Origin: Juglans regia
Taxonomy: Eukaryota > Streptophyta > Magnoliopsida > Fagales > Juglandaceae
Reading direction: 5' to 3'
Length of the DNA stretch: 64,000 nucleotides
NCBI RefSeq assembly: GCF_001411555.2
Contig: NC_049916.1
Coordinates: 11,497,945 to 11,561,944 of the forward strand
The position numbers and the translations under genes were made by a program. Below the pieces are notes generated by a model that searched no databases, was not told the DNA's origin, and saw nothing but the letters and a program-made list of their open reading frames with translations. Positions 1 through 64,000 of the stretch are shown here, piece by piece. How positions within the stretch are numbered: position 1 is the stretch's first letter; each line of letters begins with the position of its first letter.

Positions 1-1000
1 CCTCTTTTACTGTTGTTTTGAACTTGGGAAATCAGATTTCGCTGCTCCGTCTCTACTATTGAAGCATCATTTACTAGCTCTTGAAGGCTCCCAATCTGCA
101 AGCAGGCAATCTGGTTCCAAATCCTCGGCTGTAATCCATCTTGGAATTTCTTAGCTTGCATCTTTTCCATACTAATCAGGAGCAAATCTTCCTAGCTCCA
201 TGGATTGAGCTGCATATTGTTCTACTGTCATATTCCCTTGGGTCAAGTTTGTGAATTCTAACGCTTTCTATTGTTTGGCTGTTTTTGGGAAGAAATGGCT
301 GTCAAATTCCATTTTAAAACACTCCCAAGTGAGAGTAGCGATATCATCCAATTCTAGGGTAAGCTGCCTCTTCGTGTCCCACCATATGCCAGCCTCGCCT
401 TGGAGTAAATGTCCGTCATACTGGACCTTCTAATTCTCCGTACATCGACTGATGTCGAAAGTTCTATCTAAGTCGATAAGCCTCTTATTGACTCTCAAGG
501 CTCCCTCTATACCCATGAATTTGGGTATCAATATACCAAAAATGTTACAAACGGGCATCCTCTGTTCTCGCCTCTAGGTGGTACTTGTCTCATATTCTGC
601 CCTTGCTCCATCTAGTGTCTTACCACCTCAATCATTTTCCGTATGGCTTCTGCAATAGCCTGACTTCCTTCCAATGGAGGGTTCCTAGCCTCATGGTCTC
701 ATGACCTCAAAGATACATCATCACATTGTCTATGCACCATGGGTCCTTTCCTCTTGAAATGCACAAAACCAATGTATCAACATCAGCTTCTCCTAAAGGC
801 AGAGTTCTACTCTTTCATCACTTCACAGTAGCTTTCAACTGCATACTTAGCCTCCGAATGTTTCTCTTTAAGGATTCAAACCTATAGCCATAGAATTCAA
901 GCCTACAACTATCAGATTCCAATCCTATCATCAGGTACCATGTATTCCTAGGACAACTTGTAGTTTTACCCACAGACGTAATCGCTTTGATACCATTTAG
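1..1000 (-). pseudogene. Ty3/gypsy gag and leader remnant (reverse element)
   Basis: Read on the minus strand, 1 to about 450 encodes the capsid part of a plant Ty3/gypsy Gag. The recognisable order is a TVEQYA-like segment, a block ending in QARKF or similar, then a VxxASI-like stretch, matching the better preserved Gag copies at 33.9-34.3 kb and 60.4-60.9 kb. Gag would coat the element RNA in a virus-like particle. The reading frame is broken by several stops and frame changes. From about 450 to 980 lies the start of gag and the untranslated leader, followed by the primer site and LTR at higher coordinates. The rest of the element continues left of the window, so protease, polymerase and integrase are not seen. 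The assignment to a gypsy Gag is firm; the exact start codon cannot be fixed. Confidence 0.75.
981..995 (-). other. Primer binding site of the reverse element
   Basis: The minus strand reads TGGTATCAAAGCGAT, close to the initiator Met tRNA complement TGGTATCAGAGC used by plant LTR retrotransposons. It lies five bases inside the LTR end at 1001, which fixes the orientation of the element as leftward. Confidence 0.7.
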
Positions 1001-4000
1001 TGTGATGCCCCCAACCCCCGCTTGAGATTTGGCAGAAACTTAAACGCCTGGGACATGCAACAACAGGGTTACCTACCCCTCGTATATGATAGATAAGATG
1101 CAATGCACCAAATGATAATTAGCAGTATGTAGTATATTGCAGCAGAAAGTCGACTTAAGTCAAATGATGGAATAATAGTCATGGTACCGAAAAATAAACA
1201 TAAAATCCCAAAAGTACTTAATAATCCATAAGAATCATCATAGTTGTTATGAGTTTCCAAAGAACTCCAAAAAACACGAGACCAAAGCATTAAAGCTAAA
1301 CAGAAAATCATTTCCCAAAAGTGGTCCCATAACATAAGTCCTTAATTTTAATGAGATTCGGGCTCCACGAGCTTCTCTAAAGCCCGGTCCTTATCCCGAA
1401 TATGGGATCTTTTAAAATTCTCAATATCTTATAATGTCTTGTTGATTAATCGATCAATAGACTCTAGGTGGTCCAAGATAGAAGGCTCGGTAGCATGATC
1501 CTCTCCGGAGGAAGTGCCGTCCTCTTGCGCTTCGTCATTTGTGCCCTCTTGGGTTCCTGTCACAACTCCTATCATTTTGAGTAAGGGAATGATAGTGGAG
1601 AAAATACAACAGTGAGATTTCGAGAAATCTCAATGAGTAAACAAATAACATGTAATAGATATCGTAAGCATATGAAAGCAAACTTAACAATGAATGCATG
1701 GACATGAGACTTATCCATTTAACCTTTCAAAAGGACATCGTTTAAAACATGACTTTCATCACCTTTCATTTATAAACATTCTTTCTTCATTCCATACTTG
1801 TTCTTTTAACATACTTATGAGCTCAAGGCCTATCTTGACTTATAACATATAATTGGATATCGCACGATTCTCCTATGCATTGTGTGTTCATTGCTAGTTA
1901 CCGCATCAACCATTGGCCACTTTGACCAAGGTGACTATGTTTTATCTCTCATAGATGGCAGTTCCTAATTCACCTTCACCATAGGTGCACCCACTAGCTT
2001 TGGGTGCGATCCCGCTCTAGTGTCCTTTTCTTTTAGGAACCATTTGAGATTCGCCGACAGTACTTCTCCGACCTAAGGGGTATCCCCCGATTTTAAGCAC
2101 TCTTGAAATGATAAAAGAGTTCCACTAGGACATTCCCCTATCCCAGTATTTGGGGTCGTGATAAAAACTTTACTTTTAAAAGATTTTTTTCCTTTCAAAG
2201 GATTTTCACAATCCCAATGCATGTGACATGACAATGAAACTTAGGACTCTCATGAGACACATGAAATGCCAAAATGTTTCATCATAACCATAAGGCATTC
2301 ATGCATGCAATACATATCGCGTTACTGCTTGAAAATATTAGAACATGCCAATATGTTCCTTTATAACAATTCTAGTACATCGAACATCAATAAAAGAGAC
2401 AAGCATTCAACACTTTCCATGTAGGGGCCGAGACATACAAACCCTAACATATCCAAGCATCATTCTTAGCTCATTAAGCCTAAAACACTAATGATCATAC
2501 TTCATCTATGGGGTTGGCCAAAACCTCCTATTTTTGAAAATCATGCATTCCATTCAATTTTCATGAACCTAGAATCTTCTAATGTTTGAACAAAAACTTT
2601 AATGAAGAATACATGGATGGCCAAAAACTTTAGTGGTCATGGACAACCTTTTCATGAACTTAATCTCATACTAAAATCGGGTAAATGACAAATATTCATG
2701 CACAAACAACATAGTACAAACCGAAACCCTAGCATGGCTTCTTACTCCTTTTTCATAACAAACACACATTCTGTAAACCATTCTAATCATGCTTAAAATT
2801 AATCATACCAAGAGAAGTTCATAGCACATGAAAGAACAACAAAGTCATGAAGAACCACATAAAACCGAATCAACCAACAAGTTCTCATGACATATACATA
2901 AAATATCCAAGTACAAGTTAGAGGTTTACTTACAAAATTCCGAAATATATTTATAGCAAGCCAGCTGAAAAATCACATGTAATACTAGTTAGGATCATTA
3001 TTCAAGAAAAACCCTAACCCATGTGTTCAAGTGTAATGCTCTTTACATCTTTTTCTTTTTCAAGAAAAAGATTCCAAGCATTCAGACCCTTCCCCCTTGA
3101 ATCCAATACTTAACTCCAACAAAACACTAGTGTCGTGGCCTTTAATCTCAAAAACACCATACTTTGAGGCTTAAAACAAGTAGGGTTACATTTTTCTTTC
3201 TTTGAAGAAAACCCTAATCTAACCATGTGGGTGTAGGCGTGGGTTCATATGGAAGAAACTTTCAAAACACAAGCTAACTCCCTCTAGCTCAACTGTGTGG
3301 GTGTAAGAGTATAAGTTCTAGATGAACTTTGCTTAAATCGAAACTTCTCTTCCTTGAAGCTGTGTTTGTGTGTGTGTTACAAAAGAAAAGTTAGCTTCAT
3401 ACCTTCTATGTTTCTCTTCTTGAAAGTATCTTCTCACTTTGTTTATCCTTGAAAGAATGTTTGGGTGAGAAGAGAATATTATGGAGAATGTTTGGATGGT
3501 ATGAAAGTGATAGAAACTTGGAGGAAATGACCGAAACCTTCAAGAGCAATGCACAAAATGGCCAAAGGTCCTAGGGTTTTCAGCTCCTTCCCTTTTATAG
3601 GCACTCAAAAGCTTATTGCATGAGCCAAGCTCATGCATGGATGCCAAGTGGCGTAAAGCCCTTTGACGTCTTTCTCTAGCTCATCATTTGATTGAGTTGG
3701 AAACCCAAAACCACCTTTTTGCATATGGCACCTCCTTCCTCCAAAATGGAAGCTCACTTCCTCTTTTACCCTTTATTTCGTTTTTCGGCTCAATGTATCT
3801 TGTGGCTCTAAGGTCTTTTATCAAACCCCAAGTCTTCCACAATCTCTTACATTTGTGCATGAGTGCCAAGTGGCATGTGAGGAGTGTGTGTGTGTGTGCA
3901 TGGGCTGCCAAACCCTTCTTCCCCTAGGGGATATTCTTTTCACCATACTTTTGGACAAGCATGTGATTGGTTCCTTTTTGCACAAAGATCCTTGCCCTAG

Positions 4001-4312
4001 CCGTCCACCTTAAGGGGTTCTTACACAAGATTTTCCTTCTAGAAGGCCCTAGGCGTGTAAGCTTTCTTCCAACCTTGATCTTGCCCTTTTCAAAGACAAC
4101 TTTTTTCCTACCTTTATGCATGTATGACACATGGAAAAAAGCAATCCTCTTTTCTCCATGGTTGTCGTCCATGGCCTCTTGGCCTTCCCTAGGTTCCACT
4201 TTTCCATAATCCAAATCATTCCCTTCTATAGTCTCTTTCCCATAGTGACATGTGTCAAAACATTTCTTCTTACAAGCAAATATTCTCATGCATGCGTGAC
4301 ACATGGCAAGAA
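1001..4312 (-). mobile_element. Truncated 5' LTR of reverse gypsy element (C-like)
   Basis: The plus strand starts TGTGATGCCCCC directly beside the primer site, so this is the 3' end of a 5' LTR on the minus strand. The first hundreds of bases resemble the solo LTR at 47924-51668 (GACATGCAACA and GATAAGATGCAATGCACC blocks; the block with the short GTGAGATTTCGAGAAATCTC palindrome near 1612). The far (U3) end is missing: homology stops near 4312, where a family A LTR fragment begins in the opposite orientation. Open frames of 60-150 codons on both strands here have no family resemblance and are taken as chance. No other gene is visible in these 3.3 kb. The breakpoint is known to about 20 bases. 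Confidence 0.7.
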
Positions 4313-5455
4313 AAACCGAAAAGTTCAAGTTTGGTTTTAGTGATTTTGATGACTTTTGTTCATGATTCAAAACATGATTATTCTTAGGAATATGTTATGA
4401 GTATATTACAAGAAAACTTTAGGTTTAATCATGAGTTTTGAAATTTGAAAGAATTGCAACAAAAATCAAGGGAAATAGCCTATGTAACTTTTGGCCCCTA
4501 TAGAGTTTTAATGGTTGTGTTTAGTTTTAAATTTTTCTGAATTTATATTTGAGCTTAGGACAAAATTTACACGAGTTTTTGTAAATTTTGGTGACTTTTG
4601 GAGTTAGGATGCAAAATCCTTAAGTTAGGGGTAAAATAATCATTTTTCCACATGTAGAGGGTAAAATGATAATTTTACTCTAAGTTAATATTTTTTAATA
4701 TTTATAATTATTAGTGGTTAAGTTTTAACTTTTAGAAATCACTACTTTCAATTCGTCGTGATCGCGCTTGAGTTTTGTCTATAAACGTGAAGACCGATGT
4801 AAGTTAGCTTTTAACTTACTATCAGTTTAATGTGTATGGGTGATAAGTAAAAGAACTACAGTGTATGTATGTTTGTTATCATATTATCATATGTGTCATG
4901 CCAAGTCATTACATATTTATCTGTTACACAAAATTTATTCTGTCACAAATTATTCATTTGTTACACAACAAATTCTGTCACGTTTGCTATATATTGATAT
5001 ACAGTATGTCATCTATTACATGTATGTCATGTCATGTAATATTTATCACAGTTGCAAATATGTCACGTTAAGTTTGTTGCTTGTTACATGTTATGCCATG
5101 TTACGAAATGTTTCTATTTCAAGTAAGTCATATCTTTTGAGTTACATTCCAGTCATGTTGTGTTACGTCAAGGCTTCTGTTCTTTCGTATTCCAGTCATG
5201 TTTCATCTCAAATAGATTTTGTAAATTTCAAGGACAATCATGTCAATTTATTCATGTCAATCACGATCCTAAGTGCTAGGATGAGGTAATATCCTAGTGA
5301 AACTCATTTATTCATGCTAGAGTGTCTAAATAGGTGTGAAATTTTTTGAGTAGCTAACTACCTAGTAACCAGAGCGTGCCAGACATTAACGCCAATTGAG
5401 CCACATTTTAGTTCTCGTGGGGTCCACAATGAGTGTGGCACACTAGGTATGGGGT
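4313..5455 (+). mobile_element. Family A LTR fragment, truncated at both ends
   Basis: This stretch matches the middle of the family A LTRs (for example 44004-45700 forward and the minus strand of 55.7-56.9 kb). It includes the AAAATGATAATTTTACTCT block and the array of CATGTTATG-like short repeats at 4900-5200. It lacks the LTR start and end. It ends exactly where the B1 LTR begins at 5456, so B1 most likely inserted into it. A family A LTR tail at 21192-21451, beyond B1, may be its other half. The 149-codon open frame at 4840-5289 is a translation of short repeats, not a gene. Confidence 0.7.
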
Positions 5456-6075
5456 TGTGATGACCCGAGTTTGTCTAGACTTGGCCCATAGAATTCATTC
5501 TAGGTTGCCATGGCATTTTAGGAACCTTAGTTACTTTGGAAGGCCTTAGAGTCTTTGATTTGGTAACTTGAGCCCAAGAGGAGAGTGACCTTAGATTACT
5601 ATGTAATTATCGGCCCTATTAAGAAACCTAGGTCCAATGACATTAGGCCCATGACCCAAATATTAAGTCACTAGTGCCATGTCTCATGAAAATGTTACAC
5701 ATTGAATCTACTCTTGATAGTGGGTTAAGGGCAAGAGAGAGGTGTAGGAAAGCACCAAGAATGTGTTGCACGCCTAGCCCATTGTCTTGCCCAAAAAATT
5801 CGAGTTCTATTTCTTGGGAAGGGAAGCTCAGGGAAGTGCAATAGAGCTTTTCTAGAAGATTTGCATGGGAAACCGAAGGGAGGCACATAGGATTTCAAAT
5901 TTGGTCAGTTTTTGCCAAGTGTCAAGCATGCACTAAGTTTCTAGAAGAATATGTGAAGAGACTTTTGTATCAAGGATACATATGCCCTTAGGGTTTCGTC
6001 TAGCACACACCCAAGCACCCCATTCACTAGCAACTTGTCACTTAGTTTATTTTTAGACTAATGGCACATGAAAGG
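5456..6075 (+). mobile_element. Element B1 5' LTR, first part
   Basis: It starts TGTGATGACCC and follows the start of the B2 LTRs at 29863 and 38893 (TGTGATGGC, CTTGGCCC, GGTTGCCATGG blocks). It is interrupted at 6075 by a family A solo LTR and resumes at 16634, with a 5 bp target duplication AAAGG on both sides. Confidence 0.85.
6071..6075. repeat. Target site duplication AAAGG (left copy)
   Basis: AAAGG immediately precedes the LTR start TGTAACAGCC. The matching copy is at 16634-16638 directly after the LTR end TCACA. Five bases is the usual length for Ty3/gypsy integrase. Confidence 0.9.
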
Positions 6076-6655
6076 TGTAACAGCCTGCTAGAAATTTACT
6101 GGTGGAATTTCTATTGACTTTAGGAACCTCATGAAAATCTCATAAGTTTTTATGAATCGACTAATCGCACAGGTTTTAGTCAATCAACATAGTCAGTGTT
6201 ATCACTCACTATGGTGCTAGAAATATGAGTTTAATTATTTGAGGTAGTTAGAATTGTCAAAATGTGTTTTGGTTTACCCCATTAGACTCAGTTGATTATT
6301 TAAGATTTTATGGCGCAATAGCCCATTTTCATAATGTAGGATGAAATGCCTGTTCGATATTGTGAAATTATTTTTAGGGGCACTTCAAGATTGAATTTCG
6401 GTAAACGACTTTCACTATAAGTTAATATGAATATTTAGGATTTTTCAGTACTAAGTTTATTATGCATTTCACTAGTGACCTTGATAAGCACACCCAGTGT
6501 AGCGTTTTCAAAATCACAATATGGAATGTCCAAATTAGGTTAAAGAAGTTTTATTTGGACACTTGGCAAGATCTTAGGCACACATAGTGAATAGTATTAG
6601 ACACTTGGCACCATGAGGAGCTATTAGATGGATTTGTGAAGGAAATCAAGGTGTA

Positions 6656-6670
6656 AGATCATGTCATCCA
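6656..6670. repeat. LINE target site duplication (left copy)
   Basis: AGATCATGTCATCCA is repeated with one mismatch (AGATCTTGTCATCCA) at 12625-12639 just after the poly(A) tail. In the uninterrupted family A LTR at 42540 the sequence runs straight through this point, which proves the insertion. Confidence 0.92.
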
Positions 6671-6770
6671 ATCTAATGTGTTGACACCTGAATGATTGCT
6701 CCAAGAACTTCAAGATCTAGCATCTTGATTTTTGGAGTTTCGTCCTAGAGCTAGTTAGTTTCTTACGTGC

Positions 6771-8240
6771 ATGGATGGTACTGGGGGCTGCCGGCCCCCA
6801 CTAACGTCACATGCAAAGACACGATCGTTCGCGGAATTGGTTTCCCAGGTTCCTTAGGCCCTCCCTGAGGTCTCGATTCCTTTCAAGCCACCAAAATGTG
6901 TTGAAGGTGAGTTCTTTGTGCAATTTACTAAGGAGGAGTTGGATCGTTCTGCAATTCCTTTTCGATTCTCTATGGTGTTAAAATTCTTAAGACAAAGACC
7001 ATCTTTGGATCGCATCAGAGGGTTTATTCACAGTAGATGGGGACTATCAAAACAACCAGTAGTTTCAGCAATGCGGAAGGCTCGGAATGTCTTTGTGAGA
7101 TTTTCAGATGAAGATGATTTCTTGAAGTCATTGTCCCGTGAAAGCTGTGATATTGAAGGGGTTGTTTATAGGCCCTTTCAATGGCCTACAGATTTTACTG
7201 AAGATGAGGAACCAGCGTTGGTTCCAGTTTGGATCATGTTGCCTCGGCTACCTCTGAATCTTTATCAAGAATCATTCTTGCGGAATATTGTTGCACCGAT
7301 TGGACTCTTCTTAAGGAGAGATAATGCGACACGCTGTGTGACTCGTACCGATGGTGCAAGGGTGTGTGTTTTGATGAATATAGATCATGAGCTGATTCAC
7401 TCGATTTGGATTGGGACGCCGAGACATCCTACAAGCATTTTCCAAGAAGTTGATTATGAAACATTGCCTGCATTTTGTTCCTTGTGCAAGGTGCAAGGGC
7501 ATAACGTAAAGACGTGTAAGGCAAACAAGAAAGAAGGAAAAGATAGTAAGAGCTTGAAGGTTATTAAGTCAAGTAAAATCTGGGTGCCAAAGGATAAAGA
7601 AGATGATGCGAAGATTAATAAAGATCATTCGGGGAAAACCTCAGAGTCCCCTGTTTTGGCATTGGAAGATGTTGAGATTGAGGTGCTGGTCTTGGAATAT
7701 GGCAAGGATGTAGGGAAGTCGAAGTTGGTGTCTGTGAGTGTTATCGAAGATATGGAGGCTCCCGAGCAGAGGAAAAATCCGTTGATTTGTGGAGAGGCCA
7801 GCGGGACTTTACCAGTTGAGGAGTTGGTCTATTTACCAATAACAGTTCATGATCTGTCTGCTGTAGTTGGTGGCCAATTAGAATCCAGAAGGGTGGAACT
7901 CAGCGAGACTTTACCAGTAGTGGAAGTTGCAATGCAAAAAGAATCCAGTATTGTGGATCCCAGCGGGAATTCATCAGTAGCGGATGATGCTGTGCAGCTA
8001 GAGTCCAGAATTGAAATGGTTCCAAGCGGGACTATCCCAGTAGCAGAAGGAGATGTGCAGTTAGTCCCGCCAGATTTGCAGATGGAGTCCAAATCAGAGG
8101 ATGAAGGTAATTATCCCCACCTAGGTAAACAAAAAGATGATTTTTCGGATTCTGATTTAGTAGTTAGGAAGTCTCCTAGTAAGCGTATGTTATGTAGGTC
8201 CTATAGGGTTCCTAGCAAGCCCTCTAAGCAGAATCAATGA
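6771..8240 (+). pseudogene. LINE ORF1, nucleic-acid-binding protein (one nonsense codon)
   Basis: ORF1 proteins bind the LINE RNA and form the particle needed for target-primed reverse transcription. The frame is open from ATG at 6771 except for TAG at 6855-6857 (codon 29); the longest stop-free stretch starts at Met 50 (6918). The segment RSFAEL just before the stop and PPKCVEG after it are the usual start of plant LINE ORF1, so 6771 is the better start and the TAG is a mutation. Residues about 60-210 form a DUF4283-like domain. Residues about 234-247 are a CCHC knuckle, CSLCKVQGHNVKTC. The rest is an acidic, repeat-like tail with several SGT/LPV segments. ORF1 overlaps ORF2 by four bases (ATGA). 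Translation from 6918 would lose only the first 49 residues, so a partly working protein is possible. Confidence 0.85.
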
Positions 8241-11200
8241 TGAATAAAATGTTGTTTTGGAACATCCGTGGCCTTGGTACCTCGAGGAAATGTTTGAGGG
8301 GGCTTGTACGAGAGCTGCAACCTATTATTTTTTTTATTGCAGAACCGTTTAGGGATGATTCTCATTTGAGTTATTGGAAGACGTTTCTAGAATTTGATGA
8401 GTGTCTATCAAATGCTAATCAAGCAGGAAAGCTTTGGTGTTTTTGGAAGTCTGGTTTGAAGGTGGATGTTATGGGTGTTTCGGATCAGCATCTTACTTTG
8501 CTTATTAATTCTAGTTTATTGATCTCTTCGGTTTATGCAAAGTGTCGTTTTTTAGATCGGAGGTCTTTGTGGTCTAATTTACATGGAGTTAATAATTTGC
8601 AGTTTCCTCATGTGATTATTGGGCATTTTAATGTCATATGTAATGATAATGAGAGAAGAGGGGGAAATCCTAGGATGCTTATTGCAATGGAGGATTTTTG
8701 TTCCTTTATTGATAATGGCAGATTTGTTGAGGTGCCTTTTTCAGGTTATGGTTTTTCTTGGTGCAACGGACGATTAGGTATGGCGCGTTCATGGGCTAGA
8801 TTGGATAGAGCTTTATGTAATTCCAAGTTTAAGGAACTTTATCCGTCGGGTAGAATTCAATATCTTCCTAGGAGGACTTCAGATCACTCCCCTATGGTAT
8901 TGGGTCATTTGGTTTCATCTGCTAGGTATGGTCACACATCTTTTAAATTTCAATATATGTGGAGTAATCATGACGATTTTTGGAGATGTGTTTCTAGTTC
9001 TTGGCAGGTGGAGGTTAGTGGTACGGGTTTGTGGAAGCTAGCCGCGAAATTGAAGAGGTTAAAACTGGTTCTTAAATCTTGGAACAAGGACGTGTTTGGC
9101 TGGACAGGAAAGCATATTAAAGAATTAGAAGCTAAAGTGGAGGAAGGTGAATTAAGGCTACAAGAATGTTACTCAGAGAATGTTGAAGCAGACGTTTTAG
9201 CTAACAAGGTTGAGCTTGATGTCTGGTTAAAAATGGAAGAGTCTTGTATTGCTCAACAAGTCAAACAAAAGTGGGTATCGCAGGGTGAGGTTTCGATTGC
9301 TTTCTTTAAAGCTTTGCAGAATAACAAACATAATATGGCGATGGAAATGAAGCTCTCTGATGGCAGAGTGCTTAACTCGCCTGAAGATATCCATGAGGTT
9401 GTGTGTTTTTTTTGAGGATTTCCTCAAAGCTAAATCAACAAGTTCATTGCCAGATCTGGTTGGGTTAATTTTAGAGGAAGTTTCGGAGGAGGAAAATCAA
9501 TTTTTTGGTAGTATTCCGTTGGTTGGGGAAGTAAAAGATGCACTTTTTTCTATTCTGGTGGATAGTAGTCCGGGGCCGGATGGATTTGGCTCAGGTTTTT
9601 TTCAGCATTGTTGGTCCTTGGTGTATCAAGATTTATTGGAAGCTGTTAGTGATTTTTTTGGTGGGGCTGCCTTACCAAGGTTTTACTCTGCCTCTTATAT
9701 TGTCTTAATTCCAAAAAGTTCAGAATCCTACGTCGTTTGGGAATTTTAGGCCCATAAGTCTCTGTTCAGTAGTCTATAAAATTTGTTCTAAAATTTTAGT
9801 GAACAGATTTACTTTAGTTTTCAGTAGGATTATTTCTATGGAACAAGGAGCTTTTTTGCCTGGTAGAAGTATTTTTTAAAATATTAGTCTAACTCAGGAG
9901 CTTATTCATGATATAAACAAGCCAATTCGAGGAGGTAATATTATGATGAAAATTGATTTTGCAAAAGCTTATGACACGATTGACTGGGATTTTTTAAGTC
10001 ATATTTTGAAAGCTTTTGGTTTTTCCCCAGAGGTTTGTCATTTGTTAGTTCAATGTGTTAATACGCCTTGGTATTCTGTGGTAATGAATGGTGCTGCAAA
10101 AGGTTTTTTCAAGGGTGGACATGGTCTCCAACAAGGAGATCCTCTATCTCCTTATTTGTTCATTTTGGTAGAAGAAGTTCTCTCTCGGCTGTTAAAAAAG
10201 AAATTTGAGTTGGGTAGAATTAAAAGTTTTTCCCATCCTAGACATGGTCCTGTTATTTCTCATCTTTTATATGCTGATGACATGGTGATTTTCGCAAATG
10301 GAGGGAGGTCTTCAGTTTCGGAGATTGTTGAAGTTCTTCGTATTTATGTTGAGTGGTCGGGTCAACAGGTAAATAGGGCCAAGTCATCTATCTTTTTCTC
10401 TAAAAGAATTAATTTTGTTAGACGTAGACATCTTTTATTGAATACACAGTTCACGGAAGGGGTGTTCCCGGTCAAGTATTTAGGGGTGCCTATTGTTTCT
10501 AGCAAATTGAAGTTAATTCATTTCCAGGATGTTATTCAAAAAATTCATAAGAAGATTGAAGGTTGGAAGGTGAGTTTTCTCTCCCCAGGGGCGAGAGTCA
10601 TTTTATTAAAGCATGTGTTGTCGAGTATGCCAATTCACTTGTTATCGGTGATGTAAGTTCCGAAATTAGTGTTGCTTCAGTTTAATAAGTTATTTAGCAC
10701 TTTTTTTTGGGGCTCAATTAATGGGAGTCCCAAGAGGAAATGGATTAAATGGGACAGATTATGCAAACATGTTGATGAAGGAGGGGTTGGTTTGAGAAGT
10801 TTTGTTGATGTGCAAAGATCATTGCATCTTAAATTTGCCTGGAATTTGTTAAGTTCAGATTCTTTATGGAAAATATTTTTTTTGTGCTAAATATTTGCAT
10901 GGTCAGCATCAGCTTGAGCTTAGTCCATCTAGAGGCACTAGATGGACTAAAAGAAATTCATGTTGTACTTTCACGTTCCAAGTGGAAGATTAGGGAGGGG
11001 AACGTGTCGTTCTGGAGAGACAGTTGGCTAAATTCTGGACCTCTAATGGAGCAGCATCCGATGGTGGGTGATTCAGAATTGAAGCTGAAAAATTGTATGA
11101 TTAATAACAATTGGGATATGGAGCAGCTTGAGCAGCTAGTAGGGCCTAAGAAAATGGAGGAAATAGTCAATGAAGTTAGTAGTAGGAGGATTGGTAAGGA

Positions 11201-12339
11201 TCAGCTTATTTGGTTAGAAAATTCGGATGGGTCTTTCACGACTAGAATAGCCTGGTCTTTTGTTCGGATTCGTAATCCTAATTGTCAATGGTCGGATTGG
11301 ATTTGGAATTCAGCTTTACCAAAGAAGTTTTATGTGCTTATGTGGAAGGCCTTAAACTCATGCCTTGCAGTGGATGATCGTATAAGGAGACTTGGTGTGC
11401 CTTTAGTCTCGAAATGTGAATGTTGTCGGGACGGTGCCATTGAGGATATTAATCATGTGTTATATAGTGGTAATATTGCTAAGGCTTTATGGAAGTTTAG
11501 TTCTAATACTTTGGGTATCGCGTTTGTCCCGAACCCGTCTTGGAGGGCAACTGTTGAGGCTTGGTTTCGAAGAGCATCGAAGTCCTCTCAGTTAGGTATT
11601 CTAATGGGAGTTATTCCTATCATCTTCACATGGAATTTATGGAAGTGGCGATGTACAACACGGATGGAAGGTAGGAAGGAGAAGGTTCAGGTTTTATGGA
11701 GATTGATAAAGTATTGGATTAATTGGGTGGGTATTAAGATTCACAAGGATTCCCGGCTTGTGGAAAAGGATGTACAGATATTGAAGTCTTTGAATCTTTC
11801 TATTAATTTAAAAAAAAAGAGGGGTTTCAATGGCAGTAAGATGGGAGAGGTAGAAGAAAGATTGGTTTAAATTGAATGTGGACGGAAGTAGTATTAATAA
11901 TCCTGGAATTTTGGGTGCCGGAGGAGAAGTAAGAAATGAGTTTGGGAAGATGGTTTTTGCGTTTGCTGAATCCATTGGGAGTGGTAGCAATAATCTTGCG
12001 GAAGTTATTGCCTTGCGAAGAGGGATTGAACATTGTAAAAGATTGGGGCTTAATAATATAATTATTGAAATGGACTCGCTTTTGGTTGTTAATTGGGTTC
12101 AGGACAGAAGATGTAATCTCTGGTACTTAGAGGATTTTTGAGAAGACATTATGAATATGTTGGCAGAGCTGAACTTTTCTATTAAGCATATTTATAGGGA
12201 AGGGAATAAGGTTGCAGATTTTTTGGCTCGATTGGGTAGTAATGGGGTCTCCCATGAGTGGTTAGGGCAGACGGAAGTTCCTCATCTATTAAGAGGTATT
12301 CTTAGAACAGATTCATGTGGATTGGCTTATCTCAGGTAG
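8237..12339 (+). pseudogene. LINE ORF2: endonuclease, reverse transcriptase, RNase H (broken)
   Basis: ORF2 nicks the target and copies the LINE RNA into it. 8237-8900 is an APE-like endonuclease: NIRGLG start, AEPF, LDRAL and SDHSP are present, but the catalytic GDFN motif reads GHFN (near 8627), an Asp to His change. Reverse transcriptase spans about 9500-10650, with KIDFAKAYD, GLQQGDPLSPYLF and the active-site YADD near 10270. A zf-RVT domain (about 11250-11500) and RNase H (11872-12250; NVDGS, AEV, MDS and REGNKVADFLARL) follow. Frame changes occur in a T8 run near 9405, an A run near 9717, a T8 run near 10880 and near 11830; in-frame stops lie at about 9879, 10654 (probably Gln), 11838 and 12139 (probably Trp). 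Each break is small, so the copy is decayed but not ancient. Confidence 0.92.
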
Positions 12340-12624
12340 TGTGGATGTATTTAGGAATGCGTGTCAGTTCTCTTATTTATATAAAATTCCTTTAGTCAGG
12401 CATGTTTTTATTTGGTTTTGTTCACTTGTTAGTTTTTGTTTGAGTTTTGTGTTGGTGTCTGGTGCTTGGGGCTTAATTAGTCTTTCTTAATATTGTAAAG
12501 CCTGAGTACATATGTTTGTTACCACGGTATTCCTCCACCACAAGTGAGGGCTTATTAATAAAATTGAGTGGGGATCACTATTGAACAGGTGATTTCTCAC
12601 TCTTTCTAAAAAAAAAAAAAAAAA
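12340..12624 (+). other. LINE 3' untranslated region and poly(A) tail
   Basis: Noncoding, T-rich, ending with AATAAAATTG near 12556 (a possible polyadenylation signal) and a poly(A) run at about 12608-12625. The second target duplication follows at once. Confidence 0.85.
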
Positions 12625-12639
12625 AGATCTTGTCATCCA
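12625..12639. repeat. LINE target site duplication (right copy)
   Basis: AGATCTTGTCATCCA, one mismatch from the left copy at 6656-6670. The family A LTR sequence resumes here (GCAAAACTTTGTTTCATCTG), matching 42560 and the minus strand near 58400. Confidence 0.9.
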
Positions 12640-14194
12640 AGCAAAACTTTGTTTCATCTGATCAACCAAATTGTGCCAGACCAAAGATGATTTCAATCCT
12701 AGAGAAACCTTAAATGGTTGGAATCCAATTGAAACCCCAAAAACTTGGTTGAAACCGAAACCCTAAACGGTTTCCCAAACCCTAGAGTTGGCCTCCAAAC
12801 CTTTTTTAATCCGATTTCTAGCATTGTGTTTAATCACTTGATTAAATCACTTCCACATGCTATTAATTAATCAAAACCTTGTTATGACATCATTATCCAA
12901 CCTTCTAAACCTTGAAAATTTGATTGGGACTAGAAAAATTAGATTTGGGCTTGATAGGATCTCAAACCCTAACCAAACCCCATTTAAACCCCAAATTGAA
13001 ACCCACTTGGTTGAGGCCCACCAAGGCCCACGAATTTGGCCACCTTGGCAAAACTTCTTGAAGTTTCCTTCCTCACATGGCAAACCATTCACTGCCATTG
13101 GCTGCACCCAATAGCGCCTTGATGTGAAGGAGAAATCCACCCCATCAACCTCCATATCTCATAGTTGCTGCATGCAGTCCTTACTCCTCTCTATTCTCCA
13201 CTTTATGTCACATAGCCACCTCCAATAAAAGGTCATTCAAGCCCATAACTTCCCCCTCCAAAAGTATAAAGTCGTGCATGACACATTTCACTCCCTTTCA
13301 TCACTTCTTCACCCCGTTCATAGAAAGACATTTAAAAAACCTCTCTCGGGCAGATTACTGGATCTTTTTTCGTGGAGATGTTCGACCCATTGTAAACATT
13401 TTCGCATGATGACTCCTTCATAAACGTTGTTTGTCTTTGAGTTTAGTTTCCTTGGATATATTATTAGTCACATTCCATTCTCATTTGGTTGGTCAAAAGT
13501 ATTTTTAACCATGGAAAGGTCATTCTGGGCGTGAAACTGGAGAATATGTTATGTTTTGGAATTTCTGACCAAGCTAATGGACATATCTTGGTCCAAAAAA
13601 TTTATGGAGTTTTTTCAGCATGTTTTTATGAATATTCATTAAGCTTTTGTTGAATGAATAAAGCTTTTGATGATAGATTTCCTTAGATCAAGAAACTTGA
13701 AAATTGGAAGTGCAAAAACAGTTTTTGTTTTGTAAAAGTTTGAATATTTCGTAGTCTAATCTTATTCCAAAGGCTTTGATATTTTTATGTGATGATCCTA
13801 AGCCTATTATATACATGGGATGTATTTTGAAGATATTTAGTATTATTTTTAAAGATATGATTTTTCTATGCAAGAGGATTTCAGTTAGGCCTAAGATTTG
13901 ATGTTGTTGAGTTAGATTCATGTTTTATTGAGTTTTAGCATCGTGATTTTAAGATTGATTGTTGGATCTTCTTTAGGACACATTTTTAAACCATGTGATG
14001 TGGTAGTTTGAAGATCTCATGTCTTTAAGCCATGGATCAAGAGACTAATCAAAGTTAGTTGAGAGAAAAGTCTCTGTTTTTGGACTAAGTGTAAAACCAA
14101 AAACTCCAATTGTTGTTTTGTGATTTTTGGTGACTTTTGTTTTATGATTTAAAGCATGGTTGATCTTAGGATGATGTTATGAATATGTTAGAAG

Positions 14195-14386
14195 TAAGAT
14201 ATGATTTTTTAGAATTCTTGGAGATGTTTTTATTAAGGTCAAAACTTGTGATTTAAGGGTTTACTTTTTGTTAAAAAGTTTTGGTCTTCTTACAAAAAAC
14301 TTGGTGTTGATGATTATCTTTTTCTTAATGGATATTTAAGTGTGTTTTTAAACTTAGGATATGAAGATCTTTGTTATAAAATTTTG
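14195..14386 (+). other. Extra ~190 bp in the solo LTR at 6-16 kb
   Basis: Other family A LTRs run straight from a GTTATGAGTGTGGTAGAAG-like block to AAAATTTTGGTTTAATCAT. This copy has about 190 AT-rich bases between them. It has no coding sign. The site is within about ten bases of the 459 bp insertion in the solo LTR at 44 kb. Confidence 0.5.
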
Positions 14387-15639
14387 GTTTAATCATAGGG
14401 TTTGAAGATGGAAGAAATTGCAACCAAAATCAAGAGAAATGACTTATGAATGTTTCAGCCCTAATGAGTTTTCCATAGTTGTGAATGGTTTTCAATTTTT
14501 CTGAGTTGATATTTGAGTTTAGGATAGAATTTACATGATGAATGTAAATTTTTTGTAATTGTTGAAGTTAGGATGCGAAATCCTTAAGTTAGGGGTAAAA
14601 CGATCATTTTCAACATGTAGAGGGTAAAATGGTAATTATACTCTAAGTTATCTCTTTTCACACTTCTAATTGTTAGTAATTAAATTTTTAACTTTTAGAA
14701 TACCCACTTACAGTTCCTCGTGTTTCACACTTTATTCTCGTAGAACGCGACGATCGAGGTAAGTTAGCTCTTAACTTACTATTAGTTTACTGTGTATGTG
14801 TGATAGGTAAGGAAACTACAGTTTATGTTCGTATGTTGTTATATATGCCATTTCATCACATGTTTATCTATTACACGAAATATTCTGTCACAAAAATCTT
14901 ATCTGTTACATAATATACTTTGTCTCATGTTACTATATGTTGCAAGTATGTCATATTACTTATGCCATCTATTACATGTATGTCATGTCACGTAATATTC
15001 ACTGTCACATGTTATGTCATGTTATGAAATGTTGTCTATTATATGGTATGTCATGCTATGGAATGTTATTTGTTACATTTATGTCTCAAAGTATGTCATG
15101 TCTATCGTCTTACGTTCATGTCACGTTACGCTACGTCAGGACTTCTGTCTTTTATGTCACATTCATGTCACGTTACGAAATATCATGTATGCCAGTTAAG
15201 TTATTCATGTCAATCACGACCCTAAGTGCTAAGATAGGGTAATATCCTAGTGAAACTCCTTTTTTCACGCTGGAGTGTCTAAATAGGTGTGAAATTTCCT
15301 GAGTTGATGAAGTACAGTCAATAGGTTGCGAATGAGGCCTAACTAGCTTGTCACCTGAGCGCGCCGGACACTAACACTGATGGAGCCACACTTTATGTTA
15401 CGTGTGTTCACTGCAAGTGTGGCACAAACAATTCATGAGGCCACAACAACTGTGAAGCATACACTACAAGAGACACAACGATTGTGACACATAGAATACG
15501 CGAGGCCGCAGCAACTGTGGAGTATGTATTAACGCACTCACAATTGGTATAGACACCTGCTGGTAATCAACAGGGACACACGGCTCAAAAGGACCCGTGT
15601 AGCACCCGTATGGTCATTTTTATTAATTACGTCTATTGA

Positions 15640-16080
15640 GAAAGATTTTGAGTTCATGTATTTCATGTTCAAGTCATGTTTCACATTATGTTATGTTCAA
15701 GTTCACATTCATGTTTTGTTTGCTCACGTTTATGCCATGTTTCAAGTTCATATCATGTTTTAAGTTCACGTTCATGTCAAGTTATGTTCACGTTCACGCT
15801 ATGTTTCAAGTTCATATCATGTTTCAAGTCCACGTTAATGTCAGGTTATGTTCACGTTCATGTTATGTCATTTTCACGTTCACATTATGTTTCAAGTTCA
15901 CGTTTATGTTATGTTATGCTCAGATTCATGTTATGTTCAAGTTCATGTTCAAATTATGTATGTTCACGTTCATGCTATGTTTCAAGTCCATGTTATATTT
16001 CAAGTTCACGTTCATGCTATGTTGCTAATCCATATTATATTTTAAGTTCACGTACATGCCATGTCACGTCAAGCAAAGTT
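15640..16080 (+). repeat. Family A LTR short-repeat array (CATGTT/CACGTT type)
   Basis: Diverged head-to-tail repeats built from TTCACGTTCATG and TTATGTTTCAAG units. The same array is at 45950-46210 (plus), 55200-55490 and 62090-62480 (minus sense). Overlapping open frames in several registers here encode low-complexity Cys/Val/Ser/Phe-rich strings and are not genes. Confidence 0.85.
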
Positions 16081-16633
16081 TCAGTTTCAGTTCAAGTTAT
16101 GTCATTTATGCCATGCTATATGTCAAGTTATGCTATACTTATGACTTTGATTATGCATTCATGCATTTACTGCTATGCATGCATCATTAACCTATGTGGA
16201 AGTTTTCTTTTAACTTGCTGAGATTTGTAATCAAATATCATCGTGGTAGTCCCAACTATCATTCCCCTCGAATGGTAGACGATGTGTCAGGATTAGAGCA
16301 AGGAGCAAACGCTGGTAGTCTGGAGGAGGTTGACTAGACACCGTAGACGCAACACGGAGCTGCAGCCTCCATAGTTAGGTCTTTAGATAGTATTCCGGCA
16401 TCGTTAGTCGAGTTACGCGAGTTACTCAACGAACTAGCCCAATAGTGTATTTTGGCAATGTAATTATAGAGCCAGGTGTCCGTTGTTTTGAGATTATAGT
16501 CTTCTGAGACCCATGCTATAATCGTGGATGTTTACTTTCTTATATGTCATGAACAGGGGCAGATAACCTTGTGTTGCATGTCCCGACGCTTCGGATGTTA
16601 GTCCGATCCCAAGCGGAATCTGGGAGAGTCACA

Positions 16634-17135
16634 AAAGGTCACCTAGGGAAGGAGCACTAGGAAGTTGAAACATCCACTTGGGAAAAGAAGAAGGAGTGGA
16701 CGGCTAGGGCTATCCCACACACCCAATGTCACTTGTAATCCATGCCAAAGGTTACTTGTTGGGAAAAGGAAGAGGCATACGATGTTTTACCAAGCTACAG
16801 TTGAAGAAATATTCACTTGCTTAAGGGAAGGAAGGGCATAAAGGGGAAAGAAAGGAATTTTGGCCAAGGGAAGAGAAACCCTACACGCCACCCCCAAGAT
16901 GTCCCTTCTTGGTGCAATCCATGTGGGGAATTCTACGAGGCATTTTCAGCAAAAGAGAAAGGAGGAGAAGAAACCTATGCCACTTGTCATCTATGCAAGG
17001 ATTTTGGAAGCAACCAAGGAGGGAAGTGAAGGGTCTTCTATAAAAAGGAAGGGGTACACACCAAAGGGTTTTTCCCTTGCCATTTTTTCAAAAATGGCAT
17101 GAACTCTCACTCTCTCCACATAATTTGGTACCATC
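16634..17135 (+). mobile_element. Element B1 5' LTR, second part (3' end lost)
   Basis: It resumes after the solo LTR with AAAGGTCACCTAGGGAA, which matches 30409 in the B2 LTR, and follows it to about 17135. The remaining two thirds of the LTR, the primer site and most of gag are deleted; the sequence jumps to the gag zinc knuckle near 17190. A 22-base direct repeat (17097-17118 and 17173-17194) lies at this junction. Confidence 0.8.
17039..17047 (+). promoter_or_regulatory. Probable LTR TATA box (B1)
   Basis: TATAAAAAG after GAAGGGTCTTC, at the same place as TATATAAA in the B2 LTRs (30811 and 39918). It is the likely promoter element for element transcription. Confidence 0.5.
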
Positions 17136-20100
17136 AAGGATAAACCTTGAAGGAGGCACAATGGAGAGAGTGCATGAACTCTCACTCTCTCCACCACCTT
17201 GTCACCAATGCGGGAAGAGGCACAGTGGAGAATGTCGTAGGGCCTCGGGAGCATGTTTAAGATGCAGTCAAACCGGCCATATGATCCAGGATTGTCTGCA
17301 GATTATGCCTAAAGGAGTGTGAACGCCAAACGCTAAACCCAAGACCACAGTGAAAGCCAAAGTTTATGCCATTACGCCAAAATAGGTAGACCTAGAAGCT
17401 GATGAGACGATAGACGCGGGAATGATTACTGGTAACATTTCCAACTTTGCCTTAATTCATAGATACCTTGTGTTTGGGAGTCGTGAGTAATTATAGTTAC
17501 CTCTCTAGGTAAAGTTAGATTGAAGCAGTATGTGGTATGTGTTATGTTTGATTCTGGAGCATTGAGGTCTTTTATCTTTAGTAGATGCGTACGATAATGT
17601 GAGCTAGAAGCTGAGCCAATGCCTCAGAAATTTTTAGTAGCTATTCCAGACGAGAAAGTAACTGGTTGCACAAGTGTAGTTAAGAATTGCCCGTTGGAAA
17701 TCGCAGACTTAGTGTTGACCGTAGATTTGATTGTCTTCCACTTGATGGAATTTGACCTAATCTTAGGAATGGACTAGTTGTCTAGGCATTACGCTCAGAT
17801 AGGTTGTCGAAGGCAGGAAGTAGTATTCAATCTACCTACACAAGAAAGGATCTATTATATGCATTGGGTGACACTGTTCGGCTTGATTTGTCTAACGTAA
17901 CGGCTGAACAAGTCAAGAAGAGTTTAGTGAATGGGGACAACGTTTATCTAGTAATGATGATGGACGTTCCGGTAGGACCTAAAGAAATCCAAGGAATCCC
18001 TGTGATTAAGGATTTTCCTAGGGTCTTCGCTGATGAACTACCTACCCCCTAATCGAGAGATTAAATTTGTAATCAAGCTTGAACTGGCCATAGCCCCAGT
18101 GCATAAGTTACCCTATCGAATGACCCCAGTAGAGTTGAAAGAGCTTAAAGTGCAAATTGAAGAGCTTCTAGCGAAGGATTTTATCCAACCTAGCTCATTG
18201 CCATGGGGAGCACCGGTCTCATTTGTTAAGAAGAAGGATGGGACTCTTCAGATGTGTATCGATTATAGGGAATTGAACAAGGTGACTGTTATGAATAAAT
18301 ATCCCTTGCGAAGTATAAACGATATGTTAGATCAATTACAAGGAGTTGCAGTTTTCTCAAAGATTGATCTACAATCTGGATATCACCAACTCAGAATCAG
18401 GGAGCAAGACGTCTCTAAGACTATTTTTTGAACTCGCTATGGACATTTCGAGTTCCTAGTTATGCCTTTTGGGCTGACAAATGCCCCTACAACATTTATG
18501 GAATTGATGAATAAGATTTTCTGGCAATACTTGGATAGTTTTGTAGTACTATTCTTAGACAACATATTGATCTACTCCCATGATGAGGAAGAGCATAAGA
18601 GGCACTTGAAGATTGTACTAGAGATATTACAGGAACATCAGTTGTATGCCAAACTTAGTAAGTTTGAGTTATGGCTCCGTGAAGAGAAATTTTTGGAACA
18701 TGTGATTTCTTGCAAAGGAGTGGCAGTGGACCCTGCCAAAATTGATGTTGTAACGGAAGGGCAAAGGTAAACTAATGCTCATGAAGTACGTAGTTTCCTC
18801 AGTTTGGCAGGATACTACCTAAGGTTTGTATAAGGGTTTTCTAGACTTTGTAGCCCTTTAACGGCTATGACAAGGAATAATGTTAGATACGTATGGACTG
18901 AGCAGTGTGAGAAGAGTTTTTAGGAATTGAAGACTTCGGCCCCAGTATTAGCACCACTAGAACCTCACAAGTCCTATGTAGTCTATAGTGATGTCTCTAA
19001 GATGGGTTTGGGATGCATTCTAATGCATGAAGGAAGAGTCATCACTTGTGCTTCATGACAACTCAAGGATCATGAACAGAATTATCCTACCCACGACTTG
19101 GAATTGGCAGCGGTAGATTTTTCACTAAAGATTTGGAGGAACTATTTGTACGGAGAGAAATGTGAACTGTGTACGAACTACAAAAGTCTCAAGTACCTGT
19201 TTAGCCAGAAAAATTTGAATATCAGGCAACGGAGATGGGTGGAGACCATTAGTGATTATCAGTGTGAGATTAAATATCACCCCGGCAAGGCTAACGTTGT
19301 AGCTGGCACACTTAGCTGCAAAGCTCAGATAGACTTGCCATTGATCTTGGTAAGATTGAGGAATCTAATGATTGCAGATCCACCACAAGATGCCATTTTC
19401 GCAGTAGTACAAGAGTTCATATTTATGACTGAAGAAGAAATCCTGGAGGGACAGCGCAAAGATGAGAAACTGGAGAAGCTTCAACAAAAGATTCTGAAAT
19501 TAGAAGGGCCCCAACATTTCTCTATTGGAAGGACTGAGATGCTCTTTTATAAGGAGAGGAAAGTGATTCCTAACATCGTTGAACTGAAGGAAAAGATACT
19601 AAGGGAGGCTCATTGCACCCCTTACACAGCGTACCCTGGCAGTACCAAGATTTGAAAGGTCAGTGTTGGTGGGATGGAATTAAGAAAGAAGTAGCAGAGT
19701 TTGTGGCAAAATGCTCCATCTACCAAATGGTAAAAGCCGAACATCAAAGACTAGCAGGTGAACTACAGTCATTGCCTATCCCAGAGTGGAAATGGGGTGA
19801 TGTGTCGATGGATTTTGTAATTGGTCTGCCAAGGACATCTTGAAGAAATAATTCGATATGGGTTATAGTCGACAAATTGACTAAGAGCGCACATGTTTTA
19901 CCCATATCTAACACGGACTCTATGGAAAAACTCTCTCGAGTATATGTTAAGGAAATCGTCTGATTGCATGGAGTACCTAAAACCATAGTATCGGATTGAG
20001 ATACTCGTTTTACTTCACGATTTTTGCATAGCTTGCAAAAGATGTTAGGCACTCGTTTGAGTTTTAGTAGTGCTTATCACCCTCAGACGAATGGATAGAC

Positions 20101-20320
20101 GGAACGTACAATCCAAACTTTGGAAGACATGCTGCGAGCATGAGTTATGGAGCTAAGTGGTGATTGGGAGAGTCACCTACCTTTGGTGGAATTTGCCTAC
20201 AATAATAGTTTCCAGGCTACCATTCAGATGGCACCCTATGAATTTGAAGAAGCAACAAGGGAATGAAAGGATACAATGAGAAGTGAATATCCTCATTTGT
20301 TTGTATCTTAGAACTCATTA
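17136..20320 (+). pseudogene. B1 gag C-terminus and pol (PR-RT-RH-IN), decayed
   Basis: A single Ty3/gypsy polyprotein would have cut itself and then reverse transcribed and integrated the element. 17190-17310 holds the double zinc finger (CHQCGKRHSGEC, then CLRCSQTGHMIQDC). The protease region at 17540-17580 has VMFDSGALRSF, so the DSGA active-site triad is present. RT runs 18030-18770 ([25 protein letters not shown], and [11 protein letters not shown] in place of the usual F-x-DDILIYS, so the second catalytic Asp reads Asn). RNase H is at 18950-19330 and integrase at 19600-20240 (zinc region with KCSIYQ, one usual Cys being Tyr; then MDFVIGLP). Stops include TGA after TIF at 18429 and TGA after EIV near 19961, both at sites also mutated in B2. 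Near 20240 the integrase middle is joined directly to its far C-terminal end, deleting most of the chromodomain region. It is non-functional. Confidence 0.88.
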
Positions 20321-20335
20321 TGTATGCATGAATTG

Positions 20336-20338
<3 letters not shown>

Positions 20339-20370
<32 letters not shown>
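20339..20370. repeat. (TA)n microsatellite
   Basis: About 15 uninterrupted TA units just after the integrase remnant of B1; the matching place in B2 (38130) has only a short TATATATG. Confidence 0.95.
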
Positions 20371-20372
<2 letters not shown>

Positions 20373-20466
20373 GAATGTTTTGTTCTATGTGAAATCTGTT
20401 TGTTCCATGTTTGTTAGTTTGAGCGTGGTAACGTTGTGTACACCTACCAAACCCTTGAAACAGGGG

Positions 20467-20931
20467 ATGACACGATCTAGAAGGACCCCACGTATGTCTA
20501 TTTCTTCAATGGCACAGTTGAGAGAATGAAGAGAACGTCATATCAGAGATTGCCTCAGAAGAAAGCAATAGGTGATAGCAGAACAATCGAGACAGATGAA
20601 AATATTTGAGCATCATCGCACTCATGTGATTGATGCAGATGCTTGAGGAAGGCTTCATTTTTTACGAGCATTACCACATGAGGAACGGCAACTGTGGTGT
20701 AGCTCGAAGGAAGCAAAAAGAAGAAATCAGCGCAACTTTGACCTAGAAGTATAATCGAGTCGCGCAGCGAAAGAACGCGCAAGTCGGTTTATACCTTGTG
20801 AAACCCCGAATACGTCTGCAGATCGTATTCGCTTCCATGAAGAAGGTCAACCAATCAAGGACACGGAGCTTGAGATAGAGCATAGGTTGAACGAATAATT
20901 GGACCACGACTTGGATCTTGAATGGGGTTAA
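20467..20931 (+). pseudogene. Extra 3' ORF of element B1, decayed
   Basis: An unrecognised gene between integrase and the 3' end. One frame from ATG at 20467 to TAA at 20931 (154 codons) is broken by five internal stops but no frameshift. It aligns along its length with the open gene at 28877-29491 and with 38241-38880. Shared motifs are RTPRMSISSMAQLRE near the start, RALPHEERQ in the middle, RASRF, FHEEGQPI and LEIEHRLNE near the end. The N-terminal third is very rich in Arg, Lys and Gln. It is preceded by a conserved CCCTTGAAACAGGG segment. The function is unknown: it resembles neither gag, pol nor an envelope protein, with no signal peptide or membrane span seen. The C-terminal end and the 3' LTR of B1 are lost. 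Confidence 0.75.
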
Positions 20932-21191
20932 TGCATGGTCTTTTTCTCTAAGTTTTGGATCTCAACTCAACCTAAAAAAATTACAGTAGCCCCATAAATT
21001 TTTCGAGTGAAAATCTACTTGGTCCATTAAAATATTTTAAACCTATCAAAAAAAGAAAATTATAATCTGCCAAAAATAGTTTAGGCCCATACTCTCTTCC
21101 AAAAAATTTTACTCGAAATTTCAAATGGACTTTTCATACCTATAAACTCAAAAATTTTGCAAAGCGGGCTTGGCTGGGCCCGGGTGTTACA
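20932..21191 (-). mobile_element. LTR end fragment, family G
   Basis: Ends GGGCCCGGGTGTTACA, which on the minus strand is TGTAACACCCGGG, a common gypsy LTR start. Only about 260 bp remain and no partner LTR is seen in the window. No gene. Confidence 0.45.
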
Positions 21192-21451
21192 CATTTTGGA
21201 CTAGCGTTATGATCTCAGTTGTTTAGTATGTCCTTTTGTTTTAAATATGTTTTAAATATTTGGGATATTTTCAGTTTGGTGCATAGTATTGTTAAAGAAA
21301 TAAATTTATCCGATGCGAATATTACATAATGCTATATGCATGTTAGGAACATTGCATTATATATGTCTTGAACGGGGTAGGTAACCTTGTGGTACATGTC
21401 TTGATGCTTCAAATGTTCATCCAATCCCAAATGGAATTTGGGGGCATCACA
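21192..21451 (+). mobile_element. Family A LTR 3' tail
   Basis: Matches the last 260 bp of the solo LTR ending at 46817 (GTTTAGTATG, CAGTTTGGTGCATAGTATTG, and the terminal GGGGGCATCACA). Right of it lies gypsy pol in reverse orientation. Its left part is lost; it may belong with the fragment at 4313-5455. Confidence 0.75.
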
Positions 21452-23284
21452 CGAGAGAGCTTGTCCCACGAATATGTATTAGCGATAGGTTCAAAATGTG
21501 CACTTTTGGTCAATCAGTCAACTATGACCCAAATCGAATTCTTCCTTGACAATGTCCTTGCAAACCTATCACAAAGTCCATAGACACATCCTCCCACTTC
21601 CATTCTATGATTGGTAATGGTTGAAACTCTCCAGCTGGCAAATTGAACATTTTGCAACAAATTCCGCCATAACTCTTTTTATTCCATCCCACCAAAATTG
21701 TCCCTTCAAATCCCAGTACATCTTGGTGCTACTAGGATGAGCAATATATGGTGTACAATGGGCTTCCTTCAGAATCCTTTCCTTTAATTCAGGAACATTA
21801 GGAATCATTTTCCTCTCCTTGTAGTACAACATCCCATTTTTACCAATCAATAAATGTTGTGGTCCTTCGGATTTCAGAATTTACTGTTGAAGTTTCTCCA
21901 ATTTATTATCCTTACTCTGTCCTTTGATAATATTTTTCCCATCAGTTAATGGTACAATCTCCTCCACCACTGTTAACCTGATATCTCTTGGTGGCTTTCC
22001 TATCAATAATTCCTGCGGTCTTGCCAAAACTGATTGCACGTCGGCCTGAGTCTTACGACTAAGGGCACTTGCTACCACATTGGATTTTCCAGGGTGATAC
22101 TTGATCTCACACTGGTAATCGCTGGTAATCTCAGCTCAACTTCTCTGCCTCATTTTTAGGTTCACATATGGCTTATGAGGCTTAGGTAAAGCCAACACAA
22201 GTGTCGTGGTTAACCTCCTTTTTAGTTCCTGGAAACTCCTTTCACATTCCTCACTCCAAATGTACTTGGCATTCTTCTTCGTCAATGTCGTTAAGGGACC
22301 AAACAGTTTAGGAAAACCTTCGATGAATCTTCGGTAATATCCTGCCAAACCCAGAAAACTATGTATCTCGTGGGCATTGGTCGGTTTCTGCCATTCTATT
22401 ATTGCTTCTATCTTAGTAGGATTTATTGCTACACCTTTACTGGAAATAACATGTCCCAAAAATTTTACCTCTCTATGCCAAAACTCACACTTGCTGAGCT
22501 TAGTGTAAAGTTGATGTTCTTGTAAAGTCCTCAACGCTATCCTTAGGTGCTCCCTATGTTCTTCATCACTTCGAGAGTAAATCAAAATGTCATCAATGAA
22601 CACCACTACAAAGCTATCCAAATACTACCTAAATATCCGATTCATCAAATCCATGAATATTGTTGGGGATTTGTCAATTCGGAAGGCATTACTAAAAATT
22701 CAAAGTTTCCATAACTAGTCCAAAATGCCGTTTTAGGTACATCTTGATCTTTAATCTTCAACTGATGATATCGCAATCGTAGGTCTATCTTAGAAAATAC
22801 CGACGCTCCTTGCAATTAATCCAACGAGTCGTCGATCCAAGGTAAAGGGTACTTATTCTTAATGATTACTTTATTCAAATCCCAATAGTCAATGCACATG
22901 CTCATAGTACCAGCCATCTTTTTCACAAATAGGACTAGTGCACCCCATGGGGATGAACACGAGCAAATAAATCCCTTTTCGAGGAGTTCCTCAATTTGAA
23001 CCTTCAGCTCCTTCAAGTCGGTCGGGGCCATTCGATAAGGTGCCTTGTATACTAGGACCACAGCTGTCTCCAACTCAATTACAAACTCTGTTTCCTGGTT
23101 TGGGGGTAATCCAGACAGATTATCGACAAAAACTTCAGGAAACTCTTCTATTGCAAGAATCCCTTTGACTCCTTTAGGTTCCTCTGTTACACTAGTTCAC
23201 TAGATATGCATCGGCTCCTTCCTTCAAGGCTTTCCTAGATCCTCCAACCTTTAAGGTTGACGATATTCTTTTTGTCTTGTTCTA
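21452..23284 (-). pseudogene. Reverse gypsy pol fragment: RT, RNase H, integrase
   Basis: On the minus strand the order from 23284 down is the end of the protease linker, RT, RNase H and integrase N-terminus. RT shows [35 protein letters not shown] and the active site [13 protein letters not shown] (near 22580). RNase H shows IKYHPGKSNVVASALSRK at about 22100. The integrase zinc region has EAHCTPYIAHPSSTK and KCSICQ (21690-21800). Several stops and a gap at 22622-22815 break the frame. It starts abruptly at the family A LTR tail and ends abruptly at an Athila-like leader, so it is a truncated piece. It is closer to element H (46823-47090) than to B2, since the position after AF in its RT reads Trp rather than a stop. 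Confidence 0.82.
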
Positions 23285-24864
23285 CTGGTCACGACCCATG
23301 CACTTGTGGTAGAGTCTAGGAACCATCAAGTTTTTTGGTGCCATTTCTAAGGAGGATTGTTTTCAATATTAATACAAATAAATTCATGTATTATTTAGAC
23401 TGTATTGTTCCATTGTGTTATTCATTTAGACTGGCCCCACCCTCTCGAGGCCAAATTCCATCATTTTCTAGGGTTTTTAGTTCTATGTTTCTATTTGTCA
23501 ATTTATGTTTTCTATATTTAGTGTATGCCACATAGCTGTGAGCTAATTGAGATTTTTTATCTAGAAATTGAGATAACTCTACGTGCACTAAGGAGAAAAC
23601 AACGATTGGCAAAATAACCAGAATTAGAGGGCGTTGTGTGACTATGTCGTGCCAAATGTCAATGGTGCTCAACCCAACATTGTGAGACCTATAGTCAATG
23701 CTAATAACTTTCAGATTAAGTCTGGTCTCATCCAGATTCTGTAGCAGGAGAAATTTGGTGGAGGACCTGCTGAGGATCCACATGCACACCTTGCCAATTT
23801 CTTGGAGATTTGTGATGCAATTAAGATGAATGGAGTTAGTGATGATGTTATTCGGCTCCGACTTTCTCCATTTTCTATAAAGGATAAAGCCAAAGCCTGG
23901 TTGAATTCCAAAGCACCTAACTCTTTCAACACTCGGAACGCCTTGTCACAAGCTTTTATGAGTAAATATTTTCCCCCAGGTAAGACTGCCAAACTTAGAA
24001 ATGATATTATCAGTTTTGTTCAGTTTGATGGTGAAAATTTATATTTAGCCTGGGAGAGGTTTAAAGAATTGCAGAGGAAGTGTCCACATCATGGTCTTCC
24101 TGATTGGTTGATTGTACAGACTTTCTATAATGAATTATTCAGTCAGCATTACCAAAGACGCAGCAGCAAGAGGTAATTTAACGAGTAATTCAATAGAAGA
24201 GGCATATGAGTTATTAGAAGAAATGACCTCTAACAATTATCAGTGGTCTAATGAAAGAGGTATGCCTAAGAAAGTTCCAGGTATGTACAATGTGGATGCC
24301 AAGGTTGATTCTCTGGTAAAAATGTTCGGTAAGCTGGGTAATGTGAATTTTGTTTCTAGTCCTATATTGAGTTGTGATTGTTGTGAGGGAGCTGACATGA
24401 GTTCTGATTGTATGCAGGTAGAGCAAGTCCAATTTCTATCCAACTTTAATAGGTAGCAGCAGCATAACAACTTTTATTACAACACATAGAACCCAGGCTA
24501 GAGAAATCATCCCAACTTTTTATGGAAAGATCAAGGTAACCACGGTGGCAATTCTAGTCCTTTCCATCCTCCTGGTTTCCAACCAAGACCATCCCAACCA
24601 GAAAGTAAGTAGCCTTGGGAGATAGCTATTGAGAAGTTAACCAATTCCAGTTCAAAGAGATTTGAGAGACTGGAAGCAAATCTTCACCAGTTGGCGAGTT
24701 TCAACAGAAATGAGGAGATGCAATTGGGGCAGTTAGCCAATTCCATCAATTCTCGTGGACAAGGCAATTGCCTAGTAAGACAAAGGTCAATCTAAAGGAA
24801 CATTGCAAGGCAGACACCTTGAGAAGTGGTAAGCAACTTGGTTAGGTAAGTGGTGAGACTACAG
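23285..24864 (+). pseudogene. Athila-like leader and gag fragment
   Basis: A second lineage of Ty3/gypsy. Near 23285-23350 the leader block ATCAAGTTTTTTGGTGCCAT resembles the segment just upstream of gag in Athila-type elements. Gag follows: LANFLEICDAIKMNGVSDD, SIKDKAKAWLNS, RNDIISFVQFDGENLY, WERFKELQRKCPHHGLPDWL (23780-24110), then, after a frame change near 24130, EAYELLEEMTSNNYQW (24200-24240), and finally KEHCKADTLRSGK near 24800. Gag forms the particle. There are stops upstream of 23800 and at 24175 and 24454. No zinc knuckle, pol or LTR remains: the piece stops near 24864 against a D LTR fragment. The gag identity is strong; the lineage is inferred from remembered family features. Confidence 0.8.
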
Positions 24865-27800
24865 TTATAACATAACATCATAACATGTACACCCATCAAC
24901 CTTAGGCGTTATAACATTTGACTTTGCTATGACGTTCTTTAAAAAGAACCCATTTGAAGCCTGTTAACTCTTCCTCATCAACCCAGGGGTTACCACTCTA
25001 TTCTTAAACACTCTAGACTGGATAGAGGAGTTCCACTAAGATAATTCCCCATCCTAGCCTAGGGTCGTGACAAAAATTCATTTTCATGCTCTGCTTGAAA
25101 AATGTATTTCATGATATGTGCATATGTAGCAAACTTTCATGTGAAAACGACATTTATATGCAACATGTTAAAAATGGTGAATATTTCACATGTCATGTAA
25201 GTATGCACTCAATTTATCATATAACATGATATTTTATGCTCAAAATGACAATTATAACATGAATGTGGCATTTATCAATAAATCATAAATAACTTATCAG
25301 GGTGTAAGTTAGAGGCCAACTTACAAACTTCCTGAGTTTGAAAAGTTGTAGCGTCTGAAATCAAATTTAGACTAAGTTAGGGTTTATACCACTATGGAAA
25401 ATGTTCATAATCAAAGGCTTCAAAAATTGGTATATACAAAAATACCCCTAAACTCTCAAAAATTGCCACTAAGGCCCTAAAATTTTCACTATTTTAAAAC
25501 AAATCTCAAATTTAACCAAACACCATGGACCTCATATTTTTCATATTATAAAACCATCTATACCCTTAGTATTGTAAAATTCAAAGTGGAACTAGCTCAA
25601 ACATTCCCAACTCGTGGCATGCACTCTAGTTGATGCCTTAGTGTGATTTCAACTATTGATCCTATGAATGCATGCTTATGCAAATTTTCTTTAGTCACAA
25701 ATAATCACTATAGTCATTAATGATATGATAAAGGTCAATTCTTGGGTGAGCAAGTTCATCCCAACACCTAATCATGGCTTAAAATCTTAATCTTCATTAG
25801 TCCTCCATTAATCAAGTTTGATGTTCCTAGTGTAAATCACAAAGGCATGCTTTCAAAACTCACCCAAAACATGTATTTTCATTCTTATCCCAATCAGAAG
25901 TTTTACCTAATCATCAAGCCTAGGTGGAATAAATCAAACTTTATGCCTTAATCACAAACTTACTTAAAACTCATGCTTGTTTTGATGATCAATGAAAGAT
26001 AGAATTAAAACCTATCGTGGCATGATTCTAATAAAAAATAAAACTTTCCATGATCATTCCAAGACATTAGTAAATTATATCAAAATATGCTAAGACATGC
26101 CATAGCTAAATTTCCACTTAAAACAATTTAAACCATTCTTAATGGTTTTGAATTAAGCATGGTAACATTTTCTAAATTCATCCAAAAATTACTACAACAC
26201 TTAAAATCACAACTTGACATGTAAACTAAGATCTAGGGCAAGAGAACTTACAAATTTCATAGCTTGCTCAAGCTTCCAACACAAGAACTTCAAGAACATT
26301 CAAGGCACACACACACCTTTGGGTGATATGGGCGGTGGTGTAAGGAGTTGAAATTTCAACTTGCATTTCATCATCTTGTGTCACTTGTGCAGAGTGAATA
26401 GTGCCCTAAATCACCATTACTTCATTAATTCAAGTGCCAAATTGATCCTAAGGGTGTTGTTTAGGTCGTGGTGTAGAAGGAAGAGATGAAAAACAAACAA
26501 AAATAAACATGAAGCTGACGGGTTCAAGGGTGGTTTCTTCGGCAGTTTTGATCATGGCCTAGACTCACCCTCTTGTCTTTTCTCCATGGCTGCTTTGCGC
26601 AGGTCTTAAGCCATTTTTGGCATGATTTCCAGGGAAGGGAATGGTTTTTGGTTGGTTGCCAAGTGATCATGAAGTGGCAGCTCAAATGAAAGGGGTGAGG
26701 GGAAGTGAGTTGCCAAAAGGAAGGAGGTTTGGATGCCTTCGGTTTAGTGCTTTCTTTGGGTAGGAAGAATTGGTCAAAAGCTCATGATGACCATGAGGGC
26801 TTCTTGGGGATTGGATGGTGATGGAGGTGGAGTGGGGTGGGGTGGTGGCTTAGACATGGGCAGAAGGGAGGTTGAAACTCAACCAACTTAGTTCCCATCC
26901 AACTAGTGCCCAAGGTGAAATCGGTTTTGGTGTTTTGGTTTGGTTTTTGAAACCAAATTCATCCAAGGCATGGCCTAGGTCTAAAGGGATCATATGAGGT
27001 GTTTAAATACCATAGTGCCCTTGAGAAAAAGGCACAAAAAGATTGGGCTTAAGGGCAAAATAGTCCATTGCACACAAAGGGCACACATGTGTGTCGATTG
27101 GTGTAGTTTGGGATTTTGATATGTCATTTCTTCTAATGACGTGTGGAGGTTTATATAGGGTCCTAATATGATCTAAGAATGATGTAATTGAATAATGAAA
27201 CAAGAAAATTTTAGATCAGAAAGGCTAAAAAGATTAAGAAAGAAAATTAAGCTCCAAAATATGGTTTAAATATCACTAATTATGAGTAAGTTGATTAATG
27301 GTTTTAACCCAATTTCAAAACTTAATTTGGGTACTTAGGGTATGACATGGGCTTGAGGAAACCCATGGTATGAATATTGGGCTTCAAATTGAAGAGTGAA
27401 TAGAGGCAAAAAAAGGCTTTGGATAAAAAGGGCCAAGAGTGTGGGTTAATGGTCCATGGGCTTTGGGTTTGAATAGATGGGAGGCCTTGTTTTCAGATTT
27501 TGAGGGATTGAGAGAGGCCTCAAGATCCATAAAGATGGGGTTTGAAAGACTTATCTTGACATAATTGGGTGGGTCAAACATACACCATGCTCGGCCCAAA
27601 AGGCCTTATGCCTTTCTCATACTTGTGCCAAGGCTATCCTACCAAAACTTGTACTCCAATGAGGCTTGGTTTATGGCTTCTAAGGCTTGGCCCATAAATT
27701 TCCTAAAGTTCTAAAGGCCTTAATAGGATTACTAATGGGCTTGCTTATCTAATCCTTCATGCTTAATAATTAATGACACTAAGTGCCATGGTCTAAATAA

Positions 27801-27960
27801 ATCTAACTATCTCCATTGAAAACAATAAATAAAATAAACAAACAAAATAATATAATAATAATAGTAATAAAAAAAATATATATTTAAAGCCCAAAATCAT
27901 AAGCACAATCTAAGGGCGTTTAAAGATTAATCCTAATGCTTAATTAGGCAGGGTGCTACA
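24865..27960 (-). mobile_element. LTR fragment, family D, inserted in H 3' LTR
   Basis: The right end GCAGGGTGCTACA is a normal LTR terminus (minus strand TGTAGCACCCTGC). The left part resembles the U5/R half of B and C LTRs (ACCCAGGGGTTACCACTCTATTCTTAAACACTC near 24983; compare 48977), but the terminal 0.9 kb is missing. An AT-rich segment lies at 27830-27890. Sequence to its right continues element H, so the D element inserted there; the left flank was lost later. No coding region is recognised in these 3.1 kb. Confidence 0.65.
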
Positions 27961-28825
27961 GTGTCAATCAAAGGTGGTTGGCTTTTCATGTGGGGCTTGC
28001 AACCCTATGGCCAAAGCCCTAGAAATCACTTAGAGTCTCGTGCCTCTGGCTTGTAGTGTCCCTATGCCTGTTAGAAACTCTAAACATGACATGTGGCAAA
28101 AGATTGGATGTGGTGGTCGAAACCCTAGGGTTACATTGGTAAATTTCATGTGATACTTCTTCTAGAATCTTTCCTTCTCCAATGCATAAATGACAATTGG
28201 CACAAAGTCTGAAAATTCCCTAGAGTGGGCATTTGTCGAATCTGAAAGCCTCTTAGTGTTCCCCATGAAATCCTTAGGAAAATCAACCCTTTAGTCTTCC
28301 ATGCACCACCTCCCTATGCAAGATCTTTTGGGAACTATCCAAAATTGACAAGTGGCAAGTGATGGGGTTCTTGGTGAGTGTGAGGCTTGTTGGACGAGTG
28401 GCTCTTGGTCTCTCTTAGGTTAATCTCATAATTTGCCTTCTAGAAGCCTTCATGCATGAGTAACATGTGACTAGTCCAATGGCTTGTCACTAGGGTAGGC
28501 ATGCAAAACCTTTGGTTCCCAAAACCCTAAGCTTCTTTCCCTTAGCTCAGTATCACGTCTAGATTCATAGACTACACATGCGCGACAAGTGGCACAAGCC
28601 ACATAATGTGGGGAGTGACCTATGGTCCTTTAGGGCTTTTTGGGCTTAAGCCCACCCAATTGGCTGAAATCCAGGGGCTTAAATTGCCCTTCTCTTGGGC
28701 TTTAGTTGCCTGATCCTAAGGCCCAATGTCTTAATCATTTTATGCCTAAATCTTGGCCCTCAATAAAATAAAAACTTAGGCAACATAAATACAAATAAAA
28801 GTCTAGCTAAGTTCGGGTTATCACA
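27961..28825 (-). mobile_element. Element H 3' LTR (U3 part)
   Basis: Ends GGTTATCACA beside a polypurine tract, so on the minus strand the LTR starts TGTGATAACCCG. 27961-28370 matches 54228-54645 with clear divergence (roughly one base in eight by eye). I read that second copy as the same part of the other LTR of H. The left part was cut off by the D insertion and later loss. Confidence 0.8.
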
Positions 28826-28838
28826 TCCTCCCCCCTTA
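28826..28838 (-). other. Polypurine tract of element H
   Basis: The minus strand reads TAAGGGGGGAGGA directly before the LTR start TGTGATAACC. It is the plus-strand primer for reverse transcription. Confidence 0.85.
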
Positions 28839-28876
28839 CAAAAAGATTTCATCCTCGAAATTGGCATCGTAAAACG

Positions 28877-29491
28877 TTAACCAAAGTATTCACAATAGGT
28901 AATATCGGGGCTATTACCTCTCTTACTTGCAGCCATAGATTCTCCAAATGATGATGGTGAGGACGATACTTCGTCTGCTTCTTCTATTACCAAATCTTGC
29001 GAAAGATAAAATATCACGTCCAAATCATAGTCGCAATACATGCTTACTCTCATCTCATTCAACTTATGTTGTATCTCCAGCTTAGCGTCCTCAATGGGTT
29101 TCCCTTCATCATGGAATAAAATACGATCCATAGAGGTGTCTAACATCTCAAACAAGGTATACCTACTCGCACGGGCTTCCGCAGTGTGGCTCGTTTCAGC
29201 TTCTTGATTTAGTCCAAGTAGACACATCCTTCTAGCGTCCTTCCATACTATCGGGTCTCGTGGGGGTTGTCTTTCTTCATGCGGTAATGCTCTCTGCAAG
29301 AAAATATTCCCTTGAGGATCTGCATCCATTATGTGGGTGCAACGGTGCTCAAACTTCTCCAGTTGACGCCAATGTGTAGCTATCATTCGATCTTTACTCT
29401 CGTGTCGATTTTTGCAACTACGTCTCCGTCTTTCTCTAATTTGGGCTACTGACGCAATAGACATACGCAGGGTCTTCCTAGGTTGGGTCAT
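28877..29491 (-). CDS. Extra ORF of element H, open, unknown function
   Basis: A 204-residue open frame from ATG at 29491 to a stop at 28874; the frame stays open upstream to 29569, but the other two copies also begin at this Met, after the conserved CCTTGAAACAGGG. I do not recognise the protein. Residues about 1-60 are strongly basic (RERRRRS and similar), possibly RNA- or DNA-binding. RALPHEERQPP lies near residue 70, EARASRYTLFE near 110, and a C-terminal block contains DEGKPIEDAKLEIQHKLNEMR followed by an acidic Ser-rich tail (EEADEVSSSPSS). No signal peptide or membrane span is evident from Met27 on. It sits between the integrase stop at 29619 and the polypurine tract, on the same strand, as an independent frame. 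Homologues are at 20467-20931 and 38241-38880. This copy has no stop, although H is otherwise decayed. Confidence 0.7.
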   Translation of the reverse strand: MTQPRKTLRMSIASVAQIRERRRRSCKNRHESKDRMIATHWRQLEKFEHRCTHIMDADPQGNIFLQRALPHEERQPPRDPIVWKDARRMCLLGLNQEAETSHTAEARASRYTLFEMLDTSMDRILFHDEGKPIEDAKLEIQHKLNEMRVSMYCDYDLDVIFYLSQDLVIEEADEVSSSPSSFGESMAASKRGNSPDITYCEYFG

Positions 29492-29618
29492 TCCCTGTTT
29501 CAAGGATATGGTAGGTGCATACAATGTTACTACGCTTAGGCTAACAACAATGAACAAACAATAACTCATACTAACAAATCTGACATATATTCAAACAAAC
29601 ACATGTATTTCATCAAAT

Positions 29619-29862
29619 CTAAGATACAAACAAGTGAGGGTATTTATTCCTCATTGAATCCTCCCATTCCCAAGTTACTTTAAAATCTGGGCTACTCCAT
29701 AGTACTGTCATTAAAGGTATCTTCCGATTCCTTTGCTCTTGCTCCTTGTGACCAACGATTTGCACTAGCCATTCTTCGTATGACAAATTTGGCTCAAGCT
29801 GAATACTACCAGGTTCCATTACCACTAGTTGTCTTTCTCAGAAGCTCTTCTTCAAAGTCGAT
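29619..29862 (-). pseudogene. Element H integrase C-terminus (chromodomain)
   Basis: The minus strand encodes the end of integrase with a chromodomain-like segment: YEEWLVQIVGHKEQEQRNRKI, then VLWSSPDFKVTWEWED and PHLFVS before the stop. In chromoviruses this domain directs insertion to marked chromatin. A stop lies just upstream of VMEPG. The frame is cut at 29862 by the B2 LTR; the rest of the H integrase is missing, and pol resumes only at 41237 with RNase H. Confidence 0.8.
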
Positions 29863-32800
29863 TGTGATGGCTCAAGTTTTATCTAGGCTTGGCCCTTAGA
29901 ATTTGTTCAAGGTTGCCATGGTATTTTAAGAGCCTTAGTTACTTTGGAACACCTTAGAAACCTCTGATGTAGTAACTTAAGCCCAAGAGAAGAGTGGCTC
30001 TAGTTTACCTTAGAATTTTGGCCTTATTGGGAACTTAGGTCCAACGGTTTAGGCCCATGATCCAATTCTAAATTGCTAAGTGTTATGTGACCCAATCATG
30101 TTATACTTTGTACCTAGTTTTTGTCCAGAATTCGAGTTCCAATGTGGGTTTCTTGGAAAGGGGAGCCTAGGGAAGTGAAATGGTGTCTTTCTAGAAGTTT
30201 TGAATAGGAAGCAGAAGAGAGGCCTTTGGGATTTCGAATCTTGCTAGCTTTTGCCATGTGTCAAGCATGCACCAAGTTTCTAGAAGATTTTTGTGATAAG
30301 ACTTTTGTATCAAAGACGAGTTTGCCCATAGGGTTGCGGCTAGCATACCCCCAAGCCTTCCATTCGCTTGCCACTTGTCACTTAGTGAATTTTAGACCAA
30401 TGAAATGTGAAGGGTCACCTAGGGAATGAATATTGGGAAGATGAAGCAACACTTTGGGAATGGAAATGTGAAGAGGACGGTTAGGGCTATGGCACACGCC
30501 CAATGCCACTTGTCCCCCTTTCCAAGAGTTTCTTGTTGGGAATAGGAAGAGACATGCATGGTTTTACCAAGTTAACCCTTGAGAAGATATTGACTTGTTA
30601 AAGGAAAGGAAGGGCATAAGAGGGAAAAGAGATTTTCAGCCAAGGAGGGAAGCCAACATGCCACCTCCAAGAATGCCCCTTCCCAATGCAATCTAAATGG
30701 GGAACTCCAAGAGACTTTTCGGTTTTTTAGAGAGGGAGAAGAAGAAACCTTGCCACTTGTCTCACAAGCAATGGTTTTGATTCAAACAATGAGAGAAGTG
30801 AAGGGTCTCTTATATAAAGAGAAGGGTGCACGCCTAGGAGGCTTTCGCTTGCAATTTTTCGGATTTTGCATGACTTTCCACTCTCCCCACACAAATCTCC
30901 TCTGTTCCTTTGAAAAGTCTCTCTCATTTTCTTGTGTTTTCTCTCCAACCAATCAAGAAGGATCCTTGCAAGAGAAGGATTTCGGCCCTACCCAAGGATT
31001 TGCAAGGTAAGGTTCAATTTTTTCTAAGTCTTACTCATAGACAAGTCTTTTCTCAATACGAAAATGAGATTCAAATCTTATTTGACTTTGAGAAATGATA
31101 GAACACACTTTCTACTATTTTCTTGGAAATAACTTAGGGTTCAGAGTAACCCTTGAGGCCGAGTAGTGAAGGGGGAATTTATCCTCCATGTTTCAACCAT
31201 CACATGTATTCTTGCATACCTTAGTTTTTGTTTTACCTTATCAGTGAAATGAGGAGGGTTTTAACCTAAAAGCCCTAAGACCGGAATGGTTTAAGACCAA
31301 GTGATGCCCTAGAAACAAACACACACTAAAGAACATAAGATAGGGTTTTAGATGCTCTTTCTAATGTGGTATGTTTGGGTTTACAGCTTGCTAGTATTTC
31401 TTTACGAGGATTTTTAAGTATACACTCAACTTGCCCTTGGTTAATATTCGTATATAAATGTGTAAATCTTTTCATTGCCATGTTTGCTTTGTTTGCTATT
31501 TCTTAATTGATTAATTGATTATGTTAATATGATATTGTATCAATCTATGGAAGGAATTATATGCTTTGAAATTGTGATGAATATGCCATGAAATACTCGT
31601 ATATGTTTGAATTTTCACATGTTTAAGAAGGATGGAATATGTATCATGATATTTTGGCCATATCATGTCTTGAATGATTCGGATCTTAGCCAAATGTTAT
31701 GATTTCATGCATTGTTTTACTATGCTTTGATCCCTATGTTATTTTCTTGAAGATTGGAACATGTTTAAGAGATGAACTTCATGATTTTTACCCCTATATG
31801 TTTCGGCCTAAGCAAGTTCTTATGGTTCCATAAATGTGTTTGGATGTTTCATGTTATCATGCCATGAATTGAACATGTTATGATTAGCTATTTCTTGCAT
31901 GATGTTCCATATGTCACATGTCAAGTATAAGTACGTATGTCTTAAGTTCCATGTCACATGCATTTAAAGAAAATGTTTTTAAAGAAAAGTGTTTTTCAAA
32001 TAAAAGAATCTAAACATTTTATCACGACCCCAAGTGCTAGGGCTGGGGAATGTCCTAATGGAACTCCTATGTCCGCTCTGGAGTGCTTAAGAATGGAGTG
32101 GTAACCCCTTGGTCAACGAATAATAGTCGACGAGCCTCAAATGAATTCATTTTAAAGGATGCCGGAGCGAGGAAGCACCTAATGCTAGTGGGTGCATAAG
32201 GCATGTAACCAGACGAAGTAAGGTCGAGTTAATATGTTTTCCTTGTTTATGACGTATTCATCACGGTATACAGACTGTTGATGGTGCGGTAACTAGCAGG
32301 AACACGCGGTGCAAGGAGGGGAGTCGTGTTGTGTTCACCCTCTGAACAAGTATAAGAGCTCATATGATAAGGATCACTCGATGTAAATCTTGTGATATGT
32401 TTTGGTAAGACAAGTCCTGAATAAGATCACATAAATAAGAAAAAGTTAAGAAGTTTTCATGAAAATCTTAAGTCTCTCTTACAAGTCTTTTGCAAATGGT
32501 CAAGTACATAAGTCAAGTTCTGGTTAAGGCATAAGTCTAGTACATGTCCATGCATGCATATCATGATATACTTTTTGTATGCTTGTATTAACTGCGGTAT
32601 GTTGTGTGATTACTTACTGAGATTTCTCAAAATTTCATTGTGGTAGTTTCCACTAGCATTCCCCAATCGGAATGGTAGAAGTTGTGATAGGTTTAGTAAG
32701 AGACAACTATGACCAAGAGGAAGAAAATGGCACCTCTTCCTCCGAAGAGGATTGTGCCAAAAATGGCCAAGAATCGGCTTGAGCCCTCCATCTGGGAGCA

Positions 32801-33328
32801 ACTCGAGACCATTGATCGAGAGATCACGAGTATACTTGAATTCATCTCAGAGTTCAAATGGCATAATAACCAAGACAAGGGTAAGGCTTTAGAGAAGTGC
32901 GTGAAGCCCAAATCTTTTTGAAGAGTACGGGAGTTTAAGTATTTTGTGGAAAAAAAAAAAGGCAACAACATTTATTACCAACTTTGTGGATTTATGTTCT
33001 TGTGGGAATCCCGTGTTTTGGGAATTTTAAAATTATGCTTCATGCTTTATTTTGGGATATTATGCCTTTATGGCTTATGTTTACATTTGAGACAATGTTT
33101 TGGGTTATGATATTAGTTTGTGGTGCCATGTGCTTTTCAATTGCTTATTGCGTTGCTTAGTTTATCCGACTTTTATTAAACTTTTCCGCTGTTACGTTAT
33201 TACATACTGCTAATGTACTTAGATGCACAGTATATTAGCTGTCATGTACAAGGGGTGTGTAGTCTTGTGTTACATGTCTTGGTGTCTCAGTCACCACCCA
33301 ATCCTAAACGGGGGCTGGGAGCGCCATA
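29863..33328 (+). mobile_element. Element B2 5' LTR
   Basis: Starts TGTGATGGCTC and ends GGGAGCGCCATA, where CACA would be expected; a primer site follows. The first 1.15 kb matches the 3' LTR at 38893-40060 closely. It contains a TATA box near 30811, the family GTGAGATTTCTCAAAATTTC-like block (here GAGATTTCTCAAAATTTCAT near 32620) and the CACGACCCCAAGTGCTAGG block near 32024. The length of 3.47 kb fits long-LTR chromoviruses. Open frames within it have no family support. Confidence 0.9.
30811..30818 (+). promoter_or_regulatory. Probable LTR TATA box (B2)
   Basis: TATATAAA in the context GGGTCTCTTATATAAAGAG, identical at 39918 in the 3' LTR and aligned with TATAAAAAG in B1. It lies about 950 bp into the LTR, as expected for a U3/R boundary in a long LTR. 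Confidence 0.6.
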
Positions 33329-33333
33329 GAGTA

Positions 33334-33351
33334 TGGTATCAAAGCAATTAC
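33334..33351 (+). other. Primer binding site of element B2
   Basis: TGGTATCAAAGCAATTAC five bases after the LTR end; complementary to initiator Met tRNA apart from A for G at position 9. Confidence 0.8.
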
Positions 33352-33567
33352 GTCTCTGGGTAAATCCACACGTTATCCTAGGAATGCATGGTACCTTTAA
33401 CTAGGCTTGAGATCTATAGTCCTAAGCTTGGATCTTATAGCTTCAAGCTTGAATGCAGAGGAAGAAGGAGCTACACCATAAGATCGCCAATTCAAGGGAG
33501 GAAAGGTTATTCTTCTTGAGGAAGGGACTGACCAACGTTGGTTTTGTGCATTTTTAGGAAGGAAATT

Positions 33568-34709
33568 ATGGTCCAAAACCTGCGTGAGAATACATCTCCG
33601 AGAGGCAAAGACCAAGAGACTGGGGATCCTCCAATGGAAAGGGGATAGGCTATAACTGAAGCTATTCGCCAAATGACTGAAGTGGTGCGTACTCAGGTGA
33701 AACAAGGACAGAATGATAGACAAGTACTGCCTAGAGGAGAACAAGGATATATTTATGAGAAATTAATGGTGTATAGATACCCAAATTTCATTGGAATGAA
33801 AGGACCTTTGAAGGCTAACAAGTGACTTATGGACTTAGAAAGAACTTTTGAAATTAGTGGATGTACTGAGAAGCAGAGGTCTAGTATGCAAGTCATATGC
33901 TTCAAGGCGAAGCTGGAATTTGGTGGCAAACCAAACGGCAGCTTTTGGCCCAAGAATTGGGTAGTCTAACCGCACTCACTTGGGGACAATTCAAGACAGA
34001 GTTTGACAACCGTTTCTTTCCAGAGACGGCTAAGAAGCAGAAAGCTTTGGAAGTTGCAATTTTGACTCAAGGGAATATGACGGTCGATCAATACGCCACT
34101 TGTTTTATGGAAATGGGAAGGGTCGCACCTCATCTGATCAGAACCGAGAAGATGCAAGCAAGGAAGTTCCCAGACGGTTTGCAACCTCATATCCGAAACC
34201 AAGTAGCATGTCTACATATAGGAAATTTCCAAGAATTGGTCAATGTGGCTTCGATAGCAGAGGTGGAGCAACAACGACTAATCGCACATGCTCAAGTGGA
34301 TAGGAAAAGGGGATTTCTTATTCGTCAAGAAGTAATATGGGGAAGCAAAAGGCCTGGTAACCCCAAGCAAGGGAAAGGGAGTGGTAGTTGGGAAGGCAGC
34401 ACCCATTACTCCACCACCTTGCCGCCAATGCGGAAAAGGCACAGTGGATAATGTTGAAGGGCCTTAGGAGCGTGTTTTAGATGTGGTTAAACAGGCCATA
34501 TGATCCGGGATTGTCCACAGATTATGCCTAGAGGAGTGTCGATGCCAAACGCTAAACCCAAGACTGTAGCAAAAGCCAAGGTCTTTGCTCTTGTGCTAGG
34601 AGAAGTAGACCTAGAAGCTGATGAGACGGCAGACACTGGAGTGATTACTGGTAAAGTTTACAACTTTGCCTTAATTGTAGATAGCTTGTGTCTAGGAAAT
34701 CTTGAGTAA
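33568..34709 (+). pseudogene. Element B2 gag, decayed
   Basis: Gag forms the particle and binds element RNA. ATG at 33568 is chosen as the first Met of the frame that carries the gag N-terminus (RQMTEVVR, then a segment like LMDLERTFEISGCTEKQR). Stops lie at 33646 (TAG) and near 33824 (TGA where Trp is usual, before LMDLE). A frame change near 33890 leads into MLQGEAGIWW, the core capsid block (33897-34430), with WGQFKTEFDNRFFPETAKKQK and VDQYATCFMEMGR. The zinc fingers at 34410-34520 (CRQCGK; then TGHMIRDCP) are split by a frame change and a stop. A linker rich in Ala and Lys follows to 34709. Size and order agree with gypsy Gag; it is not translatable as one protein. Confidence 0.88.
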
Positions 34710-37700
34710 TCATTGCTATTTCTTTAGGTAAAGTTAGATTGAAGTAGTACGTGGTAAATGCTTTGTTTGATTTTGGAGCATCGAGGTCTTTTATCTCTAA
34801 TAGATGAGTACGACGATGTGAGCTCGAGGTTGAGCCAATGTCTCGGAAGGTTTTAGTAGCTATCCCCGACAGGAACGTAATCGGTTGTACGAGTATAGTT
34901 ACGAATTGCCAGCTAGAAATCGTGAATTTGGTCTTGACTGCAGATTTGATTGTTTTTCACATGATGGAATTCGATCTAATCTTAGAAATGGACTAGTTGT
35001 CTAGGCATTACGCCCAGATAAACTATCGGAGGCGGGAGGTAGTGTTTAACCTACCTGCACGTGAAAGCATTTGTTATATAGGTGAGTCTGTTCGGCTCAA
35101 TCTATTTACGATAACAGCCGAACAAGTCAAGAAGATTTTGGTCAACGGGGACAATGTCCATCTAGTAATGATAAGGGACATAAAGGTAGGACCTGAAGGA
35201 ATCCAAGGAATCCCTATGATTGAGGATTTTCCTAAGGTTTTCGCCTACGAACTACCTAGATTACCTCCAAATCGACATACAGAATTTGTAATTGAGCTTG
35301 AACCGACCACAGCCCCTGTGCATAAGGCACCCTATCGGATGGCCCCAGCAGAATTAAAAGTGCTTAAAGTGCAGATTGAAGAACTTCTAGCTCAAAGGGT
35401 CATATTCGACCTAGCTCATCACCATGGGGAGCACCGATCTTGTTCGTTAAGAAGAAGGATGGGACCCTTCGAATGTGCATCGATTATAGGGATTTGAATA
35501 AAGTGACTATTAAGAATAAATATCCCTTACCAAGGATAGAAGATCTATTGGATCAGTTGCAAGGAGCTGCAATTTTCTTGAAGATTGATCTACGATCTGG
35601 ATATCATCAACTCGGAATAAGGGAGCAAGATGTCTCTATGACTACTTTTTGAACCCGTTACGGACGCTTAGAGTTTCTAGTCATGCCTTTTGGTTTGATG
35701 AATGCTCCTGCCGCATTTATGGAATTGATGAATCAGATTTTCTGGCAATATTTAGGTAGTTTCACAGTGGTATTCTTAGATGATATATTGATTTACTCTC
35801 ATGATGAGGAAGAGCATATGAAACATTTGAGGATTGTACTGGAAACATTGCAGGAACATCAGTTGTATGACAAACTTAGTAAGTGCGAGTTCTGGCTTCA
35901 TGAATTGAAATTTTTGAGACATGTGATTTCTAGCAAAGGAGTGGCAGTGGATCCTGCCAAGATTGATGTTGTAATGGAATGGCAAAGGCCAACTAATGCT
36001 CATGAAGTATGTAGTTTTCTTGGTTTACCAGGATATTACGGAAGGTTTGTGGAAGGATTTTCCAAGCTTTCTAGCCCTTTAACAGCACTGACAAGAAAGA
36101 ATGCTAGATATGTATGGACTGACCAGTGTGAGAGGAGTTTCCAGGAATTGAAGAAGAGGTTGACTTCGGCCCTAGTGTTGGCATTACCAGAGCCTCATAA
36201 GCCCTACGTAGTCTACAGTGAAGCCTCTAAGATGGGTTTGGGATGTGTTCTAATTCAGGAAAGAAGGATCGTCGTCGCATATGCTTTGCGATAGCTCAAA
36301 GACCATGAACGAAATTACCCTATCCATGACTTGGAATTAGTAGCAGTAGTTTTTGCGTTAAAAATCTGGAGGCACTATTTGTACTGAGAGAAATGCAAAG
36401 TGTACACAGATCACAAAAGTCTAAAGTATCTGTTTAGCCAGAAAAATCTGAATATGAGGCAACAAAGATGGGTGGAGACCATTAGTGATTATTAGTACAA
36501 GATTAAATATCACCCCGGCAAGGCTAACGTTGTAGCTGATGCACTTAGTCGCAAGGCTCAGACAAACTTACCATCAGTTCTAGTAAGATTGAGGAACCTA
36601 ATGATTGGAGATCCGCCGCAAGATGTCATTTATGCAGTAGTACAGGAGTTCATATATGTGATTGAAGAAGAAATCCTGGATGGACAGTGCAGAGATGAAA
36701 AATTGGAGAAGCTTTGAAAAAAGATTATGAAATTAGAAGGGCCGCAACTTTTCTATATTGGAAGGAATGAAATTCTCTTTTACAAGAAGAGGAAAGTAAT
36801 TCCTAACCTCGCCGAACTTAAGGAAAAGTTACTAAGGGAAGCTCATTGCACCCCTTACACAGCACACCCTGGCAGTATGAAGATGTATCGAGATTTAAAA
36901 GGCCAAGTTTGGTGGGATGGAATTGAGAAGGACGTAGCAAAGTTTGTGGCAAAATGCTCTATTTGCCAGATGGTAAAAGCCAAACATCAAAGACCGGCAG
37001 GTGAACTACAGTCATTGCCTATCCCCGAGTGGAAATGGGATGATGTGTCTATGGACTTTGTAATCGGTCTGCAAAGGACATCTTCAGGAAAGAATTCGAT
37101 ATGGGTTATAGTCGACTGATTGACTAAGAGCGCACATTTTCTACCCACAGCCAACACATATTCTATGGAGAAACTATCTCAACTTTATGTTAAGGAAATT
37201 GTCTGATTGAATGGAGTACCTAAGACTATAGTATCGGACCAAGATACCCATTTTACTTCCTGATTTTGGCATAGTTTGCAAAAGATGTTAGGCACTCGTC
37301 TGAATTTTAGCAGTGCTTATCATACTCAGACATGCGGACAAACAGAATGTACAATCCAGACCCTGGAAGATATGCTGCGAGAATGTGTTTTGGAGCTAAG
37401 TGGTGATTGGGAAAGTCACCTACCTTTGGTGGAATTCACCTACAATAATAGTTTTCAAGCTACCATTCAGATGGCACCCTATGAGGCTTTGTACGAAAGG
37501 AAATGTAGATCCCCGTTGTATTGGGATGAAGTCGGTGTGAGGAAAATGTTAGGACCCGAATATCTACAAGAAGTTTAGAGACAAGTAAATATGATTCAAG
37601 AAAAAAATGAAAGTCGCTTAGAACAGACAGAAGAGTTATGCCGATAACCGACATAGGAATTTGGGGTTTGCAATAGAAGATTAGGTATACCTCAAACTAT

Positions 37701-38097
37701 CGCCCATGAAAGGAGTCGTACGTTTCGGCAAGAAGGGAATGTTAAACCCCCGATACGTAGGACCCTACGAAATAGTAAAATGAGTCGTTCCAGTAGCTTA
37801 CAGATTGAATCTGCCAACAAAGATACAGGGAATACACAATGTGTTTCATGTATCAATTTTGAAGAAGATTTTCGGAGAAAAACTACCAGTAGTTATGAAG
37901 TCCGATGAGATTTAGCTTCAACCCAATTTGTCTTATACAAAATGGCCAGTTCAGATCATGGATCATAAGGATCAGGAGTTAAGGAATCGAAAGATACTCT
38001 AGTGAAAGTGCTCTAGAACAACCCAAAACTCGAATAAGCAACTTGGGAACCGGAGGATATAATGAGAAGCGAATATCCCCATTTGTTTGTAGCTTAA
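34710..38097 (+). pseudogene. Element B2 pol: PR-RT-RH-IN-chromodomain, decayed
   Basis: This polyprotein would have processed, copied and inserted the element. Protease near 34780 reads LFDFGASRSF, with the DSG active site altered to DFG. RT at 35230-35950: [42 protein letters not shown] and the intact FLDDILIYS. RNase H at 36180-36570: first Asp changed (YSEAS), later LELVAV, TDHKSL and VADALSRK present. Integrase at 36840-37580: HCTPYTAHPG with KCSICQ (zinc), then Asp in MDFVIG, Asp in SDQDTHF and Glu in QTECTIQTLED, so the catalytic triad survives. A chromodomain-like tail (YTKWPVQIMDHKDQELRNRKI) ends at TAA 38095. Stops lie at 35650, 36293, 36386, 36493, about 36717, 37119, 37205 and 37261, with a frame change near 35410. 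Many are TGA at Arg positions (CGA to TGA). Confidence 0.92.
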
Positions 38098-38240
38098 AAA
38101 CCTTTGATATATGTATGAATTGTGTGATATGGATGTATATATGCCACGAATGCTTTGTTCTATGAGAAATTTTCTATTTCGTGCTTGCTAGTTTAAGTAT
38201 GGTAATCATGTGTACAATTATTGAACCCTTGAAACAGGGA

Positions 38241-38880
38241 ATGGCACAAATAAGGACCCCACATATGTTTGTTTCTTCAATGGCATAGTTAAGGGAACAT
38301 AGAGAATGTCGTATCAGAGAGCGCCTTAGAAGAAAACAGCAAGTGTTAGCAGAGCAAGCAAGACAGATGGAAATGTTTGAGCATCATCGCACTCATGTGA
38401 TGGATGTGGACGGCCGAGGAAGACTTCGCTTTTGACGAGCATTACCACACGAGGAACGACAGCCGTAGAGGAGCTCAAAGGAAGTAGAAAGAAGAAAGCT
38501 GCATAATTTTGATCCAGAAGTATAATCAAGTCGCACAGCTGAATAACGCGCAAGTCGGTTTGTACCTTTTGAGACTTCGGATACGTCTGCGGATTGTATT
38601 CATTTTCGTGAAGAAGGTCAACCAATCGGGACACCGAGCTTGAGATGGAACATAGGTTGAATGAAATGCGGGTCAATTTGTATTTTGATTACGATTTGGA
38701 AGCTATATTCTACTTTTCATAGGACTCTATGACCGTGGAGGCAGATGATATGCCCTCATCCTCAACGTCTTCTGAAAAATCTACAGCCGCTTGTGGAGAA
38801 GGTAGTGGTCTGGTATCTCTTCTTATAAGTGTTTTGATTCATGATTGCGGTGTCGATTTCGAGGACAAAATCTTTTTTTA
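38241..38880 (+). pseudogene. Extra 3' ORF of element B2, decayed
   Basis: Starts at ATG 38241 after the conserved CCCTTGAAACAGGG and remains alignable to TAA just before the polypurine tract at 38881. It matches the open copy at 28877-29491 and the B1 copy at 20467-20931: RRKQQVLAEQARQMEMFEH, RALPHEERQP, RASRFVPFET, REEGQPIG, and a late EADDMPSSSTSSEK segment. About six stops and one or more small frame changes near 38640 break it. The basic N-terminus and acidic Ser-rich C-terminus are kept. The end reads VDFEDKIFF, which overlaps the sequence bordering the polypurine tract. No known family is recognised. Its place after integrase and before the 3' LTR is the same in all three elements. Confidence 0.75.
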
Positions 38881-38892
38881 AGGAGGGGAGGA
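38881..38892 (+). other. Polypurine tract of element B2
   Basis: AGGAGGGGAGGA immediately before the 3' LTR start TGTGATGGCCC. Confidence 0.88.
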
Positions 38893-40060
38893 TGTGATGG
38901 CCCAAGTTTTGTCTAGGCTTGGCCCTTAGAATTTGTTCTAGGTTGCCATGGTATTTTAGGAGCATTAGTTACTTTGGAAGGCCTTAGAAACCTTTGATGT
39001 AGTAACTTAAGCCCAAGAGAAGAGTGACTCTAGTTTACCTTAGAATTTCGGCCTTATTGGGAACTTAGGTCCAATGGTTTAGGTCCATGATCCAATTCTA
39101 AATTGCTAAGTGTTATGTGACTAAAGCATGTTATACTTTGAACCTAGTCTAGAAAGTGGGTTAAAGGGGAAAGAGAGATGTAGGAAAGCACCAAGATGGG
39201 TTTACACGCCTAGCCCATTGTTTTTGTCCATAATTCAAGTTCCAATGTAGGTTTCCTAGAAAGAGGAGCCTAGGGAAGTGAAATGGTGTCTTTCTAGAAG
39301 TTTTGAATAGGAAGCTAAAGAGAGGCCTTTGGGATTTCGAATCTTGCTAGCTTTAGCCATGTGTCAAGCATGCACTAAGTTTCTAGAAGATTTTTGTGAT
39401 GAGACTTTTGTATCAAGGACAAGTTTGCCCCTAGGGTTTTGGCTAGCATACCCCCAAGCCTTCCATTCGCTTGCCACTTGTCACTTAGTGCATTTTGGAC
39501 CAATGAAATGTAAAGGGTCACCGAGGGAATGAATATTGGGAAGATGAAGCAACACTTTGGGAATGGAAAAGTGGAGAGGACGGTTAAGGTTATGGCACAG
39601 CCCAATGCCACTTGTCCTCCATGCCAAGAGTTTAGTTTCTTGTTGGGAATAGGAAGAGTCATGCATGGTTTTATCAAGTTACCCTTTGAGAAGATATTGA
39701 CTTGTTAAAGGAAAGGAAGGGCATAAGAGGGAAAAGAGATTTTCGGCCACGGAGGGAAGCCAACACCCCACCTCCAAGAATGCCCCTTCCCAATGCAATC
39801 TAAGTGGGGAACTCCAAGAGACTTTTCAGTTTTTTAGAGAGGGAGAAGAAGAAACCTTGCCACTTGTCTCACATGCAATGGTTTTGATTCAAACAATGAG
39901 GGAAGTGAAGGGTCTCTTATATAAAGAGAAGGGTGCACACCTAGGAGGCTTTTCCCTTGCCATTTTTCAGATTTTGCATGAGTTTTCACTCTCTCCACAC
40001 AAATCTCCCATGTTCCTTTGAAAACTCTCTCTCATTTTCTTGTGTTTTCTCTCCAACCAA
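38893..40060 (+). mobile_element. Element B2 3' LTR, truncated
   Basis: About 1.17 kb closely matching 29863-30960 of the 5' LTR, including the TATA box at 39918. It contains about 80 bp near 39150-39220 that the 5' LTR lacks. It stops at CTCTCCAACCAA (40060), where the 5' LTR continues with TCAAGAAGG. The remaining 2.3 kb is absent and a CACTA-type sequence follows. Confidence 0.88.
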
Positions 40061-41233
40061 ATATATATGAGTATAATGCACCATCCAAGTGTATAGGAGT
40101 TTGGATGAATTGATGTACTTAAATTATTTCATTAGATGCAAATGGTGCCCTTAATATTTGTTGATGGGAATATTAATTAGTTGTCATTTAAGAGCTGATA
40201 ATTGATAGGTTGATGTTTTCACTTGATGTTTCCAGTTTACAATCAAATAACTCATGTCCATGCAAGTTGTTGGATACACTTTTTCATGTCCCTTGATGGT
40301 TTCCCTTCCTAATATAGTGTAACGAACATGTAGGTGAATTTGACCCTATGGAAAAATAGTGTTTCTTGAATCTGTTAAAACTTTATATTAAAGGTACATT
40401 TGTTATAAATTACTAAACATGTTAAAGGTAGGCTTCATCTTAATCACACCACATTTGCCTTCCAATTATTGACCATTAAAGGAAAGATCCCCAGCAACGC
40501 TAACTGCTTAGACGGAAAAAAATAATAATAATAATTTGTTCAACGTGTATTTGTAGCAAAATTTAAATATTTGTGAAAGGATTTAACTATTCCATGAAAA
40601 AGATGTTGCGGCAATTTTAGGTCGACGGAAAAACTTTAATCCAATTTCCAACTTTTTTTGCGACTATTATATTTCGTCAAAAATATCTCTATTGTGGCGA
40701 GTAACCGTCGTCGCAAAAATAGTTTGGACCTTTGGAACTATGCTGACAACGGATGAAATCGTCGATATAAAATTTTTGCGGCAATTGGTGTGCGTTGGTA
40801 ATTAATAGAATTGCGACAATTTCAATTCACTGTTGGAATAGGCATTTTCATTTGTGGCGATTGTTCTACTATTTACGGCGATTATCTAATCAACGGAAAG
40901 AAGTTTTTCCAGTGATTTCAATTCATTGTTGGAATAGGTCTCTTCATTTGCGGCGATTATAATTCACAGCAAATAAGTTTTCCCAACAATTTAATAGTCA
41001 AACCGATTAGCATTTGCGGCGTTTCAATTCTTATTTGTGGCGATTTAAAAAGGCTGGAAAAGGTAACTATTTTGCAACGATTTTTTGTATTTGCTAGGTT
41101 AAAACAGAAGTGAACAAAGAAATGAAACAAATGTGCAACGATGTATAAATAGCTTGGAATAGTTATAGGCGGTGATTTTAGACACCTATTGTGGCGAAAT
41201 TAATTGCTGGAAAAAACCAATTTTCTTGTAGTG
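40061..41233 (-). mobile_element. CACTA-type DNA transposon terminal fragment
   Basis: The right end TTTTCTTGTAGTG is the inverse of CACTACAAGAAAA, the standard terminus of plant CACTA (En/Spm) elements. From 40600 to 41200 there are about a dozen copies of a motif like GCGGCGATT or GTGGCGATT in both orientations, typical of the subterminal repeats bound by the transposase in this superfamily. The outer part (40061-40550) has no such motifs and no coding sign. The opposite terminus is not seen in the window, so the element is truncated on the left, where it meets the broken B2 LTR. Strand is given by taking this terminus as the element start; that choice is arbitrary. Confidence 0.72.
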
Positions 41234-41236
41234 TGT

Positions 41237-41975
41237 CGGGGTGATATTTAATCTCACATTCGTAATCAATAATGGTCTCAACCCATCTTCTCTACCTGAT
41301 ATTTAGATTCTTTTGACTGAACAAATACTTAAGGCTCTTATGATCCATGTATACCTTGCACTTTTCCCCATATAGATAACACCTCCAAATTTTCAAAGCA
41401 AAGACTACAGCAGCCAACTCTAAGTCGTGAGTAGGGTAATTCTATTCATGGTCCTTGAGTCGCCATGAAGCATAAGCGACGATTCTTCCTTCTTGCATCA
41501 ACACACATCCTAATCCCATCTTAAAGGCATCACTGTAAACTACATATAGGGGTTCAGGTAAAGCCAACACAAGTGAGGAGGTTAACCCTTTCTTTAGCTC
41601 TAGAAAACTTTTCTCGCATTCTTCACACCAAACATACTTGGCATTATTTCTCATAAGTGCCATCAAAGGGCTAGAGTGTTTAGAAAAACCCATCTACGAA
41701 CCTGTGGTAGTATCCTGCTAGTCTGAGGAAACTATGTATCTCATGGGCAATAGTTGGCCTTTCCATTCTGTTACAGCATTGATTTTAGCAAGGTATATTG
41801 CCACTCCCTTACTAGACATGTCCTAAAAATTTCACTTCTCTAAGCCAGAACTCACACTTACTAAGTTTGGCGTAAAACTGATGTTCTTGTAGTGTCTCTA
41901 AAACAATCCTTAGATGCCTATGCCTTTTATGTTCTTCATCACTTCAGAAATATATCATTATGTCATCTATGAACA
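41237..41975 (-). pseudogene. Element H pol: RNase H and RT C-terminal part
   Basis: The minus strand reads from the RT active site FIDDIMIY (about 41950-41973) through the thumb region to RNase H ([51 protein letters not shown] at 41442-41693, then [13 protein letters not shown] near 41380), and ends at IKYHP where the CACTA end begins. Stops and a frame change near 41694 and 41950 disable it. It is cut at 41975 by the solo LTR and continues at 46823. Confidence 0.85.
41971..41975. repeat. Target site duplication GAACA (left copy)
   Basis: GAACA precedes TGTAACAGCC and is repeated at 46818-46822 after the terminal CATCACA. Joining the two flanks restores a continuous RT reading of VVF followed by IDD. 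Confidence 0.93.
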
Positions 41976-44087
41976 TGTAACAGCCCATTATAAATTCATT
42001 GGTGGAATTTCTATTAACTTTAGGAATCTCGTGAAAACCCCATAAGTTTTTACGAATCGACCAATCGCATAGGTTTTTGTCTATCAACATAGTCAGTGTT
42101 ATCACTCACTATGGTGCTAGAATTATGAGTTTTATTTATTTGAGATAGTTAGAAGTGTCAGAATGCATTATGGTCTACGCCATTAGACTCAGTTGATTAT
42201 TTAGGATTTTATGGCACAATAAGTTTATTTTCATATCTTTGGACGAAACGCCTGTTTGAAACTATGAAATTATTTTTAGGGGCACTTCGATGTTGAATTT
42301 CGGTAAAAGATTTTCACTGTAGGTTAGTATGAATATTTAGAAATTCTTAGTGCTAAGTTTATGAATAGTAACCTTGGTAAGCGCACCAATTACAGTGTTT
42401 CAAAATCACATAGTGGAATGTCCAAATTAGATTAGAGAAATTTTATTTGGACACTTGGCAAGATTGTAGCCACACTTAGTGAATAATATTAGACACTTGG
42501 CACCATGAGGAGCGTTTGATGGATTTGAAGGAATCAAGGTGTAAAATCATGCCACGTAAGCAAAACTTTCTTTCATCTGCTCAACCAAATTATACTAGAT
42601 CAAAGAGGATTTCAATTCTAGTGAAACCCTAAATGGTGGGAATCCATTTGACAGCCCAAAAGCATTGTTGAAATCAGAACCCTAAACGGTTTCCCCAAAA
42701 CCCTAAAGTTGGCCTCTAAACATTTTCTAATCCGATTTCTAGCATTGTCTTTAATCACTTGATTAAATCACTTCCACATGCTATTAATCCTTCAAATTTG
42801 TGTTAGAACATCATTATCCAACCTTGTTAGCCTTGAAAAATTGATTGGGCCAAGTGATATTGGATTTGGGCTTGATAGCAACCCAAACCCTCTTTAAACC
42901 CCAAAATTTAGGCCCATTCGGTTTAGGCCCATTAAGGCCCACGAAATTGATCACCATGAGCATTGCTTCATGGCTAAGTTTTGTACCACCACTTGGCTGG
43001 CCAAATCTTTACAAGAAGGGCCTAGAAGGTTCTTGAAGTACAAAGCTAAAGGGCCACCTCACTCTTTCACTCTTACACTCCACCTTGAGAAAAGATCTTG
43101 GACTGATTTTTATGAGAAGAAAAAGGCAACACTCAAGCTTCCTTTCAGTCCTATCACTTTCCATAACTTGTGTAAGAGGCTATACAGTCCACTTCCCATT
43201 AAAGAAACTCTCCTTTACACTTTTCCTTTATAGAGCACAAAAGACACTCTCTGGCAGTTCTTCTTACCTCTTTTGAATGCCTGTTTCGAAGCTTTTGTAG
43301 ATGTTTTATCACAAAGTTTCCTTCATAAAAGTTCTTTCTTTTGGAGTTTAGTTTATGTGGATACCTTATTCGTTCCATTTTGAGATCATTGATTGGTAAA
43401 ACATCGTTTAGATCCCACAAAGGTCATTCTGGGCGATAAACTAGAGAGTGTGTTATATTTTGGAGTTTTTGACCAAGCTAATGAGTAGATCTTGGTCTGC
43501 AATTTTTATGGAGTACTTTTAACATGTGTATATGATTATTGGTTGAGGATTTTTTGCATGATTAAAAGTTTTGGTGAAATATTTTCTTAGATCTAGAAAC
43601 TTAGAAATTGGAAGAGGAAAAACAGTTTCTAATTTGAGAAAGTTTAAATCTTTTATGGTTTAATCTAATTCCAATGACTTTGATATTTTTATTGGAATAT
43701 CCTAAACCTCTTATATACATGCAAGAATGTTATTTTTTATATATTTGATGTTAGTTTCGAAGATATGAAATTTTATGCAAGGAGGTATTCGGTTAGGCCA
43801 AAGTGATGATGTTCTTGGCTAAATTTGTGTTTTGGTTGATGTTTAACCATGTGATCTTGAGTTTGATGCTTGAATCTGTTTTAGGACACCTTTGTACACC
43901 ATGTGATGCTTTGGTTTGAAGATCACTTCTTTATTGGTAATGGATCAAGAGGTTGATCAAAACAAGTTAGAAACAAAATTCTGTTTTGAACTTAGAAGAA
44001 AAACCAAAAAGTTCAAGTATGGTTTTAGTGATTTTGATGACTTTTATTCATGATTCAAAACATGATTATTCTTAGGAATATGTTATG

Positions 44088-44546
44088 CGCTCATGTATGT
44101 ATTGGATGATCCATCTTTAATTATATGCTATTAAAGTTACCAAGTATTGAAACCTGGGCAGTGGGCACCCGGAATTCTCAACCGCATTACGGATCAGAAG
44201 AAAAAATTAAAATGACAGGTCGCTCATAATTATTTTGTATTGACTAATTTGTATCATACAAGACGTGACGTAGCAAAATAGCTTGACAAGTGGATATGAT
44301 TCTGGATACTTCGACGTGAATTGCTACCTGCTGGGATTCTTTCGAGTCTGCAGCCAGTAGCACTCGTATAAAAGGTTACACATGCAACGCACCATACCCC
44401 CACCGAAGGTAAGCTTGACAGTTTCCTCCATCAATATCCTCCTCCTCTCACAGAAGTCAGAAACACCAATGGGAGCAGAAATTTCAGGAACGTTTCTCCT
44501 TCACCTTCTCCTTCTCGTTTTGATCTCCCCAGGTACGTAAAGTAAA
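44088..44546 (+). pseudogene. Captured promoter and first exon of an unknown gene
   Basis: This 459 bp segment is absent from the other family A LTRs, which run from GTTATGAGTGTGGTAG straight to AGAAAAATTTTGG. It looks like the 5' end of a host gene: TATAAAAG at 44367-44374, a pyrimidine-rich leader (CCTCCTCCTCTCACAG), then ATG at 44469 with the good context AACACCAATGGG. 21 codons follow, encoding MGAEISGT and a Leu-rich hydrophobic core (FLLHLLLLVLIS), which reads as a signal peptide, then CCCAG and the splice donor GTACGT at 44533. The reading ends soon after in the intron-like part. Upstream, ACGTGACGT at 44274-44282 resembles a bZIP site. No terminal inverted repeats or target duplication are seen, and about nine bases of LTR were lost, which suggests filler DNA at a repaired break. 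The parent gene is not recognised; a secreted or membrane protein is likely. Confidence 0.6.
44367..44374 (+). promoter_or_regulatory. TATA box of the captured promoter
   Basis: TATAAAAG, 95 bases upstream of the ATG at 44469, in GC-richer DNA than the surrounding LTR. Confidence 0.55.
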
Positions 44547-46817
44547 AGAAAAATTTTGGTTTAATCATGAGTTTTGAGATTTGAAAGAATTACAACAAAA
44601 TCAAAGGAAATAGCCTTGTAAGTTTCGGCCCTATAGAGTTTTGATGGTTTTGTTTAGTTTTAAATTTTTCTGAATTAATATTTGAGTTTAGGACAAAATT
44701 TACATAAGGTATGTAAATTTTGGTGATTTTTGGAGTTAGGATACAAAATCCTTAAGTAAGGGGTAAAATAATCATTTTCCCACATGTAGAGGGTAAAATG
44801 ATAATTTTACTCTAAGTTGATATTTTTTCATATTCCTAATTGTTAGTGATTAAGTTCTAATTTTTAGAAATCACTACTTTCAGTTTCTCGTGATCGCACT
44901 TGAGTTTTGTCTAGAAGCACGAAGATCGAGGTGAGTTAGCTTTTAACTTACTGTCAATTTAATGTGTATGAGTGATAAGTAAGGGAACTAAATTGTATGT
45001 ATGCATGTTATAACATGTGCCATGCCAAGTCATTACATATTTATCTATTACACAGAATTTATTCTGTCACAAATTATTCATCTGTTACACAAGATATTCT
45101 ATCATGTATTGCTATACATTGCTATACATTGCCAGTATGTCATGTTAAGTTAAGTATGCCATCTGTTACATGTATTTCATGTCACGTAATATTCATTGTC
45201 ATATGTTACGCCATGTTAAGAAGTGTTGTCTGTTATATGGTATGCCATGTTATGAAATGTTGCATGTTACATGTATGCCATGTTACGAAATGTTGCATGT
45301 TACATGTATACCATGTTATAAAATATTCTCTGTTACATTTATGTCTTGAAGTATGTCATGTCTGTCGTCTTAAGTTCATCTCACGTTATGCTACGTCAGG
45401 ACTTCTGTCTTTTATGTCACGTTCATGTTACGTCACGCTACGAAATGTCATGTATGCCAGTTAAGTTATTCATGTCAATCACGACCCTAAGCACTAGGAT
45501 GGAGTAATATCCTAGTGGAACTCCTTTGTTCACGCTGGAGTGCCTAAATAGGTGTGAAATTTCTTGGATTGACGAAGTACAGTCAACAGGTTGCAAATGG
45601 GGCCTAATTAGCTGGTCACCGTAGCGCGCCAGACACTAACACCGATGGAGCCAAACTTTATTTTACGTGTGTCCACAGCAAGTGTGGCACAAACAAATAA
45701 GTCATGGGGCCACAACAACTGTGGAGCATGAAGTATGGGACCACAACAACTGTGAAGCATACACTATGTGAGACACATAGAATATGTGGGGCCACAACAA
45801 CTGGGGAGTACGTATTAATGCACTCGCAGCTGGTATAGGCACCTGTGATGTGATGCAGTAATCGGCAGGGACACACAGCTCAAGGGGACCCGTGTAGCAC
45901 CCATATGGTCACTTTATTAATTGAGTCTATTGAATAAGATTCCAAGTTCATGTATTTCATGTTCAAGTCATGTTTCACGTTATGTTATGTTCAAGTTTAC
46001 GTTCACGCAATCATGGTAATCCTATGAGATAAGACTACTCTATCATGGTGACCCCATGAGACAAGAATATATTTCAAGTTTAAGTTATGTTATGTTCACG
46101 TTCACGTTATGCTCCAAATTCACGTTCATGCTATGTTTCAAGTTCATGTTATGTTTCAAGTTCACGTTCATGCTATGTTTCAAGTCACGTTCATGCTAAG
46201 TTTCAGTTTCAGTTTAAGTTATGCCAGTTATGTTATGTTGTATGTCAAGTTATGCTATGATTACTTATGATTTGATTATGCATTAATGCTTTTACTGCCA
46301 TGCATGCATCATTAACCTGTGTGGAAGTTTCCTGTTAACTTGCTCAGATTTGTAATCCAATCTCACTGTGGTAGTCCCAACTACCATTCTCCCGAATGAT
46401 AGATTTTGTTACAGGATCTGAAGGAGAACCGGGAATCGACCAACTGGAAATGGTCGACTAACCGACGGTGCGACGTAGATGGTAGTACAGTAGTTACCTC
46501 AGATCACTACTTGTATTTGTGCAATTCAATCTCCATCACTCTTTTGATCACAACCATATGGACTATTATTGTGATCTTAGTTGTTTAGTATGTTGTTAAA
46601 TATCAAGTATGTTTTAAGTATTTGAGATATTTCAGTTTGGTGCATAGTATTGCTAAAGAAAAAAAAATTATCCGCTGCGAATATTGCATAATGCTAGATG
46701 CAAGTTAGGAACATTGCATCTATTATGTCATAAATGGGGGTAGGTAACCTTGTGTTGCATGTCTCAACGCTTCAAATGTCCATCCGATCCCAAGTAGAAT
46801 TTGGGGGGGGCATCACA

Positions 46818-46822
46818 GAACA
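46818..46822. repeat. Target site duplication GAACA (right copy)
   Basis: Second copy, directly after the LTR end at 46817. Confidence 0.93.
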
Positions 46823-47558
46823 CCACTACAAAACTGTCTAAGTACTGCCTGAAGATTTGATTCATCAAATCTATAAATGTTGCTGGAGCATTTGTCAATC
46901 CGAAAGGCATAACCCAAAACTTGAAGTGCCCATAACGAGTCCGAAAAGCAGTCTTAGGCACGTCCTAATCCCTGATCTTGAGTTGGTGATCTCCTGATTG
47001 TAGATCAATCTTCAAGAATACCGAAGCTCCTTGTAACTGATCCAACAAATCATCTATCCTTGGTAAGGGGTTCTTCTGTTCTCATAAAATTAGGGTATCT
47101 ATATACTCAGAATTTCTCATATGGACATCCTTGATTTCCTCCTCTAGGCGGTTCTTGCCTAATGTTCTGCCTTGATTGCACACTACCTCAGTCATCTAGC
47201 GAATAGCTTTTGCTATTGTCTTTCCTCCTTCAAGTTAAGGGTTTCCAGCCTCTTGGTCTCTACGTCTCGAAGAAGTATCCTCACGTCGATTTCAGACCAT
47301 GGTTCTTTCTTTCTCCTGAAACGAACAAAAACTAGCGCAAGTCAGTCTCCTTCTTAGGGAAAGGCTATTTTTCTTCAACTTGCATTTGCTATCCTATACA
47401 CGCATCTTCCTCTATTTTCACTTCCTCCAAGATTCAAGCTTATAGCTATGAGATCAAAGCCTATAACTACAGATCTCAAACCTAGTTGGTGGTACCATGT
47501 ATTCCTTGGAAAATGTGTGGGTTTACCCAGAGACGTAATTGCTCTGATAGCATCGCTC
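46823..47558 (-). pseudogene. Element H RT N-terminal part, then gag start and leader
   Basis: The minus strand of 46823-47080 encodes [13 protein letters not shown], KIDLQSG-like, [35 protein letters not shown] and [10 protein letters not shown], ending at the solo LTR. Here the Arg codon that is a stop in B1 and B2 is intact. Near 47085 the sequence jumps to the first part of gag and its leader (47100-47530), so protease, zinc fingers and most of gag are deleted. The leader ends at the primer site. Confidence 0.8.
47535..47552 (-). other. Primer binding site of element H
   Basis: The minus strand reads TGCTATCAGAGCAATTAC: the Met tRNA complement TGGTATCAGAGC with one change. It lies six bases from the LTR end at 47559. 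Confidence 0.75.
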
Positions 47559-47923
47559 TGTGGCAGCCCTAGCCCTCACTTGGGATTGGACAGTGACTAA
47601 AACGCCGGGACATGCAACACAAGGCTACATACCCCTTGTACATGACAGATAAGATGCAATGCACCTATGTATACCAGTAGTATGCAATAAATAATGTAGC
47701 GGAAAATGTAAAGTTCGTATAAGACTAAGCAACACTTAAAGCAGTTGTCTTAGCACATGGTACCGTAAGACTAAACATAACCCAAACATTGCCTTTAACA
47801 TATCATACTTTTCAAAAGTACTAGATAAAACAGTTAATATAAACATACAAATGGCCAATCATAGAATGCATGCATGAACATATACTTGACATATGATGTG
47901 ACTAAAAATTTGACTTATGTACT
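47559..47923 (-). mobile_element. Element H 5' LTR, first part
   Basis: Starts TGTGGCAGCCC beside the primer site. It is interrupted at 47923 by a C solo LTR and continues at 51669 after it. The inferred partner is the 3' LTR at 27961-28825. Confidence 0.8.
47919..47923. repeat. Target site duplication GTACT (left copy)
   Basis: GTACT precedes TGTGGCACCCCC; the matching copy follows the LTR end at 51669-51673. Confidence 0.9.
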
Positions 47924-50900
47924 TGTGGCACCCCCAGCCCCGCTTAGGATTGGACGGTGACTGTAACGTCAAGACATGCAACACAAGGCTACATTTCCCT
48001 CGTACATGGCAGATAAGATGCAATACACCTATATATACTAGCAATATGCAATAAATCGCAGCGGAATAAGTCATTTAAATGTTGTACCAGAATAAAACTA
48101 ACATCCCAACTTCTTCATTCATAGCTTTAAATCACACTTCTTAGCAATGGAGTTTCAAGCTCTTTGTTTACACTTAACATAACAAGTATTGTCTAAAAAG
48201 GCCTTGACAAAGAAATCATTAAAACATCTTTCTAATCTCGGCTATCTCCCAGTAGGTCATGACTAGATCTGTTCTTTCCTTCTGGTTGAGCTCATCCTTT
48301 GTCTTCATCATTATCCTGACTCACTACTCCTGGTCTTGCTAAAGATTCTATCATTTCGGGTTTGGAATGGTAGTGGAAACTACCACGGTGAGATTTCTAG
48401 AAATCTTATAAAGTAAACACACAACATACAATAGTTAACACAAGCATACAAGAGGTATATCATGAAATGCATGCATGAACATGTACTTGACTTATGCACT
48501 TGACCAGAACTTGACTTATGCACTTGACCATTTTCAAAAGACTTGTAACAAAGACTTTAGCTTTTTAGAAAAACTTCTTAACATTCTTATTCACATTGAT
48601 CTTAATTAGAACTTACCTTATCAGAACATATCACAAGATTTGCATCGAGTGATCCTTATCATACCATGAAATTCTCATCAAGTGATTCTATCATATCGTG
48701 AGATTTTCATCAAGTGATCCTTATCTTATGAGCTCTTATCCTTGTTTAGAGAGTGGACACAACACGGTTCCCCTTAGCATTGCGTGTTCCTACTAGTTAC
48801 TAGACCATCAACGGTCCATACACTGAGATGAATATGTCATAAACAGAGATTTATATTAACTCGACCTTACTTCATCTGGTTATATGTCTTATGCATCCAC
48901 TAGCGTTAGGCACTTCCTCGCTCCAGCATCCTTTGAAAAGAATCCATTCGAGGCTCGTCGACGGTACTTGTCGACCCAAGGGTTACCACTCTATTCTTAA
49001 ACACTCCAGAGTGGACATAGGAGTTCCACTAGGACATTCCCCTATCCTAGGATTTGGGGTTGTGATAAGACGTATAAACTCTTTTCTTTGAAAACACTTT
49101 TTGGAAACACTTATCCCCAAATGCATGTGACATGAGACTTAAGACATGCATACTTGCACTTGACATATGACATATGAAATGCCGTGTATGGAATAACCAA
49201 GCATAACATGTTCAATTCATGACATGATAACATAGATCACATGGACTATCAAAACACATACTTGGAACTATGAAAAAGGGTCTAGGCCGAAACATGTAGG
49301 TGCAAAAACATGAAGATTCATCACTTAAATATGCTTCTTCTTCAAGCATATTTGCTTAGAAATCAAAGCGTAACAAAATGAAACATAAAATCATGGTGTT
49401 TGTCCAAAATCATCTGAAACTTCTAAGACATGGTATAGCCGAATCATTAAGTAACACAAATCAACCACAATGTTTTCCTTAAAACTGAAACATGCATTGA
49501 ACATTCTTGTCATTTTCGTCTTAAAACTGAATCATACCATTCATGTAATATTCATATTCTAAGATCATATAAGCATATTCAAACCAACAAACAAGAAATA
49601 GCAAACAAAGCAAACATAACAATGAAAGGGTTTACAAAATCATATACAAATATTAACCAAGAGTAAGTTGAGTGTATACTTATAAAATTTTCCTTGCCTA
49701 CAAAGAGTATGTCGAAAATATTGAAGAGGAGGCTCGGTTTGCATTGTTCTAACCAACAACTCTCGGTTTTCACCATGGTAGTGTGTTAGGCTCTTGATTC
49801 GAATGTGGTGTAGCTAGAGTTTTGGGTGTGTACGTGAATGGAGAGGAAAAGAAGTGAATAGGGTGAGAATTTCATGTAATGCCCCAAATCAGAAGATGAA
49901 GGGGTGTTTTTATACTAAAAATAGCCCAAACTCTCTTTCTTCTTGCTTTAGCTTTATTGCCAAGTGGATGGCCTTAGATTTTTGGCTATTGCATGTTGTA
50001 CAAATGGCATATGGCAGGTCTACATGTTGGACAAGTGGCGTAACTAATGCATGTGGGACAGGTGGCGCCTTTTCTGATGCATGTAGGACAAGTGGCGCCC
50101 TCTATGATGCATGTAGGATAAGTGGCGCCTTTTGCTAGGATATAGGGAACACAAAGTATTCTTGAAAAGAATAATCTTGCCAAGTGGCATGGCTCCTTGG
50201 AAATTCAAAATCCTCTTCACTTTCTTAGGAAATCTAAGAATATTCTTGCATGGACACCATGTGTCAAAGCCCCTCCATTGTCTCTCCTTGGGAAATCCAA
50301 AAGATCCCCTGCATCAGTGACATGTGGTGTGTTATCTTGTCAAAATTCAAAATCCTAAGAGTTCCTTGGGCAAAATTTCCATTTGATAAATCCTAACCTT
50401 AGACTTGTGCATGCTTGCCAAGTGGCAAAAGGCATGTAGGATGTGGGTGTGTGTTCCCCATGCGTCCTTCCCTTTCCCCATGCACCTCTTCCTTTTCCCA
50501 TGCGTCTCCCTTACTCTTCCCTAAGCAAGAAGCTTCTTCTTCCTATGCATGTTCCCTAGGTGGCTCTCCCACTTCCTTATGCTTTTCAAGAACTCAAAAC
50601 ATGACATGTGGCAATGTGGTGGCCGAAACCCTAGGGTTACAAGGGTAATTTTCATGTATTGTCTCTTACACTCCCTTCTAGAACCTTTTCCTCTACTTAT
50701 GCATGAATGGCAGATGGATAAGTAGAAGCATAAGATTTTGAAAGTCTCTTAGTGTTCCAATCTAAACCCTTTAGAAAATCTCACATTTGTCTTTCCTATG
50801 CAAAATCTTCTTGGAACTGTTCACTAAGAACAAGTGGTGTGAGGTGGAGGTGCTTGGGAGGGAGTTTGGCATGCACAACTCCTTGGAACTCACAAAAATC

Positions 50901-51668
50901 TTGTTGGTGTTTTTGTAGTCCATTGGGGTTCCTGAAACCATGTCCCATCATTTTTTTCTCATTCACTTTTACATCCAGGTTCAATGTATCTAGATGTGAG
51001 GTGTGCATGTGAGACATGTGGCATTTGGGTAGGTGAAATGGGCCTGTGCCCTAGGTGTGTGCCGAACCCTACTTCCTCCTCCATCTCCTTATCTTTTTCT
51101 AGAAACCTTCAAGCATGTTTGCCAAGTGGTACCAATGTGCTAACCTAGGTGCTTCTTCCCTAGGTTCCACTTCCCTATGCAAGATTTTGCCCTTTCCCAA
51201 GACAAAACTCTTCACCTTTCATTTTCATTTGCATGCATGACACTTGGCCAACTCTTCTAGAAAGCCGAATCCTCCCTTGCTTCTTCCACTCTTTCTTCTA
51301 GAAATCCAATGCGTGATTCACAGGTGTCATCCTTATCTTTTTCCAAAGTCCCAAATGAGAAGTGATTTTCCTAAAATGACAAAAAACTCCTTCTTGAAGC
51401 CAAGTGGTGCCATCTCCTTGCCTAGAGGGTAAACTTAAGCCTTCCAAAGTCAATGTCCTTAATGGGCCGAATTCGTATGGGCCTTTTCTTCTATTTCTCT
51501 CTTGTGGGCTTTTTAACTTAGAACTCCAAGATCCAACCCAACAAAAATAGAAAGTTGCCTAAAGAATTCTTCCAACACTTAGCCAATAACCCAAATAAAT
51601 AAATAAATAGATAAATAATATCCACAAGAATTACAATTGGAATCTTAGCAAAAATTCGGGGCATCACA
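47924..51668 (-). mobile_element. Family C solo LTR
   Basis: The plus strand starts TGTGGCACCCCC and ends CGGGGCATCACA, with GTACT on both sides and no internal domain: a 3.75 kb solo LTR in reverse orientation. The U5/R half resembles the B LTRs (minus strand of CCCTATCCTAGGATTTGGGG near 49040; CACGGTGAGATTTC near 48384). A 25-35 bp motif around ATGCATGTRGGACAAGTGGCG is repeated four times at 50010-50135. Open frames of 60-95 codons are taken as chance. No gene is recognised. Confidence 0.9.
50010..50140. repeat. Short tandem repeat in C LTR
   Basis: Four diverged units of about 30 bp, each with GGACAAGTGGCG or a near match (GGATAAGTGGCG). They produce the apparent CRTSG/CPTC repeats in translated frames. 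Confidence 0.75.
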
Positions 51669-51804
51669 GTACTTGACCTTTTTCGAAAGATATGCAACAA
51701 AGATCTTTAGACTTTTTTGGAAAAACATATTTGACATCATTTTTGTGTTGATCTTTAAACATTCATACCATATCATATCATATCACGTAATTCATATCAT
51801 GTGA
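51669..51804 (-). mobile_element. Element H 5' LTR, second part
   Basis: Begins with the second GTACT copy and continues H LTR sequence up to the TRIM at 51805. Confidence 0.75.
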
Positions 51805-52248
51805 TGTAACGCGCCAATGGAAGACCAAACCACATGGCCTATACTTCGAAAGGACTAGTCAATGATATAATTGTAGCCATATTGGAACCTTATAAAAAGC
51901 AAAAACTTCTCATTCCCAAGCAATGTGGGATCTCATACATCACCTACCCTTATACTTATCATATGGGATATCACAATCTACCTCCCTTAAATTCCCAACG
52001 TCCTTGTCGGGCTAGTCCGTTGTTAGTGGCACGGCTCATGTCCCACATTTCTGGTTGGGATAGTACTCTGATACCATTTCTAGCCCCAATGGAAGACCTA
52101 AACCACATGACCTATATTCCAAAAGAACTAGTCAATGATACAATTGGAGCACCATTGGAACATTATAAAAAGCAAGAACTTCTCATTCCCAAGCAATGTG
52201 GGATCCCATACACCACCTATCATTATCCTTATCATATGGGGTATCACA
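51805..52248 (-). mobile_element. TRIM (miniature LTR retrotransposon)
   Basis: A 444 bp element with two direct terminal repeats of 171-172 bp (51805-51975 and 52077-52248), 101 bp of internal DNA and the 5 bp duplication TGTGA on both sides (51800-51804 and 52249-52253). The internal part, read on the minus strand, starts with TGGTATCAGAGTACT, a Met tRNA primer site, at 52062-52076 and ends with AAGGGAGGTAGAT, a polypurine tract, before the second repeat (TGTGATATCCC). No coding capacity; the open frames across it are chance. The two repeats differ at roughly one base in seven to eight by eye, so it is not young. It must have used proteins from another element. Confidence 0.92.
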
Positions 52249-54645
52249 TGTGAGCTCATATCATGTGATTCATATCGTGTGAGCTCATATCATGTGAGCT
52301 CGTTGCTTTATTCTTATAGCACATGGTGGATACAACACGACTCCCCAAAGCACCACGTGTTCCTGCTATTTACCACACCACCAACGATCCATACATCATG
52401 GTGAATATGTCTTATTCATATTCATTATAACACGATAGTATTTTGTCGAGTTATTTGCCTTAGTTATGAAATCCACTAGCATTAGGTGCTATCTCACTCT
52501 GGCATCCTTCGCAAAAAGATCCATCCAAGGTACGCCGATGGTTCTTTGTCGAACCAGGAGTTACCACTCAATTCTTAAGCACTCTAGAGTGTACAAAGGA
52601 GTTCCACCAGGACATTTGCCTTCCTACCATTTGGGGTCATGATAAAATATGTACAGACACTTTGAAGAAATCATTTACATGCATGTGACATGAGACTTAA
52701 GAGGTACTATTTTTTACATTTGACATGTGATGTATGAAATGTCGTGCATGTAATAATTAAGCATAACACATTCCTATCATGGGATGGTAACATATGAGCA
52801 TGGAACATCAAAACACTTAATCCAAGCATACACAAACATGGTATGGCCGAAACTTATGGTTTACATTAGCATGAAAAATTCATCTTAATCATGGACCAAA
52901 ACCAAACTACAATGGACTATAGATCATGACAAAGATAATCACAAAATCCAATATATGAAAACATAGCAAATTATCACATAAGCCGAATTCCTAATCTCTT
53001 CAAATCATGGCATATCATCATGCAAATCGAAGCATATAACCATGGCATGTTCTTCTACACTTACAACAAGATACTTATTCACAAAGTCACTAAATAACAA
53101 ACATACACACTATCAAACAAGATGAAAGACCCATACTTATTCATATGTTAACCAAAAATAGGTTGAGGGTTTACTTATTACAAATAGCAAGCTGAAAATG
53201 TATATCGAGATTCATTAGACATGGTTATCCAAAACCCTAATTTCTTAAGTGAGTGTGTGTCGTGTACATAGCTCATGAAACTCATTCCCATGGCAAGAAG
53301 GGCTCCTTAACATTCAGACTTCACTCTTAAATCTAAAACTTCATGAAGAAATAAACCCTAGCATATATAAGTGTATTGATTGGACTATCCTTCCTTTCCA
53401 AAACTCGTGCTCATGTGTATAATGCTACAGGTGGATCACCTTCTCTATTCAAAATAGTCGTGTGTGTGTGTGGATGTTCATGGGCATTAAAACCCTTGGA
53501 GTCTGAAACTCTCCTTTTCTTTGGCCATGTGTGTGAGTGTAAGAAACAAGTGAATGGTTCATACCTAGTGTTCTTCTCCTCCGTAAGTGGCATTTGTACT
53601 CTTTGGTATGCTTGAAATGGTGGTTGGAGGAAGAAGGTAGGTGTGAGTGAGCTGTTTGGGTGGAGAGAAAATAGTGAGAAAGAAAGAGAATGGTGTAGCC
53701 ATGTGATACAAAGGAAAAATTTAGAAAATGACCAAAGGACTACCCATTTAAGGCTCCCCCCTTCTTATAGGTGTCACCTCCCTCTTTGGAAAGCCAAAAG
53801 TCTTGGTGCATGGGTTCCACTTGGAAAACTAAAGATCTTTTGGACAAGTGGTGTGTGGCTTCCCCAATTCAAAATTCAAACTCCATCTATGCCCTCCTCT
53901 ATGTGTCTAGGTTCAATGTATCTAATGGAAAATTTTCAAAACGCAAACCTTCAATCATCTTTGGGAGGATGAATGTGTGCATGCTTGCCACTTGGCAACT
54001 GGTGCGTGTGTGTGCATGTGGTTTGCCGAAAACCCTTTCACCTCCTTAAGAAAGCTCTTATCTTCCCTAGGTGGGAAGGTGGCGTGTGCCTTTTGGCTTG
54101 CCCTTGTCATCCGCCTCTTGCACTTCTCCTCACAAAGATTCTTCCAATACTTATGTGGGTGTGTGCATGTGCCTTCCCCATGTGTATCTTGTTAGAACTC
54201 TCATGCTTTTTCCTCATGCATGACAACTGTCAGTCAAAGATGGTTGGCTTTTAATGTGGGGCGTGCAACCCTATGGCCGAAACCCTAGAAATCCGTTAGA
54301 TTCTCATGCCTCTGACTTGTAGTGTCCCTATGCCTATTAGAAACTCTAAACATGACACGTGGCAAAGATTGGATTTGGTGGTCGAAACCCTAGGGTTACA
54401 ATGGTAAATTTTGTGTGATATTTCTTCTAGAATCTTTTCTTTTCCAATGCATGAATGACAATTGGCACAAAATCTAAAAACTCCCTAGAGTGGGCATGTG
54501 GCTTAGGAACCGAAAAGCCTCTTGGTGTTCCCCATGAAATCCTTAGGAAAAATCAGCCCTTTAGTCTTCCTATGCACCACTTCCCTATGCAATATCTCTT
54601 GAAACTATCTAAAATTGACAAGTGGCGAGTGATGGGGTTCTTGGT
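52249..54645 (-). mobile_element. Element H 5' LTR, third part
   Basis: Continues the H LTR; 54228-54645 matches 27961-28370 of the 3' LTR. At 52250-52300 there are short repeats of CATATCATGTGAGCT. It is cut at 54645 by a family A element, after GGGGTTCTTGGT. The last LTR part should lie beyond 64000. Several 60-110 codon frames are open at 53400-54250, but none shows a recognisable domain. Confidence 0.75.
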
Positions 54646-57600
54646 TGTGACGCCCCCAAATTCCGCTTGGGATCGGACGGACATTTGAAGCGTCGAGACA
54701 TGTAACACAAGGTTACCTGCCCCCGTTCATGACATAAAAGATGCAATATTCCTAACATGCATCTAGTATTATGCAATATTCGCAGCGGATAATTTTTCTT
54801 TTTAGCAATACTATGCACCAAACCGAAATATCCCAAATACTTAAAACATACTTCATACATAATGACATACTAAACAACTGAGATCACAATATTAATCCAT
54901 ATGGTTGTGATCAAAAGAGTGATGGAGATTGAACTCTACAAATACAAGTAGTAATCTGAGGTAACTACTGTATTAACACCTACATCGCATCGTCGCTTAG
55001 TCGACCATTTCCAGTTGGTCGATTCCCGATTCTCCTTCAGATCCTGTAACAAAATCTACCATTCGGGGGGAATGGTAGTTGGGACTACCACAGTGAGATT
55101 TGATTACAAATCTCAGCAAGTTAACAAGAAACTTCCACACAGGTTAATGATGCATGCATGGCAGTAAAAGCATGAATGCATAATCAAATCGTAAGTAATC
55201 ATAGCATAACTTGACATACAACATAACATAACTGGCATAACTTAAACTGAAACTGAAGCTTAGCATGAACGTGACTTGAAACATAACATGGACTTGAACA
55301 TAACATGAATGTGAACATGCATAATTTGAACTTGAACTTGAGCATGACATAACATAAATGTGAACTTGGAACATAACGTAAACGTGAACATAACATAACA
55401 TGAACTTGGAACATATTCTTGTCTCATGGGATTACCATGATTGCGTGAACGTAAACTTGAACATAACATAACGTGAAACATGACTTGAACTTGGAATCTT
55501 ATTCAATAGACTTAATCATTAACGTGACCATATGGGTGCTACACAGGTCCCCTTGAGCCGTGTGTCCCTGCCGATTACCGCATCACATCACAGGTTTCTA
55601 TACCAGCTGTGAGTGCGTTAATACGTACTCCACAGTTGTTGTGGCCCCACGTATTCTACGTGTCACAATTGCTGTGTCTCACGTAGTGTATGCTCCACAG
55701 TTGTTGTGGCCCCATACTTCATGCTCCACAGTTGTTGTGGCCCCATGACTTATTTGTTTGTGCCACACTTGCTGTGGACACACATAACATAATGTGTGGC
55801 ACCATCGGCGTTAGTGCCTGGCGCGCTCCGGTGACCAGCTAATTAGGCCCCATTCGCAACCTGTTGACTGTACTTCGTCAACCCAGGGAATTTCACACCT
55901 ATTTAGACACTCCAGCGTGAACAAAGGAGTTCCACTAGGATATTACCCCATCCTAGCGCTTAGGGTCGTGATTGACATGAATGACTTAACTGGCAGACAT
56001 GACATTTCGTAACGTGACGTAACATGAACGTGACATAAAAGACAGAAATCTTGACGTAACATAACGTGACATGAACGTAGGACGACAGACATGACATACT
56101 TCGAGACATAAATGTAACAGAGAACATTTCATAACATGTCATACATGTAACATGCAACATTTCGTAACATGGCATACCATATAACAGACAACATTTCTTA
56201 ACGTGGCGTAACATGTGACAATGAATATTACATGACAAGAAATACATGTAACAGATGGCATACTTAACTTAACATGACATACTTGCAATGTATAGCATGT
56301 ATAGCAATACGTGACAGAATATCTTGTGTAACAGATGAATAATTCATGACAGAATAAATTCTGTGTAACAGATAAATATATAATGACTTGGCATGGCACA
56401 TATGATAACATGCATACATACAATTTAGTTCCCTTACTTATCACACATACACATTAAATTGATAGTAAGTTAAAAGCTAACTTACCTCGATCTTCGCGCT
56501 TCGAGACAAAACTCAAGTGCGATCACGGGAAACTGAAAGTAGTGATTTCTAAAAATTAGAACTTAATCACTAACAATTAGGAATATGGAAAAATATCAAC
56601 TTAGAGTAAAATTACCATTTTACCCTCTACATGTGGGAAAATGACCATTTTACCCCTAACATAAGGATTTTGCATCCTAACTCCAAAAATCACCAAAATT
56701 TACATACCTTATGTAAATTTTGTCCTAAGCTCAAAAATCAATTCAGAAAAATTTAAAACTAAACACAACCATCAAAACTCTATATGGCCGAAGCTTACAA
56801 GGCTATTTTCTTTGCTTTTTGTTGTAATTCTTTCAAATCTCGAAACTCATGATTAAACCAAAATTTTTCTTCTACCACACTCATAACATATTCTTAAGAA
56901 CAATCATGTTTTGAATCATGAACAAAAGTCATCAAAATCACTAAAACCATACTTGAAACTTTTTGGTTTCTCTTCAAAGTTCAAAACAGAATTTTGTTTC
57001 TAACTTGTTTTGATCAACCTCTTGATCCATGACTTATAAAGAAGTGATCTTCAAACCAAAACATCACATGGTTCAAAAAGGTGTCCTAAAACAGATCCAA
57101 GCTTCAAACTCAAGATCACATGGGTAAACATCAACCAAAACATAAATTTAGCCAAGAACATCATCACTTTGGCCTAACCGAATATCTCCTTCCATAAAAT
57201 TTCATATGTTCGAAACTAACATCAAATATCTTCAAAATAACATTCTAACATGTATATAAGATGCTTAGGATCTTCCAATAAAAATATCAAAGCCATTGGA
57301 ATAAGATTAAACCATAAAAGATTTAAACTTTCTCAAAACAGAAACTGTTTTTCCTCTTCCAGTTTCTAAGTTTCTAGACCTAAGAAAATATTTCACCAAA
57401 ACTTTTAATCATGCAACAAATCCTCAACCAATAATCATATACACATGTTAACAGTACTCCATAAAAATTTCGGACCAAGATCTATTCATTAGCTTGGTCA
57501 AAAACTCCAAAATATAACACACTCTCCAGTTTATCGCCCAGAATGACCTTTCTGGGGTCTAAACAACTTTTTACCAATCAAATGATCTCCAAATGGAACA

Positions 57601-59013
57601 AATAAGATATCCACGTAAACTAGACTCCAAAAGAAACAACTTTCATGAAGGAAACGTTGCGAGGAAACACTTACAAAAGCTTCGAAACAGGCATTCAAAA
57701 GAGGTACGAAAAACTGTCCGAGAGTGTCTTTTGTGTTCTATGAAGGAAAAGTGTAAAGGAGAGTTGCTTTTTCGCGGGAAGTGGACTGGAGAGGCTCTTA
57801 CACAAGTTATGGGAAGTGATATGACTGAAGGAATGGTTGAGTGTTGGCCTTTTCTTCTCATAAAAATCAGACCAAGATCTTTTCTCAAGGTGGAGTGTGA
57901 GAGTGAAAGAGTGAGGTGGCCCTTTTGCTTTGTCTTTCAAGAACCTTCTAGGCTCTTCTTGTACAGATCTGGCCAGCCAAGTGGGGGTACAAAACTTAGC
58001 CATGAAGCAATCCTATGGTGACCAAATTCGTGGGCCTTAATGGGCCTAAACCGAATGGGCCTAAAATTTGGGGTTTAAAGAGGGTTTGGGTTGCTATCAA
58101 GCCCAAATCCAATATCACTTGGCCCAATCAATTTTTCAAGGTTAACAAGGTTGGATAATGATGTTCTAACACAAATTTGAAGGATTAATAGCATGTGGAA
58201 GTGATTTAATCAAGTGATTAAATACAATGCTAAAAATCGAATTAGAAAATATTTAGAGGCCAACTTTAGGGTTTTGGGGAAACCGTTTAGGGTTTCGATT
58301 TCAATCAAGCTTTTGGGCTTTCGATTGGATTCCCACCATTTAGAATTTCACTAGGATTGAAAACCTCTTTGATCTGGCACAATTTGGTTCAGCAGATGAA
58401 ACAAAGTTTTGCTTAAGCGACATGATCTCACACCTTCATTCCTTCAAATCCAACAAACGTTCCTTATGGTGCCAAGTGTCTAAAATTATTCACTAAGTGT
58501 GGCTAAGATCTTGCCAAGTGTCCAAATAAAACTTCTCTAATCCAATTTGGACATTCCACACTGTGATTTCGAAACACTGCAATCGGTGCGCTTACCGAGG
58601 TTACTATTCACTTCGAAAAAGTGAATCATAAACTTAGTACTAAAAATTCCTAAATATTCATATTAACTTATAGTGAAAATCTTTTACCGAAATTTAACCT
58701 CGAAGTATCCCTAAAAATAATTTCACAATTTCCAACAGACGTTTTGTCCGGAATTATGAAAATAAGATATTGTGCCATAAAATCCTAAATAATCCACTGA
58801 GTGTAATGGCGTAGACCATAATGCATTCTGACACTTCTAACCACCTCAAATAAATAAAACTCATATTTCTAGCAGCATAGTGAGTGATAACACTGACTAT
58901 GTTGACAGACTAAAACCTATGCAATAGGTCGATTCGTAAAAACTTATGGGATTTTCACGAGATTCCTAAAGTCAATAGAAATTCCTTCAATGAATTTCTA
59001 GCGGGCTGTTACA
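54646..59013 (-). mobile_element. Family A element 3' LTR (4368 bp)
   Basis: On the minus strand it starts TGTAACAGCCCGC and ends GGGGGCGTCACA. It contains the hairpin group at 55630-55777, the short-repeat arrays at 55200-55490 and 55980-56400, and a 102-codon open frame at 57695-58003 that is also open (87 codons) in the solo LTR at 42970-43233. Confidence 0.93.
55630..55777 (-). repeat. Cluster of five short hairpins in family A LTR
   Basis: CCACAGTTGTTGTGG at 55630-55644, 55695-55709 and 55726-55740, CACAATTGCTGTG at 55664-55676 and CCACACTTGCTGTGG at 55763-55777. Each has a CCACA/TGTGG stem (one is a base shorter) and a five-base loop. The same five lie at 62602-62749; related ones are at 15415-15530 and 45660-45830. 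Confidence 0.8.
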
Positions 59014-59026
59014 TCCTCCCCTCCTA
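59014..59026 (-). other. Polypurine tract of family A element
   Basis: The minus strand reads TAGGAGGGGAGGA next to the LTR start TGTAACAGCC. Confidence 0.9.
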
Positions 59027-60358
59027 AAAAAAAATTTCGTCCTCGAAATCGACGTAAGTACAAACATAAAATACGCTCAAAAGAAAAAGTTGCTTACCAA
59101 CTTATTGCCCATCACTGGATGCCTCATCACGCCCAAGGGGCAGGTCTCGTTCTTCTTGAAATAACGCCTTCTTCTCGTAGTCAACACTATTCTTATCTAT
59201 AACCATCACATGGTTATACAAAAAGACTATCACTATAACATTAAGGTATAACAATCCCAAAGATTACTGCCTAAACTTAATGACTTCTAGACTTTTTAGG
59301 ATACTGACTCCTTGCTTAAAAGAAATCACTATTCTCTTCACTATTCAATGAATTACCACAATGTGTATATATATCTACCATTCTTAACTCTTTCTCTCTC
59401 AAATCATATCAATTTGTACTGGAGTCCTTCCACAAGGTAGGTCAAATCGTACCAGCATACTCTCTAAATCTAAAACTTCAAGTATTCATGCAGTTCAATT
59501 TGGAAGAATTTAATCCATACACAACTGAATTCACATTCTCTATTTCCTCAAGGAATTATATCTGCCTAGGACTAGCTTACTCCTTCATAATCACCACGAA
59601 TCGTTCCTCCTCCTAGGTGGTACCTTGATAAACGATCAGCTATTAACCTCAACTCAAGAGTTTCTCTCTTATGATTAACATAGCTCTTCTATCCATCATG
59701 AGTTGCCTCTTATTCTGACTCTAATCCAAAGAATTTGTTCTTACTGCTCACGTAAATCCTTAAGACAAGCTTTTACTCCCCATATAAAAGTCTCCAATAT
59801 AAGGGCAATCTAGGTTTCCACAAACACGGTGCTTCGCCAGAAACCATTTATTCGCGATTGGATAAAACTATTATCATAAGTGAATCCTACTAAGGCCAAA
59901 GCTTCTCCCACACACTGTACTCTTCCGAACACAAATTTCATTGTAACCTTCGAATCAAAACAAACTCCAAATACTTGGGATACTAATTCATCAACCTTGA
60001 ATATCCTTCCTCGTACTACTAAAAGGTATTCCATATCTACACTGGTATGAATAGAAATACTCTTAATGAAAAATGTTACTCTTACCACCTGGTAACAATT
60101 CAGAGTACGAACTAAACGTACAATACCACAATCACTAAAAATAGGGCCTCGCTTGAATCAAACTGCGTACAAGTTATAAACCTCAATGATTTAACTTACC
60201 CAAAGTATCAATAATGCACTAGTACCATCAATTGTAATCTAATCAACCTTAGATAAGCTTAACAATATAGAGGTCTTAGAAAAAATACCAGTGACGGCGC
60301 CAACTCCTTTAGTTCCTGGGGCGTCAGCATCTGCGTCTCTAGAAGTACCTGCATACAC
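59027..60358 (-). pseudogene. Internal pol remnants of family A element
   Basis: Only scraps of coding sequence can be seen. The minus strand of 59810-60088 includes ALVGFTYDNSF, like the integrase segment LVEFTYNNSF of B2 (37420-37460), with no catalytic residues. At 60290-60358 a gag-protease linker (DADAPGTKGVGAV) can be read. Reverse transcriptase, RNase H and the integrase core are missing. 59027-59800 shows no recognisable protein; near the polypurine tract GATTTCGAGGACGAAAT is the usual sequence before a gypsy 3' LTR. Confidence 0.55.
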
Positions 60359-61371
60359 TTAAGCTAGTACTGGAGGTCGTGGCTTTGGTTTGGAATCTCC
60401 AATGGGAACAGTTCCATTTCTCCGGCCTCTTTTGGGACAATTTCTGATGAAGTGGTCAGGTTGGCCACATCTAAAACAGAGTCCAAAGGTAAGTTTGCAC
60501 TTGCCTCCATGGTTCTTTCCGGACATCCCACATATTGGATACGTGGTCAGTATTGAGCTTCCAGTCTCGATGCCTTCTCCCTTATCTAGTCTAGTAGACA
60601 TCTTCTTCATTTCTAGATTTTCTTTAGTAGCAAACAATGAAGTTCTCTTTCGCTCGGTATTGATCTGGATCGCTAGACCTCTCTGCTCAGCCTCTGCTAT
60701 CGCGGCCACGTTTACCAACTCTTGGTAATTCTTTATTCTTAGGCAAGCTACTTGGCTATGGATCCATGGCTGAAGTCCAGCTTGAAACTTTCGTGCCTGC
60801 ATCCTTTGAGTAGAAATCAAGTGTGGTGCAAACCTTCCTAACACCATAAACTTAGCAGCGTACTGCTCTACGGTCAAACTACCTTGAGCTAAAGTCACGA
60901 ACTCCTGCGCCTTTAGCTGTTTGATAGAATCTGGGAAGAATCCGTTGTCAACTCTTCCTTAAATCTCTCCCAAGACAATGCATCCAAACTTCCTAGTTCC
61001 CTAACTAGAAGTTGCCTTTGTGTATCCTACCATATTCCAGCTTCTCCTTAGAATAGGTATACAACATATAGAACCTTCTGGTCCTCAGTACATCCACAGA
61101 TCTCGTCTGTCCTTTTGAGATCCATAATCCATTTCTCGGCTTTTAGTGGCTCTTCATTACCAGAAAAGTTTGGATAATGATGGATCAAGAACTTCTCACA
61201 CAGACAATCCCTGACTTCGAGTCTGGGTACATGTGCTTGCTGATGTTGCTGTTGTCTAAGCATGTCAGTCAGCAAACGTACGGCTTCAACTAATCCTCCA
61301 TCCATCGGGGGATTCTGATTATCCTAATTTGTAACTCCCTCAGGGTTTTGAGGTATCCTACCTCGAGTCAT
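60359..61371 (-). pseudogene. Family A element gag, nearly complete but broken
   Basis: ATG at 61371 (MTRGRIPQNPEG) is taken as start, since it follows the leader and precedes the conserved gag N-terminus. A TAG lies about 15 codons in; MDGGLVEAVRLLTDMLRQQ continues from 61305, then KFLIHHYPNFSG and KAEKWIMDLKRTDEI. A stop and frame changes occur near 61048 and 60960. The remainder (60359-60898, 179 codons) is open: TVEQYAAKFMVLGRFAPHLI, QARKFQAGLQPWI, then two zinc fingers, CGMSGKNHGGKC and CFRCGQPDHFIRNC (the usual Gly before His is Asp), and a basic Pro-rich tail. Gag would package element RNA; packaging in trans by a helper is the likely way this young element moved. Confidence 0.85.
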
Positions 61372-61517
61372 GTCACTTCCTAAATCACACGAGTACACGT
61401 GTTACAGCCACATACTATCTCTTATACTTCAAGAAATTCAAGCCTAGTAAAGACTAAAATTTCAAGCCTAATATTTGGTGCATTTCCTAAGGACATGTGG
61501 ATTTAAACCCAGAGACG

Positions 61518-61533
61518 TATTGCTCTGATACCA
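61518..61533 (-). other. Primer binding site of family A element
   Basis: The minus strand reads TGGTATCAGAGCAATA, a perfect 12-base match to the Met tRNA complement, three bases inside the 5' LTR. Confidence 0.9.
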
Positions 61534-62280
61534 CCCTGTGACGCCCCCAAATTCCGCTTGGGATCGGACGGACATTTGAAGCGTCGAGACATGCAACACA
61601 AGGTTACCTGCCCCCGTTCATGACATATAAGATGCAATATTCCTAACATGCATCTAGCATTATGCAATATTCGCAGCGGATAATTTTTCTTTTTAGCAAT
61701 ACTATGCACCAAACTGAAATATCCCAAATACTTAAAACATACTTCATACATAATGACATACTAAACAACTGAGATCACAATATTAGTCCATATGGTTGTG
61801 ATCAAAAGAGTGATGGAGATTGAACTCTACAAATACAAGTAGTAATCTGAGGTAACTACTGTATTAACACCTACATCGCATCGTCGCTTAGTCGACCATT
61901 TCCAGTTGGTCGATTCCCGATTCTCCTTCAGATCCTGTAACAAAATCTACCATTCGGGGGGAATGGTAGTTGGGACTACCACAGTGAGATTTGATTACAA
62001 ATCTCAGCAAGTTAACAGGAAACTTCCACACAGGTTAATGATGCATGCATGGCAGTAAAAGCATGAATGCATAATCAAATCGTAAGTAATCATAGCATAA
62101 CTTGACATACAACATAACATAACTGGCATAACTTAAACTGAAACTGAAGCTTAGCATGAACGTGACTTGAAACATAACATGGACTTGAAACATAACATGA
62201 ACGTGAACATGCATAATTTGAACTTGAACTTGAGCATGACATAACATAAATGTGAACTTGGAACATAACGTAAACGTGAA

Positions 62281-62380
62281 CATAACATAACATGAACTTG
62301 GAATATAACGTGAACGTGAACATAACATAACATGAACTTGGAATATAACGTGAACGTGAACATAACATAACATGAACTTG
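62281..62380. repeat. 40 bp tandem repeat, copy-number variant between LTRs
   Basis: Identical 40 bp units at 62281-62320 and 62321-62360 and a half unit at 62361-62380; the 3' LTR has only the last half unit at this place (55388-55408). Confidence 0.9.
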
Positions 62381-62601
62381 AAACATATTCTTGTCTCATG
62401 GGATTACCATGATTGCGTGAACGTAAACTTGAACATAACATAACGTGAAACATGACTTGAACTTGGAATCTTATTCAATAGACTTAATCATTAACATGAC
62501 CATATGGGTGCTACACAGGTCCCCTTGAGCCGTGTGTCCCTGCCGATTACCGCATCACATCACAGGTTTCTATACCAGCTGTGAGTGCGTTAATACGTAC
62601 T

Positions 62602-62749
62602 CCACAGTTGTTGTGGCCCCACGTATTCTACGTGTCACAATTGCTGTGTCTCACGTAGTGTATGCTCCACAGTTGTTGTGGCCCCATACTTCATGCTCCA
62701 CAGTTGTTGTGGCCCCATGACTTATCTGTTTGTGCCACACTTGCTGTGG
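62602..62749 (-). repeat. Hairpin cluster, second copy
   Basis: The same five CCACA/TGTGG mini-hairpins as at 55630-55777, in the 5' LTR. Confidence 0.8.
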
Positions 62750-64000
62750 ACACACGTAACATAATGTGTGGCACCATCGGCGTTAGTGCCTGGCGCGCTC
62801 CGGTGACCAGCTAATTAGGCCCCATTCGCAACCTGTTGACTGTACTTCGTCAACCCAGGGAATTTCACACCTATTTAGACACTCCAGCGTGAACAAAGGA
62901 GTTCCACTAGGATATTACCCCATCCTAGCGCTTAGGGTCGTGATTGACATGAATGACTTAACTGGCAGACATGACATTTCGTAACGTGACGTAACATGAA
63001 CGTGACATAAAAGACAGAAATCTTGACGTAACATAACGTGACATGAACGTAGGATGACAGACATGACATACTTCGAGACATAAATGTAACAAAGAACATT
63101 TCATAACATGTCATACATGTAACATGCAACATTTCGTAACATGGCATACCATATAACAGACAACATTTCTTAACGTGGCGTAACATGTGACAATGAATAT
63201 TACATGACAAGAAATACATGTAACAGATGGCATACTTAACTTAACATGACATACTTGCAATGTATAGCATGTATAGCAATACGTGACAGAATATCTTGTG
63301 TAACAGATGAATAATTCATGACAGAATAAATTCTGTGTAACAGATAAATATATAATGACTTGGCATGGCACATATGATAACATGCATACATACAATTTAG
63401 TTCCCTTACTTATCACACATACACATTAAATTGATAGTAAGTTAAAAGCTAACTTACCTCGATCTTCGCGCTTCGAGACAAAACTCAAGTGCGATCACGG
63501 GAAACTGAAAGTAGTGATTTCTAAAAATTAGAACTTAATCACTAACAATTAGGAATATGGAAAAATATCAACTTAGAGTAAAATTACCATTTTACCTTCT
63601 ACATGTGGGAAAATGACTATTTTACCCCTAACTTAAGGATTTTGCATCATAACTACAAAAATCACCAAAATTTACATACATTATGTAAATTTTGTCCTAA
63701 ACTCAAATATCAATTCATAAAAATTTAAAACTAAACACAACCATCAAAACTCTATATGGCCGAAACTTACAAAGGCTATTTCCTTTGCTTTTTGTTGTAA
63801 TTCTTTCAAATCTCAAAACTCATGATTAAACCAAAATTTTTCTTCTACTACACTCATAACATATTCTTAAGAATAATCATGTTTTGAATCATGAACAAAA
63901 GTCATCAAAATCACTAAAACCATACTTGAACTTTTTGGTTTCTCTTCTAAGTTCAAAACAGAATTTTGTTTCTAACTTGTTTTGATCAACCTCTTGATCC

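Follow-up and report, generated by a model that had tools for sequence, protein, structure and literature searches.

An additional gene behind the integrase-chromodomain of Juglans regia chromoviruses, kept by selection and probably expressed from a spliced message

Background

Additional open reading frames (ORFs) are already known in plant LTR retrotransposons, and the question has been raised whether many of them work at all (PMC6317226). Among chromoviruses, Tekay elements carry a 5′ additional ORF (5′aORF), which in sunflower Tekay 13-2 comprises 402 aa and whose product is predicted to be nuclear (PMC11728184). On the sense strand, 3′ additional ORFs have been described in SIRE and Athila/OTA elements, where they are env-like, and a spliced message is reported for Bagy2 (PMC7264820, PMC6317226). 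The REXdb survey of eORFs in plant Ty3/gypsy elements applied a minimum of 250 codons (PMC6317226). Cer1 of C. elegans makes a nuclear protein from a spliced message, and this protein is needed for export of unspliced RNA, whereas the CR motif of CRM integrases lies within the integrase chain itself (PMC12786077). In the accessible text of the literature searched, a scope outside of which lies the 2011 survey of Ty3/gypsy extra ORFs, no chromovirus was found described with a sense ORF following its chromodomain on the 3′ side.

The gene described here is such a sense ORF between pol and the 3′ LTR, kept by selection among its copies. It resembles the Tekay 5′aORF in being an extra conserved chromovirus protein with no known domain; compared by description, it differs in lying 3′ of pol rather than 5′ and in encoding about 200 rather than 402 aa (PMC11728184). 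With the SIRE, Athila and Bagy2 ORFs it shares the location between pol and 3′ LTR and the sense orientation (PMC7264820, PMC6317226), but, unlike the env-like ORFs of SIRE and Athila, it is carried by chromoviruses and its product shows no long hydrophobic stretch by eye. Like the REXdb eORFs it is an extra ORF of plant Ty3/gypsy elements, yet its 194–204 codons fall below the 250-codon minimum (PMC6317226). It follows the integrase as the CRM CR motif does, except that a stop codon and an intron-like gap intervene, and any likeness to Cer1, namely a spliced message and a nuclear factor, is a functional analogy only (PMC12786077).

Results and discussion

The gene of element H and its homologues in the window

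The window, that is, the whole stretch of 64,000 nucleotides analysed here, contains the following features of the gene and its surroundings (for the H chromodomain stop and polypurine tract, positions were counted by hand).

28877..29491, minus strand: extra gene of element H (product P0001), 204 codons plus stop by translation; N-terminal part basic, RALPHEER core, tail acidic and Ser-rich
29495..29627, minus strand: intron-like gap between the chromodomain and the extra gene of H, 133 nt, T-rich
29619..29789, minus strand: end of the H integrase chromodomain, frame end ...KYPHLFVS-stop, stop at 29619–29621
28825..28837, minus strand: H polypurine tract and first base of the 3′ LTR (TGTGATAACCCG), by eye
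20467..20931, plus strand: decayed homologue in element B1, matched part 20467–20919
38241..38880, plus strand: decayed homologue in element B2, matched part 38253–38806
59102..59212, minus strand: internally deleted gene remnant in a gag-containing element, matching P0003 residues 53–78 (50% identity, E 0.001)

Translation and positions confirm the open 204-codon minus-strand frame that the original prediction had placed between the H chromodomain stop and the polypurine tract. The genes of H, B1 and B2 had been said to begin at a Met following CCTTGAAACAGGG-N, and CCTTGAAACAGGG-N-ATG indeed occurs exactly three times in the 64-kb window, once before each gene (20453–20469, plus; 29489–29505, minus; 38227–38243, plus), compared to no occurrence in 100 shuffles. 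The H frame could reach upstream to 29569. However, the alignment upstream of the ATG contains 1-nt and 8-nt indels and the gap lengths do not keep the frame, which favours the conserved ATG at 29491 as the start.

Strong protein homology bears out the decayed homologues: B1 matches residues 1–159 of P0001 (45% identity, E 3.5 × 10−34), and B2 matches residues 6–133 and 135–193 (45% and 51% identity, E 5.8 × 10−36). All three window copies are among the P0001 matches listed for the same genome. The remnant at 59102..59212 shares its frame end, ...SSDGQ-stop, with P0003 (end counted by hand). Thus, the claim that the gene occurs in three elements holds for H, B1 and B2, whereas "three" proved too narrow given this fourth remnant in the window and the genome-wide matches.

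The domain order was read in B2 only, H being broken up by insertions. B2 contains Pfam gag (33897–34448), reverse transcriptase with RNase H (35683–36291) and the integrase zinc domain (36727–37116), which is the chromovirus order gag - RT - RNase H - integrase. A candidate Pfam Chromo match in two young copies had E 4.2 × 10−4 but scored 20.6 bits, below the Pfam cut-off of 25.1; in the decayed chromodomain of H, which shares 56% identity with that of a related copy, Pfam gave no match. We take the elements to be Tekay-like and the TGGTATCAAAGC site at 33334 to be, presumably, of the tRNA-Met type. Element H is old: over the alignable parts of the LTRs, K is 0.097 in H (412 sites) and 0.062 in B2 (1091 sites), and the insertion order, B2 beginning at 29863 within H, fits these ages.

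Distribution across the walnut genome

In the Juglans regia genome, P0001 has at least 151 matches (150 of 540 candidates scored) and P0003, the 194-aa homologue of a younger chromovirus subfamily whose copies are still open, at least 153 (150 of 653 candidates scored); the two lists overlap in part, some P0003 matches being H-type copies. The two proteins are 30% identical over 186 columns (E 9 × 10−15). Most H-type copies among the P0001 matches listed contain stops. Among the first 16 P0003 matches listed, 12 are stop-free over all 194 codons, at 91–100% identity, and several elements of the young subfamily have pol frames of 1144–1164 open codons. Judged by eye from the P0001 matches listed, gene copies appear clustered in one stretch on several chromosomes, as is expected of pericentromeric chromoviruses.

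Starting from the chromodomain, 20 other loci were chosen for variety out of the 150 rows listed, and 17 of them carry the gene behind the chromodomain; it is absent from L079 and L096, and L089 was not settled. For ten of the 17 the downstream region was fetched, with profile E values from 7 × 10−90 to 3 × 10−13, these ten having been picked following first hints of the gene. Six (L084, L085, L088, L091, L093, L097) have a P0003 match just downstream, and in L098 the profile detects the gene within the locus's own 454 nt (E 2.7 × 10−4). Against the protein database, P0001 alone gave no homologue among 382 candidates, a four-row alignment gave one family member, and a seven-row alignment gave four, two of them walnut gene models (7991 closest candidates scored); the database fragments P0002 and P0005 are also members of the family.

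Relatives without the gene exist, and the gene is thus not strictly essential. In L096, the least similar chromodomain sampled, the chromodomain stop is followed by the polypurine tract within about 70 nt. Of the seven copies whose chromodomain ends in YPYLFGM-stop, five (L070, L071, L075, L077, L079), two of which look identical, run from the chromodomain straight to the LTR, and two (L069, L076) carry the gene or part of it. We infer from the five that the gene can be lost and that a gene-less line still multiplied, perhaps helped by other elements. A tree of the copies places the H type as one group against the LFGM type with support 100 (55 of 56 rows).

Selection on the gene

The H-type set comprised 60 P0001 matches and the three window copies, 63 aligned rows that became 62 with removal of the identical L032. 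For the 50 of these with a usable chromodomain, branch lengths were estimated per codon position on one tree. For the gene, the ratio of positions 1 plus 2 to position 3 was 0.28 on internal branches and 0.74 on terminal ones; the corresponding chromodomain values were 0.17 and 0.56. Across 30 codon bootstraps, the internal-branch ratio ranged from 0.22 to 0.37 for the gene and from 0.14 to 0.32 for the chromodomain. When position labels were shuffled within codons (30 shuffles), the internal ratio of the gene was 0.74–1.29 (control 1.00). The 472 pairs at 30–35% divergence differ by 0.27, 0.26 and 0.47 at codon positions 1, 2 and 3; in the four closest pairs, the differences are 0.04, 0.05 and 0.055. 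The gene was held by selection while the H-type elements moved and has been drifting since.

Among open young copies, the two most diverged, L099 and L100, give dN 0.045, dS 0.404 and dN/dS 0.11 (19.7 nonsynonymous differences in 450 sites and 41.3 synonymous differences in 132 sites; binomial p = 1.6 × 10−13). Ten pairs from five young copies range from 0.11 to 0.52, the higher ratios involving L110, which was fetched without its first codon, and L111, which has a stop at codon 3. The dS of 0.40 between L099 and L100 exceeds the divergence of their gap (0.134) and of their LTRs (0.139, 764 sites), perhaps through CpG decay; 0.11 is therefore a low figure, and the value of about 0.29 obtained with linker or LTR divergence as the neutral rate is the careful one. 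A value near 1, named beforehand as the outcome that would speak against past selection, was not found by either measure. Both copies also have a second open frame, 158–175 codons long, which overlaps the gene in a different reading frame; base composition probably accounts for it.

These results show a protein-coding gene that has homologues in several subfamilies, occupies the same place in their elements and was under purifying selection while the elements moved. That it could be a chance open frame, or a decaying piece of host DNA that does nothing for the element, is hardly credible in view of the codon-position and dN/dS results in two subfamilies, the full-length open copies of the young subfamily and the presence of the same gene in several subfamilies, even if stops in most of the H-type copies listed and the existence of gene-less lines are what such a fragment would show. 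Since selection kept the gene working while its elements moved, it is probably useful to them.

An intron-like gap precedes the gene

The gap of H reads GTATCT at its start, AGTAAC inside and ACAG at its end. In the 50 H-type copies it is 80–174 nt long (median 138; 19, 8 and 23 copies by length modulo 3), and its T content of 0.416, compared to 0.258 in the chromodomain part and 0.257 in the gene, is the higher one in all 50. GT stands at the start in 43 copies, AG at the end in 40, and both in 35; the ten gaps that do not end in AG may be explained by the decay of dead copies. In the 40 AG-ending copies, the median AG-free run before the acceptor is 33, and simple shuffles give 19.7; 36 of these copies have T[AG]A[CT] 15–55 nt upstream of the acceptor, a figure without a control.

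In five subfamilies, an AG precedes the conserved ATG by 3–7 nt. The young type and three further subfamilies have a pyrimidine tract with AG 4–7 nt before the ATG and read, variously, TTCTTTTTG(C/T)AG-TTCC-ATGG, TTCATTTTCAG-TTGCACC-ATGG, TCATTTTCAG-TTTGGAC-ATGG and TCATTTATAG-TTACACC-ATGG. The gap thus has the appearance of the 3′ part of an intron, followed by an exon that opens shortly before the start codon. The acceptor side of this candidate intron is moderately supported by the sequence, and the donor is uncertain: at the donor position, seven of ten young-type loci have TTT/GA (six GAT, one GAC) rather than TTT/GT. The exon position of one walnut gene model, F2P56_015391, fits a start at this acceptor in another copy (judged from position alone). 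The model also takes in pieces lying 8 kb upstream, to which a piece elsewhere on C1 is similar; the upstream pieces are perhaps a host fragment, and the model may be an artefact.

The interpretation we consider probable is that of an accessory gene of several related J. regia chromovirus subfamilies, expressed from a spliced message as a separate small basic-acidic protein. Splicing into the AG 3–7 nt before the conserved ATG would yield the message, and translation from that ATG would yield the protein. Our confidence is lowered by two observations: in the H type, the ATG columns evolve slowly (site rates 0.39, 0.38 and 0.69) whereas the acceptor G does not (1.08), and of the nine readable non-H copies, seven have AG before the ATG and two, L069 and L107, lack it. 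The gene as an accessory of the chromovirus lineage had been foreseen in the original prediction and is borne out; the acceptor-like end of the gap and the breadth of the family go beyond it.

Two other routes of expression were weighed. In the first, removal of a short intron with the donor TTT/GTA, 133 nt long in H, would join the chromodomain in frame to the extra domain, extending the integrase at its C terminus into a second, longer-tailed isoform. The joined H frame is open (...YPHLF-GMTQPRK...), and both the frequency of GT starts (43/50) and of GT...AG (35/50) are compatible with such an intron, as is the wobble A of GTA after the H-type chromodomain, which evolves more slowly than all but one of the 76 chromodomain third positions. 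However, GTA-WCT-TAG may simply represent the codons of the tails LFVS-stop and LFVT-stop, and the GT is missing from the donor position in seven of the ten young-type loci. Moreover, the distance from acceptor to ATG varies by subfamily (3, 4 or 7 nt), so that a shared donor could not be kept in frame, and the ATG is conserved though a fusion would not need one. We consider this extension unlikely; the support that the junction TTT/GGCATG in supposedly gene-less relatives had seemed to provide does not hold. A joined-exon pattern search gave 24 matches, including elements with the chromodomain end YPYLFGM-stop (TTTGGCATGTGA), and 17 of the 24 start with TACCCTTATTT. The reading of the YPYLFGM-stop elements as gene-less ancestors that prove the junction was rejected, two of seven (L069, L076) carrying the gene, and so was that of the LFGM tail as a joined-exon junction, LFGM, LFGL, LFDT and LFVT being different tails across subfamilies. 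None of the 24 matches resembled a spliced H-type genomic copy (seven read, the rest judged from 25 matched bases).

In the second route, which we rate somewhat lower again, the full-length RNA would stay unspliced and the separate protein would be translated from it through reinitiation or internal entry downstream of the chromodomain stop, with the conserved stretch before the ATG acting as a translation element. This would suit the good context of the ATG (GGCATGGC is commonest, 17/50) and its distance from the stop, roughly 130–220 nt in H-type and young-type copies, but would leave unexplained the pyrimidine tract with AG and the AG-poor run.

The protein and its possible role

The predicted basic N terminus and acidic, Ser-rich C terminus are evident from the residue counts: the first 60 residues contain 15 K+R and 7 D+E in P0001 (18 and 9 in P0003), and the tail, Ser- or Pro-rich, 4 and 12 (0 and 17 in P0003). 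The RALPHEER core, also predicted as a conserved motif, is common to both subfamilies. Searches of Pfam, NCBIfam (bacteria and archaea only) and PDB yielded no family or convincing relative of the gene product, and hence no match to a known gag, pol or host domain; together with the dN/dS values, this supports an accessory gene under past selection. Structure prediction, suggested earlier as a check, was informative in part: P0001 modelled as a single sequence reached pLDDT 40, and from a nine-row alignment (window pieces and one database protein) 62, with confidence mainly in the first ~50 residues, where a helix starts at residue 12, and a poor model elsewhere.

A SUMO/ubiquitin-like identity was rejected as a local chance match. 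It covers ~24 residues, reaches E 6.6 × 10−4 only with a tandem two-copy SUMO (0.45–1 with single SUMOs) and falls in a stretch that is not kept in the young subfamily; in this mid-protein stretch, the P0001 model has neither confidence nor strands.

A basic helix, a conserved core and an acidic tail might suit nuclear action on the element RNA or target chromatin, a guess made from composition, and the protein could be a factor of the regulatory or export type, as opposed to an envelope. A fully retrovirus-like plan, in which a spliced 3′ message encodes a small nuclear regulator of export, silencing escape or chromatin targeting, is a tentative proposal that we hold to be possible rather than probable. 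If confirmed, it would mean that a 3′ accessory gene with retrovirus-like expression can be carried by chromoviruses, and that genuine element genes escape ORF surveys limited to 250 codons or more. Here, a single gene family can be traced from long-dead to young open copies with selection measured in both, the candidate splice acceptor is testable, and the protein is a concrete subject for RNA- or chromatin-binding and silencing-interference assays.

Other elements in the window

The gag-containing element with the gene remnant (59014–61537, minus strand) has LTRs at about 59014–54646 and from 61537 to beyond 64000, as delimited by self-comparison. It contains a CCHC frame (60359–60898), and its interior of about 2.5 kb is too short for pol. 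Among the P0003 matches listed, 34 begin at P0003 residues 51–54 (hand count; at least one via a frameshift), and L112, the region upstream of one such match, is 71% like window positions 59184–59517. On the basis of these matches and this likeness, there may be a non-autonomous family carrying P0003 residues 52–194; if gag-containing non-autonomous relatives keep the core of the gene, the protein would act in trans.

A LINE-type element occupies window positions 6918–11867 (plus strand); its DUF4283, endonuclease-like, reverse transcriptase and zf-RVT pieces are spread over separate open frames.
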